Made by a program: the position numbers and the translations under genes. Positions 1 to 64,000 of a stretch of DNA of 64,000 nt are shown here, in pieces. How positions within the stretch are numbered: the stretch's first letter is position 1; the number at the start of each line of letters is the position of its first letter. The stretch comes from Ornithinimicrobium cerasi (GTDB lineage: Bacteria; Actinomycetota; Actinomycetes; Actinomycetales; Dermatophilaceae): the NCBI RefSeq assembly GCF_003702705.1, contig NZ_QZMN01000004.1, positions 124,001 to 188,000 on the forward strand. The letters run 5' to 3'. The notes beneath the pieces were generated by a model. It did not search any database. It was not told the origin of the DNA and was given only the letters and a program-made list of their open reading frames with translations.

Positions 1-423
1 GTGCTCGATCTGGACGTGCAGGTGGAGGTCTCCTCCGGCACCTACGTCCGGGCGCTGGCCCGCGACCTGGGCCTGGCCCTCGGCGTGGGCGGCCACCTCA
101 CCGCCCTGCGCCGGACCCGCGTCGGAGGGCTGACGCTGGAGCACGCGGTGACCCTCGAGGCGCTGGACCCCGGGACCGGACCCGGCCCCGCGGCATACCT
201 CGTCGACCTGGCCGACGCCGCGCGCGCCGTCCTGGCGGTCCGCGAGCTGGACGAGCCGGAGGCGCGGGCGCTCGGCTACGGCCAGCGGATCCCCTCCGCG
301 CAGCCCGGCCGGGAGGAGCCGGTCGCCGCCTTCGGGCCCGACGGCAGGCTCGTCGCCGTCCTCGACGAGAGCTCCGCCCGGGCGCGCGCCCACGTGGTCC
401 TCGCGCCGGCGACCGCGAAGTAG
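1..423 (+). CDS. truB: tRNA pseudouridine(55) synthase TruB, C-terminal part
   Basis: This is the 3' part of a gene that begins before the window; 140 residues are visible. TruB makes pseudouridine-55 in the T-loop of most tRNAs. The near-N-terminal segment VEVSSGTYVRALARDLG matches the conserved family motif just after the catalytic half, and the C-terminal tail fits the small PUA-like extension of bacterial TruB. The catalytic Asp lies outside the window. The stop is two bases before the ribF start, so the two genes are almost certainly co-transcribed, which is the usual actinobacterial order truB-ribF. Identification is strong; the true start cannot be seen. Confidence 0.9.
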   Translation: MLDLDVQVEVSSGTYVRALARDLGLALGVGGHLTALRRTRVGGLTLEHAVTLEALDPGTGPGPAAYLVDLADAARAVLAVRELDEPEARALGYGQRIPSAQPGREEPVAAFGPDGRLVAVLDESSARARAHVVLAPATAK

Positions 424-424
424 A

Positions 425-1396
425 GTGACCGCCGTGCACCGCTGGAGCAGCCTGGACGACGTCCCCGCCGACCTCGGCGCGACCGTCGCCACCCTCGGCA
501 ACTTCGACGGGGTGCATCGCGGGCACCGGGCCGTGCTGGACACCGTGACCTCCCTCGCGCGGGAGCGGGGGCTGGCCTCGGTCGCCGTCACCTTCGACCC
601 GCACCCCGTCGCCGTGCTGCACCCGGAGCGCGCGCCCAAGGAGATCGCCGGCCTCGCCCACCGGCTCGACCTGCTCGAGGAGATCGGCCTCGACGGCACG
701 GTCGTCATCGAGTTCACCCGGGAGTACGCCCTGCTCACCCCCGAGGACTTCGTCCGCCAGACCTTCGTCGAGGGGTTACGGGCCCAGGTCGTCGTCATCG
801 GCCACGACTCCCGGTTCGGCCTGGACAACAGCGGGGACGAGCGGACCATGCGGGAGCTGGGGGAGCGTCACGGCTTCGAGGTGGTCGTCCAGGGCACCGT
901 CGGGGAGGTGGACCACGGGTTGCGGACCTGGTCCTCGACCGCGCTGCGCGAGGCGCTGGGCACGGGCGACGTCGAGACCGCCACCCAGATCCTCGACCGT
1001 CACCACCGGGTGACGGGCGAGGTCGTCCACGGCCACCACCGCGGGCGCGAGCTCGGTTACCCGACCGCCAACCTCGAGGACGGCAGCGAGGGGCTGGTGC
1101 CCGCGGACGGGGTCTACGCCGGGTGGCTGGAACGTCCGGCGCTGCCGCCCGAGCACCCGGACCGCCGGCTCCCCGCCGCCATCTCCGTGGGCACCAACCC
1201 CACGTTCGACGACGTGGCCCGCCGCACGGTGGAGGCCTATGTGCTGGACCGCACCGACCTCGACCTCTACGGCGAGACGGTGTGGGTGGAGTTCGTCCAC
1301 CGGCTACGGGCCAACGAGCGCTTCGACACGGTCGAGGCGCTCATGGTGCAGATGGGGGCCGACGTCGACCGCGCCCGGACCCTGCTCGTCGGCTGA
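425..1396 (+). CDS. ribF: Bifunctional riboflavin kinase / FAD synthetase
   Basis: A 323-residue protein that phosphorylates riboflavin to FMN and adenylylates FMN to FAD in the cytosol. The N-terminal nucleotidyltransferase domain shows TLGNFDGVHRGH at about residues 23-34, with the HxGH-type ATP-binding signature. The C-terminal riboflavin kinase domain shows GRELGYPTANL at about residue 207, where the PTAN motif binds nucleotide and metal. Length is normal for the family. The GTG start at 425 lies one base after the truB stop, consistent with translational coupling. No riboswitch is visible because the gene sits inside an operon. Confidence 0.95.
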   Translation: MTAVHRWSSLDDVPADLGATVATLGNFDGVHRGHRAVLDTVTSLARERGLASVAVTFDPHPVAVLHPERAPKEIAGLAHRLDLLEEIGLDGTVVIEFTREYALLTPEDFVRQTFVEGLRAQVVVIGHDSRFGLDNSGDERTMRELGERHGFEVVVQGTVGEVDHGLRTWSSTALREALGTGDVETATQILDRHHRVTGEVVHGHHRGRELGYPTANLEDGSEGLVPADGVYAGWLERPALPPEHPDRRLPAAISVGTNPTFDDVARRTVEAYVLDRTDLDLYGETVWVEFVHRLRANERFDTVEALMVQMGADVDRARTLLVG

Positions 1397-1413
1397 CCGC
1401 CGGAGGGACGGGT

Positions 1414-2532
1414 ATGCCGTCACGCGGCCTGGGTGAGCGCTACGCCCGCACCGAGTGGGGGCTGTTCGTGGCCGCCCTCGGCCTGTCGCTGGTGGGGGCG
1501 CTGCTCGTCTGGTCGGCCACCCGGGGCGAGGTCGGTGCGGCGCTCGCGGTCCGGCACCTCGTCAACACCGCGGTCGGCCTCACCCTGGCGCTAGTCCTCG
1601 TCGCGGTGGACGTCCGGTGGTTGCGGGCAGCGGCACCGTGGATCTACCTCGCCGGGCTGGCCGGGCTCGTGCTGGTGCTCTCACCGGTGGGACAGACCGT
1701 CAACGGGTCGAGGTCGTGGCTCTTCCTGCCCGGCGGGTTCTCCCTCCAGCCCGCCGAGCTCGCGAAGATCGGGCTGGTCATCGGGCTGGCGATGATCCTG
1801 GCCGAGGGGCGCGACCCCTTCCGCCCGCCGCTGTGGCGGGACGTGCTCACCGCGTGGCTGCTCGCGGGCGTGCCCGTGGGCCTGATCCTGCTGCAGCCCG
1901 ACCTGGGCAGCGCGCTCGTGCTCGGGATGCTCACGGTCGCGGTCGTCGCGGCGTCCGGCGCCTCGATGCGGTGGACCCTCGCCGCCCTGGGCGGCACCGC
2001 CGCCGCGGTCGCCACGGCCCTCGTCGTGCCGCTGCTCGACCCCTACCAGGTGGACCGGCTGCTCGCCTTCCGCGACCCGTCGCTGGACCCGCAGGGGATC
2101 GGCTACCAGACGCGTCAGGTGCGTCTGGCGGTGGGCTCCGGCGGCTGGACGGGCACCGGCCTGGGGCAGGGGCCGCAGACCCAGGGCGGCTTCGTGCCGT
2201 TCCAGCACACCGACTTCATCTTCTCCGTCGCGGGGGAGGAGCTGGGCTACGTCGGTGCGCTCGGGCTGCTCCTGCTGCTCGGGTTCCTCGTGGTCCGCGC
2301 GCTGGTGGTGGCGCTGCTCTGCGAGGACCCCTTCGGCCGCCTCGTCGCCGTGGGCGTGGGCGCCTGGCTCGCGTTCCAGATCTTCGAGAACGTCGGGATG
2401 AACCTGGGCCTGATGCCGGTGACCGGGCTGCCGCTGCCGTTCCTGTCCTACGGGGGGTCCTCGATGCTGGCCTGCTGGCTCGCGGTGGGGCTCGTCGCCT
2501 GCGCCGAGCGGGGCCCTGCCTCGCGCCGGTGA
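1414..2532 (+). CDS. rodA: Peptidoglycan glycosyltransferase of the SEDS family, RodA-like
   Basis: A polytopic membrane protein (372 residues, about ten hydrophobic segments) of the RodA/FtsW/SpoVE family, which polymerises lipid II into glycan strands. The segments GIGYQTRQVRLAVGSGG, GGFVPFQHTDFIFSVAGEE and GLPLPFLSYGGSS are hallmarks of SEDS polymerases. The ATG at 1414 was chosen over upstream in-frame codons because it follows a GGAGGGACGGGT ribosome-binding region and gives a normal N-terminus. There is no penicillin-binding protein or mreBCD partner beside it. RodA is preferred over FtsW because no division genes are near, but this is context only. The reading frame also runs antisense-rich through ribF, which is a high-GC artefact. 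Confidence 0.85.
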   Translation: MPSRGLGERYARTEWGLFVAALGLSLVGALLVWSATRGEVGAALAVRHLVNTAVGLTLALVLVAVDVRWLRAAAPWIYLAGLAGLVLVLSPVGQTVNGSRSWLFLPGGFSLQPAELAKIGLVIGLAMILAEGRDPFRPPLWRDVLTAWLLAGVPVGLILLQPDLGSALVLGMLTVAVVAASGASMRWTLAALGGTAAAVATALVVPLLDPYQVDRLLAFRDPSLDPQGIGYQTRQVRLAVGSGGWTGTGLGQGPQTQGGFVPFQHTDFIFSVAGEELGYVGALGLLLLLGFLVVRALVVALLCEDPFGRLVAVGVGAWLAFQIFENVGMNLGLMPVTGLPLPFLSYGGSSMLACWLAVGLVACAERGPASRR

Positions 2533-2623
2533 CACGCCCCGCCGGGGACCCCCCGGTGGTTGGCGAGCAGAGGCAGACCTGCGAGGATGCGCAGACCCCG
2601 TGGCTGCGACGAAGGAGTTCATG

Positions 2624-4471
2624 ATGGCCCGTTCCGTGACCGACGAGGTCGTCGACCAGAGCGCGATCGACAACCGCGCCCCCAGCGTGGGACACATGTT
2701 CCGCGAGCGGGTGCGGACCCTGCCGGACGGTGAGGCCTTCCGTCACAAGGAGGGCGACGCCTGGGCCTCCCTGACCTGGTCGCAGACCCGTGACCGCGCC
2801 TACGCCCTCGCGGCCGGGCTCATCGAGCTGGGGGTGCAGCAGGAGGAGCGGGTCGCGCTGTGCTGCTCCACCCGCCTGGAGTGGGTGCTGGCCGACCTCG
2901 CCGTGATGTGCGCCGGGGCCGCCACGACCACGATCTACCCGACCACGCTGGCCGAGGAGGTCGCCTACATCGTGGCCGACTCGGGCAGCCGGGTCGTCAT
3001 CGCCGAGGACGCCGACCAGCTGGCCAAGCTTCAGGCGCACCGCTCCCAGCTGGGGGACGTCACGCGGGTGGTGCTGGTCGACGGCGACAGCGACGACGAC
3101 TGGGTGATGACCTTCGCCGAGCTTGAGGCCAGCGGCCGGGAGCGGCTGCAGGCCGAGGCCGGGCTGGTGGACGAGCGCATCGACGCCACGACCCCGGAGC
3201 ACCTGGCCACCATCATCTACACCTCCGGGACGACGGGCCGCCCCAAGGGCGTCCGGCTGCCGCACTCGGCGTGGACCTACGAGGGTGCCGCGGTCGACTC
3301 GATCAAGATCCTCAGCAAGGACGACCTGCAGTTCCTCTGGCTGCCGCTGGCCCACGTCTTCGGCAAGGTGCTCCTCACCCTGCCGCTGCAGATCGGGTTC
3401 CCGACGGCGGTCGACGGGCGCGTCGACAAGATCGTGGAGCACGTCGGGGAGGTCAGGCCGACCTTCATGGGGGCGGCTCCGCGCATCTTCGAGAAGGCCT
3501 ACGGCAAGATCACCACGATGATGGACGCCGAGGGCGGGGTGAAGGCCAAGCTGTTCACCTGGGCGACGGGCGTCGGCAAGGAGGTCGCCGAGATCCGACG
3601 GGGAGGATCTGAGCCGGCAGGCATGCTCGCGGTGAAGTACCGCCTCGCCGACAAGCTCGTCCTCTCCAAGATCCGGGACCGCTTCGGAGGGCGGGTGCGG
3701 TTCTTCATCTCCGGATCGGCCGCCCTCAACCAGGACGTCGCCGCCTGGTTCGAGGCGATGGGGTTGCTCATCATCGAGGGGTACGGGCTCACCGAGACCA
3801 GCGCCGCCTCGTTCGTGAACCGGCCCAGCGTCGGTGGCTACAAGTTCGGCTCCGTGGGGTGGCCGCTGCCCGGCACCGAGGTACGGATCGCGGAGGACGG
3901 CGAGATCCTGCTACGCGGCCCGGGGGTGACCGCGGGTTACCACCAGCTGCCCGACGTCACCGCGGAGTCGCTCGGCGAGGACGGGTGGTTCGCGACCGGC
4001 GACATCGGCGAGGTGGACGAGAACGGCTTCCTCACGATCACCGACCGCAAGAAGGACCTGTTCAAGACCTCGGGCGGCAAGTACGTCGCCCCCTCGAAGA
4101 TCGAGTCGATGTTCAAGGGCGTCTGCCCCTACGCCAGCCAGCTGGTGATCGAGGGGGAGGGCCGCCACTTCGTCTCGGCCCTGATCACCCTGGACCCCGA
4201 CGCCATCGCGACGTGGGCCGGCCAGAACGGGATGGCCGGCGACTCCTACTCCCAGATCGTCACCTCGGCCAGGACCCGGGAGATGGTGCAGGGGTATGTC
4301 GACGAGCTCAACGCGCAGCTGTCCCGGCACGAGCAGGTCAAGCAGTTCCTCATCCTCGACCACGACCTGTCCGTGGAGGAGGGGGACCTCACCCCCAGCA
4401 TGAAGCTGAAGCGCAAGCGGGTCACCGAGAAGTACAAGGACCAGCTGGACGCCTTCTACACCGGCAGCTGA
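2624..4471 (+). CDS. Long-chain fatty-acid-CoA ligase (AMP-forming)
   Basis: A 615-residue adenylate-forming enzyme that activates fatty acids to acyl-CoA via an acyl-AMP intermediate. The P-loop-like motif YTSGTTGRPKG is near residue 198, GYGLTETSA near 385, and the late TGDIGEVDENGFLTITDRKKDLFKTSGG-type hinge region follows (only its landmarks TGDIGEV and DRKKDLFK are cited). It resembles the FadD15 group of actinobacteria. The ATG at 2624 is preferred because AAGGAG ends 6 bases upstream; the ATG at 2621 is nearly equivalent. It stands alone between rodA and a convergent hydrolase gene, so substrate chain length cannot be inferred from context. Confidence 0.9.
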   Translation: MARSVTDEVVDQSAIDNRAPSVGHMFRERVRTLPDGEAFRHKEGDAWASLTWSQTRDRAYALAAGLIELGVQQEERVALCCSTRLEWVLADLAVMCAGAATTTIYPTTLAEEVAYIVADSGSRVVIAEDADQLAKLQAHRSQLGDVTRVVLVDGDSDDDWVMTFAELEASGRERLQAEAGLVDERIDATTPEHLATIIYTSGTTGRPKGVRLPHSAWTYEGAAVDSIKILSKDDLQFLWLPLAHVFGKVLLTLPLQIGFPTAVDGRVDKIVEHVGEVRPTFMGAAPRIFEKAYGKITTMMDAEGGVKAKLFTWATGVGKEVAEIRRGGSEPAGMLAVKYRLADKLVLSKIRDRFGGRVRFFISGSAALNQDVAAWFEAMGLLIIEGYGLTETSAASFVNRPSVGGYKFGSVGWPLPGTEVRIAEDGEILLRGPGVTAGYHQLPDVTAESLGEDGWFATGDIGEVDENGFLTITDRKKDLFKTSGGKYVAPSKIESMFKGVCPYASQLVIEGEGRHFVSALITLDPDAIATWAGQNGMAGDSYSQIVTSARTREMVQGYVDELNAQLSRHEQVKQFLILDHDLSVEEGDLTPSMKLKRKRVTEKYKDQLDAFYTGS

Positions 4472-4526
4472 GGGTCTGGACCGGCGGGGGCCTGCCGCGC
4501 GGGCTGCCCGGCTCCCTGGAGCGTCC

Positions 4527-5741
4527 TCAGCCGTCGAGCCGCGCGGCCAACCAGACGGACAGGCGGGCGTCGTAGCCGTCGGGGTCGGCGTTCCAGGCAC
4601 GGGTGTGGTCGGCGTCGCTGTCCACCTCGATGGTCACGACGTCCGGCCTGGCCTCGGCCAGCGCCACCGAGCGGGCGTTGGGCACGAAGGTGTCTCCCCG
4701 CGGGTGCTCGATGTGGATGGGCACGGCGGGCAGGTCCTGCGCCCGCGCGACCCAGTCGTAGTCATCCAGGTCGAGGCCGGCGCGGAGCGCGATGATCCAG
4801 ACCGCCACGTCCGTCATCGGCCCCGGCAGCCCCGCGGAGCGACCCTGGGCGGCGAAGGTGTGCCGCCAGTCCAGCAGCGGCGAGTCCAGCCACAGGGCGG
4901 ACACGACGTCGGCCTCCTGCGAACGGTCCATCATCTGGAGCGAGATCGCCGCCCCGATCGACCAGCCCAGCACGACGACCTGCTCGGCCCCCTGCTCCCG
5001 CGCGTAGACGAGGGCGGCCTCCGCGTCGCGCCACTCGCTCTCGCCGAGCCGGTGGCGTCCGCTGGGGTCCGCCGGCGCGCCCGCGTCGTTGCGGTAGGTC
5101 GGCACGAGGATCGTGACCCCCGCCTCGTGGAGCGCGGGCAGGTAGCGCAGGGCCTCCTCGCGGGTCGCGCCCCAGCCGTGCACCCACAGCACCCAGGTGG
5201 TCGCCGCCTCGCCCTCACCCTCCACGACCCAGGCGGGCAGCCCACCCAGCTCGCCGGGGACCGAGACCTCGGAGAACGGGACGTCGACCGCCGACGGGTC
5301 CGGCCAGAACACGTCCTGGTCGATCAGCGCCCGCACCGGCTCCTCGGGAAGGTTGCCCTCCGTCGCCTCCCACGCGCGGACGACCTCCTCGCCGTCGTCC
5401 TCCAGGACCTCCCCGACGACCCCGACGACCGCGGCGTCCTCCACGGAGGTGGCGCCCACCGGCGTCCTGATCCCGTGCTCACCCAGGTAGTCGGCATACC
5501 CCTCCCTCGACAGGGCCGCCCGGCCCTCGCCGGCGTCCCGGATGCCGAGCTCCGCCTGACCCGTGGCGCGGACGGTGAGCGCCCGGTCCGAGAAGTACCA
5601 CCCCACACCCAGGACGCCCAGCACCGTGAGGAGCACCAGACCCGCGACCCCGCCGACGAGCCACCGGCGCAGGCGACGGCGTCGTCGGGGCGAGGTGGAG
5701 CGTGGAGGAGGCCGATCACGAGGGACGGCGGGGGTGCCCAC
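4527..5741 (-). CDS. Membrane-anchored alpha/beta hydrolase
   Basis: A 404-residue protein with a basic N-terminus (run of arginines) and one hydrophobic helix at about residues 27-48, so a signal anchor placing the enzyme outside the membrane is likely. The nucleophile elbow GWSIG is at about residues 258-262, and a plausible catalytic His lies in DADHTRAW near residue 378. The fold resembles the S9/BAAT-like hydrolases annotated in actinobacteria as alpha/beta fold hydrolases. Substrate is unknown. It converges on the acyl-CoA ligase with a 55-bp gap and diverges from the radical SAM gene. The GTG start at 5741 is supported only by reading-frame position. Confidence 0.75.
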   Translation of the reverse strand: MGTPAVPRDRPPPRSTSPRRRRRLRRWLVGGVAGLVLLTVLGVLGVGWYFSDRALTVRATGQAELGIRDAGEGRAALSREGYADYLGEHGIRTPVGATSVEDAAVVGVVGEVLEDDGEEVVRAWEATEGNLPEEPVRALIDQDVFWPDPSAVDVPFSEVSVPGELGGLPAWVVEGEGEAATTWVLWVHGWGATREEALRYLPALHEAGVTILVPTYRNDAGAPADPSGRHRLGESEWRDAEAALVYAREQGAEQVVVLGWSIGAAISLQMMDRSQEADVVSALWLDSPLLDWRHTFAAQGRSAGLPGPMTDVAVWIIALRAGLDLDDYDWVARAQDLPAVPIHIEHPRGDTFVPNARSVALAEARPDVVTIEVDSDADHTRAWNADPDGYDARLSVWLAARLDG

Positions 5742-5805
5742 GACGCCATGGTGCCGCAGATGCGCCCCGCCGTCGCGCGGATTCGCCGTGCGCCGTCCCG
5801 CTGCC

Positions 5806-5811
5806 TACCCT
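5806..5811 (+). promoter_or_regulatory. Candidate -10 hexamer (TACCCT) for a leaderless radical SAM mRNA
   Basis: TACCCT ends seven bases before the ATG at 5819, so a transcript starting at the usual distance would begin at or next to the start codon. No Shine-Dalgarno is visible. The TANNNT-to-start spacing recurs at several genes in this window. Confidence 0.4.
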
Positions 5812-5818
5812 GTGAGCC

Positions 5819-7783
5819 ATGCCCGCCATCCCGAGCCTCGCCCCCCACCGGCCCGGTGAGTCGCTGCTGCCGGCGCTCGAGCCGCTGCTGGAGCAGGTGG
5901 CCAAACCGGTGCAGTACATCGGCGGTGAGCTGAACTCGCAGGTCAAGGACTGGGACTGCGGGGGGGCGCACACCGCCCGCTGGGCCCTGATGTACCCGGA
6001 CGCCTACGAGGTCGGCCTGCCCAACCAGGGCGTCATGATCCTCTACGAGGTCCTGAACGAGCAGGCCGACGTCCTCGCCGAGCGCACCTACTCGGTCTGG
6101 CCCGACCTCGAGCGTCTGATGCGGGACGGGGGCGTCCCGCAGTTCACGGTCGACGGGCACCGGGCCGTGGGCGACTTCGACGTGCTGGGCGTGAGCTTCT
6201 CGACCGAGCTCGGCTACACCAACCTGCTGACCGCGCTGGACCTGGCGGGGATCCCGCTGCACGCCCGGGACCGTGGTGAGGACCACCCGGTCGTGCTGGC
6301 GGGCGGGCACGCCAGCTTCAACCCCGAGCCCGTCGCGGACTTCCTGGACGCCGCCATCGTCGGTGACGGCGAGGAGGCGGTGCTGCACACGTCCCGGGTC
6401 ATCAACGCCTGGAAGGCCGCCGGCCGGCCCGACGGGCGCGAGGGCCTGCTCCTCGAGCTCGCCCGCAGCGGGGGCGTCTACGTCCCGGCGTTCTACGACG
6501 TCTCCTACCTGCCTGACGGCCGCATCCAGCGGGTGGCGCCCAACCGGCCGGGGGTGCCGTGGCGGGTCGCCAAGCACACGGTGATGGACCTGGACGCCTG
6601 GCCCTACCCCAAGCAGCCGCTGGTCCCGGTGACCGAGTCGGTGCACGAGCGGATGAGCGTGGAGATCTTCCGTGGCTGCACGCGCGGGTGCCGCTTCTGC
6701 CAGGCCGGCATGATCACCCGGCCGGTGCGCGAGCGCTCGCTCACCGGGATCGGTGAGATGGTCGACCGAGGCCTGGCGGCGACCGGTCTGGACGAGGTCG
6801 GGCTGCTCTCGCTCTCCTCGGCGGACCACTCGGAGATCGCCGAGGTCACCAAGGGTCTGGCCGACCGGTACGAGGGGACGCAGACCGGTCTGTCGCTGCC
6901 CTCGACGCGGGTCGACGCGTTCAACATCGAGCTGGCCAACGAGCTCACCCGCAACGGGCGGCGGTCGGGCCTGACGTTCGCCCCCGAGGGCGGCAGCGAG
7001 AGGCTGCGCAAGGTCATCAACAAGATGGTGACGGAGGAGGACCTCATCCGGACCGTCACCGCCGCCTACGCCGCCGGCTGGCGGCAGGTCAAGCTGTACT
7101 TCATGTGCGGGCTGCCGACCGAGACCGACGAGGACGTCCTGGCGATCGCGGACCTGGCCAAGAAGGTCATCGACGCCGGCCGGGAGGTGTCCGGTCGCCG
7201 CGACATCCGCTGCACGGTCTCGATCGGGGGGTTCGTGCCCAAGCCGCACACGCCCTTCCAGTGGGCGGCACAGCTCGGCTGGGAGGAGACCGACGCCCGG
7301 CTCGCCAGGCTGCGCGCGGCGGTCCGCTCGGACCGCCGGTACGGGTCGGCGATCGGGTTCCGCTACCACGACGGTCAGCCGGGCGTGGTCGAGGGTCTGC
7401 TCTCCCGCGGGGACCGCCGTCTCGGACCCGTGATCGAGCAGGTGTGGCGCGCCGGTGCCCGCTTCGACGGCTGGAGCGAGCACTTCTCCTTCGAGCGGTG
7501 GATGGCCGCGGCGGAGTCCGCGCTCGCGGACCAGCCCGTCGACGTCGGGTGGTACACCACCCGGGAGCGCGGGGAGCACGAGGTGCTGCCCTGGGACCAC
7601 ATCGACTCCGGGCTGGACAAGGAGTGGCTGTGGGAGGACTGGCTGGACGCCCTGGACGAGCGCGAGGTCGAGGACTGCCGCTGGACACCGTGCTTCGACT
7701 GCGGCGTCTGTCCGCAGCTGGGCACCGAGATCCAGATCGGCCCGACCGGCAAGCAGCTGCTCCCGCTGTCCGTCGTGCGCTGA
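5819..7783 (+). CDS. TIGR03960-family radical SAM protein (B12-binding-like N-terminus)
   Basis: A 654-residue radical SAM enzyme of unknown reaction. The cluster-binding motif CTRGCRFCQAG (CxxxCxxC) is at about residues 286-296, preceded by a Rossmann-like region with the GGHASFNPEPVADFLD landmark seen in B12-binding-type radical SAM proteins. The C-terminus has further cysteines (CRWTPCFDCGVC), possibly for an auxiliary cluster. In many bacteria the protein is encoded next to, or fused with, the DUF2344 (TIGR03936) protein, close to RNase E/G and L21/L27. Here that partner is at 10296-11069, separated by serA and serC on the other strand. Family assignment is firm; function is not known. 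Confidence 0.85.
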   Translation: MPAIPSLAPHRPGESLLPALEPLLEQVAKPVQYIGGELNSQVKDWDCGGAHTARWALMYPDAYEVGLPNQGVMILYEVLNEQADVLAERTYSVWPDLERLMRDGGVPQFTVDGHRAVGDFDVLGVSFSTELGYTNLLTALDLAGIPLHARDRGEDHPVVLAGGHASFNPEPVADFLDAAIVGDGEEAVLHTSRVINAWKAAGRPDGREGLLLELARSGGVYVPAFYDVSYLPDGRIQRVAPNRPGVPWRVAKHTVMDLDAWPYPKQPLVPVTESVHERMSVEIFRGCTRGCRFCQAGMITRPVRERSLTGIGEMVDRGLAATGLDEVGLLSLSSADHSEIAEVTKGLADRYEGTQTGLSLPSTRVDAFNIELANELTRNGRRSGLTFAPEGGSERLRKVINKMVTEEDLIRTVTAAYAAGWRQVKLYFMCGLPTETDEDVLAIADLAKKVIDAGREVSGRRDIRCTVSIGGFVPKPHTPFQWAAQLGWEETDARLARLRAAVRSDRRYGSAIGFRYHDGQPGVVEGLLSRGDRRLGPVIEQVWRAGARFDGWSEHFSFERWMAAAESALADQPVDVGWYTTRERGEHEVLPWDHIDSGLDKEWLWEDWLDALDEREVEDCRWTPCFDCGVCPQLGTEIQIGPTGKQLLPLSVVR

Positions 7784-7815
7784 GGAGGGTCCGCGCCGGC
7801 TGCGGACCCTCCTCA
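7781..7815. terminator. Hairpin terminator overlapping the radical SAM stop codon
   Basis: A perfect 14-bp stem (7781-7794 with 7802-7815) and 7-nt loop. The left arm starts with the TGA stop of the radical SAM gene. It lies between convergent genes and could stop transcripts from both sides. There is no T-tract, as is common in high-GC genomes. Confidence 0.65.
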
Positions 7816-7861
7816 GCAGGGCTGCGTCGGTCCCTCCTCCGGGGCCCGTGCCGGCCGGGAC

Positions 7862-9052
7862 CTACGTCTCGATCTTGCGGGCGCGGATCACCCCGTCGAT
7901 CGCCAGGATCTGCTCCTTGAGCTCGTCGCGGACCTCACCCTCCACGTCGACGAGTGTGTAGGCGTAGTCGCCCTGGGACTTGTTGGTGAACTCCGCGACG
8001 TTGAGCCCGGCGTCGGCGAGCACCGCGGTGATCTGCCCGATCATGTTGGGCTTGTTCTCGTTGAAGATCCCCACGCGCGTGGTGCCGGGGGTGCGGGCCA
8101 TGACGACCTCAGGGTAGTTCACCGAGTTGCGGATGTTGCCGTGCAGGAGGTAGTCCGCGAGCTGGTCGACGGCCATGATCGCGCAGTTGTCCTCCGCCTC
8201 CCCGGTGGACGCCCCGAGGTGCGGCAGCGTCACCACCCTCGGGTGGACAGCACCCGACTCGCTCGGGAAGTCGTTGACGTAGGCGTGCAGGTGACCACTG
8301 TCGAGCGCCTGGAGCACGGCCGCCTCGTCCACCACACCACCCCGGGCGAAGTTCAGCACGACCCCGCCCTGCGGCATGAGGGCGATGCGCTCGGCGTTGA
8401 CCAGCCCGCGCGTCCCGTCGACCAGCGGGACGTGCAGCGTGATCATGTCGGAGCGGGAGAACAGCTCCTCGACGCTGGTGACCTGCTCGACGTTGGGCGA
8501 GAGCTGCCAGGCGTTCTTGATCGTCAGCGCGGGGTCGTACCCCAGCACCTTGAGGCCGAGCGCGTGGGCGGCGTTGGCGACGAGCACGCCGATGGCCCCG
8601 AGGCCGATGACGCCCAGCGACTTGCCCGGTAGCTCGAAACCGGCGAACTGCTTCTTGCCCGCCTCGACCTGGACGTCGAGCTCCTTGCCGGCCAGTCCCT
8701 TCTCGGCCACGAGGTCACGGGTGTAGTCGGCCGCGTGGTAGAGGTTGCGCGCCGCGAGCAGCATGCCCGCGATGACGAGCTCCTTCACGGCGTTGGCGTT
8801 GGCGCCGGGAGTGTTGAAGACCGGGATGCCGAGGGCCGCCAGCCGGGCGACCGGGATGTTGTTCGTCCCGGCGCCCGCGCGCGCCACGGCATACAGGCTG
8901 GGCGGGACGTCCATCGAGTGCAGGTCGGCGGAGCGCACGAGGATGCCGCGCGGCTCGGGGATGTCGGTGCCGATGTCGAACAGCTCGCGGTCCAGCCGCT
9001 GCAGGCCGACCGGGCTGATGGCGTTGAGGGTCTGGATGTGGAACGTCGTCAT
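7862..9052 (-). CDS. serA: D-3-phosphoglycerate dehydrogenase, short form with ACT domain
   Basis: A 396-residue enzyme oxidising 3-phosphoglycerate to 3-phosphohydroxypyruvate, the first step of serine synthesis. The NAD-binding motif GVIGLGAIG is at about residues 147-155, the catalytic-region segment NFARGGVVDE follows, and an ACT domain occupies roughly the last 75 residues, the likely site of serine feedback. This short type differs from the roughly 530-residue SerA with an extra intervening domain that is common in actinobacteria. The ATG at 9052 comes two bases after the serC stop, so translation is coupled. The upstream in-frame extension lies inside serC and is not real. Confidence 0.9.
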   Translation of the reverse strand: MTTFHIQTLNAISPVGLQRLDRELFDIGTDIPEPRGILVRSADLHSMDVPPSLYAVARAGAGTNNIPVARLAALGIPVFNTPGANANAVKELVIAGMLLAARNLYHAADYTRDLVAEKGLAGKELDVQVEAGKKQFAGFELPGKSLGVIGLGAIGVLVANAAHALGLKVLGYDPALTIKNAWQLSPNVEQVTSVEELFSRSDMITLHVPLVDGTRGLVNAERIALMPQGGVVLNFARGGVVDEAAVLQALDSGHLHAYVNDFPSESGAVHPRVVTLPHLGASTGEAEDNCAIMAVDQLADYLLHGNIRNSVNYPEVVMARTPGTTRVGIFNENKPNMIGQITAVLADAGLNVAEFTNKSQGDYAYTLVDVEGEVRDELKEQILAIDGVIRARKIET

Positions 9053-9054
9053 GG

Positions 9055-10140
9055 TCAGCCGTTCTGCTTCTCGAAGTCGGTCATGAAGTCGACGAGGGCC
9101 TGGACGCCCTCGAGCGGCATGGCGTTGTAGATGCTCGCGCGCATGCCGCCCACGCTGCGGTGCCCGGCCAGCCCGGACAGCCCGGCCCTCGCCGCGTCGG
9201 CGACGAAGGGCTTCTCGAGGGCGGGGTCCGGCACGAGGAAGGGCACGTTCATCCAGGACCGGGCGCTCGGCTCGACGGGGTTGGAGTAGAAGTCGGAGCG
9301 GTCGATCGCGCCGTAGAGCAGCTCGGCCTTGGCGCGGTTGCGCTCCTCCATCGCCGTCAGCCCACCCTGCTCCTCCACCCACTCCAGGACCAGACCGACG
9401 AGGTACCAGGCCAGTGTCGGGGGGGTGTTGAGCATCGAGTCGGCCGCAGCCATCGCGGTCCAGTCGAGGATGCCCGGGACGTCCTGCCGGGCGCGCCCCA
9501 GCAGGTCGCGACGGACGATGACGACGACGAGCCCCGAGGGTCCGAGGTTCTTCTGGGCACCGGCGTAGACGACGCCGAAACGGGACACGTCGAGCGGGCG
9601 GGACAGGATCGTCGAGCTGGCGTCGGTGACGACCGGGACGTCACCCGCGTCGGGGACGTAGGGGAACTCGACCCCGCCGATCGTCTCGTTGAGGGTGTAG
9701 TGCAGGTAGGCCGCGCCCGTCGGCACCTCGAGGCTGCCCTCGGCGGGCACCGTCGCGTAGTTGGAGTGCTTCTCGTCCGCGACCACGCGCACGTCGACGT
9801 ACTTGCGGGCCTCGGAGATCGCCTTCGTGCTCCACGACCCGGTGTTGACGTAGGCGGCGCTCGCGCCCGGGGTGGTGAGGTTGAGCGGGACCCCGGCGAA
9901 CTGGCCCGTCGCTCCGCCCTGCAGGAAGAGGACCGCGAAGTCGTCGGGCACGCCGAGCAGCGAGCGCATCCGCGCCTCGGCCTCGGCGGCGATCCCGACG
10001 AACTCCGGGCTGCGGTGCGACATCTCCATCACCGACATCCCGGAGCCTCGCCAGTCGGTCGCCTCGGACCGGGCGCGCTCGAGGACCTCGAGCGGCATGG
10101 TGGCGGGACCGGCGGAGAAGTTGTGGACGCGCACTGGCAC
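9055..10140 (-). CDS. serC: Phosphoserine aminotransferase
   Basis: A 361-residue PLP enzyme converting 3-phosphohydroxypyruvate and glutamate to phosphoserine. The N-terminus VHNFSAGPATMPLEVLE and the SHRSPEF segment match the Escherichia coli/Firmicutes type of SerC. The PLP lysine is in AGAQKNLGPSG, near residue 195. The actinobacterial SerC typified by Mycobacterium has a quite different N-terminus, so this copy is of a non-typical type for the phylum. It is first in a two-gene operon with serA. Two GTG codons (10140 and 10134) are possible starts. No serB is visible here. Confidence 0.9.
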   Translation of the reverse strand: MPVRVHNFSAGPATMPLEVLERARSEATDWRGSGMSVMEMSHRSPEFVGIAAEAEARMRSLLGVPDDFAVLFLQGGATGQFAGVPLNLTTPGASAAYVNTGSWSTKAISEARKYVDVRVVADEKHSNYATVPAEGSLEVPTGAAYLHYTLNETIGGVEFPYVPDAGDVPVVTDASSTILSRPLDVSRFGVVYAGAQKNLGPSGLVVVIVRRDLLGRARQDVPGILDWTAMAAADSMLNTPPTLAWYLVGLVLEWVEEQGGLTAMEERNRAKAELLYGAIDRSDFYSNPVEPSARSWMNVPFLVPDPALEKPFVADAARAGLSGLAGHRSVGGMRASIYNAMPLEGVQALVDFMTDFEKQNG

Positions 10141-10281
10141 TACCTCGGGTCGTGGGGGGTGGAGCCCGGGAGCAGCCAGGGGCCGGCCCGGTGGGCTCGG
10201 CGTCGAGCGTTGGGACCTACCGTACCGTCAAGTCCGAGGAGGACCCAGGCGCGGGGATGCGGGCTCACCTCGCCGCGGCGG

Positions 10282-10287
10282 TAGCGT
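10282..10287 (+). promoter_or_regulatory. Candidate -10 hexamer (TAGCGT) upstream of the DUF2344 gene
   Basis: TAGCGT ends eight bases before the ATG at 10296, giving a leaderless or nearly leaderless mRNA. This would make the gene independent of the distant radical SAM gene. Confidence 0.35.
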
Positions 10288-10295
10288 GTCCGGCC

Positions 10296-11069
10296 ATGGC
10301 CGGATCCCGACGTGTCCCCGAGGGGCCCACCCCCGACCCCGCGGTGCAGAGGCTGCGCATCCGGTACGCCAAGCGGGGCCGGATGAGGTTCACCTCCACC
10401 CGGGACTTCCAGCGTGCCCTGGAGCGCGCCGTCCGGCGCGCCGGTCTGCCGATGGCCTACAGCGCCGGTTTCCACCCGCACCCGAAGATCTCCTACGCGA
10501 ACGCCGCCCCGACCGGTGCGGCGAGCGAGGCCGAGTACGTCGAGGTCTCCCTCACCACCGTCGTCGACCCGGCGCAGGTGGGGCCGCGCCTGGACGCCTC
10601 GCTCCCGGACGGGCTCGACGTGCTCGAGGTGGCCGACGCGGCCGACCTGCCGGGAGCCCTCGCGGACCACCTGCAGGGCAGCGTCTGGGCGCTGCGGTTC
10701 CGCGGCGGTCCTGCGGGCGCCGACGAGCTGGGGGGTATGGCGAGCGCCGTCACCTCGCTCCTCGCCTCGGAGCAGCTGCTCGTCTCCCGCCTGATGAAGA
10801 ACGGCCCCCGGGAGCTCGACGTCCGGGCGGCGATCCTGCGACTGACCCTCGCCGACGGCGAGGTGCCCCGGGTGCCGGCCGACGAGGGCGACCTGGTCCT
10901 CGTGGCCGAGCTGCTGCACACCGCCCCGACGGTGCGGCCCGAGGAGGTCTGGACCGCGCTGCGCCAGGTGTCCGGGCGCGACCTGCCGCGGCCGGTCAGC
11001 ACGAGGCTCCGGCAGGGGCCGGTGGTCGGGGGCACGGTGGCGCTCACGCTCGCCGGCAGGACCGTGTGA
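10296..11069 (+). CDS. DUF2344 / TIGR03936 radical-SAM-associated protein
   Basis: A 257-residue protein of unknown activity. The segments RIRYAKRGRMRFTSTRDFQR, AGLPMAYSAGFHPHPKISYA and AEYVEVSL are characteristic of DUF2344. Elsewhere the domain is encoded directly after, or fused to, the TIGR03960 radical SAM protein, and the pair precedes RNase E/G. Here it keeps the RNase E side of that arrangement but has lost contact with the radical SAM gene. The position beside rne, rplU and rpmA suggests a role in RNA or ribosome maturation; that is inference from synteny. The ATG at 10296 is preferred because family N-termini begin shortly before the RIRYAK segment. Confidence 0.8.
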   Translation: MAGSRRVPEGPTPDPAVQRLRIRYAKRGRMRFTSTRDFQRALERAVRRAGLPMAYSAGFHPHPKISYANAAPTGAASEAEYVEVSLTTVVDPAQVGPRLDASLPDGLDVLEVADAADLPGALADHLQGSVWALRFRGGPAGADELGGMASAVTSLLASEQLLVSRLMKNGPRELDVRAAILRLTLADGEVPRVPADEGDLVLVAELLHTAPTVRPEEVWTALRQVSGRDLPRPVSTRLRQGPVVGGTVALTLAGRTV

Positions 11070-11075
11070 GATACT
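11070..11075 (+). promoter_or_regulatory. Candidate extended -10 (TGA-GATACT) for rne, overlapping the DUF2344 stop
   Basis: GATACT follows TGA, which is both the stop codon of the upstream gene and a TGn extended -10 element. No good -35 is seen. Use of this promoter would leave an rne leader of about 270 nt. Confidence 0.35.
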
Positions 11076-11082
11076 GACGCTC

Positions 11083-11350
11083 GGTCCAGCAGGACGCCAC
11101 ACCCCCTGCCAGACCCGGCTCGAGCCCGAGGCAGTGCGCCCTAGGAAAGGTGCGCATGCGTGACGCCATGTCGCGTCCGTGACTCCCGCCGGCCGCACGG
11201 TGCCGCGCCTTCCGCGCGAACCGCAGCGGTGACTGGACGACTTCCGTCCGCGGCCGACCCGGCCCGGACGAACTGCACCCGCGCTGCGCGGGGAGCGGGC
11301 CGTACGCGGCCCTGGGTGTGGCCTCCTCCGCGCGGCTGGAAGGACACATC
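11083..11350 (+). other. Long untranslated leader upstream of rne
   Basis: About 270 bases without a credible gene separate the DUF2344 stop from the rne GTG. The sequence is GC-rich and can form several short hairpins (for example around CGCGCTGCGCGGGG). In other bacteria RNase E controls its own level by cutting its 5' leader; a similar role is possible here but I cannot show a conserved structure. Confidence 0.35.
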
Positions 11351-14300
11351 GTGTCTGACGACAGCATCACCACCGGCGAGACCCCGGACGTGGCAGAGGA
11401 GCGGTCGCGCGCCGAGCGCGCGGCGGAACTGACCAGCCAGGCCCAGGCCCTGTTCGGGGTGGGCACCGCGGCCGACGGGGAGCCGGCCGCCGTCGAGGAC
11501 GTCGAGGACGCGGACGACGCGGCCGAGGACACCGCGCCCGAGGACACCGCAGCCGACGACACGGGGGCGGCCCCGGCCGAGGAGAGCGCAGCGTCCGACC
11601 CGGCGACCCACGCCGCGCAGGCCGCCGAGGACGGGGCGGACGGCGACCCCACGCACGGCGCGACGGGCGAGGGCGACGGTGCCGACGTGGTGGCGCAGGG
11701 CGACGGGGGCGCCGAGGACGAGGAGACCGAGCCGGTCGCCGCTGCGCCCAGCTACTCCTTCGGGCTCGTGTTCCAGGCTCCCGACCTCACCGACCTGCCC
11801 CAGCGCCGCTCCCGCCGTGCCACGGCCGGCGTGACCACGCCGACCGAGGTGTCCGAGGACGAGCTGGACCGGGGCGGCGAGGGGTCCGACGACGCGTCGC
11901 GGCCCACCGTCTCCCGCGCCGACACGGCCCGGGGCTCGACCTCAGGCCAGGACGGCGACGACAGCGACGACGGCGACGGTGACGACGGTGACGACGCCTC
12001 GCAGCGCAACGGCCGTCGGAGGCGTCGTGGGGGCAAGGGACGCCGGGGGCGGGGTCAGACCGACGGGGACGGTGGCGAGAACGCCGAGGCGGACGACGAC
12101 GGCGACGCCCCCCAGTCCGGGTCTGAGGGCGAGGAGACCGAGGGCGAGCAGGCTCCGGCCGGCACGAGCCGACGCCGCAGCCGCGGCCGGACGCGCGGAC
12201 GGGGTGGCGCTGCCGCCGAGTCTCCTGCGGAGGACCGCGGGTCCGACGACGGCGAGGCCGCTCCGACCGAGGACGACGACGAGGACGGGAGCGGCACCCG
12301 CCGGCGCCGGCGCCGGCGGCGCAGCGGTGAGTCCGGTGCGCAGGAGCGGCCCGCCCGCGACGAGGTGACCTCGGTCAAGGGTTCGACCCGGCTGGAGGCC
12401 AAGCGCCAGCGGCGTCGTGAGGGTCGGGAGGCCGGTCGCCGTCGCACCGTGATCTCCGAGGCCGAGTTCCTCGCCCGGCGCGAGAGCGTGGACCGCGTCA
12501 TGGTCGTCCGGGGGCTCGAGGACCGCACCCAGATCGCGGTGATGGAGGACGGTGTCCCGGTCGAGCACTACGTGTCGCGATCGGCGCAGTCCACGATGGT
12601 CGGCAACGTCTACCTCGGCCGCGTGCAGAACGTGCTGCCCAGCATGGAGGCTGCCTTCGTCGACATCGGCAAAGGACGCAACGCGGTGCTCTACGCCGGC
12701 GAGGTCAACTGGGACGCGGCCGGTCTCGACGGTCAGCCCAAGCGGATCGAGAACGCCCTGAAGTCGGGGGAGTCGGTGCTCGTCCAGGTCACCAAGGACC
12801 CGATCGGTCACAAGGGCGCCCGCCTGACGTCCCAGATCTCCCTCCCCGGACGCTTCCTCGTCTACGTGCCCGGCAACTCGATGACCGGCATCTCCCGCAA
12901 GCTGCCCGACACCGAGCGCACCCGGCTGAAGAAGATCCTCAAGGAGGTCGTCCCGGACGAGGCCGGCGTCATCGTGCGCACCGCGGCGGAGGGCGCCTCG
13001 GAGGCAGAGCTGCGCGCCGACGTGGAGCGCCTCACCACCGCCTGGGACAGCATCAGCAGCACCGCGAAGGCCCGCGCCGCGAACGCCCCGGTGCTGCTGC
13101 ACGGGGAGCCGGACATGACCGTCCGCGTCATCCGTGACGTCTTCACCGAGGACTTCTCCAAGCTCGTCGTGTCCGGCGAGCAGGCGTGGACGGAGGTCAA
13201 GCGCTACATCGACGACGTCGCGCCGGACCTGGCCGACCGGGTCGAGAAGCACACCGGGACGCAGGACATCTTCACGGTCCACCGGGTGCACGAGGCGATC
13301 GCCAAGGCCATGGACCGCAAGGTCTGGCTGCCCTCCGGTGGGTCGCTCGTCATCGACCGCACCGAGGCGATGACGGTGGTCGACGTGAACACCGGCAAGT
13401 TCACCGGCTCCGGCGGCAACCTCGAGGAGACGGTCACCAAGAACAACATCGAGGCCGCCGAGGAGATCGTCCGCCAGCTCCGGCTGCGCGACATCGGCGG
13501 CATCATCGTCATCGACTTCATCGACATGGTGCTCGAGAGCAACCGGGACCTCGTCGTGCGACGGCTGCTGGAGTGCCTCGGGCGCGACCGAACCAAGCAC
13601 CAGGTGGCCGAGGTGACCTCGCTGGGTCTGGTCCAGATGACCCGCAAGCGGGTGGGCTCGGGCCTCATCGAGGTCTTCTCCGAGACCTGCGCGCACTGCG
13701 CGGGCCGCGGTGTGGTGGTGCAGCCCGAGCCGGTCGCCAGGACCGGCAACGGCGACCCCGGCAACGGTGGCGACGGCGGAGGCGGCTCCGACGGCGGCGC
13801 CGGCCCCAAGCGGGGTCGTGGCCGCGGTCGGGGCACGACCGGGCAGGGCTCCACCGGGGGCTCGACCCCGAGCGAGCCGCGCAACGTGCTGCCCACCCCC
13901 AACCCGAACGGTCCCACCCCGGCGCAGATCGCCGCCGCCGCCCACGCGGCCGCGCTCAACGCCGGCGCGTCCTCGGAGGCGGCCAACGCGGTCGCGAGGG
14001 AGACCTCGCAGGAGGCACTCGCCCCGGATGCGTCACCCGCGGAGGAGCACCCCGCGACCGAGGCAGCCGCCGAGGGGACGCCGACGGGGGAGACCACCGT
14101 CCAGCCACCGGTCGTCGAACCGGCGGCTCCCAAGCGGTCCCGGTCCCGGGCGAGGAGCGCGGCCGCGGCCGCGCCTGCCGCCGCGGCGCCCGCCCCGGAA
14201 GTCGCGCAGCCCGTGGCCCCCGAGACGCCCGCGGCACCAGGGCCGGCCGCGGAGCCGGAGGCCGGACCGGTGAGCGGCGCGGAGCACCCCGAGGAGGATG

Positions 14301-14398
14301 AGGTCCTTGCCGAGGAGAAGCCTCGGCGCCGTCGTCGGGGCCGGGTCTCGGCCCCCGCCGGCCCTCCGACCGGTGCCGACGCCCCCGGCACCGACTGA
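11351..14398 (+). CDS. rne: Ribonuclease E/G family endoribonuclease with long disordered arms
   Basis: A 1015-residue Rne/Rng enzyme, the main mRNA-decay and rRNA/tRNA-processing endonuclease. The S1 domain starts near residue 418 ([18 protein letters not shown]). The DNase-I-like catalytic motifs [13 protein letters not shown] and IIVIDFIDM are near residues 674 and 718, and the zinc-link CAHCAGRG is near 780. The first 370 residues are low-complexity, strongly acidic then Arg/Gly-rich, and the last 200 are Ala/Pro/Glu-rich; both arms are typical of actinobacterial RNase E and probably bind RNA and degradosome partners. The GTG at 11351 is chosen because GGAAGGA ends six bases upstream. Confidence 0.93.
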
Positions 14399-14422
14399 CC
14401 CCACCCGGCCACCAGCACCGGT

Positions 14423-14452
14423 TTGGTCCCGGGGACCTCGGCACGGTAGTCT
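14423..14452 (+). promoter_or_regulatory. Candidate promoter for rplU-rpmA (TTGGTC, 18 nt, TAGTCT)
   Basis: TTGGTC (14423-14428) and TAGTCT (14447-14452) are separated by 18 bases. Transcription would leave a leader of about 110 nt before the L21 GTG start at 14569, which may contain autoregulatory structure; I cannot identify a specific L21 leader motif. Confidence 0.45.
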
Positions 14453-14568
14453 GGTGCGTCGGTTCGCCCCGCTCGGGACGGGTCTCGCAGACAACGCGCT
14501 CGCGGTGGCTCGACCCGGCCAGGCGGGAGCTGAAATCCCACCTACGCAACGCAGGAAGTGAGTTCAAC

Positions 14569-14877
14569 GTGTACGCGATCGTCCGCGCTGGCGGCCGCCA
14601 GGAGAAGGTCTCCGTCGGTGACGTCCTGACCATCGACAAGGTCACGGCCAAGGCGGGCGAGACCGTCGACCTCGCTCCGGTCCTGCTGGTCGACGGCTCC
14701 ACCGTGACCACCGACGCCGACGTCCTCGGCAAGGCGGTCGTCCGGGCCGAGGTCATGGCTGCGACAAAGGGCCCCAAGATCATCATCCAGAAGTACAAGA
14801 ACAAGACCGGGTACAAGAAGCGCCAGGGCCACCGCCAGCCGCTGACCCAGGTCAAGATCACCTCGATCGACGCCTGA
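14569..14877 (+). CDS. rplU: 50S ribosomal protein L21
   Basis: A 102-residue protein starting [18 protein letters not shown], which is diagnostic for L21. It binds 23S rRNA in the large subunit. The GTG start at 14569 has GGAAG about ten bases upstream. The C-terminal segment [15 protein letters not shown] is also conserved. It is followed after 27 bases by rpmA, the near-universal L21-L27 pair, and then by obg. Confidence 0.97.
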
Positions 14878-14904
14878 GCGCGTCGCTACCAGGGAGGCAC
14901 AGCC

Positions 14905-15171
14905 ATGGCACACAAGAAGGGCGCGTCCTCGACCCGCAACGGTCGCGACTCGAACGCGCAGCGTCTGGGTGTGAAGCGGTTCGGCGGCCAGGTCGTCGGC
15001 ACCGGTGAGATCATCGTCCGGCAGCGCGGCACCCACTTCCACCCCGGCGAGGGTGTCGGCCGCGGCAAGGACGACACGCTCTTCGCGCTCGTCCCCGGCG
15101 TCGTCGAGTTCGGCGCCAAGCGCGGCCGCAAGACCGTCAACGTGGTCACCCCGGAGACGGTCGACGCCTGA
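14905..15171 (+). CDS. rpmA: 50S ribosomal protein L27
   Basis: An 88-residue protein that lies near the peptidyl-transferase centre. The N-terminus [20 protein letters not shown] and the segment [20 protein letters not shown] identify L27. The N-terminus is the mature form, without the cleaved extension found in Firmicutes. An AGGGAGG ribosome-binding site lies shortly before the ATG. A strong hairpin terminator follows. Confidence 0.97.
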
Positions 15172-15191
15172 GCGCCCGTCACCACTGACAC

Positions 15192-15231
15192 CGCGACGCC
15201 GGTGGGAGCCCCTGGCCCCACCGGCGTCGCG
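15192..15231 (+). terminator. Hairpin terminator after rpmA
   Basis: A perfect 15-bp stem (15192-15206 with 15217-15231) and a 10-nt loop, all GC-rich, with only TCGTC following. It separates the ribosomal-protein transcript from obg, though partial read-through is likely. Confidence 0.6.
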
Positions 15232-15301
15232 TCGTCTCCGCCCGCCTGCGGGCGCGCCCGCCCGACGGACGGGCACGTCATACCCCTGAGAGGATCTCCC
15301 C

Positions 15302-16807
15302 ATGGCCAACTTCGTCGACCGCGTGGTCCTGCACCTGCGCGCGGGCAACGGCGGCCACGGTGTCGCGTCCGTGCACCGCGAGAAGTTCAAGCCGCTCGGC
15401 GGCCCGGACGGCGGCAACGGTGGCGACGGCGGTGACATCGTCCTGCGCGTCGACGCCCAGGTGACGACCCTCATCGACTACCACCACAGCCCGCACCGCA
15501 GCGCGCCCAACGGCAGGCCCGGGGAGGGTGACGAGCGCAACGGCGCCCAGGGCACCGACCTCGTCCTCCCGGTGCCGTCGGGCACCGTGGTCACCACCCG
15601 CTCCGGCGAGGTGCTCGCCGACCTCGTGGGGGAGGGCGCGGAGTATGTGGCGGCGCGCGGCGGGCGCGGCGGCCTCGGCAACAAGGCGCTCGCCTCGCCG
15701 CGGCGCAAGGCCCCCGGGTTCGCGCTGCTCGGCGAGCCGGGCCAGGAGAGCGAGGTCGTGCTCGAGCTGAAGACGCTCGCCGACGTCGCGCTCATCGGTT
15801 TCCCGTCCGCCGGCAAGTCTTCCCTGGTCAGCGTGCTGTCGGCGGCGCGGCCCAAGATCGCCGACTACCCGTTCACCACGCTGGTCCCCAACCTCGGTGT
15901 CGTCACCGCGGGCGGGGAGCGCTTCACGGTCGCCGACGTGCCGGGCCTGATCCCCGGGGCCAGCGAGGGCCGGGGGCTGGGCCTGCAGTTCCTGCGGCAC
16001 GTCGAGCGCTGCCACGTCCTCGTCCACGTCATCGACTGCGCGACGCTGGAGCCTGGGCGCGACCCGCTCACCGATCTCGAGGTGATCGAGGCCGAGCTCG
16101 CGGCCTACGTCCCGCACGGCCAGCTGGGCGGCATCCCGCTCGCGGAGCGGGTGCGTGTCGTCGTCCTCAACAAGGCCGACGTGCCAGAGGCGCGGGAGCT
16201 CGCCGAGATGGTGCGTCCCGACCTGGAGGAGCAGGGCTACCAGGTGCACATCGTCTCGGCGGTCGCGCACCAGGGCCTGAAGGAGCTGACCTTCGCCCTG
16301 GCGGCGCACGTGCGCCGCGCCCGGGACGAGCAGGTCGTGACCGAGCCGACCCGGGTCGTGCTGCGGCCGAGGGCGATCGACGACAGCGGCTTCGAGATCG
16401 TGCGGGAGAACACCCCGGACGGCGAGGTCTTCCGCGTCGTGGGCGAGCGCCCCACCCGGTGGGTGCGCCAGACCGACTTCGCCAACGACGAGGCCGTGGG
16501 CTACCTCGCGGACCGGCTCAACCGCCTCGGTGTCGAGGAGGCCTTGCTCAAGGCCGGGGCGGTGGCGGGCTCGACCGTCCTCGTCGGGGCGGTCGACGAC
16601 GCCGTCGTCTTCGACTGGGAGCCCACGATGGCCTCCGGCGCCGAGCTCCTCGGAGCCCGGGGCACGGACCTGCGGCTCGACGAGCGGCGCCGCCCCAGCC
16701 GGGCCGAGAAGCGGGACACGTTCCACGGCAAGATGGACGCGGCGGCCAGGGTGCGCGCCGAGATGGAGGCCGAGCGCCGGTCCGGGAAGTGGACCGACCC
16801 GGAGTGA
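15302..16807 (+). CDS. obgE: Obg-family GTPase (CgtA/ObgE)
   Basis: A 501-residue ribosome-associated GTPase needed for late 50S assembly. The glycine-rich Obg domain fills the first 160 residues ([18 protein letters not shown] region). The G1 motif GFPSAGKSS is at about 166-174, the switch region [10 protein letters not shown] and [12 protein letters not shown] follow, and NKAD is the G4 motif. An OCT domain follows (about 350-430), and then an unconserved charged tail. Longer than the E. coli protein because of the actinobacterial OCT domain and tail. Order L21-L27-Obg-proB-proA is typical for the phylum. Confidence 0.96.
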
Positions 16808-16867
16808 GCCGTCCGGGCCGCTGTGGCCGCCCGGACGATGCATGAGTATGCGTAGGAGTGGAATACT

Positions 16868-18001
16868 ATGCTTCCTATGTCCGACCACCCCGACCACGGT
16901 GTCATCCGTGACGCGCACCGGCTCGTGGTCAAGGTCGGGTCCTCCTCGCTGACCGGACCGCAGGGCGGTCTCGACGGGTTCCGCCTGCAGGCGCTGTCGA
17001 CCGCGCTGGCCAGGCGGGCCATGGCCGGCACCCAGGTCGTGCTCGTCTCCTCGGGCGCGATCGCCGCCGGCATCCAGCCGCTCGGGCTGAGCAGGCGCCC
17101 CAAGGACCTCGCCACCCAGCAGGCGGCCGCCAGCGCGGGGCAGGGGGTGCTGATGGCCGCCTACACCCAGGCCTTCACCCTCCACGGGGTCCGGGTGGGG
17201 CAGGTGCTCCTCACCGCCGACGACATGCAGCGACGCAGCCACTACGTCAACGCCTCCCGCACCCTGGAGCGCCTCCTGGAGCTCGAGATCGTGCCGATCG
17301 TCAACGAGAACGACACGGTCGCCACCGACGAGATCCGGTTCGGCGACAACGACCGGCTCGCGGCCCTCGTCGCCCACCTGGTCAACGCCGACGCGATGCT
17401 GCTCCTCTCCGACGTGGACGGTCTCTACGACGGCCACCCCAGCGCGCCCGGGGTCCGCCGGATCAGCCACGTCACGGGTGTCGACGACCTGGCCCACGTC
17501 GACGTCTCCGGCAGCGGCTCGCAGGTCGGCACGGGCGGGATGGCCACCAAGCTGGCCGCGGCCCAGATGGCCACCGCCGAGGGCATCAGCGTGCTTCTCG
17601 CCTCCGCCGACCAGGTGGGTCCGGCCCTGGCCGGGGAGGAGATCGGGACGTTCTTCAGCCCCACCGGCCGCCGCGGCCCGGCCCGGCGGCGCTGGCTGGC
17701 CCACGCCAGCAGCAGCTCGGGCCGCATCGTGCTCGACGACGGGGCCGTCCAGGCCGTGGTGCTGCGCCGCACCTCGCTGCTGCCGGTCGGCATCACCCGG
17801 CTCGAGGGTCGCTTCGCCGCCGGTGACACCGTCGAGCTCTGCGACCCCGACGGACGGGTCGTCGCCCGCGGTCTCGTCGGCTACGACGCCGACGAGCTGC
17901 GCCAGCTGGTGGGCCGCCGGATGGAGCGCTCCGCCCGCCTGCGCACCGGCGCGCCGGCGACCAGACCCGTGGTGCGTCGCGACGACCTCGTCGTCCTCTG
18001 A
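16868..18001 (+). CDS. proB: Glutamate 5-kinase with PUA domain
   Basis: A 377-residue kinase that makes gamma-glutamyl phosphate, the first step of proline synthesis. The amino-acid-kinase domain shows [11 protein letters not shown] near residue 17, SSGAIAAG near 60 and [17 protein letters not shown] near 140. A PUA domain occupies roughly residues 285-365. The ATG at 16868 has AGGAG nine bases upstream; a second ATG four codons later is possible. The 60-bp gap before it is unusually AT-rich (GGAATACTATGCTTCC) and may hold a promoter. Followed by proA. Confidence 0.94.
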
Positions 18002-18057
18002 CGCCCCGGACCCACGACATACCCCGACCGCCCGACCCCACCGCAGGAGCAGCCAGC

Positions 18058-19347
18058 ATGACCGCGCAGACCCTCATCCCCGACGACGTCCGCGAGTACG
18101 TCCACGACATCGCGCGGCGGGCCCGCGTCGCCGCCCGCCAGCTGGCGCTGCTCACCCGGGCCGAGAAGGACGCTGCCCTCGGTGCGCTCGCCGACGCGGT
18201 CGAGGCGGCCGCCCCCCAGGTGGTCGACGCCAACCGCGAGGACCTGGAGCGCGGTCGCTCGAGGGGCCTGGCCGAGAACCTGCTCGACCGGCTCACCCTG
18301 GACGAGGCGCGCGTGCGGACGGTCGCCGACGCGCTGCGCCAGGTGGCGGCGCTCCCTGACCCCGTGGGGGAGGTGGTGCGCGGCTCGACCCTGGCCAACG
18401 GCCTCCAGATCCGCCAGGTGCGGGTGCCGATGGGGGTGGTCGGGATGATCTACGAGGCGCGGCCCAACGTCACCGTCGACGCCGCGGGGCTCGGGCTCAA
18501 GAGCGGGAACGCGGTGATCCTGCGCGGCGGGTCGGCCGCGGCGTCGACCAACGGCCGTCTGGTGTCCCTCATGCGCGGCGCCCTGGAGGCGCACGGGCTG
18601 AGCCCGGACGCCGTCAACCTCCTCTCCGAGGGTGGCCACGACGCCGGTCGCGCGCTGATGACCGCGCGGGGGCTGGTGGACCTCGTCATCCCCCGCGGGG
18701 GCGCGAGCCTCATCCGCACCGTCGTCACGGAGTCCACCGTGCCGGTCATCGAGACGGGGGTCGGCAACTGCCACGTGTACGTCGATGCCGCCGCGGACCC
18801 CGGGATGGCCGTCCGCATCGTCACCAACTCCAAGACGCACCGCACGTCGGTCTGCAACGCCGCCGAGTCCCTGCTCGTGCACCGCCGGGTCGCCGGCACC
18901 GTGGTCCCGGCGATCCTGCGCGAGCTCGGCGCCGCGGGCGTCACGGTGCACGGGGACGAGGAGATGGAGGCGTATGCCGAGGCCGCGGGCGTCGCCCACG
19001 TGCCCATCACCGCCGAGGACGACGACACCGAATTCCTGTCCCTCGACATCTCGGCCCGGGTGGTGGACGACCTCGACGCCGCGATCGCGCACATCCAGGA
19101 GCACACCAGCGGGCACACCGAGGCCATCGTCACCGACGACCGGGCGGCGGCGCGACGCTTCACGACCGAGGTGGACGCCGCGGCGGTCTTGGTCAACGCC
19201 TCGACCCGCTTCACCGACGGCGGCGAGTTCGGGTTCGGTGCCGAGATCGGCATCTCCACCCAGAAGCTGCACGCCCGCGGGCCGATGGCGCTGCCGGAGC
19301 TGACGACGACCAAGTGGGTCGTCGAGGGGGACGGTCAGGTCCGCTGA
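18058..19347 (+). CDS. proA: Gamma-glutamyl phosphate reductase
   Basis: A 429-residue NADPH-dependent enzyme that reduces gamma-glutamyl phosphate to glutamate-5-semialdehyde. The catalytic cysteine is in [15 protein letters not shown], near residue 265, and the aldehyde-dehydrogenase-like fold is supported by [19 protein letters not shown]. An AGGAGCAGCC ribosome-binding site precedes the ATG. It lies 56 bases after proB, as expected for a shared operon. Its stop is one base from the convergent squalene-cyclase-like gene. Confidence 0.95.
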
Positions 19348-19348
19348 C

Positions 19349-20323
19349 TCAGCCGGTGGAGGAGTCCCACCAGTCCAGGACGCGCGTGCCGTAGAGCGTC
19401 AGCCAGGGGGAGGGCTCCCCGACGGGCACGTCCACCTCGAACCAGACCTCGCCCGCGTGCCGCACCTCCTGGGTCCAGGTGCCGTCGGGGGAGCGCTTCG
19501 CGCGCAGGACCTCGACGGCCTCCGCGGCGCGCGGGTCCGGGGGCCGGCCCTCGAGGAGGGACGAGCGGCGCAGGTAGTCGAGCGCGTGCAGGACGTTGTA
19601 GACGGAGCGGAACGGGTACCCGAGCTCGGTGACCCACGGGCCGACGAGCTCGCCCGAGGTGCGCCGGTGCATGAGCCGGCGTTCCAGGAGGTACTCCTCG
19701 CCGCCCCGCCGCAGCTCGCGCAGCTGCCCGCCTCCCGGGCCGTGCTGCTCGCGGTGGAGCAGGCCCTCGAGCGAGTTGAGGGTGCTGTGGAAGGAGGAGA
19801 CCGTGCTGCCGTCCCATTCCCAGGCGCAGTTCCAGCCGCCGTCGGTCATCTGGTGGTCGGCGAACCACTGCTCCAGGCCCGCGACGTCGGCGCCGAGCCA
19901 GGTCCCGTTCGCGAGGGTGGCGGCGTTGATGCAGCAGTCGACCTCGCCGCCCCAGTAGGGGAGGTCGTCGTACTCCCACCGGCTGTGGTGCGCCAGCCGC
20001 TCCGCCGTGTCGCCGAGCGCGGCAGGGTCCAGGCCCCACTCCCGCAGCGCCGTCAGCGACCACGTGGTCGCGGTCCACGGCTGGCCCACGCGCTCCTCCG
20101 GCTCCTGCCAGCCGCGCGGGAAGAACGCACCACCGGCCCACTGGCCGTCCTCGTCCTGCAGGGCGAGCAGCCGGGCGCCGTACCCCTCGGTCGCCACCCT
20201 GGCGCGGGTGGCGCGCCACACCTCCTCCGGCTCGGCCAGCAGGTCCCGCTCCACCTGCCAGCGCAGGGCGGGGTCGGTGTCCAGCAGCCAGGCGCGGGTG
20301 CGCGCGTCTGCCTGGCTGCTCAT
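19349..20323 (-). CDS. Squalene-cyclase-like repeat protein, function unknown
   Basis: A 324-residue soluble-looking protein with repeated QW-like motifs, for example [31 protein letters not shown] and SPDGTWTQE. These motifs place it in the prenyltransferase/squalene oxidase-like alpha-toroid group. I do not see the DxDD acid motif required for squalene-hopene cyclisation, and the protein is about half the length of a true cyclase, so terpene cyclisation is doubtful. Its ATG overlaps the stop of the upstream glycosyltransferase (ATGA), so the two are translationally coupled. Similar proteins are often labelled squalene cyclase in actinobacteria without experimental support. Confidence 0.6.
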
Positions 20324-21357
20324 GGGTCCGGGGTATTCCGTCCTCCGCCCCCGGCGGCCGCCGTCGGGGTGCGCGAGGCACTGGCGCTCACGGCGACGGA
20401 GCCGGTGTCGGAGGCGCCGGTGAGGGAGTCGTGGGCGACGTAGTAGGTGGGCCGTCGCTGGAGGGTGGAGTAGACGCGCCCGACGTACTCGCCGAGGATC
20501 CCGAGGCAGAGGAGCTGCACCGCGCCCACGGCCGCCACGATGACGACCGTGGACGTCCAGCCGGCGACGGTGTGGCCGACGAGCTTGGCGACCAGGGCGT
20601 AGAGCAGCAGCCCGACGGCCAGGAGGAAGCCGCCCAGGCCGAACCAGGTGGCCAGCCTGAGCGGGGCGCTGGAGAAGCCGGTGATGGAGTCGAGGGAGAG
20701 CCGGATCATCTTCGCGAGGGGGTACTTGCTCGTGCCGGCGGCCCGCTCCTCCCGCGCGTAGCCGACGGTCGTCGCCGGGAAGCCGAGGGCGGGCACGACC
20801 AGTCGCAGGACCCGGTGGTCCTCGGGCAGGGCGTTGACGGCGTCGACGGTCGCCCGGGACATCAGCCGGTAGTCGCCGGCGTTGTCCGGGGCGCCGGTGG
20901 CTCCCATGGCGCGCATGGTGGCGTAGAACAGGTGCGCGCTGCGTCGCTTGAACACGGTGTCGGTGGACCGGTCGGTGCGGACGCCGTAGACGACGTCGAC
21001 GCCCTCGGCGCGGGCCGCCGCCAGCATCTCCGGGATGACCTCGGGGGGGTCCTGCAGGTCGGCGTCGAGCGTGACGACCCAGTCGCCCCGGGCCGCGGCC
21101 AGACCGGCCGAGATGGCCGCCTGGTGGCCGGCGTTGGCCCGCAGCCGCAGGACGCGCAGCTGCGGCCAGGTGCGCCGGGCCGCCTGCAGGAGCACCGGCG
21201 TGGCGTCCTTGCTGCCGTCGTCGACGGCGAGGAGCTCGTAGCCGTCCTCGAGGCCGTCGAGGACCGGGCGCAGCCGCTCGACGAACAGCGGGAGCACCTC
21301 GGCCTCGTCGTACATCGGCACGACGACCGAGAGCACGGGGTGCGGGGAGGCGGGCAT
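20320..21357 (-). CDS. Family 2 glycosyltransferase, polyprenyl-phosphate type
   Basis: A 345-residue protein with an N-terminal GT-A domain: [15 protein letters not shown] at the start, [10 protein letters not shown], and the metal-binding [11 protein letters not shown] near residue 95. Two hydrophobic helices near the C-terminus ([20 protein letters not shown] and a second one ending [15 protein letters not shown]) match DPM1/GtrB/ArnC-type enzymes that load a sugar on polyprenyl phosphate. The C-terminal tail after the helices is Gly/Ala-rich. It is coupled to the squalene-cyclase-like gene. Sugar specificity is unknown. A short gap separates it from the divergent small membrane protein gene. 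Confidence 0.8.
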
Positions 21358-21387
21358 GGTCCCACTGTATGCGGCCCGGTGCCGGGG

Positions 21388-21393
21388 TACAGT
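21388..21393 (+). promoter_or_regulatory. Candidate -10 hexamer (TACAGT) for the nadD operon
   Basis: TACAGT ends seven bases before the ATG of the small membrane protein at 21401. The spacing suggests a leaderless transcript that would cover nadD, rsfS and the phosphatase. Confidence 0.4.
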
Positions 21394-21400
21394 GACCCTC

Positions 21401-21631
21401 ATGACGTCTGTGCTGCCCTCCGCCCTGGTGGCCTCGCCCGAGGACGCTGGGCACTCCGTGGTCAACGAGCTGCCGTTCGAGCCGATCTGGTTCGGCGTGA
21501 TCGCGATGGTCGCCTTCCTCGGCCTCCTGGCGCTCCTGTTCTCCTTCCGCAACACCCTCGCGCTCGACCCCCACGGGGTCGGCGAGGGGCAGCACGACCC
21601 CGACGCCGGCCGCGGGACCAGCGCCCACTGA
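21401..21631 (+). CDS. Small single-pass membrane protein upstream of nadD
   Basis: A 76-residue protein with one hydrophobic helix ([19 protein letters not shown]) in the middle and a hydrophilic, Asp/His/Gly-containing tail. I recognise no named family, but short proteins of this form sit upstream of nadD in related actinobacteria. Its stop overlaps the nadD start by one base (TGATG), which supports real translation. It may serve as a leader for the operon or be a small membrane factor. The ATG at 21401 is chosen over an upstream in-frame ATG because the latter would overlap the divergent gene's start. Confidence 0.65.
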
Positions 21632-22218
21632 TGCGTCTGGGAGTGATGGGTGGGACGTTCGACCCCATCCACCACGGTCACCTCGTCGCCGCGAGCGAGG
21701 CGGCGCACCTGCTCGAGCTGGACGAGGTCGTCTTCGTCCCGACCGGTCAGCCCTACCGCAAGGACGTCTCCACGGTCACGCCGGCGGAGCACCGCTACCT
21801 CATGACCGTGGTCGCCACGGCCTCCAACCCCCGGTTCACGGTGAGCCGAGTCGACGTCGACCGTGACGGGCCCACCTACACCCGGGACACCCTGCGCGAC
21901 CTGCGGGCCCAGCGCCCCGACGACGAGATGTTCTTCATCACCGGCGCCGACGCGCTGGCCCAGATCCTGTCGTGGGAGGGCGTGGAGGAGCTCTGGGAGC
22001 TGGCGCACTTCGTCGGGGTCACCCGGCCCGGTCACCTCCTCTCCGACGACGGGCTCCCCCAGGACAAGGTGTCCCTGCTCGAGGTCCCCGCCATGGCGAT
22101 CTCCTCCACCGACTGTCGTCAGCGCACGGCCTCCGGCGAGCCGGTCTGGTACCTCGTGCCCGACGGCGTCGTCCAGTACATCGGCAAGTATCACCTCTAC
22201 CGGGAGGACCCCTCTTGA
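21631..22218 (+). CDS. nadD: Nicotinate-nucleotide adenylyltransferase
   Basis: A 195-residue enzyme that adenylylates nicotinate mononucleotide in NAD synthesis. The signature [15 protein letters not shown] at residues 4-18 contains the HxGH nucleotide-binding motif, and [15 protein letters not shown] near residue 155 contains the ISSTxxR motif. Length is normal. The ATG overlaps the upstream small ORF by one base. The stop overlaps the TTG start of rsfS. Order nadD-rsfS-phosphatase matches that of mycobacteria. Confidence 0.95.
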
Positions 22219-22592
22219 GCGCCACCCCACGGGCCCGCGAGCTCGCCCAGGCCGCGGCGGCCGCAGCCCACGACAAGCTGGCCCAGGACGTCGTCGCCCT
22301 CGACGTGTCCGGCCAGCTCGTCCTCACGGACGTCTTCGTCATCGCCTCCGCCCCGAACGAGCGACAGGTGAACGCGATCGTCGACGCCGTCGAGGAGCGG
22401 CTGCAGGAGCTGGGGTCCAAGCCCCTGCGCCGCGAGGGGCAGCGCGAGGGCCGCTGGGTGCTGCTGGACTTCGGTGACGTCGTGGTCCACGTCATGCACT
22501 CCGCGGACCGCGAGTTCTACGACCTCGAGCGGCTGTGGCGGGACTGCCCGCCCATCGTGCTCGCCGAGCCCGCGGGCCGGGACGAGGCCTGA
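22215..22592 (+). CDS. rsfS: Ribosomal silencing factor RsfS
   Basis: A 125-residue protein that binds L14 and prevents subunit joining when nutrients are scarce. Segments [36 protein letters not shown] and [18 protein letters not shown] are diagnostic. The start is a TTG at 22215 that overlaps the nadD TGA (TTGA); no ATG or GTG in frame gives a family-length protein, so coupling from nadD is the best explanation for initiation at this rare codon. Cytosolic. Confidence 0.92.
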
Positions 22593-22600
22593 GCCGGCGG

Positions 22601-23236
22601 ATGCGCAAGGTCCTCGTCTGGAGGCACGGGGAGACCGGCCACAACGCCTCCGGCATCTACCAGGGGCAGCTGGACGTCCACCTCTCCGAGCGAGGGCGCG
22701 AGCAGGCCGCGGCGGCGGCGGACGTGCTGGCCGGCCGGGGGGTCTCCCGGCTCCTCTCCAGCGACCTGGCCCGCGCGGCCGACACGGCGGACGCGCTGGC
22801 CTCCCGCACCGGGCTGCGCGTCGAGCACGACAGCAGGCTGCGGGAGATCCACGTCGGGGTCTGGCAGGGCCTGCCCCACACCGAGGTGGTGGCCCGCTAC
22901 CCCGAGGTCGTCGCCGCCCTGGACCGGGGCGAGGACGCCGTGCGGGGAGAGCACGGTGAACGCGTCGCCGACGTGCAGGTGCGGGTGCGCGCGGTCTTCG
23001 AGGAGCTGGTCGCCCGGCTGGGTCCGGAGGAGTGCGGCGTGGTCGCCACCCACGGCATGGCCAGCCGCGCCCTCGTCGCCGACGTGGTCGGCCTCACCTA
23101 CCGCCAGGCCTGGCTCTCGCTCGTGGGCCTGCACAACTGCCACTGGGCAGAGCTCGTCCAGCACCGGACCGGGTGGCGGCTCGAGGCCTGGAACGTCGGT
23201 GTCCTGCCCGGTGTCGGGAGTGTGAGCGACCGCTGA
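22601..23236 (+). CDS. Histidine phosphatase (phosphoglycerate-mutase-like)
   Basis: A 211-residue histidine-acid phosphatase. The catalytic RHGETGHN is at residues 8-15, the acid/second-His region is ATHGMASR near residue 150. In mycobacteria the gene after rsfS encodes GpgP, a glucosyl-3-phosphoglycerate phosphatase, so a similar role in glycolipid or compatible-solute synthesis is possible; the sequence alone cannot decide. The ATG at 22601 lies eight bases after the rsfS stop. Confidence 0.8.
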   Translation: MRKVLVWRHGETGHNASGIYQGQLDVHLSERGREQAAAAADVLAGRGVSRLLSSDLARAADTADALASRTGLRVEHDSRLREIHVGVWQGLPHTEVVARYPEVVAALDRGEDAVRGEHGERVADVQVRVRAVFEELVARLGPEECGVVATHGMASRALVADVVGLTYRQAWLSLVGLHNCHWAELVQHRTGWRLEAWNVGVLPGVGSVSDR

Positions 23237-23269
23237 CGGGACGGGTCCCCACCCGGCCTGACCTGGGAT

Positions 23270-23299
23270 TTGGATATTGCTCAGAGCGCTGTGTAATCT
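23270..23299 (+). promoter_or_regulatory. Promoter of the tRNA-Ala gene (TTGGAT, 18 nt, TAATCT)
   Basis: TTGGAT (23270-23275) and TAATCT (23294-23299), 18 bases apart, lie in an AT-rich patch unlike the surroundings. The tRNA starts 19 bases after the -10, giving a short 5' leader for RNase P. Confidence 0.65.
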
Positions 23300-23318
23300 G
23301 TTCCAGTCCTCGTGACGA

Positions 23319-23394
<76 letters not shown>

Positions 23395-23408
23395 CCACGC
23401 TCGACGCC

Positions 23409-23433
23409 AGACCCCGCCCTCGCGGCGGGGTCT
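23409..23433 (+). terminator. Terminator after tRNA-Ala
   Basis: A 10-bp stem AGACCCCGCC/GGCGGGGTCT with a 5-nt loop, followed by TCGTCGT. It starts 15 bases after the tRNA. Confidence 0.7.
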
Positions 23434-23496
23434 TCGTCGTCCGGGGTGCCCGCCGGCCGGTGCACCCGCCGCGGGGACCGAGCAGAGGACGGAGCC

Positions 23497-24759
23497 GTGC
23501 CGACCGGACCCACCGAGCCGTTCCGCCTGCGGGCGGTCGCCCTGCCGGCCTTCGCCCCGACGATCGTCAACGGCATCGGGCACGCGGCGATCCTGCCGGT
23601 GCTCGCCCTGCACGCGCGGGACCTGGGCGCCACCGTGGGTCAGGCGGCCTTCGTCGTCGCGCTGCTGGGCATCGGCAGCCTCCTCACCTCGCTGCCCGCA
23701 GGTGCCTTCGTGGCACGCGTGGGCGAGCGGCGAGCGCTGGCGCTCGCCGGCGTCCTCGACGCCGTGGCCATGGCGGCGGCCGCGCTGTCGCCGTCGCTGC
23801 CCGCCCTGGCGCTCGCGATCCTGCTCAGCGGCGTCAGCTGGTCGGTGTTCCTCCTGGCCCGGCAGGGCTTCCTCATCAGCGTGACGCCGTCGCACCTGCT
23901 GGCCAGGGCGATGTCCACGCTCGGCGGCAGCCACCGCGTCGGGGCCTTCGTGGGTCCCACCCTCGGCGCCGGTCTCATCGCCTGGAGCGGTGACCTGCGG
24001 GCCGTGTTCTGGCTCGCCGCCGCCATGGCCCTCACCTCCACCGTCATCATCCTCCTCGTCCGCGACATCACCCCGCAGCCGGCGGGGCGGGCCAGGGCGG
24101 GAGGGGAGCAGGAGGGGCGGGGGTCGGTGGTCACGCTCCGCGGGGTCCTGGTGGAGCACCGGCGGGTCCTCCTGACCCTGGGCAGCGCCGTGCTCGTGAT
24201 CGGCGGCGCGCGCTCGCTGAGGGCCACGGTGCTGCCGCTGTGGGCCGACCACGTCGGCATCTCCGCCGAGGCGACCTCGCTCGTCTTCGGCGTGGCGGCG
24301 TTCGTCGAGATCCTCCTGTTCTACCCCGCGGGCTGGACCATGGACAGGTTCGGCCGGACCGTGGTGGCGGTCCCCGTGGTGGTCCTGATCGGCCTCGGGG
24401 TGGCGCTCCTGCCGCTGGCCGACGGTCTGGTCCTGTTCACCGTCCTCGCCGTCGTCATGGCGGTGGGCAACGGGATGGGGTCCGGGATCGTCATGACGCT
24501 GGGCGCGGACACCGCCCCCGCAGCGGGGCGTGCCCAGTACCTCGGCGGGTGGCGTCTCGCCGGGGACGTCGGCACCACCTCCGGGCCGTTGACGGTCACC
24601 GTCCTGACGGCCGTGTGGCCCCTCGCGGCGGCGTGCGTGGTCACGGGCGTCCTCTGCCTGGCCGGCAGCCTGTGGGTGTGGCGACGGGTCGCCGCGTCGG
24701 AGGAGACGAGGCGCTCGCGCCTCAGGGACGCAGGAAGTGGAGCAGGACCTGGGTCATGA
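23497..24759 (+). CDS. MFS transporter
   Basis: A 420-residue membrane protein with about twelve predicted helices. FAPTIVNGIGHAAILPVLALHARDLG-type first helix, the loop motif between helices 2 and 3 (FVARVGERRAL) and the second-half equivalent (WTMDRFGRTVV) are typical of the major facilitator superfamily drug/sugar exporter groups. Substrate is unknown. The GTG at 23497 is chosen because it gives a normal N-terminus and follows purine-rich GAGGACGGAG; longer in-frame versions would start inside the tRNA gene. Its last 38 bases overlap the convergent PemK/MazF-like gene. Confidence 0.8.
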   Translation: MPTGPTEPFRLRAVALPAFAPTIVNGIGHAAILPVLALHARDLGATVGQAAFVVALLGIGSLLTSLPAGAFVARVGERRALALAGVLDAVAMAAAALSPSLPALALAILLSGVSWSVFLLARQGFLISVTPSHLLARAMSTLGGSHRVGAFVGPTLGAGLIAWSGDLRAVFWLAAAMALTSTVIILLVRDITPQPAGRARAGGEQEGRGSVVTLRGVLVEHRRVLLTLGSAVLVIGGARSLRATVLPLWADHVGISAEATSLVFGVAAFVEILLFYPAGWTMDRFGRTVVAVPVVVLIGLGVALLPLADGLVLFTVLAVVMAVGNGMGSGIVMTLGADTAPAAGRAQYLGGWRLAGDVGTTSGPLTVTVLTAVWPLAAACVVTGVLCLAGSLWVWRRVAASEETRRSRLRDAGSGAGPGS

Positions 24760-25180
24760 CCCGGTCGAAGACCTGGCGGTCCAGCACCGCGCCGGTGCGG
24801 CGCACGGCGGTCGGGTCCAGCCGCAGCAGCCGGTTGACCCGTGCCTCGCTCGGGCGCCGCCGGTGGTCCCAGCCCCCGCTGCCGATGTCGACCCAGTAGC
24901 GGCCCTCCGCGGCCTCCTGGGCCTCGTCGACGTCGTGGTCCCGCGTGGTCAGCTGGAGCGCGAGGAGCCGCCCTGCGTCGCTCCCCACCACGAGCACCGG
25001 CCGGTCCTTGCCCCGGCTCCGGTCCTCCTCGAAGGGGACCCACGCCCAGACCACCTCGCCCGGGTCGGCCCGGTCGTCGGCCACCGGCGCGTAGGAGTAG
25101 GAGGCGGGACGGGCGTCCTCGGGGGCGATGACCTCGGTCGGCTGGTGCTGCGGCGCGGGCCGCCCCTCCTGCGTCGTCAT
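24722..25180 (-). CDS. PemK/MazF-family protein without antitoxin partner
   Basis: A 152-residue protein. After a 40-residue Pro/Ala-rich N-terminus the segments PGEVVWAWVPFEEDRSRGKD and RPVLVVGSDAGRLLALQLT match the PemK/MazF barrel of type II toxins (PGxI/V-W then RPVLVV). No antitoxin gene adjoins it: the upstream neighbour is the divergent permease promoter. Such solitary copies are frequent in actinobacteria and may be housekeeping RNases or inactive relatives. It ends inside the MFS gene on the other strand. Family call is moderate; toxicity is unproven. Confidence 0.65.
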   Translation of the reverse strand: MTTQEGRPAPQHQPTEVIAPEDARPASYSYAPVADDRADPGEVVWAWVPFEEDRSRGKDRPVLVVGSDAGRLLALQLTTRDHDVDEAQEAAEGRYWVDIGSGGWDHRRRPSEARVNRLLRLDPTAVRRTGAVLDRQVFDRVMTQVLLHFLRP

Positions 25181-25222
25181 GCGCCCACCGTATCCACGCC
25201 GGGTGCAGGTCGGCGAGGCGCC

Positions 25223-25251
25223 TTGCCCCCGCGCCCCGGGTAGGACATAGT
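25223..25251 (+). promoter_or_regulatory. Candidate promoter of the LctP-family permease (TTGCCC, 17 nt, CATAGT)
   Basis: TTGCCC (25223-25228) and CATAGT (25246-25251) are 17 bases apart. The leader to the GTG at 25311 is about 50 nt and can fold GCCTCG/CGAGGC (around 25260-25285). Confidence 0.45.
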
Positions 25252-25310
25252 GCCGTCCGACGCCTCGTTTCGCCCGGAACCGAGGCCCAAGTCAGGACAG
25301 AGGTGTCGAC

Positions 25311-27116
25311 GTGGACAACCTTGCAGTGCTCAGCCTCCTTGCCATCGCGCCCATCGCGCTGGTCGGGATCCTGCTGGCGGGGTTCCGCTGGCCGGCCAAG
25401 TACGCCATGCCCGTCGGCTACGTGGTCACCGTGATCATCGCCATGCTCGTGTGGCAGATGCGTCCCGGGGCCGTGGCCGCGGCCACGGTCGAGGGCGTGA
25501 TCATCGCGGTGACCCTGCTCTACATCGTCTTCGGGGCGCTGCTGCTCCTCTCGACGGTCATCGCCAGCGGGGCGATGAGCACGATCCGGGCGGGGTTCAC
25601 CTCGATCTCCCCGGACCGGCGCATCCAGGCCATCATCATCGGCTGGCTGTTCGGCTCGTTCATCGAGGGCGCCTCCGGGTTCGGAACCCCCGCCGCCGTC
25701 GTCGCCCCCCTCATGCTCGCCCTGGGCTTCCCCGCCATGGCCGCCGTCATGGTCGGCCTCATCATCCAGTCCACGCCGGTGTCCTTCGGCGCCGTCGGCA
25801 CGCCGATGATCGTGGGCGTCGGCCAGGGTCTCAGCGGCGACCCGGGCGTCGCGGCCCGGGAGGCAGAGCTCGGCATGACGCACCTCGAGTACGTCGCGTA
25901 CATCGCCAGCCAGGTCTCGGTCATCCATGCCATCGCCGGACTGCTCATACCGCTCATCATCTCGGTGATGCTCACCGGGTTCTTCGGCGAGCGCAGGAGC
26001 TTCGCCGAGGGTCTGAGCATCTGGCCGTTCGCCATCTACTCCTCGCTGGCGATGACGGTGCCCTACGTCCTCCTGGCGCACCTCGCCGGGCCCGAGTTCC
26101 CCTCGCTCATCGGTGGACTTCTCGGTCTGGCCGTGGTGATGTTCACCTCCAGCAAGGGCTTCCTCATGCCGAAGGAGACCTTCGAGTTCGGGCCGCGCTC
26201 GACCTGGGAGGAGCGCTGGATGGGGTCCCTGGACACCGATCACCTCGACGAGCTGGCCCACCGCAAGATGGGCATCGTCACCGCCTGGACGCCCTACGTC
26301 ATCATCGCCGTGCTCCTGCTGGCCACGCGGTTGATCCCGCCGTTGACCGGCGCGCTGCGCGCCGACAACCCGTTCGTGACGATCCCCTTCAACAACATCT
26401 TCAACTCGGGCATCTCCACGACCTGGCAGTGGCTCTACAGCCCGGGGACGGTGTTCATCATCACCTGCCTCATCACCTACGGCCTGCACAGGATGGACGG
26501 CCAGCAGATCCGGGAGACCTGGACGGTGGCGGGCAAGCAGATCCTGGGCACTGCGGTGGCGCTCGGCTTCGCCGTCCCGCTGGTGCGCATCCTCATCCGC
26601 TCCGGTGCCGACTTCACCGAGTCGGGGCTGGCATCGATGCCGGTGACCCTGGCCGAGGGTGCGGCCGCCGTCGGCGGTGCCAACTGGCCGCTCATCAGCC
26701 CCTGGATCGGAGCCCTGGGCGCCTTCGTCGCCGGGTCGAACACCGTCTCCAACCTCACCTTCGCGCTCTTCCAGTTCGCGACCGGTGAGGAGATCGGCGT
26801 GCCTCCCGAGACGGTCGTCGCCACCCAGGCCATCGGCGGCGCCGGCGGCAACCCGGTGGCCATCCACAACATCGTCGCCGCCTCGGCGACGGTGGGCCTG
26901 CTGGGCCGCGAGGGTGACCTGATCCGCAAGACGGCCCTCGTCACCTTCTACTACTGCCTCGTGGCGGGGTCCGTCGGGTACTTCATGATCTACGGCGTGG
27001 GTCTGGCCGGGGTGATCCACACCGCCGTGCTGGTGGCCATCCTCGTCGGCACCCTCTGGTGGATGCTCAACCGCGAGAAGAAGCTGCCCGCGGCGCGCGC
27101 GCACGCCGACGCCTGA
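25311..27116 (+). CDS. L-lactate permease (LctP) family transporter, possibly a glycolate permease
   Basis: A 601-residue polytopic protein of the LctP family, which imports L-lactate, D-lactate and glycolate with protons. [20 protein letters not shown], the [11 protein letters not shown] loop and [20 protein letters not shown] are family hallmarks. E. coli GlcA belongs to this family. The gene converges on a glcDEF-like operon followed upstream by malate synthase, so glycolate is the favoured substrate; lactate remains possible. The GTG at 25311 is preceded by AGAGG. A perfect hairpin terminator separates the converging units. Confidence 0.85.
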
Positions 27117-27140
27117 CGGTTCCACCCACCGCACCGCACG

Positions 27141-27174
27141 ACGCAGGCCCGGTCCCCACGGACCGGGCCTGCGT
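27141..27174. terminator. Bidirectional hairpin terminator
   Basis: A perfect 15-bp stem (27141-27155 with 27160-27174) closing a 4-nt loop CCAC. It lies between the convergent permease and glcF genes and would work for both strands. Confidence 0.75.
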
Positions 27175-27193
27175 CACTCTGCGTGGGGGTCGC

Positions 27194-28606
27194 TCAGACC
27201 AGTCGCTCGCCCCGGAGGGAGGCGTCGAGCAGCGTGGCGGTGTGCACGAAGGGCACCGGCTGCCCGGCCCGCTCCATCGCCTGGCTGATCTGCATCAGGC
27301 AGCCCGGGTTGGCGGTGACGAGCAGGCGTGCCCCGGTGCGCAGGATGTTGGCGGCCTTGCGGTCGCCCAGCTCGCGGGCCGGCTCGGGGTTGAGGATGTT
27401 GTAGACCCCCGCGGACCCGCAGCAGATCTCCGCGTCCGGGATCTCCACCAGACGCACGCCGGGTATGCCGTTCAGCAGCGCCCGCGGCTGGCTCACCACC
27501 CCTTGCGCGTGCCGGAGGTGGCAGGCGTCGTGGTAGGCCACGACCACCTCCTCACCGTCCTCGGCGACCGGCCTGCGGGGCGCGACGGGGCCGAGCTCGA
27601 CGAGGATCTCCGAGAGGTCCCGCACCTTCGCGCTGAAGTCACGCGCGCGGTCGGCGTAGTCGGGGTCGTCCGAGAGCAGGTGGACGTAGTCCTTCATGCT
27701 CGAGCCGCACCCGGCGGAGTTGACGACGACAGTGTCCACGCCGGCGTCCTCGAACGTGTCGATGAGCCTCCGGGCGAAGGCTGCGCCCTCCTCCTCACGC
27801 CCGACGTGCACGGACAGGGCACCGCAGCACCCCTGCCGGCGCGGCGCGATGACGTCGCAACCCTCCGCCGCCAGGACCCGTGCGGTCGCGGCGTTGACGT
27901 CGCCGAAGAACTCGCGCTGGACGCAGCCGGTGAGCATCCCGACCACCGCGCGCCGCGTCCCGACGGCCGGCGTGCGCTCCGGGACCTCCACACGGGGCCC
28001 GAGTGGCGGGGCCAGCGACTGCATGACCTCCAGCTGCGGGCTGACCCGTCCGACGAGGCCGGTGCGCTGCACGAGCCCGAGGGCGCCCGTCCGCTGCGCG
28101 AGCCGCAGCGGACCCCGCAGGAGGCGCAGGCGGCGGGGGTGGGGGAAGAGGGAGAAGATCAGGGCGCGCAGCCCGGCGTCCGCCGGGGGCCGCTCGACGC
28201 GGCGCTCCACCTGGGCGCGCGTCGACTCGATGAGCCGGTCGTACTGCACCCCGGACGGGCACGCCGTCACGCAGGCCATGCAGCCCAGGCAGGCGTCCCA
28301 GTGGTCCACCATCGAGGAGGTGAGGGGCGCTCCCTCGCTCGCGGCCCGCATCAGGTCGATCCGGCCCCGGGGGCTGTCCATCTCCTCGCCCCACAGCTGG
28401 TAGGTGGGGCAGGTAGTCAGGCAGAACCCGCAGTGCACGCAGTCGTCGAGCAGCTCGGGGCTGGGCGGACGGTGGTCGTCGAAGGCCGGCCTGGCCAGCA
28501 CCTCGCTGCGGTCGCCGCGCGCGGTGGGGATGCCCAGGTCGACGGGTTGCCGGTCCGGGGGCTGCCGGCGCGGCTGCTCGGTGGTCGGGACGGTGCGTTC
28601 GGTCAT
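27194..28606 (-). CDS. glcF: Glycolate oxidase iron-sulfur subunit-like protein
   Basis: A 470-residue electron-transfer subunit. Two ferredoxin-type motifs, CVHCGFCLTTCP (near residue 55) and CLGCMACVTACP (near 103), bind 4Fe-4S clusters, and two CCG-type cysteine-rich domains follow (GCCGALSVH, NSAGCGSSMKDY, CHLRHAQGV, ICCGSAGVYN). This is the domain order of GlcF. It is the last gene of a glcD-glcE-glcF operon, one base after glcE, and probably passes electrons to the quinone pool or an unknown acceptor. LutA/LutB-like lactate enzymes are less likely because GlcD and GlcE flavoproteins are both present. Confidence 0.87.
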   Translation of the reverse strand: MTERTVPTTEQPRRQPPDRQPVDLGIPTARGDRSEVLARPAFDDHRPPSPELLDDCVHCGFCLTTCPTYQLWGEEMDSPRGRIDLMRAASEGAPLTSSMVDHWDACLGCMACVTACPSGVQYDRLIESTRAQVERRVERPPADAGLRALIFSLFPHPRRLRLLRGPLRLAQRTGALGLVQRTGLVGRVSPQLEVMQSLAPPLGPRVEVPERTPAVGTRRAVVGMLTGCVQREFFGDVNAATARVLAAEGCDVIAPRRQGCCGALSVHVGREEEGAAFARRLIDTFEDAGVDTVVVNSAGCGSSMKDYVHLLSDDPDYADRARDFSAKVRDLSEILVELGPVAPRRPVAEDGEEVVVAYHDACHLRHAQGVVSQPRALLNGIPGVRLVEIPDAEICCGSAGVYNILNPEPARELGDRKAANILRTGARLLVTANPGCLMQISQAMERAGQPVPFVHTATLLDASLRGERLV

Positions 28607-28607
28607 G

Positions 28608-29828
28608 TCACAGGTCTCCCACGAAGCGGCCGGGTGCCAGGGTGCGGCGGGGGTCGAACTCGTTCCTGACCCGGCGCATGAGGTCGAGCGCCGGGACCTC
28701 GCCCCAGGTGTCCAGGGTGGTCTTGGTGGCGGCCGGCGCGTCGAGGACCACGGTGGACCCCCCGAGCCGGACGCTGGTCGTCCGCAGGGCGGTCACGGCC
28801 GCGGAGGCGTCGAGGCCGCCGTCCCCGGCCGCGTGCAGCACACCCGCGCCCGCGGAGCCGGTCACCGTGAGCCCGGCGCCGGTCGCCTCCGCGACAAGCT
28901 CGGGTATGCCGCTCAGGCGCGCCGTCGTGCGCAGCAGCAGCGGGGACCCGGCACCGTCGGAGGTGGGGATCCGACCCCACCACGACGGGGGTTCCTCGGC
29001 CACCTGGGCACCGGCACCGAGCAGGGGCGCCATGGCCTCGGCGCGCGCGGCGGAGCCGGCCGGGGTCCCGCTGACCAGGGCGGCGACCTGCGGGTCCCCG
29101 CCCGGTACGGCGTGCACCTCGACGGCGTGGGGGACGAGCTGACTGGCGACGAGCGTGCCGAGGACCTGGGGCAGGCGGTCCGGCGGCACGGTCGCGCCGA
29201 CCCACCACGAGGAGGCGGGGACGGGGTGCAGCCGCACGGTGACCTCGGTGATGACCGCCAGCGTGCCCATCGAGCCCGTGAGCAGCTTGGACAGGTCGTA
29301 GCCGGCGACGTTCTTGACGACCTTGCCGCCCGCCTTGGCCACGGTGCCGTCCGCCCGGACGAAGCGGACGCCGATGACCAGGTCCCGGAGAGCGCCGGTC
29401 CACATCCGCCGCGGTCCGGCCAGCCCGGTGGCCACCGCTCCGCCGAGGGTGCTGATCCCGACGAGGTCGTCCACGACGAGCTGGTGACCGCCCTCGGCGA
29501 GCCGGTCCCGCAGGACGGCGAGCGGCATACCGGCCCCGGCGGTCGCGATCAGGTCCCCCCGGCTGTGCTCCACCAGGGCGTCCATCCCGGTGGTGTCCAG
29601 CACCACGTCGACCCGCTCGGGAGGTCGTCCCCAGGACAGCTTGCTGGCGTTGCCCCGCACCACGACCGTCAGCCCCGCGGCGTCGCACGCGCGCATCAGC
29701 GCGGAGGTCTCCCCGGCGTCCGCGGGGCTGGCGACGACGGTCGCCGGGACGCCGTCCACGGCATCCCCCGGCTGCGCCTCGCGCAGCGTGCAGGTGCCGG
29801 CCAGGGACGTGAGGACGTCGTCACCCAT
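28608..29828 (-). CDS. glcE: Glycolate oxidase FAD-binding subunit-like protein
   Basis: A 406-residue FAD-linked (PCMH-type) protein, shorter than GlcD and of the GlcE kind. The segment LVGISTLGGAVATGLAGPRR and AGGKVVKNVAGYDLSKLLTG are typical of GlcE. Its ATG shares one base with the glcD stop (TGATG). GlcE is needed for glycolate dehydrogenase activity in E. coli. The long in-frame extension upstream of 29828 lies inside glcD and is a shadow. Confidence 0.85.
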   Translation of the reverse strand: MGDDVLTSLAGTCTLREAQPGDAVDGVPATVVASPADAGETSALMRACDAAGLTVVVRGNASKLSWGRPPERVDVVLDTTGMDALVEHSRGDLIATAGAGMPLAVLRDRLAEGGHQLVVDDLVGISTLGGAVATGLAGPRRMWTGALRDLVIGVRFVRADGTVAKAGGKVVKNVAGYDLSKLLTGSMGTLAVITEVTVRLHPVPASSWWVGATVPPDRLPQVLGTLVASQLVPHAVEVHAVPGGDPQVAALVSGTPAGSAARAEAMAPLLGAGAQVAEEPPSWWGRIPTSDGAGSPLLLRTTARLSGIPELVAEATGAGLTVTGSAGAGVLHAAGDGGLDASAAVTALRTTSVRLGGSTVVLDAPAATKTTLDTWGEVPALDLMRRVRNEFDPRRTLAPGRFVGDL

Positions 29829-31306
29829 CAGAAGACCTCCGCCATGCCGGCCTCCTGCAGCGGGTGCGCACCCTGGACGACGCGGGGGCGCTCGCCGCAC
29901 AGCCGGGGCGTCGGGTAGACCTTGCCCGGGTTCGCGATGCCGTCCGGGTCGAAGGCGCACCGGACGAGCTGCATCGTGTCGAGGTCGTCGTCGGTGAACA
30001 TCCGCGGCATGTAGCGCGCCTTGTCCGCGCCCACCCCGTGCTCCCCGGTGATCGACCCGCCGTGCTCGATGCACAGGTCCAAGATCATCCCGGAGACCTC
30101 CTCGGCCCGCTCCGTCGCGCCCTCCTCGGAGGCGTCGAAGAGCACGAGGGGGTGCAGGTTGCCGTCGCCGGCATGGAAGACGTTGGCGACGCGCACCCCG
30201 CGCTCGGCGCTGATCTCGCCCATCCGGCGCAGCACCTCGGGGAGCGAGGTCCGGGGGACCACGCCGTCCTGGACGATGTAGTCGGGGGAGATCCGCCCGA
30301 CGGCCGCGAACGCCGACTTGCGGCCCTTCCAGATCTCGGCGCGCTCGGCGGCGTCGGTCGCCATCCGGAACTCGAAGGTGCCGGCCTCCCGGCAGATCCG
30401 CTCGACCTCGGCGTACTCGTGCTCGACCTCCTGCTCCGCACCGTCCAGCTCGACCACGAGCACGGCACCGGCGCCGGCGGGGTAGCCGCAGCTCACCGCC
30501 TTCTCCGCCGCCTCGATCGCCAGCGCGTCCATGATCTCGATCGCGGCGGGGACGATGCCAGCCGCGATGATGGCGCTCGTCGCCGCCCCGGCCTGGTCGG
30601 TGCTGCGGAAGCCGGCCAGCACCGTGCGCACCTCCTCCGGCAGGCGGGTGAGGCGCACCACCGCCCGCGTCGCCACGCCCAGCGTCCCCTCGGAGCCCAC
30701 GAACGCCCCGACGAGGTCGTAGCCGGGAGGGTCCGGGGCCTCGGTGCCGAGGGTCACCTGCTCACCCGTCGGGGTCACCACGTCGAGGGCGAGCACGTGG
30801 TTGCTGGTGAAGCCGTACTTGAGGCAGTGCGCCCCGCCGGAGTTCTCCGCGACGTTGCCGCCGATCGAGCAGATCTGCTGGCTGCTCGGGTCGGGGGCGA
30901 AGTAGTAGCCCAGCGGCGTGGCCTCCCGGGAGACCTGGAGGTTGATCACGCCGGGGTCGACGACGGCCCGCTGGTCCTCCGGCCGCATCGCGTGCAGGGT
31001 GCGCAGCCGGCTGGTGACCACGAGCACGCCCTCGGCGTGGGGGAGCGCCCCGCCCGAGAGGCCGGTGCCGGACCCGCGTGCCACGAACGGCACCCGGTGC
31101 CGGGCGCACGACCGGACCACGGCCGCCACCTCCTCGGCGGTGTCCGCGAGCACGACGAGACCGGGCGTCACGCGGTAGGCCGCGAGCCCGTCGCACTCGT
31201 ACGTCACCAGCTGCGCCGGGTCGGTGAGCAGGTGCGCCGCGGCGACCACCCCGCGCAGGTCCTCGAGCACGGCGGTGACCGACCCGCGTGGCTGGCTGTT
31301 CGTCAT
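29828..31306 (-). CDS. glcD: Glycolate oxidase/dehydrogenase FAD subunit GlcD-like
   Basis: A 492-residue flavoprotein of the FAD-linked oxidase family. FVARGSGTGLSGGALPHAEG near residue 75 is the FAD-binding loop, ICSIGGNVAENSGGAHCLKY near 135 follows, and GGSITGEHGVGADKARYM near 435 closes the family C-terminal domain. It would oxidise glycolate to glyoxylate (D-lactate dehydrogenase is a close alternative). A GAGGAGG ribosome-binding site precedes the ATG at 31306. It lies 52 bases downstream of aceB on the same strand, so one transcript aceB-glcD-glcE-glcF is likely. Confidence 0.87.
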   Translation of the reverse strand: MTNSQPRGSVTAVLEDLRGVVAAAHLLTDPAQLVTYECDGLAAYRVTPGLVVLADTAEEVAAVVRSCARHRVPFVARGSGTGLSGGALPHAEGVLVVTSRLRTLHAMRPEDQRAVVDPGVINLQVSREATPLGYYFAPDPSSQQICSIGGNVAENSGGAHCLKYGFTSNHVLALDVVTPTGEQVTLGTEAPDPPGYDLVGAFVGSEGTLGVATRAVVRLTRLPEEVRTVLAGFRSTDQAGAATSAIIAAGIVPAAIEIMDALAIEAAEKAVSCGYPAGAGAVLVVELDGAEQEVEHEYAEVERICREAGTFEFRMATDAAERAEIWKGRKSAFAAVGRISPDYIVQDGVVPRTSLPEVLRRMGEISAERGVRVANVFHAGDGNLHPLVLFDASEEGATERAEEVSGMILDLCIEHGGSITGEHGVGADKARYMPRMFTDDDLDTMQLVRCAFDPDGIANPGKVYPTPRLCGERPRVVQGAHPLQEAGMAEVF

Positions 31307-31358
31307 ACCCCGACCTCCTCGTCCTGGACCTGACTGGTTCCCTACCCTAGGCGCCCGG

Positions 31359-32990
31359 TCAGGGCATCTCCTCGTAGGCCGGCACCGTCAGGAAGTCGGC
31401 GTAGTCGTCGGCCACGGCGACGGCGAGGAAGAGGTCCCTGGCCGCGGCGTAGTCGACGCCGTCGGCCTCCGGCAGATCCTGCAGGACCTCGTCGGTGAGG
31501 CGCTGGACCAGCTCGCGCGTGACGGTCTCGCCGGTGTCGTCGAGGACGACGTCGTTGTGCAGCCACTGCCACACCTGGCTGCGCGAGATCTCCGCCGTGG
31601 CGGCGTCCTCCATGAGGTTGTGGATGCCGACGGCCCCGCGCCCGGTCAGCCAGACCGCGAGGTACTGGATGGCGACGTCGATGTTGGCGCGCAGGCCGGC
31701 CTCGGTGACCTCCCCCGGCGTCTCGGAGACGGAGAGGAGGTCGGCGGCGGAGACGTCGACGTCCTCGCGGAGCTTGTCCAGCTGGTTGGGCCGCTCGCCG
31801 AGGACGGCGTCGAAGACCTCGTAGCAGGTGGGGACCATGCCCGGGTGGGCGACCCAGGAGCCGTCGAAGCCGTCCTGCGCCTCCCGCTGCTTGTCGGTGC
31901 GCACCTTCTCGAAGGCGGTCCTGTTGACCTCCTCGTCCTTGGAGGGGATGAAGGCGGCCATACCACCGATCGCGTGGGCACCCCGCTTGTGGCAGGTGCG
32001 CACCAGGAGCTCGGTGTAGGCGCGCATCATCGGCGCGGTCATCGTCACCGCGTTGCGGTCGGGCAGCACGAAGTCACGCCCCCGGGTGCGGTAGGTCTTG
32101 ATGATGCTGAACAGGTAGTCCCAGCGCCCGGCGTTGAGACCCGCGGAGTGGTCGCGGAGCTCGTGGAGGATCTCCTCCATCTGGAAGGCCGCCGGGTAGG
32201 TCTCGACCAGGCAGGTCGCGCGGATCGTCCCGCGCGGGATGCCGAGGGCGTCCTGGGCGAGGTTGAACGCGTCGTTCCACATCCGCGCCTCGAGGTGGTG
32301 CTCCATCTTCGGCAGGTAGAAGTAGGGGCCCTTGCCGGCGTCGATCTGCAGCTGCGCGCTCGCGCACATGAAGAGCGCGAAGTCCACCAGGCCGCCCGCG
32401 GTGCGCTGCCCGTCGACGGTGAGGTGCTTCTCGTCCAGGTGCCAGCCGCGGGGGCGCATGACGATCGTCGGGTTCTGCGCCTGGTCGGTGCTCTTCAGCG
32501 CGTACTCCTTGCCCTCGGGCGAGGTGAAGGAGATCGTGCCGGCGACCGCGTCGCGCAGGTTGATCTGGCCCTCGACGACGTTGGCCCACATCGGGGTGTT
32601 GGCGTCCTCCTGGTCGGCGAGCCACACGCGGGCGCCGGAGTTCATCGCGTTGATCGTCATCTTGCGGTCGGTCGGTCCGGTCATCTCGACCCGGCGGTCC
32701 TCCAGGCCCGGCGCCGGCGGGGCCACGCGCCAGGAGTCGTCCTCGCGCACCGAGGCGGTCTCCTCGAGGAAGTGCAGGTCCTGACCCTCGGCGACGGCGC
32801 GCACGACCTCGGCGCGGGCCGCGAGGCGCTCCTGCCGTCGGGGTTCGAGCTCCCGGTGCAGCGTCGCGACGAGCTCGAGGGCCTGCCGGGTGAGGATCTC
32901 CTCGTAGCCGGGTCGCAGCTCGCCGGAGACCTCGACGCCCTCGGGCAGGTCGAGCTCGACGGTGGGGGAGGTGGTGGTCTGGTCGCTCAT
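31359..32990 (-). CDS. aceB: Malate synthase A
   Basis: A 543-residue enzyme that condenses glyoxylate with acetyl-CoA to malate. The segments GPTDRKMTINAMNSGA, LADQEDANTPMWANVVEGQ and GLNAGRWDYLFS (with the conserved Arg-Trp) identify the A isoform; length fits (about 530). No isocitrate lyase is adjacent, and the downstream genes make glyoxylate from glycolate, so here the enzyme probably serves glycolate use at least in part. The ATG at 32990 follows GAGGAG. An IclR-like palindrome lies 18 bases upstream of the start. Confidence 0.93.
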   Translation of the reverse strand: MSDQTTTSPTVELDLPEGVEVSGELRPGYEEILTRQALELVATLHRELEPRRQERLAARAEVVRAVAEGQDLHFLEETASVREDDSWRVAPPAPGLEDRRVEMTGPTDRKMTINAMNSGARVWLADQEDANTPMWANVVEGQINLRDAVAGTISFTSPEGKEYALKSTDQAQNPTIVMRPRGWHLDEKHLTVDGQRTAGGLVDFALFMCASAQLQIDAGKGPYFYLPKMEHHLEARMWNDAFNLAQDALGIPRGTIRATCLVETYPAAFQMEEILHELRDHSAGLNAGRWDYLFSIIKTYRTRGRDFVLPDRNAVTMTAPMMRAYTELLVRTCHKRGAHAIGGMAAFIPSKDEEVNRTAFEKVRTDKQREAQDGFDGSWVAHPGMVPTCYEVFDAVLGERPNQLDKLREDVDVSAADLLSVSETPGEVTEAGLRANIDVAIQYLAVWLTGRGAVGIHNLMEDAATAEISRSQVWQWLHNDVVLDDTGETVTRELVQRLTDEVLQDLPEADGVDYAAARDLFLAVAVADDYADFLTVPAYEEMP

Positions 32991-33007
32991 GGCACTCCTC
33001 AACGGTT

Positions 33008-33022
33008 TTCCGCATAGCGGAA
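33008..33022. promoter_or_regulatory. IclR-like operator palindrome upstream of aceB
   Basis: TTCCGC-ATA-GCGGAA is a perfect 6-3-6 inverted repeat. Palindromes of this TTCCGN5CGGAA type are typical operators of IclR-family regulators, which control glyoxylate genes in several bacteria. It sits just downstream of a TTGACA on the aceB strand (33032-33037), so bound repressor would block the aceB promoter. No IclR gene is in the window. Confidence 0.6.
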
Positions 33023-33037
33023 GGAATGGTGTGTCAA
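33011..33037 (-). promoter_or_regulatory. Candidate aceB promoter overlapped by the palindrome
   Basis: On the reverse strand TTGACA (33037-33032) is followed after 15 bases by TATGCG (33016-33011). The spacing is short, so the -10 assignment is uncertain, but TTGACA is a perfect consensus -35 in a GC-rich genome. Confidence 0.4.
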
Positions 33038-33058
33038 ATGAAATACTAGCCGTGAAGC

Positions 33059-33064
33059 TAGGGT
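33059..33064 (+). promoter_or_regulatory. Candidate -10 hexamer (TAGGGT) of the PIG-L gene
   Basis: TAGGGT ends seven bases before the ATG at 33072, again suggesting a leaderless transcript. It is back to back with the aceB promoter. Confidence 0.35.
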
Positions 33065-33071
33065 GGCGCGC

Positions 33072-34160
33072 ATGTCCTGGTCCACGGCACCGCCCGGTCG
33101 CGGCTCCGTCCGGGTGGTGCTCGTCGTCGCGGTGCTCGTCCTGACCCTCGTCGCCGTCGCCCTCTCCACAGCCTTCCTGCTGCGCCCCTCCCTCACCCCC
33201 GCCCAGTGGGCGCTCGCCCGCGACGTGCCGACGCTCGACCCGCAGGACCCCGTCGCCGACCCGCAGGGCCTGCACCTGCTCCTCGTGCCGCACCCCGACG
33301 ACGAGCTGTCCGGGTGGGGATCCCTGCTCGACCGCCCCGACCTGCGTCCGGTCCTCGTGCTGCTGACGCGCGGGGAGGCGACCCAGCGTTGCGGCGAGCA
33401 GGCCATGGCCAACCACCTGCAGGTCGAGCTCGGGGAGGTCGCTCCCCGGCCCGACCCGACCTCCCAGGGTGCCTCCTCCACGGCCTGCGAGGAGGCCCGG
33501 CTCCAGGCGTTCCGGACCGCCCTCGGCGAGGCTGCGCGTCATACCCCCGTCCTGGCCGTGGACTGGTCCCTGGCCCGGCCCGCGACGGTGGCGGGGCAGG
33601 GAGCCGAGGTGGTCGAGGGCCGCCACGCCACCGTCGTCCTCCTGGACCTGGGCGACGACGCGCTGACGGCCTCGGGGGTCACCGAGGTGCTGGCCGGGAT
33701 GCTGGACGCCCCACCGGAGGGCGTGCCGGACCTGCCCGTGGGGCGGATCACGGCCGCGGCCTACTACGCCACGCGGGGCGAGGTCGCCGACCGGCCCACG
33801 TGCGAGGTGGTGGTTGTCTGCCCCGCGGGGGAGAGGGCCTACGTGTACGACCGTCCGGACCACCTCGCCGTGCGGGAGGCGGCACGGGCGCTCGCCGAAC
33901 GGGCCGCCGAGGGGAGCTGGCTGGCGACCTCACCCTTCGACCCCGCCGCGTCGGTGCACCGCGCGCTGCCCCAGGAGCTCTACGACCTGGCGATGGGCCT
34001 GGGCCCGGGCGACGCCGGCAGCGCCCCGCGGATGGGGACCTACCAGCGCGTCTATGGATGGCTGGCCTTTCCCGACGTGTGGCGGCGGGGGGACCTGCCG
34101 CTGGCCAGGGATCAGGTCATGTTCCCGCGGGTGCAGTCCTACGAGGTGGTCCCGCCGTGA
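33072..34160 (+). CDS. Membrane-anchored PIG-L/LmbE-family deacetylase
   Basis: A 362-residue protein with an N-terminal hydrophobic helix (about residues 13-35), so an extracytoplasmic catalytic domain is likely. The metal-binding motif PHPDDE is at about residues 73-78 and the late RPDHLAVREA segment fits the second zinc/catalytic site of PIG-L N-acetylglucosamine deacetylases. Two cysteines (QRCGEQ, TACEEA) might form a disulfide. The substrate is unknown. Its stop overlaps the GTG of a membrane acyltransferase gene, which suggests the two act on the same sugar. The ATG at 33072 is preferred over a GTG at 33063. Confidence 0.75.
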   Translation: MSWSTAPPGRGSVRVVLVVAVLVLTLVAVALSTAFLLRPSLTPAQWALARDVPTLDPQDPVADPQGLHLLLVPHPDDELSGWGSLLDRPDLRPVLVLLTRGEATQRCGEQAMANHLQVELGEVAPRPDPTSQGASSTACEEARLQAFRTALGEAARHTPVLAVDWSLARPATVAGQGAEVVEGRHATVVLLDLGDDALTASGVTEVLAGMLDAPPEGVPDLPVGRITAAAYYATRGEVADRPTCEVVVVCPAGERAYVYDRPDHLAVREAARALAERAAEGSWLATSPFDPAASVHRALPQELYDLAMGLGPGDAGSAPRMGTYQRVYGWLAFPDVWRRGDLPLARDQVMFPRVQSYEVVPP

Positions 34161-35272
34161 GCGGCGCGGCCCGCCTCGGCGGCACGCACTCACGCCTGGT
34201 CTCCCTCGACGCGGCGAGGGGGATCTTCCTCACCGTCTCGGTCACCAGCGCGTCCGTGATCCCGCCGGTCCCGTCATGGCTGGAGCACCCGGCGTGGTTC
34301 GGGGTGACGTTCTACGACCTCATCTTCCCGCTCTTCGTCACGCTGTCCGGGGTCGGACTGGCCTTCGCCTACCGGCGCCGGACGAGCTGGCGCACCACCG
34401 CCCGCCGGGTGGGCGTCCTGCTGGTCGTGGGCGTCGTCTACACCGCCGTGCACGGGAACCACTACGAGCTCGGGTCCCTGCGGCTGACGGGAGTGCTGCA
34501 GCTGTACGCGGTCCTCGTGCTGGCCTCCGCGCTCCTGCACACCGTCGTCCGCGACGCGCGCGGGTGGGCGGTCATCACCCTCGCGACGGCCGTGCTGGGG
34601 ACCCTGGCCTACGTCTGGTTCGAGGCGCGCTGCCCAGGCGCCGTGCTCGCCCCGACGTGCAACCCCTCCGGCGTGATCGACGGCGCCCTCCTCGGCGACC
34701 ACATGTATGCGCAGGGAGAGCGCCGCCACGACCCTGAGGGGCTGGTGGCGATCTGCGGTGCTTTCCTCACCGCCTCGGCGGGGACCACGGCCGGGCACCT
34801 CGCGCTCGAGGCGCGCGCGGGCTCAAGGCGGGTCGGCCTTGTGCGCATCGCGGCATGGACCGCCACCTGCGCCGCGACGGGCACCGGCCTGGCCATGGTG
34901 GTGGAACCCTTCAAGCGGCTCTGGACGCCGAGCTTCGCGCTGCTGGCGGGGGCGTTGGGGTTGGCCGTGTTCCTCGTCGCCTTTGCGGTCCTCGACGTGC
35001 TGCTCGAACGCGTCCGTGGGGCGCGGACCCGCGACGCGGTGGGCTGGCCGCTCGTCGCCCTCGGTCGCAACTCGCTCCTGGTGTACTTCGGCTCCCACCT
35101 CGGCTCCGCCCTGCTGCTCCGGTACGGCGGCGAGCCGTCCTGGGCGGAACAGGCGGGCGAGGCGGTGTCATGGGAGGGGAGCGCGCAGGTGGGGTTCGCA
35201 CTCCTGAGCCTGGTGGTGTGGTGGGCTGTCGCCCTCGGTCTGCACCGTCGGGGGATCTACGTGCGGCCCTGA
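34157..35272 (+). CDS. HGSNAT/DUF1624-like multipass membrane acyltransferase
   Basis: A 371-residue membrane protein with about nine to ten helices. The N-terminus RLVSLDAARGIFLTVSV followed by FYDLIFPLFVTLSGVGLAFAYRRR matches the heparan-alpha-glucosaminide N-acetyltransferase-like / DUF1624 group, in which acyl groups are moved across the membrane to sugars. The start is a GTG overlapping the previous stop (GTGA). The upstream in-frame extension runs antisense-like through the deacetylase gene and is rejected. Pairing with a deacetylase suggests remodelling of an N-acylated amino sugar; that is inference. Confidence 0.7.
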   Translation: MSGAARLGGTHSRLVSLDAARGIFLTVSVTSASVIPPVPSWLEHPAWFGVTFYDLIFPLFVTLSGVGLAFAYRRRTSWRTTARRVGVLLVVGVVYTAVHGNHYELGSLRLTGVLQLYAVLVLASALLHTVVRDARGWAVITLATAVLGTLAYVWFEARCPGAVLAPTCNPSGVIDGALLGDHMYAQGERRHDPEGLVAICGAFLTASAGTTAGHLALEARAGSRRVGLVRIAAWTATCAATGTGLAMVVEPFKRLWTPSFALLAGALGLAVFLVAFAVLDVLLERVRGARTRDAVGWPLVALGRNSLLVYFGSHLGSALLLRYGGEPSWAEQAGEAVSWEGSAQVGFALLSLVVWWAVALGLHRRGIYVRP

Positions 35273-35306
35273 CGGGACCCGTCGCCGGCGCCCAGCGGCG
35301 CTCGCC

Positions 35307-35312
35307 TAGGGT
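35307..35312 (+). promoter_or_regulatory. Candidate -10 hexamer (TAGGGT) of the GNAT gene
   Basis: TAGGGT ends six bases before the GTG at 35319, consistent with a leaderless mRNA. Identical hexamer to that before the PIG-L gene. Confidence 0.4.
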
Positions 35313-35318
35313 GGCTGC

Positions 35319-35774
35319 GTGGGCACGCACGAGATCGTCATCGCCGCCGAGCAGCCCGACCTGGACGAGCTGATCGAGCTCTACACCGCCGTCGGCTGGT
35401 CCTCGTACACGGCCGACCCCGAGCGGCTCGAGGCCGCGGTGCGTGGGTCCAGCCACGTCGTGACCGCCCGCTACGGCGACGAGCTCCTCGGCCTGGCCCG
35501 GGTGGTCTCGGACGGCGCGAGCATCGCCTACCTGCAGGACGTCCTGGTGCGCCCGGAGCTGCAGCGCGAGGGTGTGGGACGGACTCTGGTCCAGGCGGTG
35601 ATGGAGCCCTTCGCCGGGTGCCGCCAGCAGGTGCTCCTCACCGACGACGAGCCCCGCCAGCGCGCCTTCTACGAGTCCCTCGGGTATGCCGAGGTGCGGG
35701 ACCACGGTGACGGTCACCTGCGCGCCTTCGTCAAGTTCGCCGACGGACCGGGGACGGGTCCGACCACCGGCTGA
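35319..35774 (+). CDS. GNAT-family N-acetyltransferase
   Basis: A 151-residue acetyl-CoA-dependent acetyltransferase. LQDVLVRPELQREGVGRTLV near residue 75 is motif A with the acetyl-CoA-binding Q/RxxGxG/A loop, and RAFYESLGYAEV near 122 is motif B. The acceptor is unknown. It is a single-gene unit between the acyltransferase and the molybdoenzyme gene, probably with its own leaderless promoter. Confidence 0.85.
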   Translation: MGTHEIVIAAEQPDLDELIELYTAVGWSSYTADPERLEAAVRGSSHVVTARYGDELLGLARVVSDGASIAYLQDVLVRPELQREGVGRTLVQAVMEPFAGCRQQVLLTDDEPRQRAFYESLGYAEVRDHGDGHLRAFVKFADGPGTGPTTG

Positions 35775-35877
35775 CGCGCTGCCGACCCCCGGCTGACGAC
35801 CCGTCCGCCGGGCGCGCCCGGGCATCGGGTGACCCACGTCACACATCCGGGCGGTGGCCCGGGTCCGAAGACCTGGC

Positions 35878-37416
35878 ATGACCACGACGAGCGGTAGCCA
35901 GGCGCACCGGGGGGCCGGGATGCTCTCCGGGCTCCTCGCGGGCGCCGCGGGCGTGCTCGTCGGTGAGGGGCTGGCGCGCCTCCTCGCGCTCCCCGGTCCC
36001 GTCGTCGCCGTCGGCAACCGCGTGGTCGACCTGACGCCCCGGCCGGTGAAGGAGTGGGCGGTCTCGACGCTGGGTGCGGCGGACAAGCCGGTGCTGCTGG
36101 GCGGCGTGCTGGCGGTGGTCCTGGTGGCTCTGGTCCTCCTCGGCCGGGTCGGGACCGACCGTCCGCGCGCCGCGCTGCTGGGGATGACCGCGCTGAGCGG
36201 CCTCGCCGTCGCCGCGATGGCCCTGGACCGGGCGCGGGCGGCAGGTCCCGGCGCCCTCGTCCTCGCGTCGGCGGCGACCGTGCTCGTGAGCGTCGGCGGG
36301 TTCGCCCTGCTGCTGGCCCTGCTGCGGGCCGGGATCGGCACCCGGACGGGGCAGGGCCGCACCGTCGACCGCCGGCGCTTCCTGCTCGCCGCCTCCAGCA
36401 TGGCCGCGGTCGGCGCCGCCGGGGGAGCGACCCGAGGGCTGACCGGCCGCGCCGCGGACCCGGCCCTGCTGACCCTCCCGCCCCCGGTCGGTCCGGTCGC
36501 GCCGGTCCCCGCGGGCGTGAGCTTCGACGTCCCCGGCCTCACCCCGCACCTCACCCCCAACGCCGACTTCTACCGCGTGGACACGGCGCTGCAGGTGCCA
36601 CGCGTCCCGGTGTCCGACTACGTCCTGCGCATCACCGGCCTGGTCGACCGGCCCCTCGAGCTGACCTACCAGGACCTCCTGGACCGGGACCTCGTCGAGC
36701 ACCGGGTGACCCTGACCTGCGTGAGCAACGAGGTCGGCGGGGACCTCCTCGGGACCGCGACCTGGCTCGGCATACCCACGCGGGACCTGCTCGCCGAGGC
36801 CGGGGTGCGCGCCGGGGCGGACGCGGTCCGGTCCCGCAGCGCCGACGGCTTCACCGCGGGCACCCCGCTCGACGCGCTCACCGACGACCGGGGTGCCCTC
36901 GTCGCCGTGGGCATGAACGGCGTGCCGCTCCCGCCCGAGCACGGCTTCCCGGTGCGGATGGTGACCCCCGGCCTCTACGGCTACGTGTCGGCGACCAAGT
37001 GGCTGACCGAGCTCGAGGTGACCCGGTTCGCCGACTTCGCGGCCTACTGGACCGAGCGCGGGTATGCCGAGCAGGCGCCGGTCAAGCTGTCGTCGCGGAT
37101 CGACGTGCCGGGGTCCTTCGCCCGCCTGACGGCCGGGCCCACCACCGTGGCCGGCGTGGCCTGGGCGCAGACGGTCGGCATCGACCGGGTGCAGGTGCGG
37201 GCCGGCGAGGGCGGGTGGCAGGACGCCGAGCTCGGCGTCGAGGACTCCGACGAGACCTGGCGGGCCTGGCGCTGGGTCTGGGACGCCGAACCGGGCACCC
37301 ACCGCCTCGAGGTGCGCGCGACCGACCGCGCCGGGCGGGTACAGACACCCCGGCGGGAGCCGATCGCTCCTGACGGGTCAACCGGGTGGCACAACGTGAC
37401 GGTCACCGTCGCCTGA
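35878..37416 (+). CDS. Membrane-anchored sulfite-oxidase-family molybdopterin oxidoreductase
   Basis: A 512-residue protein. The first 150 residues contain about four hydrophobic helices, then [15 protein letters not shown] (near residue 163) resembles a twin-arginine element, and the remainder is the sulfite-oxidase-type molybdopterin domain. The molybdenum-ligand cysteine is in [10 protein letters not shown] near residue 281, and [17 protein letters not shown] with a C-terminal Mo-co dimerisation domain ([20 protein letters not shown]) completes the fold. The substrate is unknown; relatives act on sulfite, S-oxides or nitrate. The following fasciclin lipoprotein may be a partner. The ATG at 35878 is preferred over an upstream GTG. 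Confidence 0.8.
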
Positions 37417-37448
37417 CCACCACACACCACCGAGAAAAGGACCACATC

Positions 37449-38138
37449 ATGCGTATCTCCCGCACACTGCTCGCTCTGTCGATGACCTCCGTGCTCGCCC
37501 TGACCGCCTGCGGCGGCGAGGCGGAGGAGGTGGCGGCCGAGCCCACCACGGCGGCCGAGACCTCCGAGGCGGAGGCCGCCGAGGGGACGTCCGAGGACAT
37601 GGACGACATGGACACGGCCACCGAGGACGCCATGGGTGACCCGGCCGCCAACCTGGTCGGGGCCGGGTGCGCCGACTACGCCGAGGCCGTGCCGGACGGT
37701 GCCGGATCGGTGGCCGGGATGGCGCAGGACCCGGTCGCCGTGGCCGCGAGCAACAACCCGCTGCTGACCACCCTGGTCGCCGCGGTCTCCGGTCAGGTCA
37801 ACCCGGACGTCGACCTCGTCGACACCCTCAACGGTGACGAGTTCACCGTGTTCGCCCCGGTCGACGACGCCTTCGCGCAGATCGACGCGGAGACGATGGG
37901 CACCCTGGAGGAGGACGCGGACCTGCTGAGCTCGATCCTGACCTACCACGTGGTCCCCGGCCAGCTCACCCCCGAGCAGGTCGTCGGCGAGCAGACCACC
38001 GTCCAGGGCGGCACCGTCGAGGTCGCCGGCTCGGGCGACGAGCTCACCGTCAACGGCGCGACCGTCATCTGCGGCGGCGTCCAGACCGCCAACGCCACCG
38101 TCTACCTCATCGACGAGGTGCTCATGCCGCAGGGCTGA
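37449..38138 (+). CDS. Fasciclin (FAS1)-domain lipoprotein
   Basis: A 229-residue secreted lipoprotein. The signal peptide ends with the lipobox LALTAC (Cys21). A 50-residue acidic, low-complexity linker (Glu/Ala/Thr/Asp/Met) follows, then one FAS1 domain: [36 protein letters not shown] and [15 protein letters not shown]1 domains mediate adhesion or partner binding; mycobacterial MPT70/MPT83 are of this type. It starts 32 bases after the molybdoenzyme gene with AAAAGGA upstream, so it may be co-transcribed. A hairpin terminator follows the stop. Confidence 0.9.
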
Positions 38139-38165
38139 TCACGCCCGTGACGCGCAACCCTGCGT

Positions 38166-38209
38166 GGACCGCCCACCCCTCGCGTGCTCCCGGGAGTGGT
38201 GGGCGGTCC
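38166..38209 (+). terminator. Hairpin terminator after the fasciclin gene
   Basis: A perfect 12-bp stem GGACCGCCCACC (38166-38177) / GGTGGGCGGTCC (38198-38209) with a 20-nt loop. It lies in the gap before lepA. Confidence 0.6.
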
Positions 38210-38290
38210 TGCGTCCGGATGCCGGTGGCGTCCGCCGACCGTGGGACACTGGGGAGGTTCTCCGTCCTGCTCGTACAGACCCGACCCGAG

Positions 38291-40218
<1,928 letters not shown>

Positions 40219-40222
<4 letters not shown>

Positions 40223-40971
40223 CGGCCGGCCACCACGCGCTCGGCAACCCCCTCGTCGGCCCCCGCCCCCAGGCGCGGACCCGGTCCTTCACCCGTCGCG
40301 GCGGGCGGATGCCGCGCACGCACCAGCGCGCCTGGGACCGCCACGCCGACGACGTCCTCCTCGAGGTGCCCCGCGTGCACGGGGACAGGTCCACGGTGGT
40401 GGACACGGCATACCGCCTCGACGTGGGAGCCGTCTTCGGTCGCCGCGCGCCACTCGTCGTGGAGGTGGGCTCCGGCTCGGGCGACGCGCTGGTGGCGGGT
40501 GCGGCCGCCCGGCCGGACTGGGACTTCCTGGCGTTCGAGGTGTGGCGCCCGGGCATCGGGCACGCCCTGGCCAAGCTGTCGCAGGCCGGTGACGGGCAGC
40601 TGCCCGCGAACGTGCGCGTGGTCGAGGCCGACGCGTCCCTGGCGCTGCGCACCATGCTCCCCCCGGGGTCGGTGCACGAGGTCTGGACGTTCTTCCCCGA
40701 CCCGTGGCCCAAGGCGCGGCACCACAAGCGGCGGATCGTGACCGCGGGCTTCGCCGACACCGTGCTGCGGCTGCTCGCCCCCGACGGGGTGTGGCGGCTG
40801 GCCACCGACGCGGAGGACTACGCGCTCGCCATGCGGGGCCTGCTCGACCCGCACCCCGGGCTGCGGCTGGCCTCCGCGGACCGCGCCCCGCTGCGCCCGG
40901 TGACGCGTTTCGAGCGGCGCGGCGTGGAGGCCGGGCGCGCGATCCACGACCTGGCCTACGTGCGGGCATAG
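40219..40971 (+). CDS. trmB: tRNA (guanine-N7-)-methyltransferase
   Basis: A 250-residue SAM-dependent enzyme that makes m7G46 in t[19 protein letters not shown] near residue 87 is the SAM-binding loop, and the family-specific [14 protein letters not shown] is near residue 159. The GTG at 40219 overlaps the lepA stop (GTGA) and is chosen because the conserved N-terminal [12 protein letters not shown] precedes the first internal ATG at 40309. Co-transcription with lepA is likely. Confidence 0.92.
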
Positions 40972-41021
40972 GCAGGACGCCCGTCCCGGGGTGCGTGGCC
41001 GTGCCGTCCGGTCGCCGAGCC

Positions 41022-41912
41022 TCAGTCGCCGACCGTGTCCCGCGCGCGCTTGACCAGGCGCGGGTCGGGGCGCAGGACGACGTCGTGGTCCTTGCCGTCG
41101 TACTCGAACCGGCTGAGGAAGTGACGCATCGCGTTGATCCGCGCCCGCTTCTTGTCGTTGCTCTTGATCGTGGTCCACGGCGCCCAGTCGCTGTCCGTGC
41201 GGCGGAACATCTCCTCCTTGGCCGCCCCGTAGTCCTCCCAGCGGTCCAGCGACTCCAGGTCCATCGGCGAGAGCTTCCACTGCCGCACCGGGTCGAGCTG
41301 GCGGATGGCGAACCTCGTCCGCTGCTCGGTCTGCGTGACCGAGAACCAGAACTTGGTGATCGAGACGCCGTCGTCGACGAGCATCTTCTCGAACAGCGGA
41401 GCCTGCTCCATGAACAGCTCGTACTCCGCGTCGGAGCAGAACCCCATGACGCGCTCCACCCCGGCCCGGTTGTACCAGCTGCGGTCCAGGAGCACGATCT
41501 CCCCGGAGGTGGGCAGGTGCTGGACGTAGCGCTGGAAGTACCACTGCCCGGCCTCGACCTCGGTGGGGCGGTTCAGCGCCACCACCCGCGCGCCCCGGGG
41601 GTTGAGGTGTTCGGTGAACCGCTTGATCGAGCCACCCTTGCCGGCGGCGTCGCGCCCCTCGAAGACCATGAGGTGGCGCGTCCCGTTGTCCTTGGCCCAG
41701 TACTGGAACTTCAGCAGCTCCACCTGCAGCAGCCACTTCTCGACCTCGTAGTAGTCCCGGGTCATCCGCTCGGCGTAGGGGTAGTCCTCGCGCCAGGTGT
41801 CGACCGCCCGCCCCTCGGGCGTGATGAGGTCGGGGTCGGACCCCTGGTCGTCCCGGACCGTGTACCCCTCGGTCCGGAGGTGGTCGATGTATTCGCGGAG
41901 GCGCTGCTGCAC
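41022..41912 (-). CDS. ppk2: Polyphosphate kinase 2
   Basis: A 296-residue PPK2 enzyme, which transfers phosphate between polyphosphate and nucleoside di- or triphosphates. Walker A GRDAAGKGG is near residues 86-94, the lid/Walker B region DRSWYNRAG near 142, and TKFWFSVTQTEQ RTRF-type segment near 190. Single-domain length indicates class I or III; which nucleotide is used cannot be told. The GTG at 41912 is chosen since all other in-frame starts would run into the divergent hemW gene. It is a single-gene unit. Confidence 0.9.
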   Translation of the reverse strand: MQQRLREYIDHLRTEGYTVRDDQGSDPDLITPEGRAVDTWREDYPYAERMTRDYYEVEKWLLQVELLKFQYWAKDNGTRHLMVFEGRDAAGKGGSIKRFTEHLNPRGARVVALNRPTEVEAGQWYFQRYVQHLPTSGEIVLLDRSWYNRAGVERVMGFCSDAEYELFMEQAPLFEKMLVDDGVSITKFWFSVTQTEQRTRFAIRQLDPVRQWKLSPMDLESLDRWEDYGAAKEEMFRRTDSDWAPWTTIKSNDKKRARINAMRHFLSRFEYDGKDHDVVLRPDPRLVKRARDTVGD

Positions 41913-41989
41913 GCGGTCGACAGTATCGCGCCGGTGGAGACGGCCGGCGGACGAGATGGGACTGCGGCGCGGGGTGGGAGACTGGCGGT

Positions 41990-43237
41990 ATGCCGTCCGC
42001 GTTCCCTCCCGGAGACCCCGCCCCGGCCGACGGCTCGCTCCCCGCGTCCGCGCTCTCCGGTATGCCGTCACGCACCTTCTCGGTGTACGTGCACGTGCCT
42101 TTCTGCCGGGTGCGGTGCGGCTACTGCGACTTCAACACCTACACCCTGCCCGAGCTGGGGGAGGGAGCACCGGCGGTCGGCGCGGTGCCCGGTCTCATGG
42201 GCGCCTTCTTCGAGGCGGCGCAGGCCGAGCTGCGGCTCGCCGGCGGGGTGCTCTCGGAGGGGGCGCCCCCGGCGGCCGGCACCGTGTTCTTCGGGGGCGG
42301 GACCCCGACCATGCTCCCGCCCGAGGTGCTGGGGGAGCTGCTCGACGGCATACGCGGGCAGTGGGGACTGCGGCCGGACGCGGAGGTGACGACCGAGGCC
42401 AACCCCGACACGATCACCCCGCAGGTGGCGGAGTCCCTCGCGGCGCAGGGCTTCACGCGGGTGAGTCTGGGGATGCAGTCGGCGGTCCCGCACGTCCTGC
42501 GCACCCTCGACCGCACCCACGACCCCGCGAACGTGGCGCAGGCCGTGGGTGCGCTGCGCGCGGCCGGGCTGCAGGTGAGCCTCGACCTCATCTACGGCAC
42601 GCCCGGGGAGTCGCTGCCGGACTGGCGCCGAAGCCTCGACGCGGTCGCGGAGCTGGCGCCGGACCACGTCTCCGCCTACGCCCTCGTCGTCGAGGAGGGC
42701 ACCCGGATGGCCGCGCAGGTGCGGCGGGGGGAGCTGCCGGCGCCGCAGGACGACGACGAGGCGGACAAGTACGAGCTCGCCGACGAGGTGCTCGCGAGCC
42801 TCGGCTACGCGTGGTACGAGATCTCCAACTGGGCCCGGGACCCCGGCGCCGCGTGCCGCCACAACCTGGCCTACTGGCGCGGCGGGGACTGGTGGGGGAT
42901 CGGCCCCGGGGCGCACAGCCACGTCGGTGGCGTGCGCTGGTGGAACGTCCGGCACCCGCGGGCCTACGCCGACCGGCTGGCCGGGGGTGCGAGCCCGGCG
43001 CACGCGCGGGAGAGCCTCGACGACGGTCAGCGGCACGACGAGCTCGTGCTCCTGGGGTCCCGGCTGGCGGAGGGCCTGGCCCTGGACGTCCTGACCGGTC
43101 CGGGGCGCCGGGCCGTGGCCGGGCTGATCGCGGAGGGGCTGGTCGACGGCACGCAGGCGGTCCGGGGACGGGTCGTGCTCACCCTGCGCGGACGGCTGCT
43201 GGCGGACACGGTCGTCCACCGCCTCCTCGCGGCCTGA
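41990..43237 (+). CDS. hemW: Radical SAM heme chaperone HemW
   Basis: A 415-residue radical SAM protein related to HemN. The cluster cysteines are 39, 43 and 46 in FCRVRCGYCDF, and the VFFGGGTPTMLPPEVL segment is conserved. HemW binds heme and helps insert it into respiratory enzymes; it lacks HemN oxidase activity in characterised cases. A second in-frame ATG (42062) also follows GGT and would still keep the core domain. Its usual actinobacterial neighbours, lepA upstream and hrcA-dnaJ downstream, are both present but separated by other genes. Confidence 0.92.
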   Translation: MPSAFPPGDPAPADGSLPASALSGMPSRTFSVYVHVPFCRVRCGYCDFNTYTLPELGEGAPAVGAVPGLMGAFFEAAQAELRLAGGVLSEGAPPAAGTVFFGGGTPTMLPPEVLGELLDGIRGQWGLRPDAEVTTEANPDTITPQVAESLAAQGFTRVSLGMQSAVPHVLRTLDRTHDPANVAQAVGALRAAGLQVSLDLIYGTPGESLPDWRRSLDAVAELAPDHVSAYALVVEEGTRMAAQVRRGELPAPQDDDEADKYELADEVLASLGYAWYEISNWARDPGAACRHNLAYWRGGDWWGIGPGAHSHVGGVRWWNVRHPRAYADRLAGGASPAHARESLDDGQRHDELVLLGSRLAEGLALDVLTGPGRRAVAGLIAEGLVDGTQAVRGRVVLTLRGRLLADTVVHRLLAA

Positions 43238-43692
43238 GCGGCCGCCGCGCGGGCCACGACGCCCGCCCGGTCCGCAGTCGGACGACACGCCACGGTGCTG
43301 ACGCGTCCCGACGTCCCGGCGCGGTAGAACGGGCTGAGTGCCTGCCGGGTATGAGCCGGCAGGCGCTGACGCGTCCCGGACAGAGGTGTGGCCCGTCCCG
43401 CGAAGTATGAGTTCGCGGGTCGGGCCACACGACCAGTCGTGATGCCGCTGGACGGCCGCACAGGTGCCGGAGGCTCGAACCCGGCATCAACGGGCGGTTC
43501 CCGGATCCACGGCGCGGACGTCATGGGCGGTTCATCGAATCCTCGACAAGTCTTGCGACCCGTCTCCACGAGGGAGGCGTACCGACCGTTCTACTCCTGT
43601 GCCGGGCCCCGCGCAAGAGGCCTGGCAGAAAAACTGCGACGGCCAGGCGTGTCGCGCTTGACTCACCGGGCCGTCAGGGTCGTGATGGGATC
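43238..43692. other. 455-bp gene-free spacer with hairpin repeats
   Basis: No convincing gene on either strand. The first 190 bases hold two repeat units with hairpins (listed separately). The remaining part is less GC-rich (43530-43610), contains two copies of GGGCGGTTC (43492-43500 and 43525-43533) and a GCCTGGC/GCCAGGC inverted repeat (43620-43626 with 43642-43648) enclosing AGAAAAAC. It lies between convergent hemW and DUF4870 genes, so some of these hairpins may act as terminators. Confidence 0.6.
43297..43430. repeat. Two tandem units: GCTGACGCGTCCCG plus a hairpin with GTATGAG loop
   Basis: The 14-mer GCTGACGCGTCCCG occurs at 43297-43310 and 43365-43378. Each copy is followed by a hairpin whose 7-nt loop is GTATGAG: unit 1 has a 9-bp stem (43340-43348 with 43356-43364); unit 2 has an 18-bp stem with a single T/T mismatch (43386-43404 with 43412-43430). 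The stems differ in sequence but the loops are identical, which points to selection on the folded form. Confidence 0.8.
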
Positions 43693-44244
43693 TCAGCTGA
43701 GGATGCGGATCTGCCAGGGGTAGGTGTAGACCTCGCCGTTGCTGGCCTTCATCGCGCCCTTGATGTGCATCCAGAGCTGCACGACGAAGAGCACGATCCA
43801 GATCGGGATGGCCCAGATGAGGCCGATGCCGAGGGTGATGATCACGCTGATCCAGGTCACCACCGAGGCGATCGTCATCATGATGTTGAAGTTGAAGGCG
43901 CCGGCCGCCGCGGTGCGCACCGCCGGGCTGCGGTCCTTGTAGAACAGCCACACGAGCAGCGGGCCGAGGAAGGGCAGCCACGCCCCGGAGACGAGGAAGG
44001 ACACCGGTGCGGACAGGTGCGCGATCAGCATCATCGTGCGCTCCTCCCCACCAGCACCTCCGGCGCCGGAGCCCTGCGGGCCACCGGGCTGGTAGCCGCC
44101 GGCGGGCCATCCCTGGCCGGGGGCGCCCTGGGGGGAGGCGCCCTGGTAGCCGCCCTGCAGGGGGCCGGGGGGCGGGGGTACGGCCCCCGGACGCTGCGGG
44201 TCGGTGCTGTCGTAGGGCCGGTCGTCGTGGCCGGGCTGGGTCAT
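43693..44244 (-). CDS. DUF4870-domain membrane protein
   Basis: A 183-residue protein. The first 70 residues are Pro/Gly/Gln-rich and disordered; the rest has three to four hydrophobic helices with LIAHLSAPVSFLVSGAWLPF, VRTAAAGAFNFNIMMTIASV and IKGAMKASNGEVYTYPW, the pattern of DUF4870 (Tic20-like) proteins. Function is unknown. It follows the DUF3097 gene after about 18 bases on the same strand and is probably co-transcribed with it. This pair commonly sits between hemW and hrcA in actinobacteria. Confidence 0.82.
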   Translation of the reverse strand: MTQPGHDDRPYDSTDPQRPGAVPPPPGPLQGGYQGASPQGAPGQGWPAGGYQPGGPQGSGAGGAGGEERTMMLIAHLSAPVSFLVSGAWLPFLGPLLVWLFYKDRSPAVRTAAAGAFNFNIMMTIASVVTWISVIITLGIGLIWAIPIWIVLFVVQLWMHIKGAMKASNGEVYTYPWQIRILS

Positions 44245-44263
44245 GGTGGGTCCCTCCTGCTGG

Positions 44264-45127
44264 TCATGGAACGGTGACGAAGTCGATCAGCTCTTCGACG
44301 CTGGCGAGCAGCGTGGGTTCCAGGTCACTGTAGGAACGCACGGAGGCCAGGATCTTCTTCCATCCCAGGGCCACGTCGGTCTGGGTGCGGTGCGGCCACC
44401 CCAGCTCCTGCAGCACACCGTGCTTCCAGGAGCGACCCCGCTCGATGACCGGCCACGCCTCGACCCCGAGGCGCGCCGGCTTCACCGACTGCCAGACGTC
44501 CACGTACGGGTGACCCAGGATCCGCACGTGCGGGCTCACCCGACGCGCCTCGTCGACGATGCGCGTCTCCTTGGTCCCCGGGACCAGGTGGTCCACGAGG
44601 ATGCCGAGCCGCCGCTGCGGGGTCGGCCCGAACCCGCGGATGAGCTCGCTCACGTCGTCCACGCCGTCCAGCATCTCGACCACGACCCCCTCGACGCGCA
44701 GGTCGTCCCCCCACACCTTCTCCACGAGCTCCGCGTCGTGCTTGCCCTCGACCCAGATCCGGGATCCGCTCGCGACCCGTGCCGGCTGCCCCGCGACCCG
44801 CACGGAACCGCTCGCCGTCCTCGCCGCGGCCTGCTGCGCGGCCTGCACCTGCGCGCGCCGCTCCGCCGTGGGTACGGTGAGGTTCACCGGTCGCCCGTCG
44901 AGGTGGAACCCGGGACCGAGGGGGAACCCCCTGACCCTGCCGCGGCGGTCCTCGAGGTGGACCACGTGCATGCCCCCGGCCTTCTCCACGCGCACCACGG
45001 CGCCGACCCAGCCGGTCCCGACGTCCTCGACGACGGTGCCGGGCACCGCCTCGACGTCCGTCGCCCGCCCGCGCCGGGGCGCCCGCCAGTCGCCGTCCAG
45101 CACGTCTGTCCCATACCTGTCACCCAC
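44264..45127 (-). CDS. DUF3097 protein, possibly TOPRIM-like
   Basis: A 287-residue actinobacterial protein of unknown function. The start RYGTDVLDGDWRAPRRG is typical of DUF3097. The middle part reads RIWVEGKHDAELVEKVWG, then EMLDGVDDVSELI, then LGILVDHLVPGTKETRI: an acidic E...DGxDD...DH layout that resembles TOPRIM domains of RNase M5 and DnaG. That is my inference from the motif order. The GTG at 45127 gives the normal N-terminus for the family. Operon with the DUF4870 gene. Confidence 0.78.
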   Translation of the reverse strand: MGDRYGTDVLDGDWRAPRRGRATDVEAVPGTVVEDVGTGWVGAVVRVEKAGGMHVVHLEDRRGRVRGFPLGPGFHLDGRPVNLTVPTAERRAQVQAAQQAAARTASGSVRVAGQPARVASGSRIWVEGKHDAELVEKVWGDDLRVEGVVVEMLDGVDDVSELIRGFGPTPQRRLGILVDHLVPGTKETRIVDEARRVSPHVRILGHPYVDVWQSVKPARLGVEAWPVIERGRSWKHGVLQELGWPHRTQTDVALGWKKILASVRSYSDLEPTLLASVEELIDFVTVP

Positions 45128-45252
45128 GGTCGTCGAGGGTATGCCGCGGGGCGGCTGGGACGGGTGAGGCTCGCGGGGCGGCCGCGCGATCCTCCCCCGT
45201 GACGGGCCGGAACGGCCTCGTCGTCGAGCGCTGCCCCTGGCTCTGAGGGCAC

Positions 45253-45383
45253 GCAGATGAATCCACGTCGAGCAACGTCGACGATGCCAGCCCCGGTGGA
45301 TTCCGCTGCACCTCACGCACCGTGCAGCGAGATCCCCTGCATGCATCCCCGACGGCGGCCTCACCGGTGGATTCCGCTGCACC
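45253..45383. repeat. Cluster of four copies of a GCAGCGGAATCCACC-type element
   Basis: The 20-mer CCGGTGGATTCCGCTGCACC occurs twice without mismatch (45293-45312 and 45364-45383). Related copies in the opposite orientation are GCAGATGAATCCACG (45253-45267) and GTGCAGCGAGATCCC (45322-45336). The orientation alternates along the array. It begins one base beyond the stop codon of the DUF559-like remnant. Confidence 0.75.
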
Positions 45384-45384
45384 C

Positions 45385-45745
45385 TCATCCCACACGGGAC
45401 CTGGCCTGCGCCCGGGCGATGGCCGCGAGGATCTTCTGCCTGACCAGCCGCGGGTGGGCGAGGTCGGACCAGGTCAGCCGTACCACCTCCTACCCAAGGT
45501 CCCGGATCTGATCCTCCCTGCGCTTCTCGGCGAGCAGGTCGGCCGGGCCCGTGTACTTCGTCGTGGCGTCGAACTCCACGATCACATCGTGGTCCGCCAA
45601 CGTGAGATCGACGACACCGTAGAGGGTCGCGCCGTCCCTTACCTCGAACTGCGGCACAGCCTGACCGAAGCCCAGGAGGTGCAGCAGCCAGCGCGACCGG
45701 CTCTCGCCCACCGACTGGCTTCGCGGGCCGGCGCGCCCCGCGGGA
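45385..45745 (-). pseudogene. Broken DUF559-type endonuclease-domain gene (C-terminal fragment with in-frame TAG)
   Basis: Reverse-strand reading gives a 120-codon fragment: ESRSRWLLHLLGFGQ, FEVRDGATLYGVVDLTLAD, VIVEFDATTKYTGP, LLAEKRREDQIRDLG, then a TAG (45490-45492), then EVVRLTWSDLAHPRLVRQKI and a natural stop at 45385. The order E-x-D, VEFD, EKRRED, LG-x-EVVRLTW is that of the PD-(D/E)xK-like DUF559 domain found at the C-terminus of AbiEi-like proteins in actinobacteria. The usual residue at the TAG position is an aromatic one (LGYEVVR/LGWxVVR). The N-terminal half is absent: the fragment begins directly at the fumC stop. It is therefore a decayed remnant. Confidence 0.75.
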
Positions 45746-45746
45746 T

Positions 45747-47153
<1,407 letters not shown>

Positions 47154-47194
47154 GGCGCCATCGTAGGGGCGCCGTCCCGGGGCGGCGGAGCGGC

Positions 47195-47226
47195 TAGAAT
47201 TGGCACTCAGGCTGAGGGAGTGCCAG
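47195..47226 (+). promoter_or_regulatory. hrcA promoter -10 (TAGAAT) with overlapping CIRCE operator
   Basis: CIRCE is TTGGCACTC-N9-GAGTGCCAG (47200-47208 and 47218-47226), a close match to TTAGCACTC-N9-GAGTGCTAA. The -10 TAGAAT (47195-47200) touches its left arm, so HrcA would block its own promoter. Confidence 0.88.
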
Positions 47227-47280
47227 CGGTCGTCCGCCGGACCGCCGCCCCGGCCGGCCGACGTGCGTGAGGAGGGACCG

Positions 47281-48300
47281 ATGAGCGAGGAACGACGTCT
47301 CGAGGTGCTGCGCGCCATCGTCCAGGACTACGTGCGCACCTCCGAGCCCGTGGGCTCCAAGGCCCTCCTCGACCGCCACCAGCTCGGGGTCTCGGCCGCC
47401 ACCGTCCGCAACGACATGGCCGTGCTCGAGGAGGAGGGACTGATCACCGCCCCGCACACCAGCGCCGGCCGGGTGCCGACCGACGCGGGCTACCGCCTCT
47501 TCGTGGACCGGCTCTCCGCCGTGAAACCGCTGACCCGCGCCGAGCGGACCGCCATCGAGCGCTTCCTGCACGGTGCCGTCGACCTCGACGACGTCGTGGG
47601 CAGGACGACCCGGCTGCTCTCCAGCCTCACCCAGCAGGTCGCCGTCGTGCAGTACCCCAGCCTCACCCGCTCCACCGTGCGGCACGTCGAGCTCGTGCCG
47701 GTCGGTGGCACCCGTCTCATGGTCGTGCTCATCGCCAACACCGGGCGCGTCGAGCAGCGGGTCGTCGACGTCGGCCGGGACCTCTCGCACGACGAGGGCG
47801 CGGTCGGCGACCTGAGGGCCCGCATCAACGCGGCCGCCGTGAGCCACCCGCTGACGGCGGTGCCGACCCGGCTCGCCGACGTGCTGGACGCCGTCGTGGA
47901 GGAGGACCGGGTCGTCGCCGAGGCGGTGGCCCAGGCCCTCGCCGACGTGGCCGCGGAGGACACCGAGGAGCGGGTCGTGCTGGCGGGGACCGCCAACCTC
48001 GCCCGCGTCGGCAGCGACTTCCCGACCTCGCTCTCCTCGGTGCTGGACGCGCTCGAGGAGCACGTCGTGCTGCTGCGCCTCATGGGCAGCATGTCCGCGC
48101 TGGCCGACGAGGACCGGGTCGCCGTGTCCATCGGCCACGAGAACCCCTACGCCCCGCTGCGGACCACCTCCGTCGTCGCGACGCGATACGGCGTGTCCGG
48201 CGGGCTGGGCGTGGTCGGGCCGACCCGCATGGACTACCCGCAGGCGATGGCCGCGGTGCGGGCCGTCGCCCACTACGTGGCCGAGATCCTCGACGGGTGA
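47281..48300 (+). CDS. hrcA: Heat-inducible transcription repressor HrcA
   Basis: A 339-residue repressor of heat-shock genes that binds CIRCE and whose activity depends on GroE in characterised species. The winged-helix N-terminus reads [20 protein letters not shown] and [19 protein letters not shown], then [10 protein letters not shown]-like [23 protein letters not shown] lies seven bases before the ATG. A CIRCE operator is present upstream, so it is autoregulated. The next gene is dnaJ, probably in the same transcript. Confidence 0.96.
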
Positions 48301-48387
48301 GCGAGGTCACAGGCCGCCGCGCGGCATACCCGCCCGATCTCCTTCGTTGACCCACCAGCCCCCACGACCCAAGGACGTCCTGAACTC

Positions 48388-49509
48388 GTGAACGACTACT
48401 ACACCGACCTCGGCGTCTCCCGCGACGCCTCGATCGAGGACATCAAGCGCGCGTACCGCAAGAAGGCGCGCACGCTCCATCCCGACGTGAACCCCGGGGC
48501 CGACGCGGAGACCGAGTTCAAGCGGGTCTCGCAGGCCTACGACGTGCTCTCCGACGAGGCCAAGCGGGCCGCGTACGACCGCGGCCAGGACCCCTACGGC
48601 GGCGCCTCCGGCGGCTTCGGCCAGGGCTTCTCCTTCAGCGACATCATGGACGCGTTCTTCGGCGGCACCGCCGCCGGGGCCCGTGGCCCCCGCTCGCGGG
48701 TGCAGCGCGGCCACGACGCGCTCGTCCGCCTCGACGTGGACCTGCGGACCGCCGTGTTCGGCGGCGAGGAGACCCTCACCCTGGACACCGCGATCCGGTG
48801 CACGACGTGCTCCGGCGCCGGTGCGCAGCCGGGCAGCGGCACCCGCACCTGCGCCGTCTGCAGCGGACGCGGGGAGGTCCAGCAGGTGCAGCGCTCCTTC
48901 CTCGGCCAGGTGATGACCTCACGCCCCTGCCAGGCGTGCCGTGGCTACGGCGACGTCATCGAGCACCCCTGTTTCGACTGCTCCGGCGAGGGTCGGGTGC
49001 GCACCCGCCGCGACCTCACCCTCAAGGTCCCCGGCGGCGTCGACACCGGCACCCGCATCCAGCTCGGCGGCGAGAGCGAGGTCGGGCCGTTCGGTGGTGA
49101 GCCCGGGGACCTCTACGTCGAGATCGCGGTCGCCGCGGACGAGACCTTCCACCGGCGCGGCGACGACCTGCACTGCTCGGTCGAGGTGCCGATGACGGCC
49201 GCGGCGCTCGGCGCGACGATCCCGCTGACCACGCTGGACGGTGAGCAGGAGGTCGACGTCCCCGAGGGCACCCAGCCGGGCGAGACCGTGCGGCTGGCGG
49301 GCCTGGGCGTCACGCACCTGCGCAGCCAGGGACGCGGCGACCTCGTCGTGCACCTCGACGTCCGCGTCCCCACCCGGCTCACCGAGGAGCAGCGCGAGCT
49401 GCTGACCCGGTTGGCGCAGGACCGCGGCGAGACCCGGCCCGAGGGCCGGATGACCGCGGGCGGGCACGCCCGCAAGGGCAAGCTCTGGGACGCCCTGCGC
49501 GGCCGGTGA
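48388..49509 (+). CDS. dnaJ: Molecular chaperone DnaJ
   Basis: A 373-residue type I DnaJ. The J domain (residues 1-70) contains HPDVN. A short Gly/Phe region follows, then four zinc-binding repeats between about residues 132 and 200 (CTTCSGAG, CAVCSGRG, CQACRGYG, CFDCSGEG). The C-terminal substrate-binding domains follow. The GTG start at 48388 has AAGGAC upstream. Pairing with hrcA marks it as the HrcA-controlled DnaJ2 of actinobacteria; another DnaJ is expected with dnaK-grpE elsewhere. Confidence 0.95.
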   Translation: MNDYYTDLGVSRDASIEDIKRAYRKKARTLHPDVNPGADAETEFKRVSQAYDVLSDEAKRAAYDRGQDPYGGASGGFGQGFSFSDIMDAFFGGTAAGARGPRSRVQRGHDALVRLDVDLRTAVFGGEETLTLDTAIRCTTCSGAGAQPGSGTRTCAVCSGRGEVQQVQRSFLGQVMTSRPCQACRGYGDVIEHPCFDCSGEGRVRTRRDLTLKVPGGVDTGTRIQLGGESEVGPFGGEPGDLYVEIAVAADETFHRRGDDLHCSVEVPMTAAALGATIPLTTLDGEQEVDVPEGTQPGETVRLAGLGVTHLRSQGRGDLVVHLDVRVPTRLTEEQRELLTRLAQDRGETRPEGRMTAGGHARKGKLWDALRGR

Positions 49510-49513
49510 GACG

Positions 49514-50251
49514 GTGACGTCACCGCTCTTCCTCGTCGCGCCGGGGACGCTGCCCGACGGCACCGCGCAGGTGCACCTCGACGGCCCCGAGGGGCGGCAC
49601 GCCGCCGACGTGCAGCGGCTGGCCCCGGGCGAGCGGGTGATCCTGTCCGACACGCGGGGGAGGTATGCCGTGTGCACGGTCGAGCAGGCCGGTCGCGGCA
49701 GCCTCGACCTCCGGGTGGAGGAGCTGGCGGAGGAGCCGGAGCCGGCGGTGCGGCTGGTCCTCGTCCAGGCGCTGGCCAAGGGCGAGCGCGACCTGATGGC
49801 GGTCGAGGCGGCGACCGAGCTGGACGTCGACGAGGTCGTGCCCTGGCAGGCCGACCGCTCCATCGTGCGCTGGCGTGCCGAGCGCGCGGACCGGGCGCAC
49901 CGCCGGTGGGAGCAGACCGTCGCCGTCGCCGCGAAGCAGTCCCGACGCGTCCGGGTGCCCGCCGTGGCACCCCTGGCGCACCGCGCGGACCTACTTGCAC
50001 GGGTCGGCGCGGCGGACCTCGCGCTCGTGCTCCACGAGGCCGCCGAGGACCGGCTGGAGGGCGCCTCTCTGCCCGCCGCCGGGGAGGTGGTGCTCGTCGT
50101 GGGCCCGGAGGGTGGCATCAGCGGTGACGAGCTGACCGCGCTGACCTCGGCGGGGGCGCGGCCCGTCCGGCTCGGCAGCACCGTGCTGCGCACCTCCACG
50201 GCGGGCCCTGCGGCCCTGGCCGCGCTGCATACCCTGCGGGGATGGCGGTGA
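49514..50251 (+). CDS. rsmE: 16S rRNA (uracil(1498)-N3)-methyltransferase
   Basis: A 245-residue SPOUT-class methyltransferase. Early EGRHAADVQRLAPGERV, the central EVVPWQADRSIVRW, and the knot motif VGPEGGISGDELTAL with RLGSTVLRTSTAG near the C-terminus are family hallmarks. It modifies the decoding centre of the 30S subunit. It starts five bases after dnaJ with a GTG and overlaps the MFS gene by ten bases. Confidence 0.94.
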   Translation: MTSPLFLVAPGTLPDGTAQVHLDGPEGRHAADVQRLAPGERVILSDTRGRYAVCTVEQAGRGSLDLRVEELAEEPEPAVRLVLVQALAKGERDLMAVEAATELDVDEVVPWQADRSIVRWRAERADRAHRRWEQTVAVAAKQSRRVRVPAVAPLAHRADLLARVGAADLALVLHEAAEDRLEGASLPAAGEVVLVVGPEGGISGDELTALTSAGARPVRLGSTVLRTSTAGPAALAALHTLRGWR

Positions 50252-51669
50252 GCGCCCGGCCCGACACGGACGAGGTCGTGGCCGCACCCACCTCGATCTT
50301 CGCGCCCGGGCTGCGCAGCGCCTCCGTCGGCGCGGCGGGTCTCATCGCGCTGTTCGCCCTCGAGTACATCGCCGTCACGGCCGCCATGCCGACGGTGGCC
50401 ACGGCCCTGGACGGCTACGCCCTCTACAACCTCGCCTTCGGCGCCACCGTCGCCGCGAGCGTCGTCGGGATGGTCGTGGGCGGGTGGTGGTCGGACCGGG
50501 GTGGCCCGCGGCCGGTCGTGGTGGCCGGCTCGTTCCTGTTCGCCGCCGGGCTCGTCGTCGCCGGGCTCGCCCCGACCATGGAGGTGCTCGTCCTGGGCCG
50601 GGCCCTGCAGGGCCTGGGCAGCGGGCTGTCGATCGTCGCCGTCTACGTCGTCATCGCCCAGCGCATCCCGGACCACCTGCGGCCCTCGGTGTTCTCGCTC
50701 CTGGCCGCGGCCTGGGTGGTGCCGGGGCTGGCCGGGCCGCTGCTGACGGGCCTCGTCGTGGAGCACCTCTCCTGGCGCTGGGTCTTCCTCGGGGTGGCCC
50801 CCTTCGTCCTGCTGTCGCTGCTGCTCTTCCGCCGCGCGCTGCGGGCGACGGGGGCCGGTGCGGAGGCGCCCTACCTGCGCCCCGCGACGATCGCCTGGGC
50901 GGTGGCCGCGGCGCTCAGCGTCGGCGTGCTCAACCTCGCGGGCGAGCGCATCGAGGGCGTGGAGTGGGCCGTCGGGGGAGTCGCCGTCGTGCTCCTCGTC
51001 ATGGCCGGGCTGCGGCTGCTCCCCTCCGGCACCCTGCTGCTGCGCCGCGGCCTGCCGTCGGTCGTCGGCGTGCGGGCCGCGCTGGGCGGCAGCTTCGTCG
51101 CGGCCGAGGCCTATCTCCCGCTGATGCTGCGCGACGAGCACGGCTACTCCCCGGCGCAGGCCGGTGCCGTCCTCGCCGCGGCGAGCGTGGCCTGGGCCTC
51201 CGGGTCGTGGGTGCAGGGACGGCTGCCGGCCACGGCGGACCGCTATCGGGTGATGCTGCTCGGCGTGCTGATCTTCACCGTGCTCATGTCGCTGATGGGG
51301 CTGACCGTGTGGGTGGGCGGGCCGGGGTGGCTCGTCATCGCGCTCTACGGGCTGTCCACGTTCGGCGTGGGCCTGGCCTACCCGACGACGACGCTGCTGA
51401 CGATGCGGCTCTCGCCCGAGGCCGAGATCGGCCGCAACTCCTCGGCGCTGGCCGTCGGCGAGGCGCTGAGCAGCGCCGTGGGACTGGCCGTGGCCGGGGT
51501 GGTGTTCGGGCTCTACTACGCCACCCAGCCGCACACCGCGTTCGTCGGCACGATGGCGGTCGCTGTCGGCGTCGGGGCGCTGTCCGTGCTCTCCGCGGCG
51601 CGGGCCCGCACGCCGCAGCCGCGGGGGCAGGGGCTTCGTCGGGCCGTCGGTGTCGGACCCGACGCCTAG
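50242..51669 (+). CDS. MFS transporter
   Basis: A 475-residue membrane protein with about 12-14 helices. FALEYIAVTAAMPTVATALDG and the GWWSDRGGPRPVVVAG loop resemble the EmrB/QacA-like exporter group, and the LVLGRALQGLGSG segment supports it. Substrate is unknown. It sits between rsmE and phoH, a place often occupied by a HIT-family gene or nothing, so it looks like an addition to a conserved order. Its ATG overlaps the rsmE end by ten bases. Confidence 0.78.
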   Translation: MAVSARPDTDEVVAAPTSIFAPGLRSASVGAAGLIALFALEYIAVTAAMPTVATALDGYALYNLAFGATVAASVVGMVVGGWWSDRGGPRPVVVAGSFLFAAGLVVAGLAPTMEVLVLGRALQGLGSGLSIVAVYVVIAQRIPDHLRPSVFSLLAAAWVVPGLAGPLLTGLVVEHLSWRWVFLGVAPFVLLSLLLFRRALRATGAGAEAPYLRPATIAWAVAAALSVGVLNLAGERIEGVEWAVGGVAVVLLVMAGLRLLPSGTLLLRRGLPSVVGVRAALGGSFVAAEAYLPLMLRDEHGYSPAQAGAVLAAASVAWASGSWVQGRLPATADRYRVMLLGVLIFTVLMSLMGLTVWVGGPGWLVIALYGLSTFGVGLAYPTTTLLTMRLSPEAEIGRNSSALAVGEALSSAVGLAVAGVVFGLYYATQPHTAFVGTMAVAVGVGALSVLSAARARTPQPRGQGLRRAVGVGPDA

Positions 51670-51672
51670 ACT
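51667..51672 (+). promoter_or_regulatory. Candidate -10 (TAGACT) for phoH overlapping the MFS stop codon
   Basis: TAGACT begins with the TAG stop of the MFS gene and ends ten bases before the phoH ATG at 51683. No clear -35. It would give phoH-ybeY-era its own short-leader transcript. Confidence 0.35.
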
Positions 51673-51682
51673 GGGGAACCTC

Positions 51683-52758
<1,076 letters not shown>

Positions 52759-52759
<1 letters not shown>

Positions 52760-53259
52760 TGGGCGTCGAGGTCCTCAACGAGTCCGGCGAGGTCCCCTCG
52801 CCCGTGCCCGAGCGGGAGCTGGTCGACCTCGGCCGTCACGTGCTCGAGCAGCTGCGGGTGCACCCCCTCGCCGAGCTGACGATCACCCTCGTCGACGAGC
52901 CGGCGATGGCGGCGCTGCACGAGCGGTGGATGGACCTGCCGGGACCCACCGACGTGATGAGCTTCCCCATGGACGAGCTGCGACCCGGTCGCGAGGGCCA
53001 GGAGCCCGAGCCCGGCACCCTCGGCGACGTCGTCCTGTGCCCGTCGGTGGCGCGCGCCCAGGCCGCGGCCGCCGGTCACGCCGTCGGCGACGAGCTCCTC
53101 CTGCTGACCACCCACGGGATCCTGCACCTGCTCGGCTTCGACCACGCCGAGCCTGCCGAGGAGCGGGAGATGTTCGACCTGCAGCGAACCCTGCTCCTCA
53201 CCTTCCTCGCCGAGCGCGGCCGGACGACCACCGCGGCGCCCGAGGCCGGTCGGTCATGA
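52759..53259 (+). CDS. ybeY: Endoribonuclease YbeY (16S rRNA maturation)
   Basis: A 166-residue zinc endoribonuclease that processes the 16S 3' end and takes part in ribosome quality control. The metal site [11 protein letters not shown] is at about residues 118-128, and [11 protein letters not shown] near 58 is the other conserved segment. It shares one base with the phoH stop and four with the next start (ATGA), so it is tightly coupled in the phoH-ybeY-CBS-era operon. Confidence 0.95.
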
Positions 53260-54614
53260 CCGTGCTCGTCCTGCTCGCGGTCCTGACGACCGTCGTGGCC
53301 TTCCTGCTCGCCGCGGGGGAGACGGCGCTGCAGCGCGTGGGCCGGCACCGCGCGGCGCAGCTGCACGAGGACGGGCGCCGCGGGTCGAGGGCGCTGGTGC
53401 GCATCACCGCGGACGCCTCCCCCTACCTCGCGGTCGCGACGTTCGTGCGGGTCACCGCCGAGGCCGCCACGGCCGTCCTGGTCACGGTCGCGGTCGACAC
53501 CGTGGCCGACTCGCACTGGCGGACCGCGCTGATCGCGACCGCGATCATGGCCGTGGTCTCCTTCGGGGTCGTGGGCGTCTCGCCCCGGACCCTGGGGCGT
53601 CAGCACGTGGACGGCGTCGCGCTCCTGGCCGCCCCGGTCGTGCGCTTCCTGCGCCTCTTCCTCGGCCCCGTGGCCAAGCTCCTCGTGGTCACCGCCAACG
53701 CGGTCACGCCCGGCCGGGGCTACGCGGAGGGGCCCTTCGCCTCCGAGTCCGAGCTGCGGGAGCTGGTCGACCTCGCGGGCGACTCCGCCGTCATCGAGGA
53801 CGAGGAGCGGGAGATGATCCACTCCATCTTCGAGCTCGGCGACACGGTGGCCCGTGAGGTCATGGTGCCGCGCCCGGACCTCGTCACCATCAAGTCCGAG
53901 AAGGTCCTGCGCCAGGCGATGTCCCTGTTCCTGCGCTCCGGTTTCTCCCGGGTCCCCGTCATCGGGGAGGACACCGACGACGTGCTCGGGATGCTCTACT
54001 TCAAGGACGTCGCCCGGCACGTCAACGCCCACGCCGACGCCGCGCACACGGTCCCGGTGACCGAGGTGATGCGACCCGTGCAGAGGGTGCCGGAGATGAA
54101 GAGGGTCGACGAGCTGCTGCGCGAGATGCAGCAGGCCCGGCAGCACGTCTCGGTCGTCATCGACGAGTACGGCGGCACCGCCGGGCTGGTCACCATCGAG
54201 GACGTCGTGGAAGAGATCGTCGGCGAGATCACCGACGAGTACGACCGCGAGCAGGCCGACGTCGAGACGGTGGAGACCGAGGACGGCACGGAGCTGGTCC
54301 GGGTGCCGGCCAACCTCCCGGTCGACGACCTGGCCGAGATGTTCGACGTCGAGATCGAGACCGAGGACGTGGACTCGGTGGGAGGGTTGCTCGCCACCGC
54401 CGTCGGGCGGGTGCCGATCCTCGGATCCGTCGGCCGCGTGGGCGACCTGGAACTCACCGCCGAGCGGATGGCCGGGCGCCGCCGACGGGTGGCCACGGTC
54501 CTCGTCCGGCGCCTCACGGCCGGTTCGTCCACCGAGGCGACCGACGACGACGACCGGGGCGCGAACGCCGTCCCGGAGCCCCAGCCCACCGAGGAGGAGC
54601 TGCGTGCCCGCTGA
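53256..54614 (+). CDS. Hemolysin-like CBS-domain transporter (CNNM/CorC family)
   Basis: A 452-residue membrane protein. Three to four hydrophobic helices of a DUF21 type fill the first 150 residues, then paired CBS domains ([20 protein letters not shown] and [20 protein letters not shown]) and a C-terminal CorC_HlyC domain ([20 protein letters not shown]). The family is linked to Mg2+ export or regulation. It lies in the usual position between ybeY and era and overlaps era by eleven bases. Confidence 0.88.
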
Positions 54615-55533
54615 CAGCCAGGAGACGGCATACCGGAGCGGGTTCGCCTGCCTGGTCGGGCGGCCCAACGCCGGCAAGTCCACGCTGACCAACGCCCTGG
54701 TCGGGGAGAAGGTGGCCATCACCTCCTCCAAGCCGCAGACCACGAGGCACGCGATCCGGGGGATCCGGACCACCGACAGCGCGCAGCTCGTGCTCGTCGA
54801 CACCCCCGGCCTGCACCGGCCCCGGTCCCTCCTGGGACAGCGGCTCAACCACGTCGTGCGCGAGACCCTGCTGTCGGTCGACGTGATCGGGTTCTGCCTG
54901 CCGTCCGACCAGCGCGTGGGACCCGGCGACGCCTACATCGCCAAGGACCTCGACGAGCTCCACCGGGTGCGACGGGTCCCGGTCGTCGCCATCGCGACGA
55001 AGTCGGACGCCGTCAGCCGGGACCGGCTCGCCGAGCACCTCGTCGCCATCGACGGACTGGGGGACTGGGACGCGATCATCCCCTGCTCCGCCGTCCGCGG
55101 GGACCAGGTGGAGGAGGTCGCCGACCTCCTGGCCTCCTACCTCCCCGTCTCGCCGCAGCTGTACCCGCCCGACCAGGTGAGCGACGAGTCGACCGTGGTG
55201 ATGATCGCCGAGCTCGTCCGCGAGGCCGCCCTCGAGGGGGTCCGGGACGAGCTGCCGCACAGCCTGGCCGTGCAGGTGGAGGAGATCGTCGCGCGTGAGG
55301 ACCGCTCCGAGCATGACCCGCTCAGCGACGTCCGGGTGAACGTCTACGTCGAGCGCCCCAGCCAGAAGGCCATCATCATCGGCCGCGGCGGGTCCCGTCT
55401 GCGCGAGGTGGGGACGACCGCCCGGCAGGGCATCGAGAAGCTGCTCGGCCATCGGGTCTACCTCGACCTGCACGTCAAGGTCGCCAAGGACTGGCAGCGG
55501 GACCCCAAGGCGCTCGACCGGCTCGGCTTCTAG
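54604..55533 (+). CDS. era: GTPase Era
   Basis: A 309-residue GTPase needed for 16S rRNA maturation. G1 is GRPNAGKST at residues 19-27, DTPGLHRPRS is G3, and TKSD is G4. The C-terminal KH domain contains IIIGRGGSRLREVGT, which binds the 16S 3' end. The start is a GTG within the end of the upstream gene. In actinobacteria recO usually follows era closely; here a dihydroxyacetone kinase operon and an alkB-like gene lie between. Confidence 0.96.
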   Translation: MPADSQETAYRSGFACLVGRPNAGKSTLTNALVGEKVAITSSKPQTTRHAIRGIRTTDSAQLVLVDTPGLHRPRSLLGQRLNHVVRETLLSVDVIGFCLPSDQRVGPGDAYIAKDLDELHRVRRVPVVAIATKSDAVSRDRLAEHLVAIDGLGDWDAIIPCSAVRGDQVEEVADLLASYLPVSPQLYPPDQVSDESTVVMIAELVREAALEGVRDELPHSLAVQVEEIVAREDRSEHDPLSDVRVNVYVERPSQKAIIIGRGGSRLREVGTTARQGIEKLLGHRVYLDLHVKVAKDWQRDPKALDRLGF

Positions 55534-55593
55534 CCCGTCGGCGCGGGTGCGCAGGCCCTCCGGCGAGGGCCGCCCGCGTGCGAGAGTGAGCCC

Positions 55594-56607
55594 ATGAAGA
55601 AGCTGCTCAACGACCCGGCCGACGTGGTGGCCGAGGCGCTGGCCGGCATGGCCGCGGCACACCCCGACCGGCTGCGGGTCGACCTCGAGCACCGGCTCGT
55701 GCTCCGCGCCGGAGGGCCGGTGCGCGGCAAGGTCGCCGTGGTCTCCGGCGGCGGTTCCGGCCACGAGCCGCTGCACGCCGGGTACGTCGGCCTCGGGATG
55801 CTCGACGCCGCCTGCTGCGGCGAGGTCTTCACCTCGCCGGTGCCCGGCCAGGTCGTCGCGGCGACGAGGGCGACGGACGGTGGTGCCGGCGTCCTGCACG
55901 TCGTCAAGAACTACACCGGCGACCTGCTCAACTTCGAGATGGCCGCCGAGATCGTGGCGGCCGGGGTGGACGGACCTCCGGTCGAGCTGGCGCACGTGGT
56001 CACCGACGACGACGTGGCCGTGGAGGACAGCACCTGGACCATCGGCCGACGCGGCGTCGGCGTCACGGTCCTCCTCGAGAAGATCGTCGGGGCCGCGGCC
56101 GAGGAGCGGTGGCCCCTGGACCGGTGCCACGCGCTGGCGGAACGGGTCAACAGGCAGGGCCGGTCCATGGCGATGGCGCTCACCTCCTGCACGGTGCCCG
56201 CCGCCGGACGTCCCACCTTCGAGCTGGGCGAGGACGAGATGGAGCTGGGGGTGGGCATCCACGGGGAGGCGGGGCGGGCCACTGTCCCGGTGGCGCCCGC
56301 GCGCGAGGTCGCCGCCAGCCTCGTCTCGGCCGTGCGGTCCGACCTCGGCCTGCGCCGCGGCGAGAGCGTGCTGGCTCTGGTGAACGGGCTCGGCGGGACG
56401 CCGCTCCTGGAGCTCTACGTCATGGCGCACGAGGTGCACCGGCTCCTGGCCGGCGCAGGCGTCGGCGTGGCGCGCAGCCTGGTCGGCAACTACGTCACCT
56501 CGCTCGAGATGGCGGGCTGCTCGGTCACGCTGCTGAGGGCCGACGAGGAGCTCCTGCGCCTCTATGACGCACCGGTGAACACGCCGGGACTACGGTGGGG
56601 GGTGTGA
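55594..56607 (+). CDS. dhaK: Dihydroxyacetone kinase, DhaK subunit
   Basis: A 337-residue subunit that binds dihydroxyacetone covalently. VVSGGGSGHEPLHAGYVG near residue 50 and the hemiaminal histidine in GVGIHGEAGR near residue 221 are conserved. Together with DhaL and a PTS phosphoryl donor it makes dihydroxyacetone phosphate. The operon dhaK-dhaL-dhaM follows era after a 60-bp gap and probably has its own promoter. No glycerol dehydrogenase is adjacent. Confidence 0.94.
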   Translation: MKKLLNDPADVVAEALAGMAAAHPDRLRVDLEHRLVLRAGGPVRGKVAVVSGGGSGHEPLHAGYVGLGMLDAACCGEVFTSPVPGQVVAATRATDGGAGVLHVVKNYTGDLLNFEMAAEIVAAGVDGPPVELAHVVTDDDVAVEDSTWTIGRRGVGVTVLLEKIVGAAAEERWPLDRCHALAERVNRQGRSMAMALTSCTVPAAGRPTFELGEDEMELGVGIHGEAGRATVPVAPAREVAASLVSAVRSDLGLRRGESVLALVNGLGGTPLLELYVMAHEVHRLLAGAGVGVARSLVGNYVTSLEMAGCSVTLLRADEELLRLYDAPVNTPGLRWGV

Positions 56608-56609
56608 GC

Positions 56610-57236
56610 ATGGCTGACCTCGAATCCTTCCGCGCCTGGGTGGCGGACGCCTCGGCGACCCTGACCGACCAGGCCGAGCACCTGACCGACCTCGACCGGG
56701 CGATCGGCGACGGCGACCACGGCACCAACATGGCCCGTGGCTTCGCGGCCTGCGCCGCCCTGGACCCGGAGGCGGGCTACAACGGGATCGACGCCTACCT
56801 GAAGATGGTCGGGATGACGCTCGTGAGCACGGTCGGCGGCGCGTCGGGCCCGTTGTACGGCACCTTCTTCCTCCGCCTCGCCGGTCCGCTGGCCGCCGCC
56901 GACGAGGTGGGCGTCCACCAGGTCGGCCAGGCGCTGCGCGCCGGGGTGGAGGGAGTGGTCGCCCGCGGCAAGGCGCAGCTGGGGGACAAGACGATGTATG
57001 ACGCGCTCGCGCCGGCCCTCGAGGCCTTCGACGAGGCCTCCCGCGACGGGCAGGACCTCGCCTCCTGCCTGGAGGCCGCCGCGCTCGCGGCGGCGGCGGG
57101 CCGCGACGCCACCGAGCCTCTCGTCGCCCGCAAGGGGCGTGCCTCCTACCTCGGGGAGCGCAGCGCCGGGCACATCGACCCGGGTGCGAGCAGCGCGACC
57201 CTCCTCATCGAGGCCGCCGCACGCACGTTGGTCTGA
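56610..57236 (+). CDS. dhaL: Dihydroxyacetone kinase, ADP-binding DhaL subunit
   Basis: A 208-residue subunit that carries a permanently bound ADP which is phosphorylated by DhaM. DRAIGDGDHGTNMARGF near residue 31 holds the Asp/His residues for Mg and nucleotide, and GGASGPLYGTFF near 78 is conserved. The ATG at 56610 is preferred over a GTG at 56604 because a G-rich ribosome-binding site ends seven bases before it. Confidence 0.92.
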   Translation: MADLESFRAWVADASATLTDQAEHLTDLDRAIGDGDHGTNMARGFAACAALDPEAGYNGIDAYLKMVGMTLVSTVGGASGPLYGTFFLRLAGPLAAADEVGVHQVGQALRAGVEGVVARGKAQLGDKTMYDALAPALEAFDEASRDGQDLASCLEAAALAAAAGRDATEPLVARKGRASYLGERSAGHIDPGASSATLLIEAAARTLV

Positions 57237-57244
57237 GGCCCGCG

Positions 57245-59785
57245 ATGATCTCCGTCGTCGTGGTGTCGCACAGCCGCGCCCTCGCGGACGCGGCCGTGGC
57301 GCTGGCGGCGCAGATGGCCCCGGGCCCGGACGGGCCCCGGGTCGAGGTGGCGGCCGGGCTGGACGACGGCACCCTGGGGACGGACGCCGCCGCGGTGGCC
57401 GCCGCGATCCAGCGGGGTGACGAGGCCTCCGGCCACGAGGGGGTGCTCGTGCTGATGGACCTCGGGAGCGCCGTCCTGTCGGCGGAGCTGGCTCTCGAGC
57501 TCCTGGGCCCGGAGGTCGCCGGGCGGGTGCGGCTCAGCCCCGCACCGCTCTTGGAGGGGCTCGTGGTCGCGGTGGTGTCCGCGCGCTCCGGGCGCGACCT
57601 GGGCGAGGTGGCGGCCGAGGCGGCCGGCGGGCTGGGACCCAAGACGGCCCATCTCCTGCCCGACGACGGGGCAGGGCCCTGCCCGGAAGAGCCCAGCGTG
57701 GCGGGACCGACCACGAGCCCGCACCGGGTCGACGCCGTGGAGCTGGAGGTGCGGGGGCCGCACGGGCTGCACGCCCGGCCGGCTGCGCGCCTCGTGGCCT
57801 GCGCGGCCGAGGTCGCACCGCAGACCATCGTGCGGGTGCGCAACCTCACCTCCGGGCGCGGCCCGGTGGACGCGCTGAGCCTGTCCCGCGTCGCGACGCT
57901 GGACGCGCGGCAGGGGCACCTGCTCCTCGCGGAGGCCTCCGGTCCCAGGGCGCGCGAGGTCCTCGAGTCGCTGACCGAGCTGGCCCGGGACGGCTTCGGC
58001 GACCTGCCCCGCTCGGGCGCGGTGGCCGAGGCGGCAGCCGTGGTCGACACGACCGGAGGAGGGGTCGCCGGCTCGGGGCTCGACGCGGCCGTGGGCCCGG
58101 TGCTGCGGCTCGACGCCCGGCTGGACGGGCACGGCATACCCGCGGGGTCCGTGGCGGAGGAACGGGTCCGGTGGCGCGAGGCGCTGCGCGAGGCGGGGGA
58201 GCGCCTGGACCAGCTCGCCGAGCAGGCGAGGCGCCAGCTCGGCGACCCGGCGGCCGAGGTGTTCGAGGCGCACGCGACCCTGCTGCGCGACCCCGAGCTC
58301 GCCCGGGACGTGTCCCGCCGTCTCGTCGAGGGGCAGTCCGCCGCGACCGCCTGGGCGGAGACGGTCGAGGCGACGGCGGCCTGGTTCGACCAGCTCGCCG
58401 ACCCCTACCAGCGCGAGCGCGCGCACGACGTCCGGGCCGCGGGCGAGCGGGTGCTCCGCCTGATCGTCGGCGCCCCGGAGCCCGAGTCGCTCGGCGAGGG
58501 GATCCTCGTCGTGGAGGAGCTCGACCCCGGCCTGGCCATCTCCCTGGACCCGCGGGCCGTCCGCGGGGTCATCACCTGGCACGGCGGCGAGACGGGGCAC
58601 GGGGTGCTCATCGCGGTGTCCCGGGGGGTCCCGGTGCTGACCGGCGAGGAGGCGCTGCGGGACGTGCCGGCGGGCACGACGGTCGCCTTCGACGGCCGGT
58701 CGCGCACCGTCGAGGTCGACCCCGGGGAGGAGGTGCTGACGGCGTTCGAGGAGCTGCTGGACCACCGTCGCCGGGAGCGCGACCTGGCTCTGGAGACGTC
58801 GGCCACGCCCGTCGTGACCACGGACGGCGTGCCGCTGCGGGTGCGGGCCAACGTGTCGTCCCTGGCGATGGCCCGGCTGGCGGCCCAGATGGGCGCGCAG
58901 GGGGCGGGTCTGGTCCGGACCGAGGCGGTCTTCGGTCACTGCCTGCAGGCGCCGTCGGTCGACGAGCAGGCGCAGGTCTACGGCGAGATCGCCGCCGCGC
59001 TCGCCCCCCACCCGGTCGCCATCCGCACCTGGGACGTCGGCGGTGACAAGCCCCTGCCGTTCATGCCCACCGTCGTGGAGGCCAACCCCTTCCTCGGCAC
59101 GCGGGGGCTGCGCGCGTTCGTGCACGATCCCCGGCTCCTCCTCGACCAGCTCGAGGCGATCTGCCGGGTGGCGGCGCACGCCGAGGTGCAGGTGCTCTTC
59201 CCCATGGTGACGACCCGTTCCGACGTCGACCTCGCGCTGACGCTGCTCCGGGAGGCCGCGACGCGGGCCGGTGGGGACGGTCTGCCGCCGCTCCTGGAGG
59301 TGGGCATCATGATCGAGGTCCCCGCCGCGGCGCTCAACGTGAGCGCCCTGACGGAGGGGCTCGACCTCGTGTCCATCGGCAGCAACGACCTCAGCCAGTA
59401 CGCCCTCGCGGCCGACCGCGGGAACGGGGACCTCGCCGCCTGGTCGGACCCGCTGGAGCCCGCGGTGCTCCGGCTGGTCCGGGCGACCTGCGAGGGTGTC
59501 CCCGCCGGGATGCCCGTGGGGCTCTGCGGCGCCCTGGCGGGCGAGCCCGGTCTCGCGGGGCTGCTGGCCGGCCTGGGCGTCAGCCAGCTCAGCGCCGTGC
59601 CGGCCGCCGTGCCGCTCGTGAAGGAGCGTCTCCGGGCCGGCTCGATGGCCGGGTTCCGTGAGATCGCCGAGCGCGCGCTGGACTGCCCCGATGCGGCCTC
59701 GGTGCGCGCCCTGCTCGGGCAGCACGCCGACGCGCGACGACGGGAGAGCGTCAGCGCACGCCCGGCGGGCGGAACTGCACGCTGA
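57245..59785 (+). CDS. dhaM: DhaM-HPr-Enzyme I fusion, phosphoryl donor for Dha kinase
   Basis: An 846-residue fusion. The EIIA-Dha domain (1-130) has its phospho-His at position 9 in VVVSHSRALA. An HPr domain (about 160-250) has GPHGLHARPAAR with its His near 176. The rest is Enzyme-I-like: the phospho-His in GGETGH near 452, then a full PEP-binding barrel (GAGLVRTEAVF, GIMIEVPAAALN, IGSNDLSQYALAADRGN, and the Cys of GLCGALAGEP near 760). E. coli DhaM carries only a shortened EI part, so here the protein may take phosphate directly from PEP. Coupled to dhaL after eight bases. Confidence 0.88.
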   Translation: MISVVVVSHSRALADAAVALAAQMAPGPDGPRVEVAAGLDDGTLGTDAAAVAAAIQRGDEASGHEGVLVLMDLGSAVLSAELALELLGPEVAGRVRLSPAPLLEGLVVAVVSARSGRDLGEVAAEAAGGLGPKTAHLLPDDGAGPCPEEPSVAGPTTSPHRVDAVELEVRGPHGLHARPAARLVACAAEVAPQTIVRVRNLTSGRGPVDALSLSRVATLDARQGHLLLAEASGPRAREVLESLTELARDGFGDLPRSGAVAEAAAVVDTTGGGVAGSGLDAAVGPVLRLDARLDGHGIPAGSVAEERVRWREALREAGERLDQLAEQARRQLGDPAAEVFEAHATLLRDPELARDVSRRLVEGQSAATAWAETVEATAAWFDQLADPYQRERAHDVRAAGERVLRLIVGAPEPESLGEGILVVEELDPGLAISLDPRAVRGVITWHGGETGHGVLIAVSRGVPVLTGEEALRDVPAGTTVAFDGRSRTVEVDPGEEVLTAFEELLDHRRRERDLALETSATPVVTTDGVPLRVRANVSSLAMARLAAQMGAQGAGLVRTEAVFGHCLQAPSVDEQAQVYGEIAAALAPHPVAIRTWDVGGDKPLPFMPTVVEANPFLGTRGLRAFVHDPRLLLDQLEAICRVAAHAEVQVLFPMVTTRSDVDLALTLLREAATRAGGDGLPPLLEVGIMIEVPAAALNVSALTEGLDLVSIGSNDLSQYALAADRGNGDLAAWSDPLEPAVLRLVRATCEGVPAGMPVGLCGALAGEPGLAGLLAGLGVSQLSAVPAAVPLVKERLRAGSMAGFREIAERALDCPDAASVRALLGQHADARRRESVSARPAGGTAR

Positions 59786-60386
59786 TCCGCGGACCCACCG
59801 GCTGGCTGGTCTTGGGCACGCAGTGGTCCCAGGTGCGCTGGCAGCTGCCCCCCATCACCAGCAGGTCGCCGTGCCCGAGGACGTGCCGCAGGCTCGGGCC
59901 GCCGCCCCGCGGTCGCAGCAGCAGGGCCCGGGGTGCACCGAGGCTGACGATCGCGACCATCGTGTCGCGCAGGCTGCTGCGGCCCGTCCGGTCCCCGTGC
60001 CAGGCCACGCTGTCCCGGCCGTCGCGGTAGAGGCACATCCCGGCGGTGACGAAGCGGTCGCCGAGCTCGCTCCCGTAGTACGCGTCGAGCGCGGCCCGGG
60101 CCTTCTCCAGCACCGGGTCCGGCAGGGCCTCGTGCTCACGGTAGAAGCGCAGCAGCCGCGGCGTGGTCACCTGCCTCTCGTACATCGTGCGCTCCTCCCC
60201 GCGCCACTCGACGCCGGCCGGTCCGCCCGGGGAGAGCCGGCCGAACAGCTCCGCCGAGCCGGTGACCCAACCGGGTCGCACGTCCACCCAGGCGCCGTGG
60301 TCGAGGGTGGTGCGTCGGACGGCGCCGTCCAGCGGGCGGAGCCCGACCGTCTTGACCTGGTCGAGGAGGGAACCCTGCAGCATCAT
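59751..60386 (-). CDS. AlkB-family 2-oxoglutarate/Fe(II) dioxygenase
   Basis: A 211-residue enzyme predicted to reverse alkyl damage in DNA or RNA. The metal ligands are in VAWHGDRTGR (HxD) and TWDHCVPKT (distal His), and RISVQFR near the C-terminus holds the 2-oxoglutarate arginines. The central CLYRDGRDSVAWH segment is typical of AlkB homologues. Its end overlaps the dhaM end by 35 bases on the opposite strand. Two adjacent ATG codons (60386, 60383) are possible starts. Confidence 0.85.
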   Translation of the reverse strand: MMLQGSLLDQVKTVGLRPLDGAVRRTTLDHGAWVDVRPGWVTGSAELFGRLSPGGPAGVEWRGEERTMYERQVTTPRLLRFYREHEALPDPVLEKARAALDAYYGSELGDRFVTAGMCLYRDGRDSVAWHGDRTGRSSLRDTMVAIVSLGAPRALLLRPRGGGPSLRHVLGHGDLLVMGGSCQRTWDHCVPKTSQPVGPRISVQFRPPGVR

Positions 60387-60463
60387 GCTCCGACCATAGG
60401 ACACCTGTACGAATCGCGCCAGCCCCCGGTGCGGCGCGCCCCGTACCGGGCGCCGCCGTGGGG

Positions 60464-60469
60464 GACAAT
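60464..60469 (+). promoter_or_regulatory. Candidate -10 hexamer (GACAAT) for a leaderless recO mRNA
   Basis: GACAAT ends five bases before the recO ATG at 60475, and no Shine-Dalgarno is present in between. A transcript would start at or next to the A of the ATG. Confidence 0.4.
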
Positions 60470-60474
60470 GGGGC

Positions 60475-61206
60475 ATGCCCACCTACCGCGAGGCCGCGAT
60501 CGTGCTGCGGACGCACAAGCTGGGTGAGGCCGACCGGATCGTGACGCTGCTGACCCGGGGGCGCGGTCGGGTCCGGGCGGTCGCCAGGGGGGTGCGCCGG
60601 ACGAGGAGCAAGTTCGGTGCCCGGCTGGAGCCGGGCATGGTCGTGGACGTCCAGTGCTACGAGGGGCGCAACCTCGACACGATCACCCAGGCCGACGGCC
60701 TGGCGACGTACGGCGAGGCCATCGCCCGCGACTATCCCGCGTTCACCGCCGCCAGCGTCATGCTCGAGACCTGCGAGCAGCTCACCGACGAGGGACGGCC
60801 CGCGGTCCGGCACTTCTCCCTGCTGGCCGGGGGACTGGCCGCGCTCGCCGCGGGGGAGCACGACCCCCGGCTCGTCCTGGACTCCTACCTGGTCCGGGCG
60901 CTGGCGATCGCCGGGTGGCGGGCCAGCTTCGCCAGCTGCGCACGGTGCGGGATGACCGGGCCGCACCGTGCCTTCCACGTCCCCTCCGGCGGGGTGGTCT
61001 GCCCGGTATGCCGCCCGCCCGGCTCCGCGGCGCCCGCGCCGGAGACGCTGGAGCTGCTGGAGGCGCTGTACTCCGGGGACTGGGCGGTGGCGGACACCAG
61101 CCAGCGGCGTCACCGCGGTGAGGCGAGCGGCCTCGTCGCCGCCTACCTGCAGTGGCACCTGGAGCGCGGCGTCCGGTCGTTGCGCCACGTCGAGAGGATC
61201 CACTGA
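60475..61206 (+). CDS. recO: DNA repair protein RecO
   Basis: A 243-residue RecFOR-pathway mediator that loads RecA on SSB-coated DNA. The OB-fold start [20 protein letters not shown] and the zinc finger CARCGMTG...CPVCRPP (about residues 153-178) are typical of RecO from actinobacteria. It is followed after five bases by uppS, the usual partner in this phylum. Confidence 0.93.
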
Positions 61207-61211
61207 CGCCC

Positions 61212-62000
61212 ATGGCCGCAGCCAGCGCCCCCCGGCCCCCGTTCCCGCACCCGAGCGGTGCGCGGCCACCCGCCGTCCCCCGTGATCTCGTGCCCCGGCA
61301 CGTCGCGATCGTGATGGACGGCAACGGCCGGTGGGCCAACCAGCGCGGGCTGCCCCGGACGGAGGGGCACGAGGCGGGGGAGGCGTCCCTGCTCGACGTG
61401 GTCGCGGGCGCGATCGAGGTGGGGGTGACGTGCGTGTCCGCCTACGCGTTCTCCACCGAGAACTGGCGGCGCAGCCCGGAGGAGGTGCGCTTCCTCATGG
61501 GGTTCAACCGCGACGTCATCCGCAGGCGCCGTGACGAGCTGGACTCCTGGGGGGTGCGGGTGGTGTGGTCGGGCCGCCGGCCCCGGCTGTGGAAGTCGGT
61601 GATCTCAGAGCTGGAGGACGCCCAGGAGCGCACGCGGCACAACAGCATCCTCACCCTGAACTTCTGCGTGAACTACGGCGGAAGGGCGGAGATCGTGGAC
61701 GCGGTGCGGGCCGTCGCCGCGGACGTGGCCGCGGGACGGGTCCGACCGGGCGGCATCGACGAACGCACGATCGCCCGGCATCTCTACCACCCCGACGTGC
61801 CCGACGTCGACCTCTTCCTGCGCAGCTCCGGGGAGCAGCGGACCTCCAACTTCCTGCTCTGGCAGAGCGCCTACGCGGAGATGGTCTTCCTCGACACCCT
61901 GTGGCCGGACTTCGACCGGCGCCACCTGTGGCGGGCGGTCGAGACCTACGCCTCGCGCGACCGCCGCTACGGCGGGGCGGTGGACCGGCCGACCTTCTGA
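61212..62000 (+). CDS. uppS: Cis-prenyl transferase (undecaprenyl/decaprenyl diphosphate synthase)
   Basis: A 262-residue Z-type prenyl transferase that makes the lipid carrier for cell-wall synthesis. The catalytic Asp is in [17 protein letters not shown] near residue 36, and [32 protein letters not shown] and [18 protein letters not shown] are hallmarks. Chain length cannot be read from sequence alone. The ATG at 61212 is chosen over upstream codons inside recO. It converges on the Zur gene. Confidence 0.95.
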
Positions 62001-62043
62001 ACCCTCCGTGCCGCCACCTCGGCGGGTGGTCGCCCGGCCGGGG

Positions 62044-62439
62044 TCAGGAGGGGGAGCAGTCGGCGCAGGTGCCGAAGATCTCCAGGGTGTGGCTCACGTC
62101 GCGAAAGCCGTGCTCGGCCGCCACCGAGTCCGCCCACCGCTCGACGGCCGGCCCCTCGATCTCCACCGTCCGGCCGCAGTCGCGGCAGACGAGGTGGTGG
62201 TGGTGGCCCGTGGAGCACTTGCGGTAGACCGACTCACCGTCGTCGGTGCGCAGGACGTCCACCTCGCCCGACTCCGCCAGCGTGGCCAGCGTCCGGTAGA
62301 CGGTGGCCAGGCCGACGGTCGCGCCCGTCCCGCGCAGCCGGGCGTGCAGGTCCTGGGCGCTGGTGAAGTCCTCGCTCGAGCCGAGCAGGTCGATCACCGC
62401 GGCCTGCTGGCGGGTCGGGCGGCGGCGGGTCGTGGTCAT
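62044..62439 (-). CDS. zur: Fur-family zinc regulator (Zur-like)
   Basis: A 131-residue metal-dependent repressor. The winged helix is at the N-terminus (TATVGLATVYRTLATLAESG-like ATVYRTL), and the metal region contains HHHHLVCRDCG and a terminal GTCADCS, giving two CxxC zinc sites. Zur rather than Fur is inferred from its position after a zinc-type ABC transporter: its ATG overlaps the permease stop (ATGA), so it likely represses its own operon. Confidence 0.87.
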   Translation of the reverse strand: MTTTRRRPTRQQAAVIDLLGSSEDFTSAQDLHARLRGTGATVGLATVYRTLATLAESGEVDVLRTDDGESVYRKCSTGHHHHLVCRDCGRTVEIEGPAVERWADSVAAEHGFRDVSHTLEIFGTCADCSPS

Positions 62440-63455
62440 CGGGTCACCTCGTGCCCGACGCGGCCGCTGTCCTCCGGCGGTGGCTGCGGCCCGTGGGCGT
62501 GCTCGTCGTAGTGCCCCTCGTGCGCGGCGTGGCGGTGGCCGTCGTGGAGGTAGTCGACGTGGTCACCGTGGGAGACCGCCTCGTGACCGCACCCCGGCCC
62601 GTGCTCGTGCAGGTGCCGCTCCGCATGCCGGTGCCGAGCCCGGGCCAGCGCGCGGCGGAGCGAGCCGACCGTGGTCGCCACCGCGAACAGCGCGATGGCC
62701 AGCAGGACGACGGTCCCCCCGGCCGCGGTGTCCAGCTGGTAGGAGGCGCTCACCCCTCCCACGGAGGCCACCACCCCCAGACCGACGGCCCACCAGCTCG
62801 CCGCGCGGAAGCTGCCGGCGAGCTGCTGCGCGGCGGCGTTCGGCACGATCATCAGGGCGCTGATGAGCAGCAGGCCGATGACGCGCATGGCGACGACCAC
62901 CGTGATCGCCGTCAGCACGCCGAGGGTGATGTTGAGGGCCAGCACCGGCAGGCCGCTCGCCCGGGCGTACTCCTCGTCCCCGGCGACGGCGAAGAGCCGC
63001 TGCCGCAGGAGCAGCACCGTGCCCGCGATCAGCGCCGACAGCACGGCGAAGAGGATCAGCTCCCCGCGCGTCGTCGTGGTGATCGAGCCGAAGAGGAACC
63101 CCGTGAGGTTGCCGGTCTGCGCCCCCTCGGCCCGGTTGATGATCACCACCCCGGCGGCGATGCCGCCGTAGAACATCAGGGCCAGCGCCATGTCGCCCGA
63201 CGTGCGCCCGCGGGCCCGCAGCACCTCGATGAGCACGGCGGCGAGGGTGGCGGCGAGGAGGGCCGACCAGACCGGGCTCCCCCGGGTGGCCACCCCGACC
63301 GCGACGCCGGCGAGGGCCACGTGGCCGATGCCGTCGCCGACGAGGGACAGGCGCCGCTGGACGAGGAAGATGCCGACCATCGGCGCGACCAGCCCGACGC
63401 AGAGGGCCGCCAGCAGGGCGTTGCGCATGAAGTCGAGGGACAGCATCTCGCTCAC
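62436..63455 (-). CDS. znuB: Zinc/manganese ABC transporter permease with histidine-rich tail
   Basis: A 339-residue permease of the ZnuB/TroC type with about eight helices (LLAALCVGLVAPMVGIFLV at the start; GDGIGHVALAGVAVG is the conserved loop). The last 65-70 residues form a hydrophilic tail with about 18 histidines and few hydrophobics, unusual for this family. The tail could hold zinc at the cytoplasmic face. The GTG at 63455 overlaps the ATPase stop (GTGA); an ATG three codons later is also possible. Zinc is favoured over manganese because of the Zur neighbour and the tail. Confidence 0.87.
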   Translation of the reverse strand: MSEMLSLDFMRNALLAALCVGLVAPMVGIFLVQRRLSLVGDGIGHVALAGVAVGVATRGSPVWSALLAATLAAVLIEVLRARGRTSGDMALALMFYGGIAAGVVIINRAEGAQTGNLTGFLFGSITTTTRGELILFAVLSALIAGTVLLLRQRLFAVAGDEEYARASGLPVLALNITLGVLTAITVVVAMRVIGLLLISALMIVPNAAAQQLAGSFRAASWWAVGLGVVASVGGVSASYQLDTAAGGTVVLLAIALFAVATTVGSLRRALARARHRHAERHLHEHGPGCGHEAVSHGDHVDYLHDGHRHAAHEGHYDEHAHGPQPPPEDSGRVGHEVTR

Positions 63456-64000
63456 CGGACGGCTCCGTCCGCGGTGGGGGAGAGCACGCCGGGGCCCCGC
63501 CCGGCGGCCCGTGCCAGCTCCCCCTGGTGCACGGCATACCCCTCGGGCGTGCCGTCGAAGGTGAGGTGGCCGGACTCGACCTCGACGATCCGGTCGACGA
63601 TCCCGCGCAGCGCCGTGAGCTCGTGGGTGACGACCAGCATCGTCGTGCCGGCCTCGCCGAGGCGATGGAGCACGCCGGCCAGCACGAGCTGGCTGGCCCG
63701 GTCGACCCCGGCGGTGGGCTCGTCCATGACGAGCACCTCCGGGCGGGCGACGAGCGCCCGGGCGATGAGGACCCGCCGCTGCTGACCCCCGGAGAGGGTC
63801 TCGACGTCGAACCGGGCGCGGTCCGCCAGCCCGACCGCCTCCAGTGCCGCGTCCACGGCCGCACGCTCGCGTCGGCCCGGGGGGCGCCACCACGGGAGTC
63901 CGGACAGGAGCCCGGTCGTGACCACCTCGGTCACGGTGGCGCGCACCCCGCCGGTGAGGGTATGCCGTTGCGGCACGTACCCGACGCGGGTCCGGTCGCG
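63452..64000 (-). CDS. znuC: Zinc-type ABC transporter ATPase, C-terminal part
   Basis: A partial gene cut by the window edge; about 182 residues are visible from the Q-loop (GYVPQRHTL) to the end. The signature LSGGQQRRVLIARAL, Walker B VLVMDEPTAGVD and the H-loop VVTHEL are present; Walker A lies outside the window. It energises the permease encoded next and overlaps it by four bases. The solute-binding protein gene is probably upstream, out of sight. Confidence 0.9.
   Translation of the reverse strand, partial: RDRTRVGYVPQRHTLTGGVRATVTEVVTTGLLSGLPWWRPPGRRERAAVDAALEAVGLADRARFDVETLSGGQQRRVLIARALVARPEVLVMDEPTAGVDRASQLVLAGVLHRLGEAGTTMLVVTHELTALRGIVDRIVEVESGHLTFDGTPEGYAVHQGELARAAGRGPGVLSPTADGAVR

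Follow-up and report, generated by a model that had tools for sequence, protein, structure and literature searches.

A predicted minus-strand small RNA with CUCAUAC-loop hairpins at its 3' end beside hemW in Ornithinimicrobium cerasi, and its candidate homologues among actinobacteria

The window analysed in this work is a stretch of 64,000 nucleotides of Ornithinimicrobium cerasi DNA, and all positions below refer to it. The region of interest follows hemW, a gene of the plus strand ending at 43237, and the neighbouring genes belong to the Radical SAM/hemW-like, DUF4870, DUF3097 and PPK2 families. By direct reading of the window, the 14-mer GCTGACGCGTCCCG is present in two exact copies (43297-43310 and 43365-43378), and two inverted repeats close loops that read GTATGAG on the plus strand (43349-43355 and 43405-43411). 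The arms of the first stem, GCCTGCCGG/CCGGCAGGC, form 9 bp, or 12 bp counting wobble pairs, and the second stem has 18 bp with one mismatch. The first-pass annotation had described two hairpins with identical 7-nt loops, each behind the same 14-mer, and coordinates and exact copies agree with that description. The computed folding energy of the segment 43290-43440 is -93.9 kcal/mol (z -6.2), a value as low being reached by none of 200 shuffles. The features of the locus, with the RNA placed on the strand argued for below, are the following:

43284..43291, no strand assigned: GACACGCC motif, past the predicted 3' end of the RNA, kept across the genus
43297..43310, no strand assigned: 14-mer copy 1, species-specific (exact-copy reading and search of relatives)
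43340..43364, minus strand: hairpin 1, which repeats the loop in an additional 3' hairpin seen in the genus of the window (direct reading and aligned relatives)
43365..43378, no strand assigned: 14-mer copy 2, species-specific (exact-copy reading and search of relatives)
43387..43429, minus strand: hairpin 2, a terminator-type 3' hairpin whose 18-bp stem contains one mismatch and whose loop reads CTCATAC on the minus and GTATGAG on the plus strand (direct reading, fold and covariation)
43433..43451, minus strand: hairpin P3, the other side of the predicted loop-loop contact with P5, the loops of the window pairing at 5 of 6 positions (pair counts, weaker in the wider test)
43480..43494, minus strand: hairpin P5, one side of the predicted loop-loop contact (pair counts in 19 genus sequences)
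43561..43579, minus strand: 5' hairpin (CGCCTCCC..GGAGACG), covarying in 28 and in 75 sequences
about 43580 to 43385 (after hairpin 2) or to about 43338 (after hairpin 1), minus strand: predicted small RNA, with predicted ends and a start set by the promoter position; the promoter/5'-hairpin model detects homologues in 29 of the 32 genomes of the genus
43588..43593, minus strand: -10 box TAGAAC, separated from the -35 box by 17 bases; spacing of 17 or 18 in 73 of 75 copies, partly favoured by the models
43611..43616, minus strand: -35 box TTGCGC, its TTG kept across the aligned copies
43646..43653, no strand assigned: GGCGTGTC motif upstream of the promoter, a half-palindrome in many relatives, degenerate here

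The hairpins had been tentatively related to a small structured RNA, to a protein- or recombinase-recognised DNA hairpin or to a REP-like mobile element. GTATGAG occurs at 42 sites in the own genome (3.83 Mb in 87 contigs), all of which were inspected, and only the two in the window are flanked by at least eight uninterrupted pairs. The dispersal proper to REP/RAYT-type elements, with many short palindromes per genome, is thus not seen, as only two such hairpins occur among the 42 loop matches. Collections of plasmids and of phages gave no match to the module (one copy was searched against each), and the copies encountered in other genomes are whole modules of the predicted RNA gene; the REP-like or recombinase-related reading was therefore dropped. 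Short open reading frames starting at the ATG of the loop were likewise discarded, their frames not being conserved when read by eye, as was a link of the RNA with transposon genes, since the neighbouring genes are ordinary. The combined pattern of 14-mer and GTATGAG was recovered in one of the 59 genomes searched, that of the window alone; thus the 14-mer, although exact and present twice as first reported, is a species-specific duplication lying outside the conserved unit.

The conserved unit itself is considerably more widespread. A DNA search with 43240-43560 gave matches with E below 1e-11 in 19 of the 32 genus genomes, and in the aligned genus loci two hairpins recur with the same loop and other stems, hairpin 2 being general and hairpin 1 an addition of the genus. 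The proposed search for further GTATGAG-loop hairpins with covarying stems was therefore successful in relatives, but not elsewhere in the own genome. A scan of named genomes yielded 13 stretches, corresponding to five Serinicoccus, six Ornithinimicrobium, one Actinomycetales MAG and one Anaerolineae MAG, the last of which we take for a chance match. The far module, i.e., the promoter and 5' hairpin, was modelled from 28 sequences (R2) and from 75 copies (R3). R2 matches 29 of the 32 genus genomes, with up to five matches in one genome; in the family, 94 of 187 genomes had a best E of 0.01 or lower (counted by hand from the listing), and 122 of 187 are reached at E up to 0.5, many of those by chance. 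At E of 0.01 or lower, R3 was matched in 40 of 396 order-sampled and 60 of 394 class-sampled genomes. The loop lies within 420 bases on the expected side at 22 of 43 order/class loci, is absent from 10, and at the remaining 11 the pattern was not placed.

The surroundings of the module are variable. In Ornithinimicrobium sediminis it sits between different genes than in relatives, and the gene has therefore moved. In the genus of the window it lies behind hemW, and in several other genera (L163, L164, L165, L188, L199) a copy lies ahead of a hemW-like gene. Two copies are found near each other in several genomes (L172, L176, L168, L169, L170, L163), either as tandem copies separated by 200-400 bp, or 3 kb from each other on opposite strands, flanking genes for a proteasome activator and an IclR regulator.

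Regarding structure, the core formed by hairpin 2, the two inner hairpins, their loop contact and a small helix is paired in 93.0% of the cells of 19 genus sequences; 19 of its 37 pairs are changed on both sides, and its covariation score was reached by none of 500 shuffles. The inner loop contact reads GUGAUG/CAUCAC in most members of the genus and GUGACG/CGUCAC in others, and in a wider set the loops could pair in 65 of 85 copies, where shuffles gave 37.7 on average and at most 48; this is supportive, with a high background. The arms of 80 hairpins of the wider set are paired at 91.8% of 14 positions, vs. 59.6% (largest 63.5%) when arms were re-dealt among copies; the search for these hairpins demanded a TATGA or G[TC]ATG[AG]G core, and the constancy of their loop is partly by construction. 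With no loop condition, the strongest hairpin downstream of the promoter carries a CAU tip in 90 of the 99 loci with promoter and hairpin (112 loci given), although the choice among several promoter candidates per locus prefers known loops. CAU is absent from the other nine top hairpins, and variant loops found beyond the family read CGCAUAC, CGCUUAC and CUGAUGC. In this sense, the early suggestion that fold and loop are selected stands, the stems varying by covariation around a kept loop, and this combination also supports a candidate small structured RNA. A supposed “closing helix” joining GACACGCC and GGCGTGTC was dropped: in several relatives its downstream half is paired with the sequence next to it, and the two halves vary independently.

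The direction of reading assumed at first, with the RNA on the plus strand, was reversed by the promoter pattern of the other strand. Of 75 aligned copies, 73 show the pattern TTGnnn-17/18-TAnA on the minus strand and none shows it on the plus strand (mononucleotide shuffles: mean 0.72, largest 3). The models R1-R3 were derived from genus sequences in plus-strand orientation, which the alignments share, and the spacing of the matches is thus partly favoured by the models. Two boxes 16-18 bp apart, as in sigma-70 promoters, are accordingly found on the minus strand in 73 of the 75 copies, and the invariant pieces CAAG and TNTCTA of the far module, as written on the plus strand, correspond to the TTG and TAnA boxes of the opposite strand. 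Furthermore, the segment 11-20 bases upstream of the -35 box is 60% AT, other bins ranging from 27 to 39%. The portion labelled “3' domain” under the plus-strand reading thus becomes promoter plus 5' hairpin. Because this TTG/TAnA pattern sits on the minus strand, the RNA is most likely encoded there, which would place the hairpins at its 3' end with CUCAUAC as their loop. The RNA so predicted, which would be convergent with hemW, folds at -95.4 kcal/mol (z -3.0), an energy as low being obtained for 3 of 200 shuffles.

Signals other than the promoter pattern are mixed. Of the features of an intrinsic terminator, the GC-rich hairpin is present, and in the 97 copies compared it is followed by a weak tail, T-rich as read on the minus strand and A-rich on the plus. 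The hairpin of the window is not followed by five consecutive T, and a standard scan (consensus, 9 of 12 matches) called neither promoter nor terminator there. Counts of G-U vs. A-C cells favour the minus strand in the hairpin (23:34), P3 (1:7), the loop contact (1:4) and P5 (3:9). In the two helices of A6 (54:18) and in P4, a small helix (22:1), they favour the plus strand; on the minus strand the P4 helix of A2 is doubtful, as it rests on U-G pairs.

Many copies carry repeated, in-phase boxes similar to TTGTCCACA/TTATCCACA upstream of the promoter. Allowing one mismatch, a mean of 2.2 DnaA boxes was found in the 250 bp upstream of the promoter at 40 placed order/class loci, vs. 0.028 in control bins; L223, L227 and L232, in which the motif was not placed, were left out of the 43 loci. 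At least two boxes are present at 28 of these 40 loci, and at least one in 23 of 47 family copies. They are spaced by about 20-21 or 10-11 bases after an AT-rich stretch, the last one being inverted; the same kinds of box occur between dnaA and dnaN in one relative (DnaA and DnaN identified by Pfam), and module loci are among the few DnaA-box clusters of the scanned genomes, among the matches listed. The window copy has no DnaA box within 43000-44500; it and other hemW-linked copies show GGCGTGTC motifs where the arrays sit in relatives, and the RNA part is kept without boxes. A palindrome GGCGTGTC-N3-10-GACACGCC also occurs in 30 of the 32 genus genomes, at one or two places each (e.g., G000:C7:77236-77257). 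In the own genome it adjoins an operon distant from the RNA (L085), and in one relative a stretch close to the second palindrome locus matched Ms_AS-4 of Rfam (L087, 2123-2204; 75 bits against a threshold of 50).

The locus was also compared with databases and described systems. Rfam 15 gave nothing at the gathering threshold for 41000-46000 on both strands, the one chance-level match being mir-9456 (23.8 bits against 80), and 20 of the 40 loci L163-L202 gave three matches, all under threshold. The literature searched, with partial coverage, held no description of this RNA family nor of a link between DnaA boxes and a small RNA. Clusters of several DnaA boxes outside oriC are known from datA, DARS and other loci, and the arrays found here resemble them in this respect; unlike them, they lie upstream of a predicted RNA promoter, and the RNA persists where they are missing. 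U-turn antisense RNAs have a recognition loop with a YUNR sequence, and the hairpin loop described here likewise starts with YUNR (CUCA). Ms1 RNAs are characterized by a 6S-like long bulged hairpin. Ms1 is an actinobacterial RNA of a few hundred nucleotides, widespread, and binds core RNA polymerase (PMC9130861); the family proposed here is similar in host group, size and breadth. The neighbours named there are a HAD-IB hydrolase, CpaE, phosphoserine phosphatase and hexosaminidase (PMC9130861). None of these types was found at the window or in the 30 proteins examined around 26 class-level loci, and an assignment to Ms1 is not supported by gene neighbourhood. CoRP of Corynebacterium, a large structured RNA obtained by RNA polymerase pull-down, is located among tRNA genes and restricted to its genus, within only part of the actinobacteria (PMC11077062); the present family shares with it a structured RNA in actinobacteria, but is spread over the class and has other neighbours.

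Taken together, we consider it reasonably probable that a non-coding RNA gene of the minus strand ends in the two hairpins of the window, arranged in tandem as terminator-type 3' hairpins, that copies elsewhere are probably controlled by DnaA, and that the loop may act in trans. The promoter pattern, covarying stems, near-constant loop, class-wide spread and box array are read from the sequences; transcription is what we infer from them. A sigma-70-type promoter, TTGCGC-17-TAGAAC, would drive the gene from behind an AT-rich stretch, giving an RNA of about 195-245 nt that would start near 43580, open with a short hairpin, continue with two inner hairpins able to make a loop-loop contact, and end in one (relatives) or two (genus of the window) long GC-rich hairpins with the loop CUCAUAC. 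DnaA probably binds the array and controls those members that have it, since members elsewhere carry it upstream of the promoter; the window copy would have lost the array or never had one. CUCAUAC, which combines a YUNR (U-turn) start with the layout of a methionine anticodon loop, may be the recognition element, and our best guess is a U-turn, anticodon-like seed pairing in trans with GUAUGAG-type sites, e.g., around start codons; a loop bound by proteins, or a decoy of the anticodon, would be the alternatives. A strict start-codon filter was passed by 9 of the 42 own GTATGAG sites (no control set), and one own site (L035, 301-307) starts an open frame whose beginning presumably reads like ParB. 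A more ambitious proposal, rather unlikely at present, is that class-wide small RNAs with promoters wired to DnaA arrays and a CUCAUAC loop resembling the methionine anticodon could couple replication-initiation potential to the translation of mRNAs whose start regions are of the GUAUGAG type.

Several other explanations were weighed against this one. The hairpins might simply be terminators, ending hemW on the plus strand and any transcripts of the minus strand, with a constant loop lacking a function of its own. Their position 100-190 bases past the end of hemW, facing a convergent promoter, and their long, GC-rich stems suit this well; nonetheless, we hold it for fairly improbable, as the loop is kept while the stem changes across many families and unrelated neighbours, and is accompanied by a promoter, a 5' hairpin and inner hairpins. 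It is also unlikely that the locus is chromosomal DnaA-binding DNA of the datA or secondary-origin kind, in which the array would do the work and the RNA would mainly open or mark the DNA. The box enrichment at 28 of the 40 loci, the regular spacing with an inverted last box, and the place of module loci among the few box clusters in scanned genomes (among the matches listed) would fit, but the window and other hemW-linked copies retain the RNA part without boxes, at least one box being present in 23 of 47 family copies.

Quite unlikely in our view is a decoy function, with CUCAUAC mimicking the methionine anticodon loop (CAU at 34-36) for proteins that read tRNA anticodon loops. Its length and order match the layout C32-U33-CAU-A37-C38, and the CAU tip counted above agrees with it, as do the loop length of 7 nt, U33 and the constant anticodon in the window and most copies. 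The stems, however, have 14-18 bp instead of 5, and the pattern is broken in several families, CGCAUAC and CGCUUAC disrupting either U33 or the anticodon. An RNA of the plus strand starting ahead of hairpin 1 seems least credible and very improbable: a -10-like TAGAAC at 43325-43330 on that strand and the G-U cells of the A6 helices and P4 speak for it, but none of 75 rows of the far module shows the promoter pattern on the plus strand, no common -10/-35 precedes the hairpin in 97 copies, and only a minus-strand reading accounts for the unvarying parts of the far module as promoter boxes.

If the minus-strand gene is transcribed, an RNA family absent from the RNA-family library would be present in many actinobacterial families. 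Its loop, near-constant while the stem drifts, makes a recognition function directly testable, and the DnaA-box arrays before many copies would link the control of replication to a small RNA.
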